Part shown: piece after piece, positions 1-40,620 of the stretch | How positions within the stretch are numbered: the first letter of the stretch is position 1 | How the letters are laid out: each line of letters opens with the position of its first letter | From: Cyclobacterium xiamenense | GTDB lineage: Bacteria > Bacteroidota > Bacteroidia > Cytophagales > Cyclobacteriaceae | Direction: 5' to 3' | DNA length: 40,620 bases | Assembly: GCF_009467825.1 (NCBI RefSeq) | Contig: NZ_WIOK01000041.1 | Span: forward strand, 1-40,620 | Translations under genes and position numbers: made by a program | Notes under the pieces: generated by a model | The model's database searches: none | Told to the model about the DNA's origin: nothing | Seen by the model: the letters and a program-made list of their open reading frames with translations, nothing else

Positions 1-19
1 TATGAACAAAAGGAAGAAA

Positions 20-46
20 GATCCCAAAGGGGATCTACTGTTTTTT
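20..46 (+). terminator. Hairpin with T-run at left edge
   Basis: GATCCC (20-25) pairs perfectly with GGGATC (30-35) across a four-base loop. A T-run follows at 41-46 on the plus strand. It could end a transcript entering from the left. On the minus strand the same stem is followed by a T-rich stretch and could terminate the tetR-tolC transcript, whose last stop is at 127. The gap between stem and T-run on the plus strand is five bases, so this is a moderate rather than ideal intrinsic terminator. Confidence 0.45.
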
Positions 47-126
47 CCAAAATAACCTGACCTTTAGGGTTTTACGTCCTTAAACTGACGGCTATGGCCT
101 ACCGGCAGGCTCGATTTCATGGCGCT

Positions 127-1449
127 TCAATTCAATAGGTTTCCACTGGTTTTTTTGCGTTCGAGCGTTGCTTTGAGGTAGTCCACCAGTACGTTTAGGT
201 GGTGCTGCTGGGCGTCCCGCAGGGCATTGTCCGCCAAGAGTACTTCGGTTAGACCTGCCAGGCCTTCTTGTTGTTGAAGCAGGGTCTTTTGGTAAACGGA
301 AGCTGCGAGATCGATTTGTTGTTGGCTGGTTTGGAGCAGATTTTCAGCTACCTGGCTTTGCAGCAAGGCATTTTGGTACGCCATGCCGGCTTGTTCGGCG
401 ATTAGCTCCTGTTGTAATTTGCTGTTCTGCAGTTCAATTTTCTTCTGATGGATCTTTCGGGTAGTGACCGTCCCGTTAAAGAGCGGAACATTCAGTTGGA
501 CGCCTACAAAGCTTACCGGATAGAATTTCAGAAAGGATTCCGGATTACCGGTATAGCCAAATCCAGTGCGGCCGTAATTTCCTATAAGTGACAGGGACGG
601 AATCTTGCTGTGCCGCAGGGTGGAAAGTTCCTGCAGGGCTAGTTGTTGCTTTTTCTCCTGCACCCGTTCATCCAGGGTGTTGCGCATGGATTCCCCACGC
701 TGCTGGGTCCGATTGATCTGCAGCGATACCGCCAGATCGGTATGCAGGGGAAGCCCCATCACATATTTTAGCGCATTCAAAACGGTTTTGTACTGGCTTT
801 CAACCTGTTTTGCTGTGCTTTCCAGTTGTTGGGTTTTTAGGAGTACCTTGTCCCAATCGGTTCGCTGCGCAAGCGTCTGTTCGTAAAGGAGCCGGGTAGT
901 TTTCTCCAATTTTTGCCCGTTGGACAGGTTTTCACGAATAAACGCCAACTGGTTACCCAAGATTTGGGCATTGTAGTACAAGTTGGCTACTTCAAGGTAG
1001 ACTTGTTCGTTGGTTTTGGCTTCCTGAAGCAGGCTTAGTTCCTGATAGGTTTGGGATGCCTGGATGCTGCCCATCAGCTGTGGGTCGTAGAGAGGCATTT
1101 TAACGCTTAGATTGGCGCTGATGTTATGGGGCACACCGAATTGCACCTCCCGGAACACGCCATCCGGGCCCCCAAATGCCGATTGGGGCATCAGTTGGTA
1201 TGGCAACTCGGTAAAATACCGATAGTCCCCCTGAAAGAACAACTTGGGCAGAAGTTGTGCCTTTGCTTCCCGATTTTTAAGCCGGGCGATTTCCCCCTGG
1301 TTTTGCGCGATCCGGATGGTTTTGTTGTGTACCAACGCCGTGTCGATGCAGGTTTCCAGTGACCATACCGGCACCTGTGCCTGCACCTGAATGCTGAACA
1401 AGAGGAAAGGAAGCCAAAAGAAGTGATGTTTGTGAATATTTACTAACAT
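127..1449 (-). CDS. TolC-family outer membrane efflux protein
   Basis: A 440-residue TolC/OEP-type outer membrane factor, expected to form the trimeric channel that carries substrates from an inner-membrane pump across the outer membrane. The N-terminus has a signal peptide ending near AQA, then the typical opening with SLETCIDTALVHN (columns of this kind start OEP domains). The body is rich in Gln, Ala and Leu in long helical stretches, as expected for the two OEP coiled-coil repeats, and has the usual length of the family. It lies 16 nt downstream of a TetR regulator and is probably co-transcribed with it. No membrane-fusion or RND gene is seen on either side, so its pump partner is encoded elsewhere or left of the window. 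Substrate is unknown. Confidence 0.9.
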   Translation of the reverse strand: MLVNIHKHHFFWLPFLLFSIQVQAQVPVWSLETCIDTALVHNKTIRIAQNQGEIARLKNREAKAQLLPKLFFQGDYRYFTELPYQLMPQSAFGGPDGVFREVQFGVPHNISANLSVKMPLYDPQLMGSIQASQTYQELSLLQEAKTNEQVYLEVANLYYNAQILGNQLAFIRENLSNGQKLEKTTRLLYEQTLAQRTDWDKVLLKTQQLESTAKQVESQYKTVLNALKYVMGLPLHTDLAVSLQINRTQQRGESMRNTLDERVQEKKQQLALQELSTLRHSKIPSLSLIGNYGRTGFGYTGNPESFLKFYPVSFVGVQLNVPLFNGTVTTRKIHQKKIELQNSKLQQELIAEQAGMAYQNALLQSQVAENLLQTSQQQIDLAASVYQKTLLQQQEGLAGLTEVLLADNALRDAQQHHLNVLVDYLKATLERKKTSGNLLN

Positions 1450-1465
1450 AGCAACCTAAATTTTT

Positions 1466-2047
1466 TTACGGTTTCAGAAGGATCAACAATGCTTCCAGCA
1501 TGTATTTTCCTTGCCGGAGGATATCAAATTGAAAATTGGCGATTCGCCACTTATACATTTGCAGGCGAAAGGAGCCCATGATAACATGGACCAGTTCTTC
1601 GCTGCCGAGCGCTTGCGTGAATAGGCCCTGTTGCTGGCCTTTGGTTACGATGGGCAGGAGGTAGTTCATTTTAACCTGCATGAGTTGCAGGATGGCTTGA
1701 TTGATTTTTTTGCTTTCCTGAAAGAGTCCATCGGAAAAGACGGCCACCACAAAATGGGGATTTTGGGAAAAGAAGTGAAATTGGCTTTCAAACAGGGCCC
1801 TAAAGTTGGCCACCGGATCGGTATCGGTTCGGGAAACATTTTTCAGGCGCTGATCCATATCGGCATGCAAGAACCGAAGCAAGGCCAGGATGATCTCCTC
1901 CTTACTGGCGAAATGCCGGTACAGGGCGGCTTCCGAAAACCCGATTTCCCTGGCCAGGTTTTTGGTGGTCAGTCCACCCAAGCCGGCACTGGCCAGAATT
2001 TTGCCCGCCGTTCCGATAATTTCCAGTTGTCTGTCCGATAAATCCAT
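1466..2047 (-). CDS. TetR/AcrR-family transcriptional repressor
   Basis: A TetR-type regulator of about 193 residues. The N-terminal helix-turn-helix is clear: a segment reading LTTKNLAREIGFSEAALYRHF, typical of TetR proteins, followed by the SKEEI turn. The C-terminal half is the variable ligand-binding helical domain. The frame is open to 2071, but the ATG at 2047 is preferred: the longer version would run through a palindromic operator and begin inside the -7 box. It is the first gene of a tetR-tolC pair (16 nt apart), so it probably controls efflux in response to an exported compound and represses itself. The ligand cannot be predicted. Confidence 0.9.
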   Translation of the reverse strand: MDLSDRQLEIIGTAGKILASAGLGGLTTKNLAREIGFSEAALYRHFASKEEIILALLRFLHADMDQRLKNVSRTDTDPVANFRALFESQFHFFSQNPHFVVAVFSDGLFQESKKINQAILQLMQVKMNYLLPIVTKGQQQGLFTQALGSEELVHVIMGSFRLQMYKWRIANFQFDILRQGKYMLEALLILLKP

Positions 2048-2052
2048 ACGTA

Positions 2053-2076
2053 AGTGAGTAATCACTAACAAAGATA
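2053..2076 (-). promoter_or_regulatory. tetR-tolC promoter with TetR operator
   Basis: On the minus strand TATCTTTG (2076-2069) matches the Bacteroidota -7 consensus TAnnTTTG exactly. Immediately downstream is AGTGATTACTCACT (2066-2053), a perfect 5-bp inverted repeat with a 4-nt spacer. It covers the expected transcription start. This is the classical layout for a self-repressing TetR protein. The binding itself is inferred. Confidence 0.6.
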
Positions 2077-2167
2077 CGGACGTTTTTGATAAATCCGAAT
2101 GATGCGTTAATTTTTTTGGCGGTATCGGCAGCTAGCCAGGCCGGTGGATCCGTTTTGTTGGCGAACA

Positions 2168-2728
2168 CTAGCCCAGGCTGGAGCGGATGCGGCTGAGGGA
2201 AACCTGCGTGATTCCCAGATAGGAAGCGATGTACTTCAGGGGTATTTTTTGAACAAAATCGGTGGTCTCCAGCAGTTCGAGGTACCGTTCCCGCGCCGAT
2301 TTAAACTGCAAGCTTTCCAGGCGTTTGACGGTATGCACGTATTCCCGTTCAAAAATGAGCCGAAATAACCGTTCCAAATCGTGGTGTTGGTCATAAAGCT
2401 GAAAGAGCTTTTCCGAATCAATGGCAAGCAGCGTGGTATCGTCGATGGCCTGTATGCCTTTTGACGTGGGATTGCCGGTAAACAAGCTTTCGGCCCTGAC
2501 GATGAGCTCGTTTTCAAACGCAAAGTGTTCGGTGATGTCGTTGCCGTCTTTGTAATAGAAAATCCGGGCGCCTCCCGTTTTTACGAGGTAGACCGTCCGG
2601 CATCTGCTGCCGATTCCCTGTACGATCTCATTTTTCGCATGACGCTGCTCCCGAATCAGCTGTTTCAAGGCCTCTTTGGCTTTGGCGCTGATGGGATAAA
2701 TCGTATCAAAAAAAGCAAATAGGTTCAC
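2168..2728 (-). CDS. Crp/Fnr-family transcriptional regulator
   Basis: A protein of about 186 residues with a cyclic-nucleotide-binding-like N-terminal beta-roll and a C-terminal HTH near residues 160-185 (YIASYLGITQVSLSRIRS), which is the recognition helix pattern of Bacteroidota Crp/Fnr regulators. No cysteine cluster for an Fe-S centre is present, so it is not a classical oxygen-sensing Fnr. The frame is open to a TTG at 2749, but a perfect -7 box (TACCTTTG, 2755-2748) overlaps that codon, so the GTG at 2728 is the more likely start. It is monocistronic, followed by the tetR promoter region. Ligand and targets are unknown; a regulator of similar length lies at 10539-11117. Confidence 0.85.
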   Translation of the reverse strand: MNLFAFFDTIYPISAKAKEALKQLIREQRHAKNEIVQGIGSRCRTVYLVKTGGARIFYYKDGNDITEHFAFENELIVRAESLFTGNPTSKGIQAIDDTTLLAIDSEKLFQLYDQHHDLERLFRLIFEREYVHTVKRLESLQFKSARERYLELLETTDFVQKIPLKYIASYLGITQVSLSRIRSSLG

Positions 2729-2747
2729 AATGGGAGTTGTTTGGTAC

Positions 2748-2755
2748 AAAGGTAC
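2748..2755 (-). promoter_or_regulatory. -7 box for Crp/Fnr-type gene
   Basis: The minus strand reads TACCTTTG, an exact TAnnTTTG. With a start about 6 nt downstream of it, transcription would begin near 2741, which leaves only starts inside the annotated frame (GTG at 2728) usable. The rest of 2756-2981 shows nothing I can name. Confidence 0.45.
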
Positions 2756-2981
2756 AGTGTTCGGGTGAATTGTATAACCGGTTGGCGGTTTAATTGGTCC
2801 GCTTGTAAATCACACCCCATCACCAAACCATCCTGTCCTCATACCCTGCTGGGTGAAATTTGCAATTTCTCCCTACTATCTACGAAAATACCGTTTGGAA
2901 AACATAGGTCATTTGCAATGGCCATCCGGGTATGATAGTAGGTTATCTCTTTATCCCACTTACCATCAAACCATCGCATAA

Positions 2982-3905
2982 TCAAATCCCATACCTATTA
3001 AATGCCTCCTGATGCGCTTGTTTTACCTGCGCTACCAGCTCCTCGGGAGCCAGCACTTTCAGGCGCGGCCCGTAGGATAGCAGTTCCATGAGCAAATCCT
3101 GCGTGGGGTACACGGTCAACTTGATGCGTAGTTCGTCGTTGGTATCCACCAGAATCTCCTGGCTGGGATGCAGCGGCAAGGTTTTGATATAGTTTCCCTG
3201 GAAGGGCACAAAGGACAATACCACCTCCTGCGGCTGGTCCCCGGTTGCCCCCATGATGCCAAAGCAGTACCGTTGGCTTTGTTGCACGTTGTAATCTTCC
3301 GGATACACAAATTGGTTTTCCGAAATTTTCAGGCGCGTTAATCGGTCCAGTCCGAATCGTTTGATGCGACCGTCCCGGATATCCTTTCCCAGTAGGTACC
3401 AGCGGCTTTTAAATTCCTTCAATGCATAAGGCTCCAGGTGTCGCTGACTGAGCGTTTCGTCCCAAAACTTCCGGTAGTCAAAGGTAATGCATCGCCGGTT
3501 TTTAATTGCGTGGAGCAGGCTATACAGGTGTTCGGTACCTTGCGCGCTTCTTTGCTCCAGGTGAAGGTAGGGAGCCAGGTCCTGTGCCAGGTTGAGGGAA
3601 CTGAAGACATCGAAGGCTTCCATCATGCGCTGAAAGTTTCGGTTTTCTGCGCTGCTTTCGCAGATATGGTACCCTCTTTGGGCGTGCGAATAGGTGATGT
3701 CCAGCCCAAAAAGCATTCGAATTTCCCGTATATCCCGCTGAAGCGTGCGTTTGGAAAACCCCATGCTCAGCCGATCGTCTTGCAGCAGCAGGTAGGTACA
3801 TTGCTGATCGATGTACCGCTGAAGCTCCTCGAAGGAGGAATAGGGATTCATTTTTAGCTTTTTGATCAGGAGCAGGTATCGGTATAGGTAGCCTTTCTTG
3901 GACAT
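2982..3905 (-). CDS. WYL-domain HTH transcriptional regulator
   Basis: A 307-residue YafY-like regulator. The N-terminal region (about residues 15-70) is a winged HTH with FSKRTLQRDIREI, the usual second helix of this family. A WYL domain follows (about 140-235): an early CITFDYRKFW strand, then LEPYALKEFKSRWYLLGKD and IKRFGLDRL. A C-terminal WCX-type region closes the protein. WYL proteins commonly sense nucleic acid or nucleotide ligands and control DNA damage, defence or metabolic genes. The next gene upstream on the same strand is an AAA+ ATPase, 88 nt away. A joint transcript is possible. I see no defence genes around it. Confidence 0.88.
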   Translation of the reverse strand: MSKKGYLYRYLLLIKKLKMNPYSSFEELQRYIDQQCTYLLLQDDRLSMGFSKRTLQRDIREIRMLFGLDITYSHAQRGYHICESSAENRNFQRMMEAFDVFSSLNLAQDLAPYLHLEQRSAQGTEHLYSLLHAIKNRRCITFDYRKFWDETLSQRHLEPYALKEFKSRWYLLGKDIRDGRIKRFGLDRLTRLKISENQFVYPEDYNVQQSQRYCFGIMGATGDQPQEVVLSFVPFQGNYIKTLPLHPSQEILVDTNDELRIKLTVYPTQDLLMELLSYGPRLKVLAPEELVAQVKQAHQEAFNRYGI

Positions 3906-3993
3906 GGCACAGGAATTTGTTTACTGCCCTACTCCACAATCGTGGCGGCTTGGGGGTAGGGACGGGTCATTATAGGGGTTCTCGTTACCGAAT

Positions 3994-5118
3994 TTAGTAT
4001 CCTTTTTTTGATCCAAACCCAATTGCCTGGGTTTTTCTTTCCCGGCAAAATTCCGGTTCTTCCTGATTGTAAACGGCCGTTAGGGTCATGGGTGAATGTA
4101 TTTGCGTTTCAAAGCCCAACGTTGCAGAAAGTGCCCGGGCCTTGGCGGTCTCCAGTTCCTTGAATTCGTAGCTGGCAATCAACCGCCCCTTTCGCAGCAA
4201 GGCCCGGTCCACGCGGGACAGGTCGGTGTTGAAAGAGCAGATAAGTTGGATGGTAAGGCAATCGGACAGCAAGCCGTCCGTGATGTTGAGCAGGGTGGAA
4301 ACCGGCGAATTCCCAGCTGTCTCCCGGTCCACGATGATGTTTTCGGCGTCTTCAATGACGAATACGGAATCCGGATTATCGGTCAAAACGGAAATCAAAT
4401 CCGGATTGGTCAGGGCGTTGGTCAGGCTGGGCGGAAGAAAAATCACCTTTTTTCGGAGGGAAGCTGCCAGGTGGCGAATATAGGAGGTTTTACCGGTTCC
4501 CGGCTTCCCGTGCAACAGCACCAATCCCTTGTCTTTTGGTTGTTGCAGCCGGTTGAGAATCCGCCGATGAACGTCGATAAAGTCATCGTTGTAATGGTCT
4601 TCGATACGCAGCTTGGGTCGGTTGAGTTCCAGGGCTTTGGTTTCAAAGCCGGCGGAAGAGCGCATGAGCAGGTAAATGAAGGCCTGCCGCCTGGTTCGTT
4701 TTTTGAATCGTTTGATCGCCCGAGCTACTGCTTCTACCCGTGGAAGTTCCGTTTCTGCAAAGAGAAACCGTACGGTGGAGCAATTGGTATCGAAATTGAC
4801 GAGCAGGTCTTCGTACAGAATGTAGAAGATGTCGTCGTACTCCGAATTTTTGCTGCCGTCAAAATACCGCTTGATAAAGTATTTCTTTTTGATTTCGGAG
4901 GGGTACTGTTTTTCAAACCAGCGATTGGCCCGCTTGCAGTCGATTGCTATTTCGCTGATCAGGTTGGGTATGGCATTAAAGTGGGCGACAAATAAGGTCA
5001 GTTCATTGAGGTACCTGCCTCTCGGGGCGAATAAATCCCCCAGGTTGATTTTATTCGAGGTGTTGTCGATCCCGGGTTTCTCAGGCGGGATGATTGCGGT
5101 GGCAGTTGCTTTGGTCAT
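3994..5118 (-). CDS. Bcs1-like AAA+ ATPase
   Basis: A 374-residue protein with a single AAA+ module in its C-terminal half: Walker A GKPGTGKTS (near residue 205), Walker B VFVIEDAEN (near 252), a sensor-1 stretch ICSFNTDLSRVDRALL and the following RKGR, which resemble the Bcs1/AAA-4 branch. The N-terminal 190 residues are basic and show no recognisable domain or membrane helix. Such ATPases remodel proteins. Client and role are unknown. The start at ATG 5118 is supported by a perfect -7 box 24 nt upstream. The gene stands alone next to a large repeat array; the WYL regulator lies 88 nt downstream. Confidence 0.8.
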   Translation of the reverse strand: MTKATATAIIPPEKPGIDNTSNKINLGDLFAPRGRYLNELTLFVAHFNAIPNLISEIAIDCKRANRWFEKQYPSEIKKKYFIKRYFDGSKNSEYDDIFYILYEDLLVNFDTNCSTVRFLFAETELPRVEAVARAIKRFKKRTRRQAFIYLLMRSSAGFETKALELNRPKLRIEDHYNDDFIDVHRRILNRLQQPKDKGLVLLHGKPGTGKTSYIRHLAASLRKKVIFLPPSLTNALTNPDLISVLTDNPDSVFVIEDAENIIVDRETAGNSPVSTLLNITDGLLSDCLTIQLICSFNTDLSRVDRALLRKGRLIASYEFKELETAKARALSATLGFETQIHSPMTLTAVYNQEEPEFCRERKTQAIGFGSKKGY

Positions 5119-5141
5119 AACCGATAGTTTTGAGGTTCCGT

Positions 5142-5149
5142 CAAAAGTA
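5142..5149 (-). promoter_or_regulatory. -7 box for the AAA+ ATPase gene
   Basis: TACTTTTG on the minus strand is an exact TAnnTTTG, 24 nt before the ATG at 5118. A matching -33 TTTG at the usual spacing is not evident. Confidence 0.45.
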
Positions 5150-6281
5150 GCCCTTGCCTACGCCAAAGGGTGTCGTCGGTAAAGGTATTTTTCGGGAAGG
5201 CGGTATGTTTGTCATTCAGCGTTGAATTCGTATTGTTGGCGATGCCAATGAATTCGGGATAAGTTGGCTCGAACCATCCGGCACAGCGCTCGCTCAATAC
5301 GCGAGTCCTGCCGATTACGTAGTATATGTACTTCTATGGTTCCAACTTTTTGCTTGGCCGTTTTTTTTTAAACCATATAAGGGATGCCGAAATAGCTTTA
5401 ATCGTTTACCCAATTTTTACAATCTGTCCAAAAAATTGGTTTAGCCTACTTGTTTGTATCCGCTTCTATGCCCTTCGATGGTTCGAATTTTTTGTTCTGC
5501 CGTTTTTTTAAATCCTATAAGGCATATAAGGGATGCCGAACGGGCCTGCATCCCTTCTACAAATTTTACACTCCGTGCAAAGATTGGTTCAACCCACTTG
5601 TTCGTATCCGCTTCTATGCTCTTCAATGTACTTCTATGGTTCCAACTTTTTGCTTTGCCGTTTTTTATTAAACCATATAAGGCATATAAGGGATGCCGAA
5701 ATAGCTTCAATGGCTTACCCGATTTTTACGCTCTGTCCAAAAAATTGGTTCACCCCCTGTTCGTATCCTCTTCTATGTTCTTCTATGGTTCCACTTATTT
5801 TAACCATATAAGGCATCTAAGGGATGCCGAACTGGCGTGCATCCCTTCTACAAATTTTGCTCTCCGTCCAAAAATTGGTTCAACCCACTTGTTCGTATTC
5901 GCTTCTATGCCCTTCTATGTTCTTCTATGGTTCGAATTTTTTGATCTGCCGTTTTTTTAAACCATATAAGGCATATAAGGGATGCCGAACGGGCCTGCAT
6001 CCCTTCTACAAATTTTGCTCTCCGTGCAAAGATTGGTTCAACCCCCTGTTCGTATTCGCTTCTATGCCCTTCTATGTTCTTCTATGGTTCAAATTTTTTG
6101 TTCTGCCGTTTTTCTTTAAATCCTATAAGGCATATAAGGGATGCCGAACTGGCCTGCATCCCTTCTACAAATTTTGCGCTCCGTCCAAAAATTGGTTCAG
6201 CCCACTTGTTTGTATTCGCTTCTATGCCCTTCTATGTTCTTTTATGGTTCAAATTTTTTGTTCTGCCGTTTTTTTGAACCA

Positions 6282-6450
6282 CATACTATAGGGACATATA
6301 CGGGTTTCGAATTTCCAGCGCTGAAGGCGCGAAACTACCTCAGCACAGGGTGTAGCCCTGTGATCGATAGGCATACCCGTATCCCAAGCGCTGAAGGCGC
6401 GGAATATAGGCGTCAATCCATGCGCAGTCGCTTCTCTTTGACCAGTACGT
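6282..6450. repeat. REP-like palindromic element, copy 1
   Basis: A 169 bp block that is foreign to the array units and recurs at 6793-6961 with about seven differences. It contains AGCGCTGAAGGCGCG twice, a perfect hairpin CACAGGG-TGTAG-CCCTGTG, and outer arms TACGGGT and ACCCGTA that can pair with each other. Nested palindromes of this kind resemble the REP/BIME-like elements of Bacteroidota that are moved by RAYT-type transposases. No such transposase is in the window. Confidence 0.65.
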
Positions 6451-6792
6451 CTATGGTTCCACTTATTTGAATCCTATAAGGCATCTAAGGGATGCCGAAA
6501 TAGCTTCAATAGCTTACCCAATTTTTGCTCTCCGTCCAAAAAATTGGTTCAACCCACTTGTTCGTATTCGCTTCTATGCCCTTCTATGTTCTTCTATGGT
6601 TCCAACTTTTTGCTTTGCCGTTTTTTTTAAACCATATAAGGCATATAAGGGATGTCGAACGGGCCTGCATCCCTTCTACAAATTTTACACTCCGTGCAAA
6701 AATTGGTTCAACCCACTTGTTCGTATCCGCTTCTATGCCCTTCTATGTTCTTCTATGGTTCAAATTTTTTGATCTGCCGTTTTTTTGAACCG

Positions 6793-6961
6793 CATACTAT
6801 AGGGACATGTACGGGTTTCGTATTTCCAGCGCTGAAGGCGCGAAACTACCTCAGCACAGGGTGTAGCCCTGTGATCGGTCGGTATACCCGTATCCCAAGC
6901 GCTGAAGGCGCGGAATATAGGCGTCAATCCATACGCAGTCGCTTCTCTTTGACCAGTGCGT
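6793..6961. repeat. REP-like palindromic element, copy 2
   Basis: Second copy of the 169 bp element, same length and orientation, at the equivalent position of another array unit (after the poly-T block and GAACC). Three of the seven differences cluster in one five-base stretch between the CACAGGG hairpin and the ACCCGTA arm. Both copies are followed by the same CTATGGTTCCACTTATTT, so the unit plus insert may have been duplicated together. Confidence 0.65.
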
Positions 6962-7110
6962 CTATGGTTCCACTTATTTTAACCATATAAGGCATATAAG
7001 CGAGGCCGAAATAGCTTCAATAGCTTACCCAATTTTTACGCTCTGTCCAAAAATCTGTTCAACCGGCTTGTTTGTATTCGCTTCTATGCCCTTCTATGGT
7101 TCGAATATCT

Positions 7111-7347
7111 TTCGTCTCTGGCGCCATGGTAAAAGTCATGTGCAATGGTCGACCAATACTCGCAAACAGGTGGCCGTTTTCCTGTTTTCTCGCAGAGGAT
7201 CCATTCAGGGTTTGCCGTTTACCGCAATAAACCGGAATAACCTTTTCGATTTAAAAGGTTCCAGTCCCCACTAATTACCTTTCCGGTGCATAAACTTTTC
7301 GCTTTTAAAGCAAAATTCCGGTAATTCGTACCTAGAAAATCTGCTCC
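7111..7347. other. Intergenic region before ddl
   Basis: No gene seen. A hairpin of AACCTTTT (7239-7246) with AAAAGGTT (7253-7260) stands about 90 nt before the ddl start. It lacks a T-run on the plus strand, so it is not a standard terminator. A TACCTTTC (7 of 8 to the -7 consensus) lies just downstream of it and might drive ddl-rluF. Confidence 0.35.
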
Positions 7348-8337
7348 ATGGAAAAAAAACACATCGCCCTGATTATGGGTGGCTATACGGGGGAGGCGGT
7401 GGTCTCCGAAAAAAGTGCCGCAGTAGTGGCCCAACACCTGGACCGGGAACGCTATCAGGTGTATCCGCTCCATATATACCCCGGAAATTGGTACCTGGAA
7501 GCGGAAGACGGCATGCACTGGCCCGTGGATAAAAACGCGTTTACCGTCCAAAAAGATGGAGAGCTGATCCGCTTCGACGGTGTTTTCAATATCATCCACG
7601 GCTCACCAGGGGAGGATGGCAAACTGGCAGGATATTTCGATATGCTGGGCATCCCCTATACTACCTGCGACGCGCTGACGTCCTCCATCACCATGAACAA
7701 GGGCTATACCAAGGCCATTCTTTCCGGTATCGAGGACCTGCACCTGGCCCGGTCCTTACAGCTTTTTTCCCATGGCCCGGAAACGGCCACGGAAGTCCTG
7801 GCCCAACTGCGCCTGCCTTATTTTGTCAAACCCAATAACGGGGGCAGCAGCATTGGCATGAGCAAGGTCAAGCAAGCGGAGGAACTGGAAGAAGCCCTGA
7901 GCAAGGCCTTTCAGGAGGACCGGCAGGTACTGGTAGAGGAGTTTGTCACGGGCAGGGAGTTTTCCATCGGTATCTACCGGGCAAAAGGAACCGTGACGGT
8001 GCTTCCGGCCACGGAGATCATCAGCTCCAAAGAGTTTTTTGATTTCGAAGCCAAATACAGCCCCGGCGTCTCCGAAGAGATCACCCCGGGCCGCATGGAC
8101 GAGCGAGAAGTGGACCGGGTAAACCGGATTGCCGAACAGGTGTACCGAAAACTCAACTGCAAGGGATCGGTCCGTATGGATTATTTTTTGGAAAAAGATA
8201 CGGGCAACTTCTTCTTTATTGAAATCAATACCGTGCCCGGTCAGACGGAAACCAGCCTGATTTCCCAGCAGGTTCGGGCAACCGGCAAAACGCTGAAGGA
8301 GTTTTATACCGAGTTGATCGAAGAAATGTGGGCCTAA
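7348..8337 (+). CDS. ddl: D-alanine--D-alanine ligase
   Basis: Joins two D-alanines with ATP to give the D-Ala-D-Ala end of the peptidoglycan stem peptide, in the cytosol. The 329-residue ATP-grasp protein has the N-terminal GGYTGEAVVS (the Glu at 16 corresponds to the catalytic Glu of Ddl), the serine loop NNGGSSIGMS near 165-173, the EAKYSPGVSEEITP region and the metal-binding C-terminal EINTVPGQT. Length is normal. Ddl is commonly a single housekeeping gene. The ATG start follows directly from the family N-terminus. The stop codon at 8335-8337 abuts the ATG of rluF, so the two are translated from one message. Confidence 0.95.
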   Translation: MEKKHIALIMGGYTGEAVVSEKSAAVVAQHLDRERYQVYPLHIYPGNWYLEAEDGMHWPVDKNAFTVQKDGELIRFDGVFNIIHGSPGEDGKLAGYFDMLGIPYTTCDALTSSITMNKGYTKAILSGIEDLHLARSLQLFSHGPETATEVLAQLRLPYFVKPNNGGSSIGMSKVKQAEELEEALSKAFQEDRQVLVEEFVTGREFSIGIYRAKGTVTVLPATEIISSKEFFDFEAKYSPGVSEEITPGRMDEREVDRVNRIAEQVYRKLNCKGSVRMDYFLEKDTGNFFFIEINTVPGQTETSLISQQVRATGKTLKEFYTELIEEMWA

Positions 8338-9069
8338 ATGGAAGATAAAAACCGGGTACGGATCAACAAGTATTTGAGCGAAGTGGGCTACTGTTCCCGC
8401 CGGGCGGCCGACAAACTCATTGAAGCCGGCCGGGTCACCATCAATGGGAAAGTTCCGGAAATGGGAACGAAGATCGGAGCGGGAGACAGCGTACGGGTGG
8501 ATGGAAAATTGATCGCGGAGCCGGAGGAAAAACCCGTTTATATCGCCCTGAACAAACCGGTGGGCATCGTTTGCACCACCGATACGGAAGGAGAAAAGGA
8601 CAATATCATCGATTTTATCAACCATCCCCGGCGAATATTTCCCATCGGTCGCCTGGACAAGCCCAGCGAAGGACTCATTCTGTTGACAAGCGACGGGGAT
8701 ATCGTCAATAAAATCCTGCGTGCAGGCAACCGCCACGAAAAGGAATACCTGGTCCGGGTAAACAAGCCCATTCGTCCGGATTTTATCGAGAAGATGAGCA
8801 GCGGTGTGCCCATATTGGGGGTCATGACCCGAACCTGTGAGGTGAGGCAGTTGGGAAAAAACACCTTCAAAATTATTCTGACCCAGGGCCTCAACCGCCA
8901 AATCCGCCGCATGTGCGAATACCTGGGCTACCAGGTGGTGTCGCTGAAGCGTATCCGCATCATGAATATTCGCCTGGACCTGCCTACCGGCCAATGGCGG
9001 GATCTGAGCGCCTCCGAATTGCAGGAAATACAGCAATTGCTTGTCCACTCCTCCAAAACCCAGCCCTGA
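8338..9069 (+). CDS. rluF: 23S rRNA pseudouridine synthase RluF-type
   Basis: A 243-residue pseudouridine synthase of the RsuA/RluB/E/F group. An S4 RNA-binding domain occupies about residues 6-60 ([20 protein letters not shown]). The catalytic motif [10 protein letters not shown] places the nucleophilic Asp at 107. The downstream stretch [19 protein letters not shown], then RIRIMNI and GQWRDL, matches RluF more closely than RluB or RluE from memory of the E. coli proteins; RluF modifies U2604 of 23S rRNA. Start ATG immediately follows the ddl stop. No terminator is obvious after it, and the tRNA-like RNA element begins 150 nt later. Confidence 0.88.
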
Positions 9070-9247
9070 AAAGCGGGTTAACGGCCCGTAAAGCCATTTT
9101 TTGCCATTTACGTTGAAAAATAGTCAATTCCTTGTTCGATTTTTTAGTCTCAGTTATTAAAAGTATAATAAAAACAGTTTTTTAATAAAAATACTGTAAA
9201 AAATTGCTTAATTTGTTGTTGAAATTTTATTTTATCGATCCATTTAT

Positions 9248-9255
9248 TACCTTTG
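9248..9255 (+). promoter_or_regulatory. -7 box of RNA element, copy 1
   Basis: TACCTTTG is an exact TAnnTTTG. It is kept in both copies although the base two positions before it differs. An AT-rich stretch precedes it, but no -33 TTTG lies at the usual 19-21 nt spacing. Transcription would start near 9261. Confidence 0.55.
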
Positions 9256-9408
9256 AGATATCAAACAAAGACAAACGGTCTTGACTGGCGTAACAGCCAG
9301 CAGTTTTGACACAATACTGTAGGATGATGAAACCTGCCTTCGGTAGGCGAGTAAAAGGCGACAACGCTTTTTCGTTTTTATCTTCATGCAAAATAAGATC
9401 ACACACAC

Positions 9409-9532
9409 TGTAGGGTGATGAAACTGGCAGACATGCCCTCCTGTCTCGGGGGTGGGGAGTCCGGAATAAAGCAAATAGCGAGCTCGTATTTTGCCCAACC
9501 GCCCCGTGGAGGTTCGAATCCTTCTCCTACAG
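9409..9532 (+). tRNA. Class II tRNA-like domain, loop reads GUC, copy 1
   Basis: A cloverleaf can be drawn. Acceptor TGTAGGG (9409-9415) pairs with TCCTACA (9525-9531). The D arm has a 3-bp ATG/CAT stem and a loop reading AAACTGGCAGA, closely like tRNA-Leu. The anticodon stem is CCCTC/GGGGG with loop CTGTCTC (9441-9447), whose positions 34-36 are GUC. A very long variable arm of about 55 nt contains a GCAAATA...TATTTTGC hairpin. The T arm is GGAGG-TTCGAAT-CCTTC. Oddities: a Leu-type body with an Asp-type anticodon, pyrimidine at 37, G at 73, no encoded CCA, and C before the 5' end able to pair with G73. It may be a pseudo-tRNA or an allo-tRNA-like molecule, or serve another function. Confidence 0.4.
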
Positions 9533-9565
9533 CAGGTTATTTTGGGTTTATTGTTAATTGACTAA

Positions 9566-9597
9566 AGCTATGAAACGTTGTTTCATGGCTTTTTTTG
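9566..9597 (+). terminator. Intrinsic terminator of RNA element, copy 1
   Basis: AGCTATGAAAC (9566-9576) pairs with GTTTCATGGCT (9580-9590), an 11-bp stem with one G-U pair and a three-base loop, followed directly by T7. A textbook rho-independent terminator, identical in the second copy. Confidence 0.85.
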
Positions 9598-9787
9598 TGC
9601 GCAGTCCCGAGGGATTGGCGGCATGTCGAAGTGTCGTGGTACTGCCCTGCACTCCGGAGTTGCCGGTATCCCCGGATTCCTGCCCAACTGGGGGGAAGTA
9701 CCAGCAAAGGCCGCGGGCCTTTTGCCGGATCGATGAGGTGCAAACCAACTCGCTTTCATCGATTTTTTTAGGGGCTATCCCTAGTGG

Positions 9788-10447
9788 CTAGTTGAATTCC
9801 CACCGTACAAATAGTCCGTAGTTTTCACCAACCGATTTTTCCGGCCCGTATTGGTCCAGGTTGGCCCCTACGCCAAAAATAAGTTGGTCTTTTTTCAGGC
9901 CGCCGCGCAGGTAGACAAAACTCCGGTTGTGCTGCCCTTCGGACAGGTTCTGATTGTAGATAAACTGTAGCCTGCTGTATAGGGACCAACCCTTGCCAAT
10001 GGGAGGCCGGTATTCGTACAGGCCAAATAAGCCCAGGTCGTTGTTGCCGTTAAGGAAGTACGAGGCGACGGTCACGGCAAGAAATGTCCGGGAAGCATAC
10101 ACATGTTGCGGTCCGAGGATGGGCGAGAACCCCACCGCATCGTTGTTTTCCACCCCTGCCATCACACCAAAACCCTTTTTAAAGGTGTAATTCACCTGCA
10201 CGGGAATGGTCAGGGAATTTTCCCGCATGTCGTTTCTGTAGTCCGCGGCAAAGGTCGCAATGCTCAACAAGCCAAAGTGGCTCTGTTCGCTGAATTTCTT
10301 GATCACCTCCATCTGAAAAAAGAACCGGTCGTGTCCGAAAAGGACCTCAACCGGAAGCGGGGGTTTCGGTTTCTGTGCCGCGCTACTAAGCGGCAAGGCA
10401 GGAAGCAGGAAACAGGTAAGCAGTAGCGTTCGAAGTATTATTTTCAT
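9788..10447 (-). CDS. Predicted outer membrane beta-barrel protein
   Basis: About 219 residues from the ATG at 10447, which begins a clean signal peptide (MKIILRTLLLTCFLLPALPL..SSAAQ). The mature part alternates polar and hydrophobic residues, with many aromatic residues and glycines, and ends LFVRWEFN with a terminal aromatic-Asn pattern. This is typical of small Bacteroidota outer membrane barrels. I cannot assign a family or function. A longer open frame to 10501 is rejected because it would begin upstream of the -7 box at 10482-10475. Gene stands alone. Confidence 0.7.
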   Translation of the reverse strand: MKIILRTLLLTCFLLPALPLSSAAQKPKPPLPVEVLFGHDRFFFQMEVIKKFSEQSHFGLLSIATFAADYRNDMRENSLTIPVQVNYTFKKGFGVMAGVENNDAVGFSPILGPQHVYASRTFLAVTVASYFLNGNNDLGLFGLYEYRPPIGKGWSLYSRLQFIYNQNLSEGQHNRSFVYLRGGLKKDQLIFGVGANLDQYGPEKSVGENYGLFVRWEFN

Positions 10448-10474
10448 GGCGTGTATTTTTACGGCTGGGAATAC

Positions 10475-10482
10475 CAAAGGTA
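10475..10482 (-). promoter_or_regulatory. -7 box for beta-barrel gene
   Basis: TACCTTTG on the minus strand, 27 nt before the ATG at 10447. Exact TAnnTTTG match. Confidence 0.5.
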
Positions 10483-10538
10483 GGAGGCTCTGGAAGCCCA
10501 AACCTTGCCCTAGCGCAAGGATTTGCCGTCAAAACCCG

Positions 10539-11117
10539 TCATAGCTGGGATTTCAACCGACTCAAGGTGTAGGGCGTCACGCCCAGGTAGGAAGCCACCA
10601 TTTTGCTGGAAAGGCGGCTTAAAATGCCCGGATGGTGCTCCATCACCCATTTTAGCCGGTCCAGGGCAGGCAAATTTAAAAAATGATAAATCCGTTGTTG
10701 GGAAGTCACATAGGCCATTTCCAATAGGTGCCGGTAGGCCTTGTTTACCTGCGGTACGGTTTCTACCAACTCCAGGTAGTCGGTTTTGGATACGACCAAC
10801 AGTTCCGAGGGTTCCGCGGCCTGAATGTACTCCATGGAGGGCTTGCCTTCGATCAGGCTGGACAGGGCTGTAGCAAATTTGCCTTCGAAGGCAAAATAGC
10901 GGGTGGCGACTTCCCCGGCCAAATTGACCGAGTAAAAACGCAAGCAGCCCTTGACCACAAACAGGTTAAACGGACAGGTCTCCCCTTCTCGCAAAAGGAT
11001 CTCGTTTCGCCTTACTTTTTTGGGGGTAAAGAACCGGGAAATGCGAGCGAATTCTTGGTTGGTCAGGGGGGATTTTTGGTGAAAATACCTGAAAAGGCAA
11101 TCGTAAGCGGCGGTCAT
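10539..11117 (-). CDS. Crp/Fnr-family transcriptional regulator
   Basis: A 192-residue protein with a cNMP-binding-like beta-roll (RNEILLREGETCPFNLFVVKGCLRFY, in part) and a C-terminal HTH (KMVASYLGVTPYTLSRLKSQ). It resembles the regulator at 2168-2728 in length and layout. It lacks an Fnr-type cysteine set. It lies between the beta-barrel gene and the sugar operon, on the same strand. It is 128 nt past the end of the operon, so it is probably its own unit. Effector and targets are unknown. Confidence 0.85.
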   Translation of the reverse strand: MTAAYDCLFRYFHQKSPLTNQEFARISRFFTPKKVRRNEILLREGETCPFNLFVVKGCLRFYSVNLAGEVATRYFAFEGKFATALSSLIEGKPSMEYIQAAEPSELLVVSKTDYLELVETVPQVNKAYRHLLEMAYVTSQQRIYHFLNLPALDRLKWVMEHHPGILSRLSSKMVASYLGVTPYTLSRLKSQL

Positions 11118-11245
11118 TCAGCTAATTTAACCAAATACCCGGAAAGTCGGGAGCCAATCCTGGGAAAAAGTGAGGTCCGTTGGGGCCGAAAATCCCTACG
11201 CTTATCCCTAGCTGCGACGCTTTACAGTAGCGCATTGCCGGTCGG

Positions 11246-12751
11246 CTACACCCCGTGCTTTTGGGCAATTAGTTCCTGCCAGGCCCGGTAACTGGCGGCG
11301 ACGGCCGCATTATTGACCGGTAGGATGTTGGTTCGTTCCTGAAACCCTTGTAGCACTTCCAGGTTGGGGAAAATACCGGCCTGCAGTCCCGCCAGGTAGG
11401 CTGCCCCCAGGGCAGATACGTCCGCATTGGCCATCCGACTGACCTGCTTTTGCAAAAGATCGGCAAGAAATTGGGTGACAAATGCATTGTTGCTGATGCC
11501 GCCATCGACCATTAGGCGTTCGAGGTCCAGGCCGCTGTCCTGTTCCATGGCAGTAATCACATCCTTGATTTGATAGGGAATGGACTCCAGGGCTGCCCGG
11601 ACGACATGGCCCTTGTGGCAATCAAACGTTAGCCCAACCAGAGAGGCCTTTCGGCTCATGTCCCAATGGGGGGCTCCAAGTCCACTGAAGGCAGGAATCA
11701 AATAGACGCCCTGACTTGATTCCAATGCGCTTGCCATGGCTTCGGTTTCCGTGCTGTCGGAAAACAGGTTCAACTGCTGTTTGAGCCATTCCAGGCTGGC
11801 ACCGCAGGAAACGATGACTCCCTCCAGCCCGTAGGCCACCTCTTCTGCGGTGCTCCAGCAGATGGTGGTGACCATTCCATGGGCGGAAGGGATGGGACGG
11901 TTTCCAGCATGCATCAGCACGGAGCAGCCCGTACCCAAGGTGGCTTTGGCCGTTCCGGGCGTAAAACAGCCTTCGCCAAAGGCCGCCGCATGGGAATCGC
12001 CGATCATGGCGGAGATCGGAATGGGGCGATCAAAGAGCCCATTGAAATCCGATTGACCAAAATCCGCGGCAGAGGGCCGGACTTCCGGCAGCTGAATGCC
12101 GGTTAACCCCAGCTGTCCGACCAAATCCCAGTCCCAGTCCAGCCGCCGCAGATCGAAAAACAGGGTACGGGAAGCATTGGTATAGTCGGTAAGATAGGCC
12201 TCGCCGGCTGTAAGCGCGTATAGCAGCCAGGTATCCACGGTTCCGAAATAGGCCGTTCCAGCCTGCATGGCTTTTCTGACCGTTGGATCCTGCTCCCGGA
12301 GCCAGATCAACTTGGTTCCCGAAAAATAAGGATCGATGATCAGTCCGGTGGTTTCCTTGATGCGTCCTTCCAGCCCTTGTTCTTTTAGCCGCTTGCAAAT
12401 GGGAATGGAGCGCTTGCATTGCCAGACGATGGCATTGCATAGGGGCTTGCCTTGCCGATCCCATACCAAAAAGGTTTCCCGTTGATTGGAAATACCACAG
12501 GTCCGGATGTGGGCACGGGAATACCCGGCTTGTTCGAAATCGCTGAGGCATGTTTTCAAGGCATCCAGTACGTTTGCGAGCAGATCCCCGGGAACCTGTT
12601 CTACCCAGCCTCCTTCCAGGTACAGGCTGCTCAAGGGGGCGGTAGATTTGGCGATGGGCTGCCCCTTTTGGTCAATGATCAGTACCTTGGTTCCACTGGT
12701 ACCCTGATCGATGGAAAGGATAAAACAGTTGTTGTCTTGATTTTTGTTCAT
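11246..12751 (-). CDS. FGGY-family carbohydrate kinase (glycerol-kinase-like)
   Basis: A 501-residue FGGY kinase that would phosphorylate the ketose made by the operon's isomerase. Phosphate-binding DQGTSGTK is at 15-22. Residues that hold glycerol in GlpK are kept: NQRET with R91/E92, PYFSGTK with Y142, and D252 as catalytic base. But the GlpK stretch GDQQAA reads GDSHAA here, so the pocket differs. It is the last gene of a nine-gene operon with a split transketolase, which argues against plain glycerol use. In the D-apiose scheme it would be the D-apulose kinase; that is inference. Other small polyol or ketose substrates remain possible. Confidence 0.85.
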   Translation of the reverse strand: MNKNQDNNCFILSIDQGTSGTKVLIIDQKGQPIAKSTAPLSSLYLEGGWVEQVPGDLLANVLDALKTCLSDFEQAGYSRAHIRTCGISNQRETFLVWDRQGKPLCNAIVWQCKRSIPICKRLKEQGLEGRIKETTGLIIDPYFSGTKLIWLREQDPTVRKAMQAGTAYFGTVDTWLLYALTAGEAYLTDYTNASRTLFFDLRRLDWDWDLVGQLGLTGIQLPEVRPSAADFGQSDFNGLFDRPIPISAMIGDSHAAAFGEGCFTPGTAKATLGTGCSVLMHAGNRPIPSAHGMVTTICWSTAEEVAYGLEGVIVSCGASLEWLKQQLNLFSDSTETEAMASALESSQGVYLIPAFSGLGAPHWDMSRKASLVGLTFDCHKGHVVRAALESIPYQIKDVITAMEQDSGLDLERLMVDGGISNNAFVTQFLADLLQKQVSRMANADVSALGAAYLAGLQAGIFPNLEVLQGFQERTNILPVNNAAVAASYRAWQELIAQKHGV

Positions 12752-12813
12752 AAGGTTTTCGGTTGAGGGGCTGCCGCGTTACCTGGCTCCGGGGTAATGC
12801 GCAAAGCCGGTAC

Positions 12814-13788
12814 TTATTTCCGGGTGTTGGCTTTATCGATCATCACAGCCAATAGGATGACCAGGCCCTTCACCACCTGTTGCCAGAAGGGCGATACGTT
12901 CAAGAGGACCAATCCATTGTTTAGCACGCCGATAATGACCCCACCCAGCACGGCACCCAGGATACTCCCCTTGCCGCCGGACAGGGAGGTGCCGCCGATA
13001 ACCACGGCGGCGATGGCATCCAGCTCGTAGCTGATTCCGGCATTGGGCTGGGCAGAGTCCAGGCGGGAGGTGACAAGGATGCCTCCGACGGCGGCCAGCC
13101 CTCCGGCCAGGGCATAGACGGACATTTTCACCTTATTGATCGCAATCCCCGATAGCCGTGCAGCCCGCTCATTGCCGCCGATGGCATACACGTATCGTCC
13201 AAACCGGGTTTTGTTGGTCAACAGCACGGCCCATGCCACGATCACTGCGGTGATCCAAACCGGCATGGGAATTCCCAGAAACCAGCCCGTTCCCAAAAAA
13301 GCAAACTGCTCGCCCAGTCCATTGATTGGAAAGCCACCGGTCCACAACATGGTAAGTCCCCTGGCGATGGTCAACATGGCCAGCGTGGCTACGAAGGGAG
13401 GCACACTAAAGCGGGTAATGGTCCATCCATTGAACCAACCCAGGCCTACACCCAGCGCCAGTCCGACCATCACCGCTCCCAGGGGTGCGAAACCCACAAA
13501 GAGATTCAGGGATTCAAAAGCAAGACCGTTTTTTAAAAGGGAAGCCGTCACGGCACCACACAAGGCAAGGATAGACCCTACAGAGAGGTCGATACCGGCT
13601 GTCAGAATAACCAGGGTCATGCCCACCGAAAGGCAGATGTTCACCGATACTTGCCGCATCACGTTCCAGGCGTTGGCAGTGGTCAGGAAGCGGTCGGAAA
13701 GAATACTCAGGACCAAACAAAGGATAAACAGGGCGATCAAAGACTGGAACCTGGATAGCTGATGGGTTGGGATTTTTAAAGCGGTCAT
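12814..13788 (-). CDS. Ribose-type ABC transporter permease
   Basis: A 324-residue membrane protein of the RbsC/BPD_transp_2 family, the channel subunit of a CUT2 sugar importer. Hydrophobic helices fill the length, with the family patterns LSVGMTLVILTAGIDLSVGS, GFFNG-like turn GWFNGWTITRF and the ATPase-contact region GGTSLSGGKGSILGAVLGG. The ATG at 13786-13788 overlaps the stop of the ATPase gene by 4 nt (ATGA), so translation is coupled. The sugar kinase follows after 62 nt. Confidence 0.93.
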   Translation of the reverse strand: MTALKIPTHQLSRFQSLIALFILCLVLSILSDRFLTTANAWNVMRQVSVNICLSVGMTLVILTAGIDLSVGSILALCGAVTASLLKNGLAFESLNLFVGFAPLGAVMVGLALGVGLGWFNGWTITRFSVPPFVATLAMLTIARGLTMLWTGGFPINGLGEQFAFLGTGWFLGIPMPVWITAVIVAWAVLLTNKTRFGRYVYAIGGNERAARLSGIAINKVKMSVYALAGGLAAVGGILVTSRLDSAQPNAGISYELDAIAAVVIGGTSLSGGKGSILGAVLGGVIIGVLNNGLVLLNVSPFWQQVVKGLVILLAVMIDKANTRK

Positions 13789-15323
13789 GGGCTTGGGTGT
13801 TTTTTGGGAATGGCGGCAGTGAGGATGCGGTCTTCGGACGTGCTTTCATCAATGGGAATCGTAGCGGTTAATCTGCCTTCCGAGAGCACCAGTACCCGAT
13901 CGGCCACGGCCAGTATCTCGGGCAGTTCGGAGGAAACCACGAGCAGGCCCAATCCTTCGGTAGCCAGATTCCGGATCAGTTTGTAAATTTCGTTTTTGGC
14001 GGGAATGTCAATGCCGCGGGTGGGCTCATCGAGCAGGAGTACCTTGGGTTTGGTAGCCAGCCATTTTGCGAGGACCACTTTTTGCTGGTTACCGCCACTC
14101 AGGTTTTCCACCCGCTGCCGAATGCCGGTAGTTTTGATCTGCAGCTCTCGCCGGTATTTTTCAGCCAATTGCGCTTCTTTCCCCTCCTGGATCCAGCCTC
14201 CCGAAACCAGCTCATCCAGTACGGCGAGGCTGGTATTTTGGGCGATGTCCATTCCCAGGACCAGTCCCTCCTGCTTTCGGTCTTCGGGTACCAGGCCCAG
14301 ACCGGCTTGCATGGCTTCCTTTGGCCTGCGAAAGGGTCCTTTGCGGCCGCCCAGCGCAATGGACCCCTCGACCTGTCCCGGACGCAGCCCAAACAGGGCC
14401 TCCAGCAGTTCGGTCCTCCCGGCGCCCATCAATCCAAATAGGCCCAGCACTTCTCCTTTGAACAGGTCAAAGTCGATGGCTTTTAACAAATACCGCTGCT
14501 CTCGGTTCGGGTCGGTAAGGGCTAAATCCCGTACCTGCAACAGGCAATCGGAGGAGACGCTGCTTCTATCGTTTCGGTGGAGTTGCAGTTCCCGGCCCAC
14601 CATTTTTCGGATCAAGGCATCGCTGCTTGTATCTTTCAATGCACCTGTCTCAATCAACTTTCCGTCCCGCAAAACCACGTAATTATCGGCGATCTCAAAC
14701 AACTCATCCAATTTATGAGAAATGTAAGCAATGGCCTTTCCTTCCTTTTTGAGCGTGCGGATGATGTGGAAAAGTACGGCTACTTCATTCTCGCTAATCG
14801 CAGAGGTGGGTTCGTCCATGATGAGCACCTGGCTGTCGAGCGACAGGGCTTTGGCAATTTCCACCAATTGCTGCTGCCCCACTTTCAGCTGCTCTACCGG
14901 AGTATCCGGGTCAAGGGCTAACCCGACCCGCTCCAGCAGGGCCTGGCACTGCTCCCGCATCATCTTTACATCCAGGAAGCCAAGCGAGGTCCGCGGTTCC
15001 CTTCCCAAAAATACATTTTCCCGGATACATAATTGAGGGATCAGGTTCAACTCCTGGTGAATCATGCTGATTCCGCGGTCCTGGGCTGATTTTGGATCGG
15101 TAAACGTGACCGGCTCTCCGGCATAAAAAAGCCTGCCCTGGTAATCGGCATACACCCCCGATATGATTTTCATCAGGGTAGATTTTCCAGCTCCGTTTTC
15201 TCCCAGAATTGCCGTAACCTTCCCCGGGTACAAATCCAGGCTCACCTGCTGCAGGGCCTGAATGCCGGCAAAGGATTTACTGATCGAATCAACCCGTAAC
15301 AGGGCTTCAGTTGGCTGTTTCAT
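13785..15323 (-). CDS. Ribose-type ABC transporter ATP-binding protein
   Basis: A CUT2-type double ATPase (about 512 residues) like RbsA/XylG. The first module has Walker A GENGAGKST and Walker B VLIMDEPTSA with signature LKVGQQQLVEIA. The second has a degenerate Walker A (GLMGAGRTE), a full signature LSGGNQQKVVLA and Walker B VLLLDEPTRG, the usual asymmetry in this family. The frame opens with a TTG at 15344, but the ATG at 15323 is preferred. It overlaps the end of the DUF2291 gene by 17 nt. It energises uptake through the permease encoded next. Confidence 0.93.
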   Translation of the reverse strand: MKQPTEALLRVDSISKSFAGIQALQQVSLDLYPGKVTAILGENGAGKSTLMKIISGVYADYQGRLFYAGEPVTFTDPKSAQDRGISMIHQELNLIPQLCIRENVFLGREPRTSLGFLDVKMMREQCQALLERVGLALDPDTPVEQLKVGQQQLVEIAKALSLDSQVLIMDEPTSAISENEVAVLFHIIRTLKKEGKAIAYISHKLDELFEIADNYVVLRDGKLIETGALKDTSSDALIRKMVGRELQLHRNDRSSVSSDCLLQVRDLALTDPNREQRYLLKAIDFDLFKGEVLGLFGLMGAGRTELLEALFGLRPGQVEGSIALGGRKGPFRRPKEAMQAGLGLVPEDRKQEGLVLGMDIAQNTSLAVLDELVSGGWIQEGKEAQLAEKYRRELQIKTTGIRQRVENLSGGNQQKVVLAKWLATKPKVLLLDEPTRGIDIPAKNEIYKLIRNLATEGLGLLVVSSELPEILAVADRVLVLSEGRLTATIPIDESTSEDRILTAAIPKKHPSP

Positions 15324-15966
15324 CTGGATTGTTTTCGAAGTCAATGGATATGGGTATCACCTCCAGTTCAGCCAGATTTACCTGGCTGCGGTTCATTTCG
15401 ATGGCCCCGGTAAAGCGAATTGACCGATCAGGGGTCGCCCCTTGTTTGAGGGGTGGAAGTACTTCCGTCCGAACGATGGCATTGAGGGCTTCGGAGACCT
15501 TGTTGAAGTCCATGGTGTTGTCAAAATCCTGGATGTTAATCTTGCCGCTGCCATCCCGGACTGCATTGCCGAAAATATATTCGGTAGCCAGGTTGACGCT
15601 GGGCAGGTTTTCTTTGCCCTCCAGGGAAAGAGTAAGGGCATTTTCGCCGATTTGTTGCAGGGTTCCTGAGCCACTAACGAAAAAGAAGCGGATGTTTCCG
15701 ATCCCCACCGCGTTTGAATGTTCGTCGAAGGCAGCGCCGGGATTTTGTTCCAGCATTTCCATCAACGTTCCCAGGTCAACGGCTTCGTCCAGGCTGTTTA
15801 TTAGTTCCTGCTCCCAGAAATCCCGGGCAAAGGCTTCGGGATCAAAGGCGCCGACGTTTGCCCGGGCGCGTACCTCGTCCAGCTTTTCAAAACGCAGGGT
15901 ACTGAACAGAATCAGCACCGCGGTGAGTCCCAGCAATACGTTTTTCCACTTGGCTATGCTCTTCAT
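15307..15966 (-). CDS. DUF2291-family protein of the sugar ABC locus
   Basis: A 219-residue protein with one N-terminal membrane anchor or signal (WKNVLLGLTAVLILFSTLRF) and a soluble extracytoplasmic domain. Sequence character and position match DUF2291, a predicted periplasmic family found next to CUT2 sugar ABC transporters. No Cys for lipidation is seen after the hydrophobic stretch. Function is unknown; an accessory role in sugar capture or transporter assembly is a guess from its neighbours. It lies 37 nt after the binding-protein gene and overlaps the ATPase gene. Confidence 0.7.
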   Translation of the reverse strand: MKSIAKWKNVLLGLTAVLILFSTLRFEKLDEVRARANVGAFDPEAFARDFWEQELINSLDEAVDLGTLMEMLEQNPGAAFDEHSNAVGIGNIRFFFVSGSGTLQQIGENALTLSLEGKENLPSVNLATEYIFGNAVRDGSGKINIQDFDNTMDFNKVSEALNAIVRTEVLPPLKQGATPDRSIRFTGAIEMNRSQVNLAELEVIPISIDFENNPDETAN

Positions 15967-16003
15967 CGCGCATTGGGTTTATTGGGATAACTTTTTGGTT
16001 GGC

Positions 16004-16951
16004 TCATTCTTCGCTCTTGCCGTAGGCGGCGTAATGGTGCACGTTGCCTGCATGTACCAATTCCACATCTACGGGTAATTTTGGGATGAAATTCGTTTCT
16101 CCGCGAATGAATTGGTCGGCAAGCTGAGCGGCCGTTTCGGCCATTACTTTGGGGAACTGCATGGCTGTGGCCGCGATGTTTCCCTGTTCGACCGCTTCGA
16201 TCACATCGGCAGCTCCGTCAAAACCAAAAACGTGGACCGTTTCAGCCAATCCGGCGGCTTTCAGGGCCTGAAAGGCACCCATCGCCATGGCATCGTTTCC
16301 GCAGAAAACCGCATCGACATCCGGATGCACCTGAAGAATGGATTCCATCACTTCCATGGCCTTGTTCCGGTCAAAATCGGCGCTCTGCTGGGCGACCATT
16401 TTCAAGTCAGGGTAGTGGTCGACCACGCTGTGAAACCCACTGGATCGGTTCCAGGTATTGTTATCGCCAACCAGCCCGAGCAGTTCCACGTAATTGCCCT
16501 TTTTGTCCATTTTTTCAACGAAATACTTTCCTAGGGACACACAGCCGGAATAGTTGTCCGAAAGGATTTGAGAGGCCGCCCGGTCGGAGTTGACTTCCCG
16601 GTCCATGCAAAATACGCCCAATCCTGCATTTGCTGCTTTGACCACATTGCTGACCGATCCCTCCGCATCGGTAGGGTTAAACAAAATTGCCCGGTATCCG
16701 GAGCTAATGGCATTTTCAAAATGATCGGTTTCCAACGCCGTGTTGTTTTGGGAGTCAAAAATGGTCGTCTCGTATCCCAATGCCCGGGCTTCTGCCGCGG
16801 CGGTCTCTGCCAATACCACAAACCAGGGGTTGTTCAGGGTTGAAACCACCACGGCGATGCGTTCGGGACCTTCCTGTGTATTCCGGTGGCAGGCAAATCC
16901 GATTCCAAGGAGTAATAACCATGCCGTGCCAAGTAAGACTGAACGTTTCAT
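16004..16951 (-). CDS. Sugar-binding lipoprotein of ABC importer
   Basis: About 315 residues, a Peripla_BP_4 (ribose/galactose-type) substrate-binding protein. The ATG at 16951 starts an SPII signal ending LGIGFAC, so the mature protein is lipid-anchored. Characteristic parts are VVVSTLNNPWFVVLAE near the N-terminus, ILFNPTDAEGS, the hinge region VFCMDREVN and DAVFCGNDAMAMGAFQALKAAG. The frame extends upstream to 17176, but that part is not family-like and overlaps the transketolase gene. Ligands of this family are pentoses, hexoses and related small sugars. The ligand here would be the operon's substrate, possibly D-apiose. Confidence 0.9.
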   Translation of the reverse strand: MKRSVLLGTAWLLLLGIGFACHRNTQEGPERIAVVVSTLNNPWFVVLAETAAAEARALGYETTIFDSQNNTALETDHFENAISSGYRAILFNPTDAEGSVSNVVKAANAGLGVFCMDREVNSDRAASQILSDNYSGCVSLGKYFVEKMDKKGNYVELLGLVGDNNTWNRSSGFHSVVDHYPDLKMVAQQSADFDRNKAMEVMESILQVHPDVDAVFCGNDAMAMGAFQALKAAGLAETVHVFGFDGAADVIEAVEQGNIAATAMQFPKVMAETAAQLADQFIRGETNFIPKLPVDVELVHAGNVHHYAAYGKSEE

Positions 16952-17018
16952 AAATGGGTTGCTTTTGCGTTTATTGGCCAACTGCCGAACATCGACCGAT
17001 GGCTGCACCTTCGATGGT

Positions 17019-17978
17019 CTAGTGAAGTAGGTGTACAAGAGCCCCGGCGATCCCCGATTCGGAGATACCATAATGCTCAAATATTTCTTTTTGAGAACCC
17101 GTGACGGTATATTCATCGGGAATCCCCATGATTTTAAAGCGAGGCGTATGCCCTCTTTGCATAAAAAAGGCGGCACATGCCTCCCCTAGTCCTCCATAAA
17201 TGCTGTGCTCCTCTACGGTTAAAACCGCCGGATACTTCTTGCCGACTTCTTCCAGCAAGTCCTCATCCAGTGGCTTGATCGTGTGCATGCTGATGACACC
17301 GACCTGCCATTGGTACTGTTGTTCCAAACGGATTGCTGCCAACAGGGATGGGTAAACGGTTTCCCCCGTTGCGAGGATTACCGCATCCGTCCCAGCGCGA
17401 ATCGTTCTGCCCTTTCCCAGTCGAAAATCCGGTGTATCGCTCAAAAAAGGCATGGCCTTTTTGCCAAAGCGCAGGTACACCGGAGAAGCAAGATCCGCCG
17501 CCTGCCGGATGGCCATTTCTGTTTCGTAGTTGTCAGCCGGGGCGACAATGGTCAGGTTGTTTACTGCGCGTAAGGCAGCAAAATCGTGTAAACTGTGGTG
17601 GGTAGATCCCAGGGCCCCGTAGCTGACCCCGGCACTTATGCCAATAAGGTTGACGGGGTTATCCGAGTACGCCACGTCGTTTTTGATTTGCTCGAAGGAC
17701 CGGGCCGTGAGGAAACAGGCCGGTGAAACGGCAAAGACGTTCTTTCCACAAGAAGCCAGTCCGGCCGCGATTCCTACCAGATTCTGCTCGGCGATACCAA
17801 CTTCAACCAGTTGTTCTGGAAATTGCTTCCCAAAGGGAACGAGTTTTCCGGAGCCCCTGGAATCGCTGCAGACGACTACCACCTGCCGATCGTGGCTGGC
17901 CAGTTCCTGTAGGGTGGCGGAGAATTTTTCCAGATTGGCCGCACCGGGCCGGATATGTAATCGTTCGGTCGTTTTCAT
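17019..17978 (-). CDS. Split transketolase, C-terminal subunit
   Basis: About 319 residues covering the pyrimidine-binding and C-terminal domains of transketolase. The catalytic Glu is in VEVGIAEQNLVGIAAG, followed by the TPP-pyrimidine region and the regulatory C-terminal domain (AVLTVEEHSIYGGLGEA). The ATG at 17978 overlaps the TGA of the N-terminal subunit by 4 nt, so the two halves are made together. Together they form one active enzyme that moves two-carbon units between sugar phosphates. Split transketolases with a sugar isomerase and FGGY kinase occur in the D-apiose pathway (AptA/AptB). A copy dedicated to an operon is not the housekeeping enzyme. A longer frame to 18221 is a shadow of the neighbour. 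Confidence 0.9.
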   Translation of the reverse strand: MKTTERLHIRPGAANLEKFSATLQELASHDRQVVVVCSDSRGSGKLVPFGKQFPEQLVEVGIAEQNLVGIAAGLASCGKNVFAVSPACFLTARSFEQIKNDVAYSDNPVNLIGISAGVSYGALGSTHHSLHDFAALRAVNNLTIVAPADNYETEMAIRQAADLASPVYLRFGKKAMPFLSDTPDFRLGKGRTIRAGTDAVILATGETVYPSLLAAIRLEQQYQWQVGVISMHTIKPLDEDLLEEVGKKYPAVLTVEEHSIYGGLGEACAAFFMQRGHTPRFKIMGIPDEYTVTGSQKEIFEHYGISESGIAGALVHLLH

Positions 17979-18805
17979 ACCAGGAGTGCCTTTTGTTGAT
18001 CTTCCAGTTCTTTGATAGCGAGCAGGTATTCTTCGTCGCTGGGGACCCCATGGTGCCACTTCAGGGTATTTTCCATAAAGCTCACCCCCTTTCCTTTCAG
18101 GGTATGCGCGATGAGGAAGCTCGGTTTGCCTTTGACGAATGGCACGGAATGGAGTGCCTTTCGCAAAGCACCGATATCGTGCCCGTCTACTTCCCGTACT
18201 TCCCAGCCAAATGCCTTCCATTTTTCGGGCAGCGGCCCCGAATGGAGCACCTCTTCCACCGGGCCTGTTATTTGCAATTTATTGTAATCCAGGATGGCAG
18301 TCAGGTTGTCCAGCTGGTAATGGGCGGCTGCCATTGCCGCTTCCCAATTGGACCCTTCCAGGAGCTCTCCGTCGCCCAATAGGGTAAAGACCCGGTAGGG
18401 CTTTTGATCCATTTTCCCGGCGAGGGCCGTTCCCACGCTCAGGGGTAGGCCATGGCCGAGTGCCCCCGTGTTTTGTTCGATCCCGGGCACTTTCCGCGTG
18501 GGATGGCCGATGAAGTGGGATTGGTACCTGCAGAGGGTATCCAGTTCGGAAAACGGGAAAAAGCCGTTATCCGCCAGAACCACGTACAGGGCTTCGACCG
18601 AATGTCCTTTGCTCTGAATGTAACGGTCCCTGTCGGGGTCGTGGAAATTTTCCGGCCCTACACGCAGTACATCCCGATAGAGTACATGCAGGATGTCCAG
18701 GCAGGACAGGCTGCCCCCAGTATGCCCGGCCCCGGCCTGCTTGATGTATTGCAGGGTTTTTTTTCGCAGTTCCAGGGATTTCAACTGTAGTTGCTTGTCT
18801 GTCAT
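17975..18805 (-). CDS. Split transketolase, N-terminal (TPP) subunit
   Basis: About 276 residues, the thiamine-diphosphate PP-binding half of transketolase. The cofactor motif GDGELLEGSNWEAAM...LDYN is complete (GDG to N). The substrate-side histidines lie in GAGHTGGSLS and SKGHSVEALY, and GALGHGLPLSVGTAL is typical. It starts at ATG 18805, 37 nt after the isomerase stop. The upstream open frame to 18883 is not conserved-looking. It pairs with the gene at 17019-17978. In the proposed route it would split a ketose phosphate with glyceraldehyde 3-phosphate to xylulose 5-phosphate and a three-carbon phosphate. Confidence 0.9.
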   Translation of the reverse strand: MTDKQLQLKSLELRKKTLQYIKQAGAGHTGGSLSCLDILHVLYRDVLRVGPENFHDPDRDRYIQSKGHSVEALYVVLADNGFFPFSELDTLCRYQSHFIGHPTRKVPGIEQNTGALGHGLPLSVGTALAGKMDQKPYRVFTLLGDGELLEGSNWEAAMAAAHYQLDNLTAILDYNKLQITGPVEEVLHSGPLPEKWKAFGWEVREVDGHDIGALRKALHSVPFVKGKPSFLIAHTLKGKGVSFMENTLKWHHGVPSDEEYLLAIKELEDQQKALLV

Positions 18806-18842
18806 GGTATGCGGTTTATGCTGATAACGACTATTGCCTGGC

Positions 18843-20270
18843 TCAGGCATGTTGATGTACTTCGTAGCCCAAATAATTTTCAAAAGCTTCCTTCAGCACC
18901 TGGCCGGAGTGAGAGGCATTCATGACCACGTGGTGCTCAAATCCGTTTTTGCATACGTACTGCATCAGACCCTGCAGGTCCGGTATTTTGGCTACCGCAC
19001 GGTTTCCGAAGGTATGCAAGGGATCGTCGGTAAGGTCACCCTGTCCGATATAGGCTTTTATGATGCCTTTGGGGTCATCGGTACTGATGCGTCCGAAGGT
19101 AAGGGGGGAAGCGGGAGTCCTTCCGGAGAGCGCTCCATAGGTGTTTTCCTCGCCTACGGATGTACCCAGAATGGGAGCCGTTCCCATTTCAATGTCCGGC
19201 AAGAACGATTTGGCCCAATTGCCGCAATGGAAAAGTACCACCTTTTCGGGATCCGTTGCGTAATTGTTGTTCCAATCCACCAGGGCACTGGGCGAGCCGG
19301 AAGCGAGCTGCATGGCGTACATGGTAAGGGTACCGGTGACATCCACCTCACAGGCGCTGGGTTGCATGTTTTCGCTCATCATGCTCATGCTCGTACATAC
19401 ATTGCAGCCGTAGTTTTCCTGCACCGACGTCCAGCACTGGATCGCCGTGGCATCCAATGCGTTTTCCTCCACAAATTCGTTGAGCACCACGTCCATTTTG
19501 GCGATTTGAATCAAGGACTGTTGGGGGGTCTTTCCCAGCGCGGTGTAGGCCGCAATTTGCTCCAACGTTGCCTGTACCCGGCTTTCCGCGGCATCCAGTT
19601 TTCCGGCTTTTCCCAGGATTTCCGAAAGGTCGATGGTAGTCACGGAAACTCCGTTGCGTTGCAGTATTTTCTCACTGTACCGCACTGTATTGAAACCGCC
19701 AGGCCGGGCTCCGATGGCGCCAATCCGTACCTTGCGCATGCCCTTGACCACCCGGCATACCGCTACAAAGTCCAACAGTTCTTGCGAAAACCCGGGGGAA
19801 TCCGGTGAAACGACATGGGATGAGGTAAGGGTGAAGGGGATGCCGTACTGGTACAGGTTATTGCATACGGAAATTTTGCCACACCAGGCATCCCTCCTGC
19901 GGGCCACATCCAATTTGTTCAAATCGTCGGGGTAAGCCTGAACGAGTACCGGCACATGCAAATCGGCCAGATTAATGGTCTCGGCTACCCCTCGTTCGTC
20001 TCCGAAATTGGGAAGGATCACCAGGATTCCCATGAGTTCGTCACGGTGATCTTTAAACAATTCGGCGCATTTTACCGCGTCTTGATAGGTTTCCACGCCT
20101 CCCAGTTTGGTGTCCTGATCCCCGAGGAGTACGGGCTTGATGTCCAAGGTTTCAAAAAGCTCCAGGATGTCTTTCCGGGCTTCCGATACCAACTGATCCG
20201 GGAAAAAATCCCTGTTGCCAATAACGACACCCAAACAGGCTTTTTGTCGTTCTTTTCCTTTGAATAACAT
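18843..20270 (-). CDS. L-fucose/L-arabinose isomerase-family protein
   Basis: A 475-residue member of the fucose/arabinose isomerase superfamily, which interconverts aldoses and ketoses with a divalent metal. Likely metal ligands are the acidic residues in CEVDVTGTLTMYAMQLAS and the His in VVLFHCGNW. The middle stretch QCWTSVQENYGCNVCTSMSMMS is characteristic. It is close to neither AraA nor FucI by eye, so the substrate is open. It lies 4 nt after the DeoR-type gene and is the first enzyme of the operon. With the kinase and split transketolase, an aldose such as D-apiose is plausible. Confidence 0.85.
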   Translation of the reverse strand: MLFKGKERQKACLGVVIGNRDFFPDQLVSEARKDILELFETLDIKPVLLGDQDTKLGGVETYQDAVKCAELFKDHRDELMGILVILPNFGDERGVAETINLADLHVPVLVQAYPDDLNKLDVARRRDAWCGKISVCNNLYQYGIPFTLTSSHVVSPDSPGFSQELLDFVAVCRVVKGMRKVRIGAIGARPGGFNTVRYSEKILQRNGVSVTTIDLSEILGKAGKLDAAESRVQATLEQIAAYTALGKTPQQSLIQIAKMDVVLNEFVEENALDATAIQCWTSVQENYGCNVCTSMSMMSENMQPSACEVDVTGTLTMYAMQLASGSPSALVDWNNNYATDPEKVVLFHCGNWAKSFLPDIEMGTAPILGTSVGEENTYGALSGRTPASPLTFGRISTDDPKGIIKAYIGQGDLTDDPLHTFGNRAVAKIPDLQGLMQYVCKNGFEHHVVMNASHSGQVLKEAFENYLGYEVHQHA

Positions 20271-20274
20271 GTCT

Positions 20275-21045
20275 TTAGTCTGAAAGTATGAGTTCTATTT
20301 CGTTTGCTTTAAACAGGTCCTGGTGCCTGGGATCCACCTTGGAATCGGTGATGATATAGTCGATCAGCGAGAGCGCCCCCAAACTGGCAAAGGCACTCTT
20401 TCCGAATTTTGTCGAATCGGCCACCAGGTACGTGGTGTCGGCCGCGTCTATCATGGCTTTTTTTACCACAATATCGCTGATACTCGGATAGGTCAATCCT
20501 GCCTTGAGGGAGATGCCAGCCGTGGCCAGGAATAATTTCTGCACGTACAGGCCGGAAAAGAAATCAGCCGCTTTTTGACCCGTTAGCGAAAGGGTTGGTG
20601 GCTTGAACTCTCCTCCCGTCATGACCACTTCAATGTGCGGCTCCGCCCCCAGTATCAGCGCGATGTTGAGCGCATTCGTGATCACGGTAAGGTCCCGAAA
20701 CCCCTTGAGCTTTTTGGCAATTTCGGTGGTAGTCGAACCCGAGTCCAAAATAATGGTGTCCCCGCTTTCGATGTATTCGAGGCATTTTAAGGCGATCAGT
20801 TCCTTCTTATCCAGGTTGTCCTGGTTGAGCAAGGAAAAATTTCTGACCTGATCTTCCATGTTTTTCAGAAAAACCCCGCCGTGCTCCCGGACTACCTGTC
20901 CCGTTTTTTCCAGCTTTTCCAAATCCTGCCGTATGGTCACCTCGGTCACCTTAAATATCCGCGACAGTGTGGAGACTTTTGCCGAACCATCCTCCTTTAG
21001 CAGCTCGATGATCTTTTCACGGCGTTGATTGGGCAATAAATCCAT
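20275..21045 (-). CDS. DeoR/GlpR-family transcriptional regulator
   Basis: A 256-residue sugar-phosphate-responsive regulator. The DeoR HTH covers residues 4-60: MDLLPNQRREKIIELL, then VSTLSRIFKVTEVTIRQDL and VREHGGVFL. The C-terminal DeoRC domain has the phosphate-site pattern ILDSGSTTTEIAKKL. ATG 21045 gives the standard family N-terminus; the open frame to 21177 is too long. It is the first gene of the operon it likely controls. A sugar phosphate made by the pathway is the expected inducer. Three phased GTAAA repeats upstream are candidate operator half-sites. Confidence 0.92.
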   Translation of the reverse strand: MDLLPNQRREKIIELLKEDGSAKVSTLSRIFKVTEVTIRQDLEKLEKTGQVVREHGGVFLKNMEDQVRNFSLLNQDNLDKKELIALKCLEYIESGDTIILDSGSTTTEIAKKLKGFRDLTVITNALNIALILGAEPHIEVVMTGGEFKPPTLSLTGQKAADFFSGLYVQKLFLATAGISLKAGLTYPSISDIVVKKAMIDAADTTYLVADSTKFGKSAFASLGALSLIDYIITDSKVDPRHQDLFKANEIELILSD

Positions 21046-21221
21046 GCAGGTACGTGTTTTTGGTGCCGAAAATTCGAACGGTTCCGAAAGAAAAGCAAAG
21101 TGTAAGAAAGCAACCCGGAGCCTTAGGCAGTCGCGCGGGACACGTTGTCGCCTCTTTCTTAATCCCCATTCAGTCAAAATCTGGGCGATCAGGCAGGCTG
21201 TTCCCTACCCGAAGCAATTAA

Positions 21222-21262
21222 AATTAGTAAATAAACGTAAAAAAACAAAAATTAAAGTAAAC
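21222..21262 (-). promoter_or_regulatory. Candidate operon promoter and phased DeoR operator
   Basis: Three GTAAA motifs (TTTAC on the minus strand) begin at 21227, 21237 and 21257, spaced 10 and 20 bp, so they lie on one face of the helix. They sit in an AT-rich run about 180 nt upstream of the regulator start. TACGTTTA within it (minus strand) matches seven of eight -7 consensus positions. DeoR-family proteins often bind phased direct repeats, so this is a fair operator candidate. Confidence 0.4.
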
Positions 21263-21685
21263 AAACCAAATAAGCCGCAGGTATTTTTTGCTCCCTGTTT
21301 CAGCCGGAGAAAGACCCGAGTGGCACCTTGATGGTCAGCGGGGCGGTGGCGGCTTGTTCGCATGGCTGTTGGGTACAGTGAGCGCATACTGTGGACACTG
21401 GCTAATCTTACAGGTAAACCTGGTGGATGGAGAAAGTGGAGGCTGGCACAATGGCCCAGGGGGTTTGTAAGCGCTTCGGCTAGAGCCCAATCCTGCCCTC
21501 CTTGTTCTACTATTGGCAAAAAGGGGTCTAATTCCGGCTTTTTGCCCTACTAAAAAAGCATCGTCTTGGACAATTAAAAAATACGCAATTTGTGCAGATA
21601 TTTCGATATCTAAAATATAAATAGCGCAACAAAAAAGGATAAAAAATAAAAATAACGTAAAAAATAAGGTATTTTTTTGCCAATG
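21263..21685. other. Intergenic region before second RNA element
   Basis: No credible gene. A 60-codon open frame on the plus strand (from 21288) lacks any recognisable pattern. GGCAAAAA (21515-21522) and TTTTTGCC (21539-21546) form an 8-bp stem around a 16-nt loop, too loose for a convincing terminator. The last 120 bp are very AT-rich and lead into the RNA element. Confidence 0.4.
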
Positions 21686-21708
21686 TTTTATTTTATCGAT
21701 CCATTTGT

Positions 21709-21716
21709 TACCTTTG
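21709..21716 (+). promoter_or_regulatory. -7 box of RNA element, copy 2
   Basis: TACCTTTG, exact TAnnTTTG, identical to copy 1. Expected start near 21722. Confidence 0.55.
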
Positions 21717-21869
21717 AGATATCAAACAAAGACAAACGGTCTTGACTGGCGTAACGGCCAGCAGTTTTGACAGGATACTGTAGGATGATGAAACCTGCCT
21801 TCGGCAGGCGAGTAAAAGGCGGCGACGCTTTTTCGTTTTCATCTTCATGCAAAATTAAATCACACACAC

Positions 21870-21993
21870 TGTAGGGTGATGAAACTGGCAGACATGCCCT
21901 CCTGTCTCGGGGGTGGGGAGTCCGGAATAAAGCAAATAGCGAGCTCGTATTTTGCCCAACCGCCCCGTGGAGGTTCGAATCCTTCTCCTACAG
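21870..21993 (+). tRNA. Class II tRNA-like domain, loop reads GUC, copy 2
   Basis: Identical over all 124 nt to 9409-9532, with acceptor TGTAGGG/TCCTACA, Leu-like D arm, anticodon loop CTGTCTC and long variable arm. The same reservations apply: no CCA, pyrimidine at 37 and a mismatch between body type and anticodon. Confidence 0.4.
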
Positions 21994-22026
21994 CAGGTTA
22001 TTTTGGGTTTATTGTTAATTGACTAA

Positions 22027-22058
22027 AGCTATGAAACGTTGTTTCATGGCTTTTTTTG
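22027..22058 (+). terminator. Intrinsic terminator of RNA element, copy 2
   Basis: Same 11-bp stem, three-base loop and T7 tract as copy 1. Confidence 0.85.
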
Positions 22059-22218
22059 TTTCTGCCCGATAGATTTAACTCGCAGAAAAAGCAGTTGGAG
22101 GACAATCGGCGGATTAAAAAACGAACAACTCCTGTTCCGATTAGTTATTTTCGGTCAAGAACTTTCGCCAAAAGCCATTTTTTTCTGAGGGAGCAATCGG
22201 TTCTTCGAGAAAAAAACG

Positions 22219-22989
22219 TTAGAGAATCTTATCCACCAATACAAAGTGGATCAACTCCCCGGTATTTTTCAGTTGTGCCTTTGCCAAAATGTTTTTTCTG
22301 TGTGTACGGGCCGTTTCGTACCGGATATCCAACGCTGCCGCAATTTTTCTACTCGAATATCCCTTGATCAGCAATCGAAGGACTTCCAATTCACGGGTAG
22401 AAAAAATGGATCGATAAGGGCTGAGCTGTAGGTTTTTGCTGTCCATGTAAAATTGCTCCTGGGTGGCTTTATTCAGCAAAACGGCCTGTGGGATATTGGT
22501 TGGATTCAAATGAGAAATATCCGTGATGATATTGGCAAATACATAAGGCAGGTTTTTTTCGTCAAATACCAGGGGGATGTTTTGGTTTTGGATGGTAAGC
22601 ACTTGTTTGTCCCGGCGGTTACACCGGTTGTAAAAGACCATAAATATGCTGGGCCGCTGCGCTATCGGCCGTTCGTTTACATACATCATGGCTTGTTGGA
22701 TCGCTTTGTTGACAAACCCGTAGTCTTCGGGATAAAGAAAATTGGCGACGAATTCCCGGTTTAGGTTCATGATTTCCCGGTGGCTGTAGCCGCTCACCTC
22801 CAGGCTGTCGCCGGCCACGTATTCCAGGTTCCATGTACGGGTATTGGCAACAAAGGAAAACCACTTTCCAGCGGTCCAGAAACCGTTTACCAGGGGATTC
22901 TTTTTGACGATTTCCAAATAGTCGTTCTGGTATATCAGGTAGTCCTGTCTTCCAAAGGCCCTCACCAAGTCATTGTAATCGTTGACCAT
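22219..22989 (-). CDS. PAS-like sensor with LuxR-type HTH
   Basis: About 256 residues. The C-terminal 60 residues form a LuxR/GerE HTH: STRELEVLRLLIKGYSSRKIAAALDIRYETARTHRKNIL. The N-terminal 180 residues look PAS-like (TRTWNLEYVAGDSLEVSGYS, NFLYPEDYGFVNKA), so it probably senses a small ligand or redox state. No receiver domain or kinase is nearby. The ATG at 22989 is chosen over a TTG at 23010, which lies inside a 16-bp palindrome. Divergent from the unknown lipoprotein gene at 23075. Confidence 0.8.
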   Translation of the reverse strand: MVNDYNDLVRAFGRQDYLIYQNDYLEIVKKNPLVNGFWTAGKWFSFVANTRTWNLEYVAGDSLEVSGYSHREIMNLNREFVANFLYPEDYGFVNKAIQQAMMYVNERPIAQRPSIFMVFYNRCNRRDKQVLTIQNQNIPLVFDEKNLPYVFANIITDISHLNPTNIPQAVLLNKATQEQFYMDSKNLQLSPYRSIFSTRELEVLRLLIKGYSSRKIAAALDIRYETARTHRKNILAKAQLKNTGELIHFVLVDKIL

Positions 22990-23002
22990 GCGTATCGGAA
23001 CG

Positions 23003-23018
23003 TACCTCAATTGAGGTA
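23003..23018. promoter_or_regulatory. Perfect 16-bp palindrome in divergent promoter region
   Basis: TACCTCAATTGAGGTA is a perfect palindrome 13 nt upstream of the regulator's ATG and 57 nt upstream of the divergent lipoprotein ATG. Its place and symmetry suggest a dimer binding site, possibly for the LuxR-type regulator itself. Confidence 0.45.
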
Positions 23019-23074
23019 TTGGGTGGATAGTTTATTTTAGTCAATTTAGGGTTTGGATAAAATAGTACCAAGCC

Positions 23075-24295
23075 ATGAGCAAAAAATTATTTATAAACTA
23101 TAAGTTCTTGCCTGTAATCGTTGCTTTTTTACTCAATACGGTCGCTTGCATCGAGTCGGTACCGGAGGGAACGGATCCGGTAATCCCCGAAGAGGAAATG
23201 GAGGAGCAACCGCCACCTGGCATCGATGTCACAAGTTGTCTGAGCATCAGCAATGCGCGTCTGGTCAGGGGAACCATCCCGGAACCCGCGATGCTTCTGG
23301 ATTTCAAGATCGACAAGGATACCCTGTACCTGAATGCCAATCACACGGACCGCATACACCTACGGACTTCCGACTGCGGTGAGGAGGACATCGCTTCCCT
23401 GCTGATTTGGGTGGTCGGTTCCGAGGAATACGTTACTGTGACCCCCGAAACATTTATCCGAAGCAGCGTGAATGACTCCCTGTTTTTGACCAGCAGGCAG
23501 AGCCGGCTGACAGAAGTCCCGTCCTGTCCGCAAACCACGCTTGCCTTTGAGTGGTCCCTGCAATGCGGCGAACAGCAGCTCCCACCGTACGTGGACATCG
23601 AAATTCTGCCGGTTACGACTGCCGGTGTGCCCGTTGATCGGATCAAGCGTCGGGTAATGATTCCAGATGCCAATACCGTTCCTTCCTGTACGCCCGGCCC
23701 CGATGATACCTGGGTTTGGAAATGGACTACCGTCAACGGGGAGTTTGACTCCTCTCCAGGCATTTCAGAAATCTACACATTTTCCCTAAATGGTTGCTGC
23801 CGGGACGGGAGGTCCGTAAATTGCCTCAGCAGTTTTATTCCAGAGTCCGAATGGATCTCCCTGGACTACGAACATTTCAGTACAGTGGATAGGGAGTACC
23901 TGACTTTCAAGGCCGACGGCACCATGAATGGTTTACTATCCCTGACCATTCAGAACATTGATCCGGGTAGTTCCGATTTTTGTGACAAGAAACCTGCCTA
24001 CCGCTACAATGCGAAGGATCACCTGTTCTGGGGAGACTATTCTTTTGACGCTAGCACCCGACGGCTTCGGTTTACGAAGATTGAAAGTCGGGAGACGCTG
24101 GTTGACCTGGGGAGTTTGGGAGTATTTCCCGAATACGACCGACATTCTATCAGTACCGGCGCTACCTATGAGTTGATTGGCTGCAACCTGCTCGTTGAGG
24201 AGTCATCGGTAGAGGGAATGGTACAGCGGAGGTATTTTGAGCGATTCACTCGAAAGGAAGCGGAAAACGGGACAGTGGATTTCTGGTTGGACTAA
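23075..24295 (+). CDS. Uncharacterised lipoprotein
   Basis: A 406-residue protein with an SPII signal (lipobox NTVAC, Cys near residue 25). After it comes an acidic, proline-rich linker (VPEEEMEEQPPPG-like region), typical of Bacteroidota surface lipoproteins. The rest is beta-rich with many cysteines (over ten), several likely disulphide-bonded, and no motif I know. It is divergent from a LuxR-type regulator that may control it. Function is not assigned. Confidence 0.75.
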   Translation: MSKKLFINYKFLPVIVAFLLNTVACIESVPEGTDPVIPEEEMEEQPPPGIDVTSCLSISNARLVRGTIPEPAMLLDFKIDKDTLYLNANHTDRIHLRTSDCGEEDIASLLIWVVGSEEYVTVTPETFIRSSVNDSLFLTSRQSRLTEVPSCPQTTLAFEWSLQCGEQQLPPYVDIEILPVTTAGVPVDRIKRRVMIPDANTVPSCTPGPDDTWVWKWTTVNGEFDSSPGISEIYTFSLNGCCRDGRSVNCLSSFIPESEWISLDYEHFSTVDREYLTFKADGTMNGLLSLTIQNIDPGSSDFCDKKPAYRYNAKDHLFWGDYSFDASTRRLRFTKIESRETLVDLGSLGVFPEYDRHSISTGATYELIGCNLLVEESSVEGMVQRRYFERFTRKEAENGTVDFWLD

Positions 24296-24373
24296 ACGCT
24301 GGGAAGCCCAATGGCGGGCAAGATGGGTCCAACTACCGGCTAAAAGAATCATCGAAGGGATTACCGAAAGCCG

Positions 24374-25462
24374 TTAGCGCCCCGCCTTCCATTGCGGGTA
24401 GTTCGTTGCCAGCAATTCCCGTGCATAGGCTCCCAAATAGCTGTATCCAACGCGCCTTTCGTGCTCGATCTCGGCCAGGGCATACCGAACCACACTGTCC
24501 CTGCCAACAAAGATGGGGCGGTTGGTGCCAATTTCGTAAAACCGGGCCCAAAGGGGTTCGGCGTCCGGGTCCGGAACGACAACCCGATCGTAACCTCGCG
24601 GCAAATCGGCGTTTTCGACCCGTTCCAGGCGAATGTTTTCCAGTTGAACTTCCCGAAACCAGCGCACGGCGCTTTCGATAGCCTGAATTACGGCTTTATT
24701 CGGACGCTCCAGTTGCATCAGGTAGCGAACGATTCCTACGCTTTCCGACCCACTGATGGAAGGAAGTTCGTACGCGCGGGCCTGAGCAGGACTCAGGTCT
24801 TCCTCGTCAATTTGGGCGCACCAGGCCGTCAGTTGTCCGTTTACCCGAATCTGCGAGGCCAGGATCACGTCCAGTCCCTTATCGATGGCCTGCTTGGCTT
24901 TTTTCCTTCTCCGGTTCCCGGCAAATGCATACAAAGGGTCTTTTTTAGCCACTGCACGGAGCAGATTCATCGCCGCGATCATGGCGTTGTCGTTAAAGGT
25001 AATGCGGCTGTAATAGCCCTCCCGCAAGGGGTAATATTGCGGCCAGCCTCCATTGCGGTATTGGGCTGCCAGTAGGTAGTCGATGCCGGCTAGTGCAGCC
25101 TCTTTCCAACGGTCCCCGCCCGTTTGCTGGTATACACGGGCCAGGTAGTCAATCTGTACGAATCCCGCTCCGTTATCCAGCGTCGTGCCCATGCATTCGG
25201 ATTTTTCCGCAATCAGGGCGCTCCGTTCGGTGTCGGTAATTGGTGCCGCCATGTCGATATTCTTGTACCAACCGCCGTTCTGCTTCTGGTGTAGCAGGAT
25301 ATTTTCGGCGATGCGTAGCGCCTCTTCGGAACCGTACCAAGTGGGCGATTGGCTCAAAACGTCCTTCCAGGGGACGGCCTCCTGTGCCTGAGCTGCCACA
25401 GAAAAAACGAGCGATAGGCAAAAAAGAATCAAGCAATTGGAAAGGATACGCGCTGGGTTCAT
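24374..25462 (-). CDS. Pectate lyase, PL10 family
   Basis: A secreted lyase of about 362 residues, expected to cleave polygalacturonate by beta-elimination. The ATG at 25462 starts a signal peptide ending AAQAQ. Family patterns are QNGGWYKNIDMAAP, TTLDNGAGFVQIDYLARVY, QYRNGGWPQYYPLREGYYSRITFNDNAM (in part) and LTAWCAQIDEEDLSPA, then YELPSISGSES. These match PL10 (PelA-type) enzymes. The catalytic region and length fit a single-domain enzyme without a binding module. The longer frame to 25612 adds non-secretory residues and is rejected. It is divergent from a NodB-like gene. Confidence 0.9.
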   Translation of the reverse strand: MNPARILSNCLILFCLSLVFSVAAQAQEAVPWKDVLSQSPTWYGSEEALRIAENILLHQKQNGGWYKNIDMAAPITDTERSALIAEKSECMGTTLDNGAGFVQIDYLARVYQQTGGDRWKEAALAGIDYLLAAQYRNGGWPQYYPLREGYYSRITFNDNAMIAAMNLLRAVAKKDPLYAFAGNRRRKKAKQAIDKGLDVILASQIRVNGQLTAWCAQIDEEDLSPAQARAYELPSISGSESVGIVRYLMQLERPNKAVIQAIESAVRWFREVQLENIRLERVENADLPRGYDRVVVPDPDAEPLWARFYEIGTNRPIFVGRDSVVRYALAEIEHERRVGYSYLGAYARELLATNYPQWKAGR

Positions 25463-25771
25463 ACGTTGGGAGAAAAAGGAGATGCATCCAAGATACGAAT
25501 GTTTTTCGTAAACCACATGAGCGGGTGTGTTCCGCCTGTCTTCGTACGCAAACAACGTACGGATACAGTGCTTCGCTCCCGAACAGGGAAATCTGCCCAG
25601 ATCCATTCGCATGCCAATCGTTCCGGTTTGGAGCGGCTTCCGCCAGATCTTTTTTTGGGTTCCGAAATAGGATTGCCCCGGAAAAAGCAGTAACTTTTGA
25701 ATAGCTTTGCGCCTGGCAATGGTTCCTAAACCAGGAATTGTCCCGGCGAAAAGTACGAATTCGGTGCCAGC
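25463..25771. promoter_or_regulatory. Divergent promoter region, pectate lyase / NodB-like
   Basis: No gene seen in these 309 bp. For the right-hand gene, TAGCTTTG at 25702-25709 is an exact -7 box, leaving a leader of about 55 nt. For the lyase, TATCTTGG on the minus strand (25495-25488) matches seven of eight positions. Open frames in the region are shadows. Confidence 0.4.
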
Positions 25772-26605
25772 ATGAGGAAAAAATTAGCTCGGATGACAAA
25801 CGGATGGGCCAGCCCGCAAAGACGGCTGGCAGTTCCCGGGATTTTTGGCATGAGTTGGCTGCTTTTGCTGCTAACTGTGCCCGCTGTGCAGGCGCAAAAC
25901 CAATACGAATTTGGCGCCATTACCCGGGGAGATCGGCAGGAAAAGTCCCTGAGTTTGGTGTTTACCGGTCATGCCTACGCAGAAGGGGCCGAATTTATCC
26001 GGAAAGCGTTGCAGGAACAGCGGGTGCCGGCCTCTTTTTTCTTTACCGGCGATTTCTACAGAAATCCCGATTTTAACGAACAAATCCGCGCCTTACAGGC
26101 GGATGGCCACTTCCTGGGGGCACACTCGGACCGACACCTTTTGTATGCAAGTTGGGACGACCGCAACGACCTGCTGATTACCCGGGAGCAGTTTGTGGCA
26201 GATTTGCTGGCGAATTACAAAGAACTAGCGCGGTTTGGTGTTGCGATGGAAGAAGCTCCCTTTTTCCTGCCGCCCTACGAGTGGTACAACGACAGCATTG
26301 CCCATTGGACCCAAGAGATGGGTATGCAATTGATTAACTACACGAGGGGCACCCTCAGCCATGCCGACTACACAACGGAGGATATGCCGAATTTTCGGAG
26401 CAGCGAAGCGATTTTCGACAGCATCCGGGACTGGGAGTCTTCCGGAGCAGACGGCTTCAACGGCTTCATTCTGTTGGTCCACATAGGGGCCGGACCGGGG
26501 AGGGCGGATAAATTTTACCATCGGTTACCAGCGCTACTGACCCTTATGCGGGAATGGGGGTATTCCTGGGTGCCGCTAAAGGAATTACTCGGACCCATTC
26601 CATGA
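25772..26605 (+). CDS. NodB-like polysaccharide deacetylase-family protein
   Basis: A 277-residue secreted protein with a signal peptide ending near VQA-QNQ and a NodB-type fold. The second metal motif HSDRH (118-122), the PPYEWYN loop and the late LLVHIG are present. But the first motif, usually TFDD with the catalytic and metal Asp, reads VFTGH (63-67). Hence it may bind metal differently or be inactive on acetyl groups. I have seen this FTGH variant as typical of a Bacteroidota subfamily. Substrate is unknown; the divergent pectate lyase suggests plant polysaccharide. Confidence 0.8.
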   Translation: MRKKLARMTNGWASPQRRLAVPGIFGMSWLLLLLTVPAVQAQNQYEFGAITRGDRQEKSLSLVFTGHAYAEGAEFIRKALQEQRVPASFFFTGDFYRNPDFNEQIRALQADGHFLGAHSDRHLLYASWDDRNDLLITREQFVADLLANYKELARFGVAMEEAPFFLPPYEWYNDSIAHWTQEMGMQLINYTRGTLSHADYTTEDMPNFRSSEAIFDSIRDWESSGADGFNGFILLVHIGAGPGRADKFYHRLPALLTLMREWGYSWVPLKELLGPIP

Positions 26606-26713
26606 TTTTTCTCATGTTTTTGCATGAGCATGGTCGGGAGATTTCCCTGGCAAACGCCTTAAATTTAAGTGAGTAAAGCAATAGAATTATGTGTAAACCC
26701 AAATTAAAATATC

Positions 26714-27478
26714 ATGAGACTAACGAATAAAGTAGCACTAATTACTGGTGGAGCCGGAGGAATCGGATTGGCCACTGCCAGGCTATTTTTGGCAGAAGGA
26801 GCCAAAGGAGTAGCCATCGTAGACTTTAGTGAGGAAAACTTGAAACTGGCCGAAGAGAGCCTGGGGAGAGAAAAGGTGCTGTACATCCGGGCGGACGTAA
26901 GCCATGCCGGCGAGGTGCAAAAATACACGAAGCAGGTAAAAGAGAAGTATGGCAGGATAGATGTGTTGTTTCTCAATGCGGGTATGGAAGGCGTGGTCAA
27001 GCCCATGGAGGACTATCCGGAGGAGACCTTTGATCAGGTGATGGGCGTAAATGTAAAGGGTGTATGGCTGGGGATGAAGTATGCCTTTCCGATCATGAAG
27101 GCAGACGGCGGCGGATCGGTCATCATCACGTCCTCGGTGGCCGGCTTGCGCGGTACCGCTCAGGTCAGTGCCTATGTGGGCAGCAAACATGCCACAATCG
27201 GGCTGATGCGGGTGGGTGCCCTGGAGGGAGCACCGGGCAATATACGGGTAAACTCCATCCACCCTTCTCCGGTGGATAACCGGATGATGCGTTCCCTGGA
27301 AGATGGCTTCGCTCCAGGACAGGGCGAATCCGTAAAAGAAAATTTCACCAAGATGATTCCGCTAGGCCGGTATGCCAGCAACGAGGACATTGCCGATTTG
27401 GCCTTGTTTCTGGCTTCGGAGCAGAGCAAATTTATTACCGGAGCCACCTATGTTATCGACGGTGGATTTACCGTTTAG
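26714..27478 (+). CDS. SDR-family oxidoreductase
   Basis: A 254-residue classical short-chain dehydrogenase/reductase. The cofactor loop TGGAGGIG is at 12-19. NAG follows as LNAGMEG, the catalytic Ser is in ITSSVAGL, and YVGSK gives the Tyr-Lys pair. It ends GATYVIDGGFTV, typical of the family. An Asp at the end of the second strand (VDFSEEN) suggests NAD(H) rather than NADP(H). Substrate cannot be told. It stands alone; the neighbouring channel gene converges on it. Confidence 0.9.
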   Translation: MRLTNKVALITGGAGGIGLATARLFLAEGAKGVAIVDFSEENLKLAEESLGREKVLYIRADVSHAGEVQKYTKQVKEKYGRIDVLFLNAGMEGVVKPMEDYPEETFDQVMGVNVKGVWLGMKYAFPIMKADGGGSVIITSSVAGLRGTAQVSAYVGSKHATIGLMRVGALEGAPGNIRVNSIHPSPVDNRMMRSLEDGFAPGQGESVKENFTKMIPLGRYASNEDIADLALFLASEQSKFITGATYVIDGGFTV

Positions 27479-27495
27479 AGACAATGAGCTTGTAA

Positions 27496-28341
27496 TCAGG
27501 GGGTTGCGGCATCCAGTTTTGCACCACATTTCCGGCAGAATAGCGCATCCTCGCTATGGCTTTGTACGCCACACTCCGGACAGGGCCGTCCAGGTGCATC
27601 CGGGGTTTTCGCCTGGCGGTTTTCATCCAGCCTTGCTGCGGTCAACTCGGAGCTGACGATACCTGTGGGGACTGCAATGATCGCATAGCCCATCAGCATG
27701 ATCAGGGCGGCGATGAATTGCCCGAGATCGGTGATGGGGGCTATGTCTCCGTATCCCACGGTGGTTAAGGTGACGATGGCCCAATACATGGAGCGCGGAA
27801 TGGAAGTAAAACCACTTTCTGGTCCCTCCACAATGTACATGACCGAGCCCATGATCAGGACGATGGTCAGCACGGAACCAACAAAAATCTTGATTTTTGC
27901 CTGACTGTGCTTTAAGGCAGTGGTTAGTAGGGAAGCCTCTTGTACATATTTGGGTAGTTTCAAGATCCGCAAAATCCGCAGAAAGCGCAAGCCACGGATA
28001 ACCGTTAGGTACTGGGTTTGAAAGAGAAATAAACTCAGGTAGGTGGGCAAAATCGCCAGTAAGTCCACCAAACCGTAGAACCCAAAAATGTATCCCCGCT
28101 TGTTGTTACTCAACCAAATTCGGAATAGGTATTCCACGGTAAAAACCAGCGTAAAAAACCATTCCAGTGCGTACAAAAGGGATCCATAATTGGCGTGAAT
28201 TTCCTCAACGGAATCCAGTACCACAATACTGACACTCATCAAAATCAAGAGCAGCAAGGCCAGATCAAAGTTTTTCGAAGCCCGGTCATCGGACTCGTAG
28301 ACGATATGGGCCAGGCGTTCTTTGGAGGGGAAATCTATCAT
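27496..28341 (-). CDS. Voltage-gated K+ channel-like protein with zinc ribbon
   Basis: A 281-residue six-helix channel. S4 carries a regular charge series (R116, R119, R122, R125) and the pore has TVGYGD (194-199), so K+ selectivity and voltage sensing are expected in the inner membrane. Beyond S6 a short cytosolic tail ends in a four-cysteine zinc ribbon (C254, C257, C269, C272). A perfect -7 box (TAATTTTG, 28356-28349) sits 8 nt before the ATG, so the message may be nearly leaderless. Convergent with the SDR gene. Confidence 0.88.
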   Translation of the reverse strand: MIDFPSKERLAHIVYESDDRASKNFDLALLLLILMSVSIVVLDSVEEIHANYGSLLYALEWFFTLVFTVEYLFRIWLSNNKRGYIFGFYGLVDLLAILPTYLSLFLFQTQYLTVIRGLRFLRILRILKLPKYVQEASLLTTALKHSQAKIKIFVGSVLTIVLIMGSVMYIVEGPESGFTSIPRSMYWAIVTLTTVGYGDIAPITDLGQFIAALIMLMGYAIIAVPTGIVSSELTAARLDENRQAKTPDAPGRPCPECGVQSHSEDALFCRKCGAKLDAATP

Positions 28342-28348
28342 CGGTTAT

Positions 28349-28356
28349 CAAAATTA
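28349..28356 (-). promoter_or_regulatory. -7 box for K+ channel gene
   Basis: TAATTTTG on the minus strand, exact TAnnTTTG. A start about 5-7 nt after it leaves only a couple of bases before the ATG at 28341. Confidence 0.4.
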
Positions 28357-28504
28357 ACGGGCATCACTTGTCGTATTCCAATTCCGAAAATTACGCATAC
28401 TTTTTGTTTATAGAAACCCGATGCCAGGTCGGTATTTATTACCATCCAGCGATCTGGTTAACGCAGATTTACCGTTTGTATCGATAAAATAAAAAAAAAT
28501 TCTA

Positions 28505-28512
28505 TATATTTG
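28505..28512 (+). promoter_or_regulatory. -7 box upstream of the NRPS
   Basis: TATATTTG, an exact TAnnTTTG, about 425 nt before the NRPS start and 19 nt before a tiny open frame. It is the best promoter candidate for the NRPS operon and would give a long leader RNA. Confidence 0.5.
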
Positions 28513-28530
28513 CATTTCAAACCTATAAAA

Positions 28531-28572
28531 ATGAATTACAAAATAATAAATTTGTTGATGGCCTATTGGTAA
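28531..28572 (+). CDS. Possible 13-residue leader peptide
   Basis: ATG to TAA, reading MNYKIINLLMAYW. It begins about 12 nt after the expected transcription start from the TATATTTG box. No clear Shine-Dalgarno. It might be a leader peptide tuning NRPS expression, or chance. No hairpin switch with terminator is evident behind it, which weakens the attenuation idea. Confidence 0.2.
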   Translation: MNYKIINLLMAYW

Positions 28573-28920
28573 GTCACGTGGAATAGTATATATTGTTTTT
28601 AAATAACACCAAAAAACTCCTTATTTCGAAGCATTTTCCCTCATTCTTAAAATGATTATGTGGAAGAAAGGGTTTTTTTCAAACATCCAGCCAGAAGGGA
28701 TGGGTAGTTCCCAGGTACCGAAAATAGCGCATTTTCGGAAAATATGGGCTTGGCGGTATCCCGGTTTGCAGTTGGTTGGGGAGGTTTCGACGTGTTTTCG
28801 GTTCGTCGGAAATTCCACCGTTCTTACGTAGGGTCCCTGTTTATCCAGGTTCTCTGGCGAATGCTAAGAAAAACACGCCGTAGTGGACCAGGCCGACTAC
28901 AGGGGTAACATTAAAAAAAA

Positions 28921-28926
28921 GAGGAG
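28921..28926 (+). promoter_or_regulatory. Strong Shine-Dalgarno of NRPS
   Basis: GAGGAG 10 nt before the ATG at 28937. Notable because most genes in this window have no visible SD, as is usual in Bacteroidota. Confidence 0.6.
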
Positions 28927-28936
28927 ATAGGACTAG

Positions 28937-31900
28937 ATGAATAGCAAACGGTTTTTGAATGAATTAACTGGTAAGTCTCCTGAGAAGGCGCAGACGGTTC
29001 TTGATTTATTTCAAAAACAGGTTAACAGCTATCCGGAAAAGAAAGCAATTAGGGAGGCATCCCACAGCTATACCTATACCGAACTGGACGAGCTGGCTAC
29101 CAAAATCAGTCAGTTTCTAGGCGATCCAGCGTTTCAATTCCAGCAATTGGTTCCGGTGAGTATGGACCGGACGCACCGCTATGTGGCCACTATCCTGGGA
29201 ATAATCAAATCGGGTAAAGCCTTCGTACCACTGAATCCGGAATGGCCGGAACAGCGAAAGCGGGAAATCCTTCAGCAGCTGAATGCTACCTTCCTTTTTA
29301 GCGAGGGCGAGACGTCGGACCCGAGTGAAAAATTCACCCTGCTCGCCTTTGATGAAGCCGTAAGGGTGGGCGAAAGTACGACATCGGCTGGGTTAGACCG
29401 CATCAACCCGGATACCCCTGCCTACATCCTCTATACATCTGGTAGTACCGGATCGCCCAAAGGCGTGCAGGTAAATCACCGGCAGTTGTTTGCTGCTACC
29501 CAAAATAGGATTGATCGGTATCCGGGTGTTCCCCACCTTTTGCTGATTCCGCCGCTGAGCTTTGATGCCTCCCTGGCAGCCATTTTTTGGCCCTTATGTA
29601 CCGGAGGTAGTCTGGTCATGAGTTCTGCCGAGTCCATTCGGGAACCCGAAGCGATTCCTTCCTTATTGGCGGGAACCAATACCTTGCTTTGTGTGCCCAG
29701 CTACTACCGTTTTCTTCTTGAAGAAGGGCTTTTGAAGGGGCAGCAGCTGGAGCGTGTCATTTTGGGAGGAGAGAGCCTGCCCAAAACACTTGCCCTTGCC
29801 CATTTTCAGGAAATGAATCAGGTACGCCTCTACAACGAATACGGCCCTACCGAAACCACCATCTGGTCCACCGTCGCAGAAATCACGCCTAAGCAGGATC
29901 CCATTACTATCGGAACGCCACTAGCGGGAGTCAGCTGTTACGTATTGGATCCAAAAACGGGAGCGCGTTTGCCTGCGGGCATCGGTGGAGAACTATACAT
30001 TGGCGGCATTCAAGTGGCCCAGGGCTATTGGAAAGATCCGGCCCTGACAGCCGCCCGGTTTCTTCCGGATCCGTTCAGTGAGGAGAAGGGAGCCATCCTG
30101 TATGCAACAGGAGATCGGGTTCGAAGCCTTCCGGATGGGCGTTTGGTATTTGAAGGAAGGAACGACCGCCAGGTAAAATTTCAGGGAAACCGCATTGATT
30201 TGGCAGAAATCGAAAAGGTGCTGCTCGATTCAGAAAAGGTTTCGGAGGCGGTTGCAATGCTGGCCGAACCCCTTGGGTCGAATCCGCAACTCCTGCTTTT
30301 TATCGTTCCGAAGGGACGACTGAATGCGGGCGAGGCCCGGCATTTGCTCGAAAAACGCCTTCCCGTATACATGATTCCGGGTAAAATCGAACTGAGAGAC
30401 CGTTTTCCACGTACCGAGAACGGGAAATTGGACCAGCAAGCGCTGCTGGCGGGCCTACCAGAGGAGACGAAAATGAATGGGCTGTCCGATAAGGAATTGC
30501 ACTATTTGGTGCAAGCAGTCGGGGACGTACTTGGAGTGGAGCAACCAGATGTATCCAAAAATATCTTTGAATTGGGTGGCAATTCGCTTGCAGCCATGCA
30601 GCTGGTGGCTCGTCTGAACAACGAGCACAAAGTAGGCCTTCGCGTTTCGGATATTTTTGACCACCCAACGATTTCTGAATTGCACGGGGTAGTTCGACGG
30701 AGACGGCAAGCCGAGGTGGTGAAAAGCGGCGCGTCCGCCGCTCCTTCCCGCGCACAACCGCTGCCTCCGGCGGTCTCTTCTGCCCAACAGTCTCTTTGGA
30801 TAGTCGATCAGCTGGAGGGTTCCCTGGCTTACCACCTATCGGTAAGCTACCTGCTAACCGGAAAACTGGATCCGAACAGGTTGGAAGTGGCCATACGGGC
30901 GGTGATAAAAAAACACAAAAGCCTACGGACCTGCATTTTGGGAATCGATCGGGTTCGCCTGAAGGCAGCAGCGCATTGGAAGTTTGACCTATACCGGGAG
31001 TCGGAACGGGAGTTTTCCGAATCGGTGGTTCGGGAAGACTTCGACGACTTTTTTCGGAAGCCTTTTGATCTCCGGGAAGACTTTATGGTGCGGGGTAGAT
31101 TGCTTTCCTTTGGCAAGGAAAGGCATGTATTGGGCTTGGTTTTCCACCACATCGCATTCGACGATCATTCGATGAAGATTTTTCTTCGGGAGCTGTCGGA
31201 CAATTACCGTTCCCTCGCTACCGGGGCTGTTTTGGAGGATTCCCCGGACTTCGTAGAACCACCGCCCGCCACTGTCCATGACCAGCGGGAGGTGCCCGAA
31301 GATACCGGATCGATGGCTTATTGGGAAAAAACCCTGGCTGGCTGGGAAATCTTGCAGTTGCCAACCGATTACTCGCAGACATCCGCAGGCCCTCGTCCGG
31401 CAGGCATTCTGCGGTTTTTTCTGGATCGGCAAGAAATTGCGCCGGTCGCAGCTATTGGAAAAGAACATCAGGCTACCCTGTTCATGACGTTTTTGGCCTT
31501 GTTTAAGGTGTTGCTGTACCGGTATACGAACCAGGTAGACATTTGTGTCGGAACCACGGTCGCAGACCGAAATTTTCCGGGTGCCGAAGAGCAGATTGGC
31601 TACCTGATCACGACCGTACCGCTGCGGTCCCGCATCCAACCAGCGGATACCTTTGACCAGTTTTTGCATGCCATTAAAAAGGAAGTAAGGGAGGCCTTGG
31701 CCCATGCCCGGATTCCCTTCCTGAAATTGGTGGAGGCATTTTCTTCGGGTGATACCGGAGGAAAACCATTCTTCAACACACTTTTTGTCATGCACGAAGG
31801 TGCCGCTGACGCAGCGAATTTGCAGTTACCAGATATTGAGGTCGGAAGTCTGGATGTGGATCCATTTGCCGCCAAATTAGATCTTAGCTTCAGCCTGGCC

Positions 31901-34900
31901 GGGGATGCCACTGGTCTCCAGGGAAGCATTGAGTACGACGCAGGAAAGTTCGCTCCAGAAACCATTGAACGCTTGCTCGCTCATTTCCGGCAATTAATGC
32001 AGACGCTGCCCGAACAGCTGCATTCTCCGGTTAAGAAAATGACCTTGCTTTCTGCCGACGAACTGGATGCGCTTTCCGGTGAGGAAGCGTCTCAGGCAGA
32101 TACCGTTTACCGAAGTTTTTTCGACCGCTTTGAGGAACAGGTAGCGAGGAAAGGGCCTGAAACCGCCTTATTGACAGGCCGGGAACGAATGGATTTTAGT
32201 AGCCTGGATCGCCGAGCAACCAAGCTTGCCGATTGGCTGGTACGGGAAGGGGTCCGGCAGGGCGACCACGTGGTACTATTGGCCGCGCGGGGGTCGGATA
32301 TGGTTGCAGCCATGCTGGGAATATGGAAGGCAGGCGCAGCCTACGTGCCGGTGGACCCGGCCTACCCTGCCGAACGGATTGCGTTTATCGTGGCGGATTG
32401 CGGAGCTTCGCACTTGCTGGTCGACGAGGCATCGGCTGGCCTAATTGAGCCGAAACATGGGGGAAAACTCCTCCGGTTGCAGCAAGGGTTAAAAGAGAGC
32501 GATTTTGAGCCACAGCGACTACCAAATTTGTCCCCGGATCAGCGGGCTTACCTGATTTATACCTCCGGAACCACAGGAAAACCCAAGGGCGTTTGCCTGA
32601 CGCAGGCCAATCTTGCCGCATTTTTGGATTGGTGCGGCAGGGAATTTGCCCCGGAAAGTTTTGCGTTGATGTACGCCGCGACATCCATGTGCTTTGACCT
32701 GTCGATCTTCGAATTATTTTTCCCGCTGGCCTTTGGGAAGCCGATCCGTATTCTTCAGAACGGGCTTCAGATTCCGGAATACCTTCCCGGGGATCAAGGG
32801 GTGCTGATCAATACGGTCCCCAGCCTGGTGCAGAAGCTGCTGGAAGAAAAGGTGGATTTGGCTCATGTGGCTTTGCTAAACATGGCGGGCGAACTCCTAC
32901 CCGGATCGCTTGTAAATCAGCTGGATCTGGAAAGCCTACCTGTCCGCAACCTGTATGGCCCCACGGAGGATACCACGTATTCTACCTGTGAGCGGCTCCT
33001 GCCTGGCAAACCGGTCTCCATCGGCCGACCAATAGCCGGTAGTTTCGCCTATGTTCTGAATGCGGATCTCATGCCTTGTCCGGTGGGCGTGCCTGGAGAG
33101 ATCTACCTGGGAGGCAGGGGGCTGGCACAGGGCTACTGGAACCGACCCGGATTGACGGCGGAAAAATTCGTTCCAAATCCCCTTGTAAAAGCGGCTGGAA
33201 GTATCCTATACAAAACCGGAGACCGGGGTGTTTGGCGTTCGGATGGGAAAATTGACTTCTTGGGTAGACTGGATAATCAAATCAAGTTGAACGGGTACCG
33301 AATCGAATTGGATGAAATAGCTACCCTAATGCAGGCCATCCCGGGGGTAAAGAACGCGGTAGTAGTACTTCAGCAAGCGGCTTCCGGTGAAAAGCGGCTG
33401 GCTGGATTTTTTACCGCCGACCAACCATTGGACACGAGGAAAATTCAAGGAAAATTGCGCGATGCCTTGCCGGGCTACATGTTGCCTTCTCAGGTGGTAC
33501 AGGTGGATCGCTTTCCACTGACACCCAATGGCAAAATCGACCGGAAGCAGCTTGAAAAAGCGGCAATTCTGGCTTCGGAACAGAAAGGCTTTGCACCGCC
33601 CACCACCTTGCTGGAAAGCAACTTGCTCGACCTATGGCGAACGGTGTTGCGTTCGGATCAGGCAGGAGTCCGGGATAATTTCTTTTTATTGGGCGGAAAT
33701 TCACTTTTGGCCCTGAGACTGCTCGGCAAAATACGGGAGTCCATCGGGGTAGAAATAAGCGTGACCGAATTGTTTTCCCACCCAACGGTTTCGGCCATTG
33801 CCGATTTGATCCGAAGTCGCGAACAAACGAGTACGGTATCTGCCCGTATTCTTCCATGCAGGCCACGGCCGGACCGTGTTCCCCTGTCTTTTGGTCAGGA
33901 GAGTCTATGGCTGACCGATAAGCTGGAAGGTTCCAGCCAATACCATATTCCCTTACTGATAAAAATTACCGGAGAAACCCGCAGGATGGTGTTGCAGGAG
34001 GCCATCAAAAGCATCATGGAGCGCCATGAGGTCCTGCGGACCGTAATCCGGGAACGGGGAGATGAGGCCTCCCAGCAGGTAATGCCGGTTGCAGCCTGGG
34101 AGTTGGCCGAAGCTTCCGGGCATTTGGGAGCCTCTCAAGCCGGTTTGCCTGATCGAGAAATGGCCGAGTTTCTGGCGCGGCCTTTCGATTTGGGAAAGGA
34201 TTACATGATTCGCGCCAAAAAATACCCGCTGGACGGGGATGCATGCCATCTATTCGTCGTCGTTCATCACATCGCATTTGACGGATGGTCCATTTCCGTA
34301 TTTCTCAGCGAACTCTTTGCGTTGGTAAAGTCGGAAAAACGGGGAGAAAGCCCACTTTTGCCTCATCTAAAAATTCAATACGCGGACTACGCCCTCTGGC
34401 AGCGAAATCGGCTCCGGGATGAGACCCTGGCAGCAAAAATGCAGTATTGGAAAGAAAAACTTGCCGGTCTGCGGCCCTTTCATTTTTATGGGGAGGGAGT
34501 GCGTGCACACCGGAAATCCCATGACGGCGCCACGTACGATATCCGCATCGGTTCGGATCTCCGCAAGCGTATTCTGGAGCTGGCTAAGCAGTTGGGTCTT
34601 TCTCCTTTTATGCTATTGCTAGCAGCTTTTAAGTCCCTGCTGGAACGAAACAGCGGGCAGCGAGACCTGTGTGTGGGTACCGCTATGGGCGGGAGAAATC
34701 ACACGGAAACAGAGCCAATGATCGGGTATTTTGTCAACCCACTGCCCATTCGCAGCAAGCTGAATCCGAGTGACTCGTTTCGGGATACCCTATTAGCGGT
34801 GAAAAAAAACACACTGGAGGCCTATGAACACCAGGAAGTACCCTTTGAAAAGATTGTCGCGGCCACTGCCCAGCACCGGCAATTTGGAGTGAATCCACTT

Positions 34901-37834
34901 TTTCAAGTCATGTTTGTGATGGAGTACGGTGATGAGGTAAGAAATAGTGCAGAGGGCTTGTCCATGGAGGTACAATCCGTCCCTCAAACCACCGCTAAAT
35001 TTGACCTTACCTTTCTGGTCAAGGAAAGCAGCACAGGAATTGGCGTCCGGATCGAATATTCCAAAGATATCTTTGATGCCGAAAGGATCGAAAAGCTGGC
35101 TTCCCAATACATTCAACTATTGGATTCGGGGCTGGCTGATCCCAATCAAAAGCTCTCCCAATTGGTGCCCGATCGCGCTTTCAGTGGCCTCGGTAAAGTA
35201 GAAGCTTACGAAGGAATCAATCAACGCTACCTGCCGATCCAACGAATGATCGAGGCAGCTGCAAGCCGCAACGGGGATCGGACGGCGGTTTTTTTCGGAA
35301 GGGCCGAGCTGTCCTATGCCTCGTTAAATTCCCAGGCAAACCAGCTGGCTGCGTATCTGTTGGACCAAGGGCTAAAAAAAGGGGAGGTCGTGGGCATTCT
35401 GCTTCCGCGTTCTCCAGCGTTCGTGATAGGTATCCTGGGCATTCTCAAGGCCGGCGGCGCTTACCTGCCACTGGATACCGATTTACCTGCACAGCGCATT
35501 GGGTACATGCTGGAGGATTCCTGCTCGTTTTTCATCACCGGTGCTGACGAGCATCAAATAGAGACCAGCGTGACGAAAATCCTCTGGGAGGAGTTTCAGG
35601 ACAGGGCCGGGGAATACCCCACGCGAAATACGGAAGTCCATTCCGTCCCGGACGATCCCGCATACCTTATCTATACTTCCGGTACCACCGGCAAGCCAAA
35701 GGGGGTTGCCTTGGATCACCTCAATTTATTCCATTTCGTGTCGGTCGTAAACGATCAACCGGGGATTTCCGCCACGGACAGGGTATTGGCCGTAAGTTCG
35801 GTTTCGTTTGATATTGCGCTATTGGAAACCCTGGTTTCGTTGGTTTTCGGGGCCCAGATAATAATTCTTGACCGAGAGCAGCGAAAAGAACCCAGGGTCA
35901 TTCTGGAGGAACTGGAAAACCGTGCCATCACGGTTATGTTTGCCACGCCTTCCCACTGGAAAATGATGTTGGAGGGAGGCTGGACGCGGAAAGTTGAAAG
36001 CTTGCGGATGATCAGCGGGGGAGAGCCTCTGGAAATGAACCTGGTCCAGCGCCTATTGCCGCTTGGGGCAGAATTGTGGAACGTATACGGCCCTACAGAA
36101 ACGACAGTTTATGCCACCATCAAGCAGGTGCGCGCAACGGATCGGGAAATAACGGTGGGCAAGCCGGCGGTCAATACCCGGCTTTACGTCGTGGATAAAG
36201 ATGGAAATCCCGTTCAAAAGGGAAGAAAGGGAGAAATCTGGGTTGCTGGACACGGGGTCGGGTCCGGTTATTTAAACCAGCCCGAACTGACCCGAGAACG
36301 ATTTATCGAGATTCCCGCGGAGGCTGGTTCGCGCCATCGTGTATACAAAACCGGGGATTTGGGTTGGATTACGCCTGCGGACGAATTGGTCGTCAGTGGT
36401 CGCATGGACCATCAGGTAAAGATCCGTGGACACCGAATCGAATTGGCTGAGGTGGAAAGCGGGCTTCGTCAACTGAAAGGAATCAAGGATGCGATCGTTT
36501 TGGTGCGGAAGGACGCAAACGAACAGGCATTTTTGCGGGCCTATTTGGTCCCAACGCAAGAGGCTATCCTGGAAGCCCAGGTATGGCAGTACCCGGAGGC
36601 CAATCAGGTCAGGCAGTGGAGAAATCAATTGGCTGAGAATCTGGCAGAGGTGATGATTCCGACAGACTATTTGTGGGTGAAAGCTTTTTCATTAACCGAA
36701 AATGGGAAGGTAAACCGCGAGGCACTGCCCGATCCGGAAAGAGGGTCCGCGGCTTCGACGGGCGATGGGGCAGGATTTGATCCGGAAGAGCGATTGGTGG
36801 CGGAAATTTGGAAAAAGGCACTGGGGCTGGAACAAATCCGTAAAACCGACAATTTTTTTGAGATAGGCGGACATTCCCTGACGGCCGTAAAGGTGATGGT
36901 GCAGTTGGAAAACGTCTATGGCATTCGGCTGCCCTTATCGGTGCTGTTTAAATACCCGACCATTCAAAACTTATCTCAAGCCATCAAAAGCGGTGTACTG
37001 GGAGACAGCGAGTGGAAAAGCCTGGTAGCGATAAAAAATGCCGGTTCGAAGCCGCCCCTGTACATCGTTCACGGAGGAGGTTTGAACATTCTTCCGTTTT
37101 ATGCCGTGGCCAGGGAAATGGACCGGGAGCAACCGGTATTCGGGATTCAGGCCAAAGGACTGGACGGGGTAGAGCAGCCCCTGCAGACCGTCGAGGCCAT
37201 AGCTTCTCAGTACCTTTCGGAAGTTTTGCAGCAAAATCCGAATGGACCGTATTTTCTGGCAGGATATTCGTTGGGAGGAATTATCGCGTATGAAATGGCC
37301 TGCCAACTGAGAAAAATGGGGAAATCTGTGGAAAAGTTGGTCTTGTTCGACACCTATGCATTCCAGCGGAATTACCACCTCGCCTTAGGGATGCGCTTGC
37401 TGAAAAACATGGAATATTTTTTCGGCAAAAGGAAATTTGATGTGGAACTTCTGCTCCGGCATCCGGACATTTTCAAACGTATAAAAAAAGCATCCTGGCA
37501 AAGGAAATTTCGAAAGGTTCACAAACTATTGGGAGCCGAGCAGGAAAAGGCAGAGTCTTCGTTGCTCAAAACATACAAACGAGTGGAGTACGTTTACAAA
37601 GAGGCCTGTAAGGGATACGAGATACCGTATTACGATGGAGCGGTAGACCTAATTAAGGCCCGGATTGCTTCCGGTTACCTACCGGACAAGGAGGGTTTTG
37701 GCTGGAAACCCTTTGTAAACGAACTACGTGTATGGGAGGCGGAAGGCGAACACATCACGATGTTATCTCCGCCAAACGATGCCAGTTTTGCGCGGCTACT
37801 GCAACAAGTATTGGACCAAAAAAATAAAAAATAA
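28937..37834 (+). CDS. Trimodular nonribosomal peptide synthetase
   Basis: A 2965-residue NRPS laid out A-PCP-C-A-PCP-C-A-PCP-TE. A domains carry SGSTGSPKG (about 168), TSGTTGKPKG (about 1208) and TSGTTGKPKG (about 2247). Carrier serines are in GGNS (about 549), GGNS (about 1589) and GGHS (about 2646). C domains have HHIAFDD (about 737) and HHIAFDG (about 1776). The thioesterase has GYSLGG (Ser about 2778) and a His near 2939. There are no E, MT, R or Cy domains and no first C domain, so module 1 loads an amino acid and the TE frees a tripeptide, linear or cyclic. Hand-aligned specificity codes: A1 DAALIGEIWK (unclear), A2 DLFNNALTYK (alanine-type), A3 DILFIGVVYK (aliphatic, Ile-like). No MbtH protein or phosphopantetheinyl transferase is in the window. 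Confidence 0.95.
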   Translation: MNSKRFLNELTGKSPEKAQTVLDLFQKQVNSYPEKKAIREASHSYTYTELDELATKISQFLGDPAFQFQQLVPVSMDRTHRYVATILGIIKSGKAFVPLNPEWPEQRKREILQQLNATFLFSEGETSDPSEKFTLLAFDEAVRVGESTTSAGLDRINPDTPAYILYTSGSTGSPKGVQVNHRQLFAATQNRIDRYPGVPHLLLIPPLSFDASLAAIFWPLCTGGSLVMSSAESIREPEAIPSLLAGTNTLLCVPSYYRFLLEEGLLKGQQLERVILGGESLPKTLALAHFQEMNQVRLYNEYGPTETTIWSTVAEITPKQDPITIGTPLAGVSCYVLDPKTGARLPAGIGGELYIGGIQVAQGYWKDPALTAARFLPDPFSEEKGAILYATGDRVRSLPDGRLVFEGRNDRQVKFQGNRIDLAEIEKVLLDSEKVSEAVAMLAEPLGSNPQLLLFIVPKGRLNAGEARHLLEKRLPVYMIPGKIELRDRFPRTENGKLDQQALLAGLPEETKMNGLSDKELHYLVQAVGDVLGVEQPDVSKNIFELGGNSLAAMQLVARLNNEHKVGLRVSDIFDHPTISELHGVVRRRRQAEVVKSGASAAPSRAQPLPPAVSSAQQSLWIVDQLEGSLAYHLSVSYLLTGKLDPNRLEVAIRAVIKKHKSLRTCILGIDRVRLKAAAHWKFDLYRESEREFSESVVREDFDDFFRKPFDLREDFMVRGRLLSFGKERHVLGLVFHHIAFDDHSMKIFLRELSDNYRSLATGAVLEDSPDFVEPPPATVHDQREVPEDTGSMAYWEKTLAGWEILQLPTDYSQTSAGPRPAGILRFFLDRQEIAPVAAIGKEHQATLFMTFLALFKVLLYRYTNQVDICVGTTVADRNFPGAEEQIGYLITTVPLRSRIQPADTFDQFLHAIKKEVREALAHARIPFLKLVEAFSSGDTGGKPFFNTLFVMHEGAADAANLQLPDIEVGSLDVDPFAAKLDLSFSLAGDATGLQGSIEYDAGKFAPETIERLLAHFRQLMQTLPEQLHSPVKKMTLLSADELDALSGEEASQADTVYRSFFDRFEEQVARKGPETALLTGRERMDFSSLDRRATKLADWLVREGVRQGDHVVLLAARGSDMVAAMLGIWKAGAAYVPVDPAYPAERIAFIVADCGASHLLVDEASAGLIEPKHGGKLLRLQQGLKESDFEPQRLPNLSPDQRAYLIYTSGTTGKPKGVCLTQANLAAFLDWCGREFAPESFALMYAATSMCFDLSIFELFFPLAFGKPIRILQNGLQIPEYLPGDQGVLINTVPSLVQKLLEEKVDLAHVALLNMAGELLPGSLVNQLDLESLPVRNLYGPTEDTTYSTCERLLPGKPVSIGRPIAGSFAYVLNADLMPCPVGVPGEIYLGGRGLAQGYWNRPGLTAEKFVPNPLVKAAGSILYKTGDRGVWRSDGKIDFLGRLDNQIKLNGYRIELDEIATLMQAIPGVKNAVVVLQQAASGEKRLAGFFTADQPLDTRKIQGKLRDALPGYMLPSQVVQVDRFPLTPNGKIDRKQLEKAAILASEQKGFAPPTTLLESNLLDLWRTVLRSDQAGVRDNFFLLGGNSLLALRLLGKIRESIGVEISVTELFSHPTVSAIADLIRSREQTSTVSARILPCRPRPDRVPLSFGQESLWLTDKLEGSSQYHIPLLIKITGETRRMVLQEAIKSIMERHEVLRTVIRERGDEASQQVMPVAAWELAEASGHLGASQAGLPDREMAEFLARPFDLGKDYMIRAKKYPLDGDACHLFVVVHHIAFDGWSISVFLSELFALVKSEKRGESPLLPHLKIQYADYALWQRNRLRDETLAAKMQYWKEKLAGLRPFHFYGEGVRAHRKSHDGATYDIRIGSDLRKRILELAKQLGLSPFMLLLAAFKSLLERNSGQRDLCVGTAMGGRNHTETEPMIGYFVNPLPIRSKLNPSDSFRDTLLAVKKNTLEAYEHQEVPFEKIVAATAQHRQFGVNPLFQVMFVMEYGDEVRNSAEGLSMEVQSVPQTTAKFDLTFLVKESSTGIGVRIEYSKDIFDAERIEKLASQYIQLLDSGLADPNQKLSQLVPDRAFSGLGKVEAYEGINQRYLPIQRMIEAAASRNGDRTAVFFGRAELSYASLNSQANQLAAYLLDQGLKKGEVVGILLPRSPAFVIGILGILKAGGAYLPLDTDLPAQRIGYMLEDSCSFFITGADEHQIETSVTKILWEEFQDRAGEYPTRNTEVHSVPDDPAYLIYTSGTTGKPKGVALDHLNLFHFVSVVNDQPGISATDRVLAVSSVSFDIALLETLVSLVFGAQIIILDREQRKEPRVILEELENRAITVMFATPSHWKMMLEGGWTRKVESLRMISGGEPLEMNLVQRLLPLGAELWNVYGPTETTVYATIKQVRATDREITVGKPAVNTRLYVVDKDGNPVQKGRKGEIWVAGHGVGSGYLNQPELTRERFIEIPAEAGSRHRVYKTGDLGWITPADELVVSGRMDHQVKIRGHRIELAEVESGLRQLKGIKDAIVLVRKDANEQAFLRAYLVPTQEAILEAQVWQYPEANQVRQWRNQLAENLAEVMIPTDYLWVKAFSLTENGKVNREALPDPERGSAASTGDGAGFDPEERLVAEIWKKALGLEQIRKTDNFFEIGGHSLTAVKVMVQLENVYGIRLPLSVLFKYPTIQNLSQAIKSGVLGDSEWKSLVAIKNAGSKPPLYIVHGGGLNILPFYAVAREMDREQPVFGIQAKGLDGVEQPLQTVEAIASQYLSEVLQQNPNGPYFLAGYSLGGIIAYEMACQLRKMGKSVEKLVLFDTYAFQRNYHLALGMRLLKNMEYFFGKRKFDVELLLRHPDIFKRIKKASWQRKFRKVHKLLGAEQEKAESSLLKTYKRVEYVYKEACKGYEIPYYDGAVDLIKARIASGYLPDKEGFGWKPFVNELRVWEAEGEHITMLSPPNDASFARLLQQVLDQKNKK

Positions 37835-37861
37835 TACCTACTACTAATTAATTCAAATCAA

Positions 37862-38878
37862 ATGAAAAAGTTGTTGATTTACCCCCTAATTATGCTGGCA
37901 TTACTCATGGCCTGCACTGTAGATGATCCGGATCCCATTCAAGAGCCGGAAGAACTTGAGGAGCCAACCAATCCTACGCCAAGGGATCCGGATATAGTCG
38001 TTCCCCTGGATGAAAATACCACCATTGTTTTTACCCCACAGGAGGAAGCTGCCGAGCGGCTGGGAACCTCTGATTCCTACACGCAGGAGTTGAGTAAATT
38101 TGACTTGATTTCCAGAACGAAAAACAAAGCCAGTACCGAGGAAGAGGATTACCTGACCTACGCTTCCCAACAAGCACAAGCCTGGACGGAAGAGGAAAAA
38201 GAAGTGTTGGAAGAACGGATCCTGGGAATAAAGGATAAAATTGATGCCCTGGGTCTCAAGCTGGAGTTTCCGGAGGAGATACTGCTGGTCAAATCCACCA
38301 TGGATGAAGAAGGGGGAGCGGTGAGTTATACCCGGGAAAACTACATCGTGGTCCGCGGCCTGGTGAATGAGAGTTTTCTCATTCACGAGTTGTTTCACAT
38401 TTTGACACGCTTCAAACCCGAACGAAGGACGGCCTTATTTGAGACCATAAATTTTATGGAAACCAACCGGATTGTGTATCCGGAGGGGATTCGTGATTTT
38501 GTGACCACCAACCCGGATGCGCCTTTTTTGGAACATACGATCACCTTGCAAGTAGACGGGGAATCAGAAGAAGTGGTATTTGTACTCATCTCCGAAGAAG
38601 AATGGGACGGAGGCTCCTTTTTTACCTACCTGAAGCAACGGCTGATGTTTGTGGATGGACCGGACGATGGCAAACAAGCGACACTGGTAGACAACATGCC
38701 GGTACTCAAAAATTTTGCTGCGGCCACGGATTTGAAGCAAAAGATTGGAGACAATACCAACTATACGCTGCATCCGGAGGAGATTCTTGCGGAGCATTTC
38801 GTCATGTTGGTACAAGGGCAGGAAGTACCCGAGCCCTCCTACATTGACGCGATGAAAGTAATTTTGCAGCAGGAATAA
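37862..38878 (+). CDS. Lipoprotein with HExxH zinc-protease motif
   Basis: A 338-residue lipoprotein: SPII signal ending ALLMAC (Cys 18), an acidic proline-rich linker, then a domain with HELFH (175-179) preceded by a hydrophobic turn, as in gluzincin or related metalloproteases. A later HPEEILAEHF near residue 305 could supply the third metal ligand. I cannot name the family. It starts 27 nt after the NRPS stop and shares its terminator, so it is made with the peptide. It might mature or destroy the product, protect the producer, or be a target-like decoy. All of these are inference. Confidence 0.8.
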   Translation: MKKLLIYPLIMLALLMACTVDDPDPIQEPEELEEPTNPTPRDPDIVVPLDENTTIVFTPQEEAAERLGTSDSYTQELSKFDLISRTKNKASTEEEDYLTYASQQAQAWTEEEKEVLEERILGIKDKIDALGLKLEFPEEILLVKSTMDEEGGAVSYTRENYIVVRGLVNESFLIHELFHILTRFKPERRTALFETINFMETNRIVYPEGIRDFVTTNPDAPFLEHTITLQVDGESEEVVFVLISEEEWDGGSFFTYLKQRLMFVDGPDDGKQATLVDNMPVLKNFAAATDLKQKIGDNTNYTLHPEEILAEHFVMLVQGQEVPEPSYIDAMKVILQQE

Positions 38879-38901
38879 TAAAGGCCGATGAAAACAAATA
38901 G

Positions 38902-38935
38902 AGGCGTATGATTTCCGATTCATACGCCTTTATTC
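38902..38935 (+). terminator. Terminator of NRPS-lipoprotein operon
   Basis: AGGCGTATGA (38902-38911) pairs with TCATACGCCT (38920-38929), ten perfect pairs around an 8-nt loop, followed by TTATTCT. Strong intrinsic terminator 24 nt after the lipoprotein stop. Confidence 0.85.
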
Positions 38936-39160
38936 TATAACAGGGATGGGAGCGACAGGTTGGATCAAAAGCAGCAATCGGGCATTTCTGGAAAAATAGG
39001 GGTTTGCCGGAGAGGAAAAAGCGTCTCCGAAGGCATAGCGCGGTTTTAAGCGATGCGTGCTTTCGTTGCAGGACGAATACGATTCGGCTACCTTTTTTAC
39101 AAATTGGGTTTTTTAGCGAGGATAGCTGGTTGACGATTAGATTATTAGCGGCAGAAACAG

Positions 39161-39168
39161 TATTTTTG
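39161..39168 (+). promoter_or_regulatory. -7 box for ECF sigma gene
   Basis: TATTTTTG, exact TAnnTTTG, 31 nt before the ATG at 39199. It lies inside the longer open frame that begins at a TTG (39004), which argues for the internal ATG. Apart from the operon terminator, 38936-39160 shows nothing I can name. Confidence 0.45.
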
Positions 39169-39198
39169 GATTCATTCGATACTATCAGAAAACATTGT

Positions 39199-39741
39199 AT
39201 GGAAACATCCAGAAATTTTCAGCAGCAATCGGGTACATTCGCCTCACTGAGGCAGCATTATTTGTTTTGCTACGATGAGCTGCATTCCCTGGCTCGGCAG
39301 AAGCTTCGGTTTGAATACCATACCGATACCTTGGACACGTCCGCCTTGGTGCACGAGGCGTTTTTGAAGTTGGAAAACAGGAAAAACGGATTTGCCAACA
39401 AGCGGCATTTTATGGCAATTGCGGCCTTGGTTATGCGGCGTTTTTTGGTCGATTATGCAAGGCAGAAGAAAAGAATCAAACGAGGTGGCGATCAAATTCA
39501 ACTAACCTATGGAGACATCGAACCGGTCGTGCAGACAACTCCCGAGGAGGTTATTCAGTTGAACGATGCGCTCATGCGGCTAAAGGCATTTAACAACAGG
39601 TATTGTAGAGTAGTTGAATACCATTTTTTCGGGGGTTACAAACACGAAGAGATCGCCGAGATGTTGGGTGTTTCCATAGACACCGTTAGAAAAGATTGGC
39701 GATTTGCCAAAGCATGGCTGAGCAAGGAACTTAAGAATTAG
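39199..39741 (+). CDS. ECF-type RNA polymerase sigma factor
   Basis: About 180 residues, resembling the Sig-70_X6 (TIGR02999-like) sigma factors that pair with Ser/Thr kinases. Region 2 is YDELHSLARQKLRFE...DTSALVHEAFLKL and RRFLVDYARQKKRIKRGG. Region 4 is the HTH YKHEEIAEMLGVSIDTVRKDWRFAKAWL. No anti-sigma gene is present. Four nucleotides separate it from the kinase gene, so kinase activity likely controls the sigma factor. The start is the ATG after the -7 box; the frame is open upstream to 39004. Confidence 0.9.
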   Translation: METSRNFQQQSGTFASLRQHYLFCYDELHSLARQKLRFEYHTDTLDTSALVHEAFLKLENRKNGFANKRHFMAIAALVMRRFLVDYARQKKRIKRGGDQIQLTYGDIEPVVQTTPEEVIQLNDALMRLKAFNNRYCRVVEYHFFGGYKHEEIAEMLGVSIDTVRKDWRFAKAWLSKELKN

Positions 39742-39745
39742 CAGG

Positions 39746-40555
39746 ATGGGGAGAGCGGACCGACGATGGGAGACTATTGCATCCCTTTTTCACGAATTAC
39801 TGGAAATGCCCGATGCAGCACGTGCGGAAAAGTTGGCGTTTTTATCCCGGACGGATTCACTACTTTACAGGCAATTGTTCGACCTTCTAAATGCAGATCG
39901 ACAATCGCACCGCTTATTCAACACGGAAAGTGGAACTATTTTTTCAATTTTAGAAAACGATTATGACCTCATCGGGAGTCGGATTGGCGCCTTTGTACTG
40001 ACCGAAGTGATCGGGCAAGGTGCCATGGGTACCGTTTTCAAGGCTGGTCGGGATGATGGGCTGTTTGATCAAACCGTTGCCGTCAAACTGATGAAACCGG
40101 TGTCGGTAAATCCTTCTCATAGAAGTTTGTTTGAGCGGGAACGCCAGATTTTAGCCAAACTGAACCATCCGAATATTGCCAGGCTGTATGACGGCGGCTT
40201 TACAGAAGATGAACGCCCTTTTTTCACCATGGAGTGGGTGTCGGGCCAAAATCTCATTGCCTATTGTCAATTTAGAAAGCTCAGCATAACGGCCCGCCTA
40301 CATTTATTTGAGGATATCTGTCAGGCCGTTATGCATGCACATCAATCGCTCATTGTCCATCTGGATCTAAAGCCGAAGAATATTGTTGTCACCGAAGAGG
40401 GTCAGGTTAAGTTGCTGGATTTTGGCGTTGCGCAAATGCTGGAGGAGGGTACCGAGCAGGTGAGCAGTTTTACATTGGCTTATGCCTCTCCAGAGCAGAT
40501 CGAGCAAAACAATCCGAATACTATAATACTCCCCAAAATTGAGACCAGAGGTTAA
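39746..40555 (+). pseudogene. Ser/Thr protein kinase, cut off by an insertion sequence
   Basis: The frame ends after 269 residues. Kinase parts present: glycine loop IGQGAMGTVF (89-98), Lys 114 in VAVK, catalytic loop HLDLKPKN (205-212), DFG (225-227) and ASPEQ (247-251). The catalytic HRD reads HLD, so it is a non-RD kinase. After SPEQIE the sequence loses family character and stops 20 codons later, where an IS3-like element begins. The C-terminal lobe and the usual membrane helix and TPR tail are missing, so the product is almost certainly inactive. It forms a pair with the sigma factor 4 nt upstream. Confidence 0.8.
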
Positions 40556-40620
40556 GTTAAAAAAAACGATTAAATTTAACCTTATGAACAAGCAAACAAG
40601 GAGGAAGTTTTCCGCAGAAT
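40521..40620 (+). mobile_element. Left end of an IS3-like insertion sequence (partial)
   Basis: The kinase reading changes character near 40515-40525 into CTATAATACTCCCCAAAATT, which looks like an IS left end, and a transposase-like start follows at 40584. The exact boundary and inverted repeat cannot be set because the right end is outside the window. Confidence 0.6.
40584..40620 (+). CDS. IS3-family transposase OrfA, start only
   Basis: Twelve codons reading MNKQTRRKFSAE before the window ends. The pattern TRRKFSAEF is the common N-terminus of IS3-group OrfA proteins. Partial at its 3' end. Confidence 0.6.
   Translation, partial: MNKQTRRKFSAE

Follow-up and report, generated by a model that had tools for sequence, protein, structure and literature searches.

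The window, i.e. the whole stretch of 40,620 nucleotides analyzed here (contig NZ_WIOK01000041.1 of Cyclobacterium xiamenense), contains two 374-nt copies of one element, at 9225–9598 and 21686–22059, whose direct comparison yields exactly ten mismatches; both the coordinates and the count agree with the original prediction. The flanks of the copies have diverged, with ungapped matches at 37 of 60 positions upstream and 17 of 60 downstream. The element had been described as a single 374-bp RNA gene, and while the copies are real, this “gene” is a composite of a promoter, a leader, a tRNA-like unit, and a trailer with a terminator (Table 1). In relatives, the matches mostly consist of the tRNA-like unit alone, near relatives adding the trailer and a piece of the promoter.

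The remaining reported features, namely, the -7 box, the cloverleaf, the terminator (hairpin of copy 1 at approximately 9564–9596, by eye), the GUC anticodon in its loop with a pyrimidine at position 37, the Leu-type D arm, and the long variable arm, were all found. CCA is not encoded, as had been stated, yet C74 is. According to inspection by eye, the acceptor/T composition is 7/5, with G at position 73 and C, A, or T immediately preceding position 1. We take TACCTTTG, the sequence of the -7 box, to be the Bacteroidota-type -7 promoter motif; of 99 homologues, 40 have TANNTTTG in the 60 nt upstream, compared to a mean of 3.0 and a maximum of 9 in shuffles.

All ten differences between the copies fall at 9246–9397, upstream of the tRNA-like part, nine of them in the leader (copy 1 numbering) and the tenth at 9246. 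They had been cited in support of the stems, but none lies in the tRNA-like unit, which is identical in both copies, and thus the two copies alone are uninformative on its stems. Inside each leader, the beginning of the tRNA-like unit is found once more (TGTAGGATGATGAAAC in copy 1; 21779–21794 in copy 2), probably the relic of a decayed tandem first copy.

Table 1. Features of the two 374-nt copies in the window.
Feature	Position	Strand	Basis or detail
Putative -7 promoter box TACCTTTG, copy 1	9248..9255	+	sequence
Putative -7 promoter box TACCTTTG, copy 2	21709..21716	+	sequence
Leader, copy 1 (start inferred)	9262..9408	+	sequence
TGTAGGATGATGAAAC in leader, copy 1, repeat of the 5′ end of the tRNA-like unit	9318..9333	+	sequence
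tRNA-like unit, copy 1	9409..9533	+	R1 match, 137.9 bits; homologue structure counts
Acceptor stem, copy 1	9409–9415/9525–9531	+	
D arm, copy 1	9418–9434	+	
Anticodon arm, copy 1	9436–9452	+	
Anticodon loop CTGTCTC	9441..9447	+	GUC 9443–9445, pyrimidine 37 9446, C38 9447
Variable arm, copy 1, 54 nt	9453..9506	+	outer stem, internal loop AAUAAA/CCAA, inner hairpin
T arm, copy 1	9508–9524	+	
G73 and C74, copy 1	9532 and 9533	+	
Trailer and intrinsic-type terminator hairpin with T run, copy 1	9534..9598	+	sequence
tRNA-like unit, copy 2	21870..21994	+	R1 match; 125/125 bases identical to copy 1
Trailer and terminator, copy 2	21995..22059	+	sequence

The genome of the organism itself yields five matches, that is, the two window copies, one further unit on contig C51 with a trailer as in the window copies, a diverged unit on C73 with its own terminator, and a relic of the 3′ part on C17 (L005). 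The latter was considered as a second RNA and rejected: only two of eight loci fit the pattern, their 5′ parts cannot be aligned, and it has the appearance of a relic. Loci L005 and L287 keep only the T arm, the 3′ side of the acceptor, the trailer, and the terminator, with unrelated 5′ parts; such loci are likely relics, and one or two of them occur per genome of the genus among the matches listed. The genome also carries a normal tRNA set, including tRNA-Asp(GTC).

Elsewhere in the window, positions 5326–7099 hold an array of related repeats (families of 60–300 nt with up to nine copies, often spaced by approximately 157–160 nt), where the listed open reading frames are short, and a single open reading frame of 2965 aa occupies 28937–37834.

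Structure and distribution of the RNA family

The prediction that the element matches no standard RNA holds for the window, where Rfam and ARAGORN yield no matches; a permissive Rfam search of 9100–9700 gives two matches at chance level, neither to tRNA. The RNA reaches neither the RF00005 gathering score nor an ARAGORN call in the window or its own genome, and ARAGORN is silent at all eight loci examined in relatives. No matches were obtained in plasmid and phage collections, and we did not find the family mentioned in the literature searched.

Relatives are nevertheless numerous. The DNA search gives matches in 46 of 59 genomes (own included), with up to 18 per genome, where pieces of one unit may count separately; in the genome with 18 matches (G002), nine places cover the unit among the matches listed. 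Intact tandem units are found at three loci (L021, L022, L023). With a covariance model built from 32 sequences (R1), genomes were classified as RNA-positive at scores of at least 78 bits; up to 11 candidates were scored per genome, hence the resulting numbers are lower bounds: at least 53 of 296 class-level genomes, from 19 families, and at least 31 of 296 phylum-level genomes, in overlapping samples (own count among the places listed). Places listed at 68 bits or less are approximately 75–90 nt long and resemble ordinary class II tRNAs. When all 39 RNA-negative genomes used for comparison below were re-searched with R2, the best score was only 60.7 bits, at places of normal class II tRNA length, and thus the absence of the RNA stands at that sensitivity. 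A pattern scan of genomes produced at least 120 stretches (80 loci listed), the matches listed including Chitinophaga, Pedobacter, Mucilaginibacter, Dyadobacter, Spirosoma, Algoriphagus, Cyclobacterium, Echinicola, and Neolewinella, as well as Ignavibacteriales UTCHB1. The unit is 108–200 nt long in 99 distinct sequences.

In one relative (L081), two 331-aa transposase genes (2894–3889 and 5031–6026) encoding an identical protein, presumably of the IS110 type, lie between RNA copies; insertion targeting of the RNA copies is possible.

The cloverleaf with a 7-bp acceptor stem and the D, anticodon, and T arms is supported by homologue alignments, and the compensatory stem changes that the original prediction had expected in homologues were observed in both the 32- and the 104-sequence alignments. 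In the former, 98.9% of cells are paired and the covariation is 0.189 vs. 0.115 for shuffled and at most 0.097 for slid controls; the number of further pair types (17 vs. 16.5) is not above that of shuffles. In the latter, a model-fitted alignment of 104 distinct sequences with 98.0% of cells paired, both sides change in 12 of 25 pairs, compared to at most three in slid controls; the third pair of the anticodon stem fails in 22 sequences and the first pair of the variable arm, in 20. When the single sequence of the unit is folded without constraints, the minimum-energy structure (−40.5 kcal/mol) lacks the D and anticodon arms and differs from the cloverleaf, which when enforced gives −34.1 kcal/mol.

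Across relatives, the internal loop of the variable arm is conserved (approximately AYAAA on the 5′ side, CUAA on the 3′ side) and lies between an outer stem and an inner hairpin that differs widely in length; in 22 of 32 sequences, the inner part folded alone exceeds shuffles in stability by more than one standard deviation. The submotif GGGTTGACCAC recurs in the inner hairpin at L065, L073, L074, L087, L089, L090, L094, L098, L100, L102, and other loci. The family of covarying RNAs to which the tRNA-like part belongs is widespread in Bacteroidota, with a patchy distribution over the phylum.

Identity elements and the neighboring AsnC-type regulator

Two sets of homologues were used to assess conservation: A2, with 77 distinct homologues, and A4, with 104 distinct sequences from the pattern-scan loci. 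The A4 pattern fixed GTC, C38, and GGCA and excluded A37, and hence A4 cannot test those features. A2 was not so filtered; still, the R1 seeds were gathered demanding GTCTC and a final AGC, which introduces into A2 some selection for GTC, C38, A72, G73, and C74, while U1 and G2 were never demanded. Given this partial selection, GTC and C38 are each found in 77/77 sequences of A2. G73, C74, and G2–C71 are each present in 77/77 (A2) and 104/104 (A4), and U1–A72, in 77/77 and 103/104, respectively. Position 37 of A2 is T in 73, C in three, and G in one sequence, never A, and it is a pyrimidine in 100/104 sequences of A4, whose pattern excluded A37. Position 33 of A2 is T in 64, G in 11, and C in two sequences, G or C thus replacing U33 in 13/77 (A2) and 15/104 (A4).

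Strong determinants of Asp identity are G73, G34, U35, C36, and C38, whereas U1–A72 confers GatCAB amidation of aspartyl-tRNA-Asn, which in tRNA-Asp is prevented by G1–C72 and U20a, according to PMC9976931. The strong AspRS determinants and the GatCAB determinant U1–A72 are all present in the RNA. Against recognition by AspRS, the minor Asp determinant G10 is mostly missing (present in 4/77 sequences of A2 and 23/104 of A4), as is G1–C72, to which a role in placing the 3′ end is ascribed for the E. coli AspRS. In keeping with GatCAB amidation, the listed D loops lack U20a, having C–A after G18G19. In the organism's own genome, only tRNA-Asn and tRNA-Gln begin with U among 35 tRNAs. Judged from these positions, the RNA unites aspartate and amidotransferase signals, identity sets that are normally kept apart.

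A pyrimidine at position 37 and an unconserved U33 speak against decoding. As position 37 is never A in A2 and U33 is not conserved, the RNA looks non-decoding.

The genomic context adds a link to asparagine in many relatives. A cluster of AsnC-type regulators is found at 62 of 98 RNA loci, never on the RNA strand; with start codons placed by a simple rule, 61 of these 62 genes start 123–253 nt from the RNA start, divergently, the exception being L077 at 1645. Of the 80 pattern-scan loci, 49 have an AsnC-type regulator next to the RNA in divergent orientation and 31 do not, and the linkage extends to an Ignavibacteriales record. It was not observed in the window, at the two other loci of the same genome (L006, L007), or, among those listed, in most Cyclobacteriaceae genera and Saprospiraceae records. 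One representative regulator has the Pfam Lrp/AsnC domains, with AsnC as the best PDB match (1.6e-31; Lrp 1.6e-10) and 40% identity to E. coli AsnC over 149 aa without gaps, which places this representative, as far as such similarity can tell, in the AsnC rather than the Lrp branch. In E. coli, asnC and asnA are divergent and 151 bp apart; AsnC activates asnA and asparagine abolishes the activation, as stated in PMC4482635.

Other arrangements of the regulator and other neighbors were considered as well. The idea that AsnC is exchanged between the RNA and asnA/asnB was rejected, as an AsnC-type gene was found at none of 15 asnA/asnB loci (L232–L246). Among three gatB loci (L247–L249), one has such a gene: at L248 (G196), a regulator of this type (72 bits) lies at 1946–2503, on the gatB strand and upstream of gatB with one gene between. 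The other neighbors of the RNA were rejected as direct partners, since only lineage synteny was seen; presumably, these are SufB and fatty-acid-CoA-ligase-like genes in Cytophagales, RluD and AsmA-like ones in Cyclobacteriaceae, and OppC-like ones in Chitinophagaceae. No gene for asparagine release was found linked to the RNA loci.

Co-occurrence with GatCAB and sources of asparagine

Gene content was compared in 80 genomes, 41 RNA-positive and 39 RNA-negative, which were picked for contrast, not randomly, and are related, so that the counts are not independent; 12 further RNA-positive class-level genomes and others of the phylum-level sample were left out. GatB is encoded in 41/41 RNA-positive vs. 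27/39 RNA-negative genomes (Fisher 6.5e-5); judged by GatB, all chosen RNA-positive genomes encode GatCAB. AsnRS is found in 78 of the 80 genomes, all except G158 (RNA-positive) and G358, and GlnRS, in 39, of which 22 are RNA-positive.

Normally, GatCAB is required only where GlnRS or AsnRS is lacking. Yet among class-level genomes with both synthetases, GatB occurs in 22/22 RNA-positive vs. 1/13 RNA-negative ones (Fisher 1.6e-8). In other classes, GlnRS, AsnRS, and GatB are found without the RNA in four genomes (G367, G373, G392, G404), and adding these changes the comparison to 22/22 vs. 5/17 (1.6e-6). In the single class-level exception, G069, GatB shares what appears to be one 1120-aa frame with a second AspRS (G069:C19:17848-21120), apparently a built-in fusion enzyme for Asp-to-Asn conversion, which hints that GatCAB serves this conversion where GlnRS is present.

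The association is also seen within families. Five families among the 80 genomes are mixed, with GatB in 18/18 RNA-positive and 2/8 RNA-negative members. In three of them (f59, f55, f22), a grouping chosen post hoc, the counts are 12/12 vs. 0/6; in the other two (f23, f68), they are 6/6 and 2/2, both of the latter (G060, G239) lacking GlnRS.

AspRS is single in 40 of the 41 RNA-positive genomes, with no match in G158. A His in the AspRS motif, said to mark bacterial non-discriminating AspRS (ND-AspRS), is absent from 29 of 30 readable loci, including 11/11 from RNA-positive genomes, and RNA-negative ones are alike.

AsnA is present in 3/41 RNA-positive (the own genome, G342, G237) and 3/39 RNA-negative genomes. 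What we label short AsnB, i.e. matches of approximately 528–578 aa ending near model position 385, is found, among the matches listed, in 9/12 genomes lacking both the RNA and GatB (the copy of G188 having an internal stop) and in 0/41 RNA-positive ones; AsnA or short AsnB, with the latter again among the matches listed, occurs in 10/12 and 3/41, respectively. However, the 27 RNA-negative genomes with GatB have two doubtful short AsnB among the matches listed and no AsnA, and thus the absence of these enzymes tracks GatB, not the RNA. AsnB-like proteins above the cut-off, mainly of 590–690 aa, are found among the matches listed in 35/41 RNA-positive genomes; neither these nor AsnA are found, with the same scope, in six RNA-positive (G046, G324, G059, G334, G578, G212) and 7/39 RNA-negative genomes.

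GlnRS was not found in the genome carrying the window, and AsnA is present there. Hence, in this organism asparagine need not come from the RNA alone and GatCAB is also needed for something else, and the case for a role in asparagine supply rests on the relatives.

Proposed role and relation to known systems

We regard it as reasonably probable that the RNA is a metabolic tRNA dedicated to asparagine production and not to decoding, charged by AspRS, amidated by GatCAB, and regulated by AsnC. The analysis demonstrates the family, its structure, the invariant positions, the AsnC linkage in many relatives, and the co-occurrence with GatB; from charging to regulation, the steps are those that we infer. 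Points that weigh against this reading are AsnA in three and, among the matches listed, AsnB-like proteins above the cut-off in 35 of the 41 RNA-positive genomes, the four genomes of other classes with GlnRS, AsnRS, and GatB but no RNA, the seven RNA-negative genomes in which neither AsnA nor such an AsnB is listed, the scarcity of G10 and G1–C72, and the 31 of 80 loci without an adjacent AsnC-type gene. AspRS would read G34–U35–C36, C38, and G73 and charge the RNA with aspartate, and GatCAB would read the U1–A72 pair and amidate the product to asparaginyl-RNA, from which asparagine would be freed as Asn and used by AsnRS. As the carrier has the Asp anticodon, a discriminating AspRS would suffice. 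Asp codons would be misread if a GUC anticodon delivered asparagine to them, so that the RNA would have to be kept off the ribosome, possibly by the pyrimidine at position 37, the unconserved U33, and the oversized structured variable arm. In many lineages, the divergent AsnC-type regulator would control the RNA gene, as E. coli AsnC does asnA.

A wider version, to which we give an even chance, is that in many Bacteroidota the RNA gene took the place of asparagine synthetase, AspRS and GatCAB making the asparagine of the cell on it, with AsnC switching it on when asparagine is scarce. If so, this would explain why GatCAB is kept despite both GlnRS and AsnRS, and an RNA would do the job of a metabolic enzyme cofactor. 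It also offers a solution to the puzzle of bacteria with AsnRS, GlnRS, and GatCAB but without asparagine synthetase: 18 of 547 genera, Bacteroidetes included, for which a non-discriminating AspRS was proposed in PMC4206432.

The “tRNA mimic or regulatory RNA” of the original prediction proved too vague, the invariants pointing to AspRS and GatCAB and the neighborhood in many relatives, to asparagine. In a more specific form, charging or binding by AspRS and GatCAB would report the Asp/Asn supply, with AsnC as a partner and without bulk asparagine production. The AsnC linkage would fit such a sensor, the structured variable arm with its conserved internal loop exceeds the needs of charging, and AsnA stands beside the RNA in three of 41 genomes; still, we consider it unlikely, as the six RNA-positive genomes with neither AsnA nor an AsnB above the cut-off among the matches listed need another source of asparagine, and several units per genome (nine places among those listed in G002) suit a bulk role better.

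Dedicated non-decoding tRNAs for cell wall synthesis exist. By this precedent, and given the invariant AspRS determinants, the RNA might be a non-decoding Asp-tRNA that donates aspartate to another product (lipid, peptide, or cell wall), the co-occurrence with GatCAB being a by-product of lineage. This seems rather unlikely, since the near-invariant U1–A72, the contrast in GatB between RNA-positive and RNA-negative members of f59, f55, and f22, and the AsnC linkage are left unexplained.

Far less plausible is an odd tRNA decoding Asp codons or a SerRS-charged allo-tRNA. The intact cloverleaf would agree with decoding; according to PMC7609411, GUC is among the commonest anticodons of 8/4 allo-tRNAs, and PMC9976931 lists both G73 and a large variable region for Ser as well. 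However, a normal tRNA-Asp is present, A37 never occurs and U33 is replaced in part of A2, and the invariant GUC and C38 would be unexplained under SerRS charging. The allo-tRNA-like decoder of the original prediction is likewise unsupported, since the acceptor branch is 7/5 instead of 8/4 or 9/3 and neither U33 nor a purine at position 37 is kept. A functionless spreading repeat or pseudogene family, suggested by the multiple copies, relics such as C17 (L005), leader remnants, and a pair of transposase-like genes that separates RNA copies of one relative, is refuted for the family by covariation, and deserves hardly any credence given compensatory changes and invariant sites over 19 class-level families and the Ignavibacteriales record as well as lineage-wide synteny, while single copies could still be dead.

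An anticodon-nuclease decoy and an anti-Shine–Dalgarno mimic were considered together with the SerRS-type allo-tRNA and set aside, as none explains the combination of invariant GUC, C38, G73, and U1–A72.

The proposed asparagine-making RNA may be compared with four known systems. It shares its predicted chemistry with the tRNA-dependent synthesis of asparagine on tRNA-Asn by ND-AspRS and GatCAB (Deinococcus, Thermus, Bdellovibrio): here, too, aspartylation is predicted to be followed by GatCAB amidation specified by U1–A72. ND-AspRS systems use tRNA-Asn, as described in PMC4206432, whereas here the carrier would be a separate GUC RNA with a non-decoding-looking loop; being separate and having the Asp anticodon, it would need no non-discriminating AspRS. 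With tRNA-Asp(GUC), the RNA shares G34–U35–C36, C38, G73, and G2–C71, but it has U1–A72 instead of G1–C72, a Leu-like D arm, a variable arm of 54 nt (in the window), and no A37.

Allo-tRNAs are similar in their unusual class II body and an anticodon not matching the body, GUC being common in the 8/4 kind, and polycistronic groups of them have been reported (both from PMC7609411). The RNA differs in the 7/5 rather than 8/4 or 9/3 composition and in its one fixed anticodon; moreover, the allo-tRNAs reported in PMC7609411 come from Clostridia, Proteobacteria, and Acidobacteria, whereas the RNA is found in Bacteroidota. Finally, the arrangement resembles E. coli asnC–asnA, where an AsnC-type regulator is divergent from an asparagine-related gene at a comparable distance (151 bp vs. 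123–253 nt), the difference being that the partner of the regulator is an RNA gene and not asparagine synthetase A.
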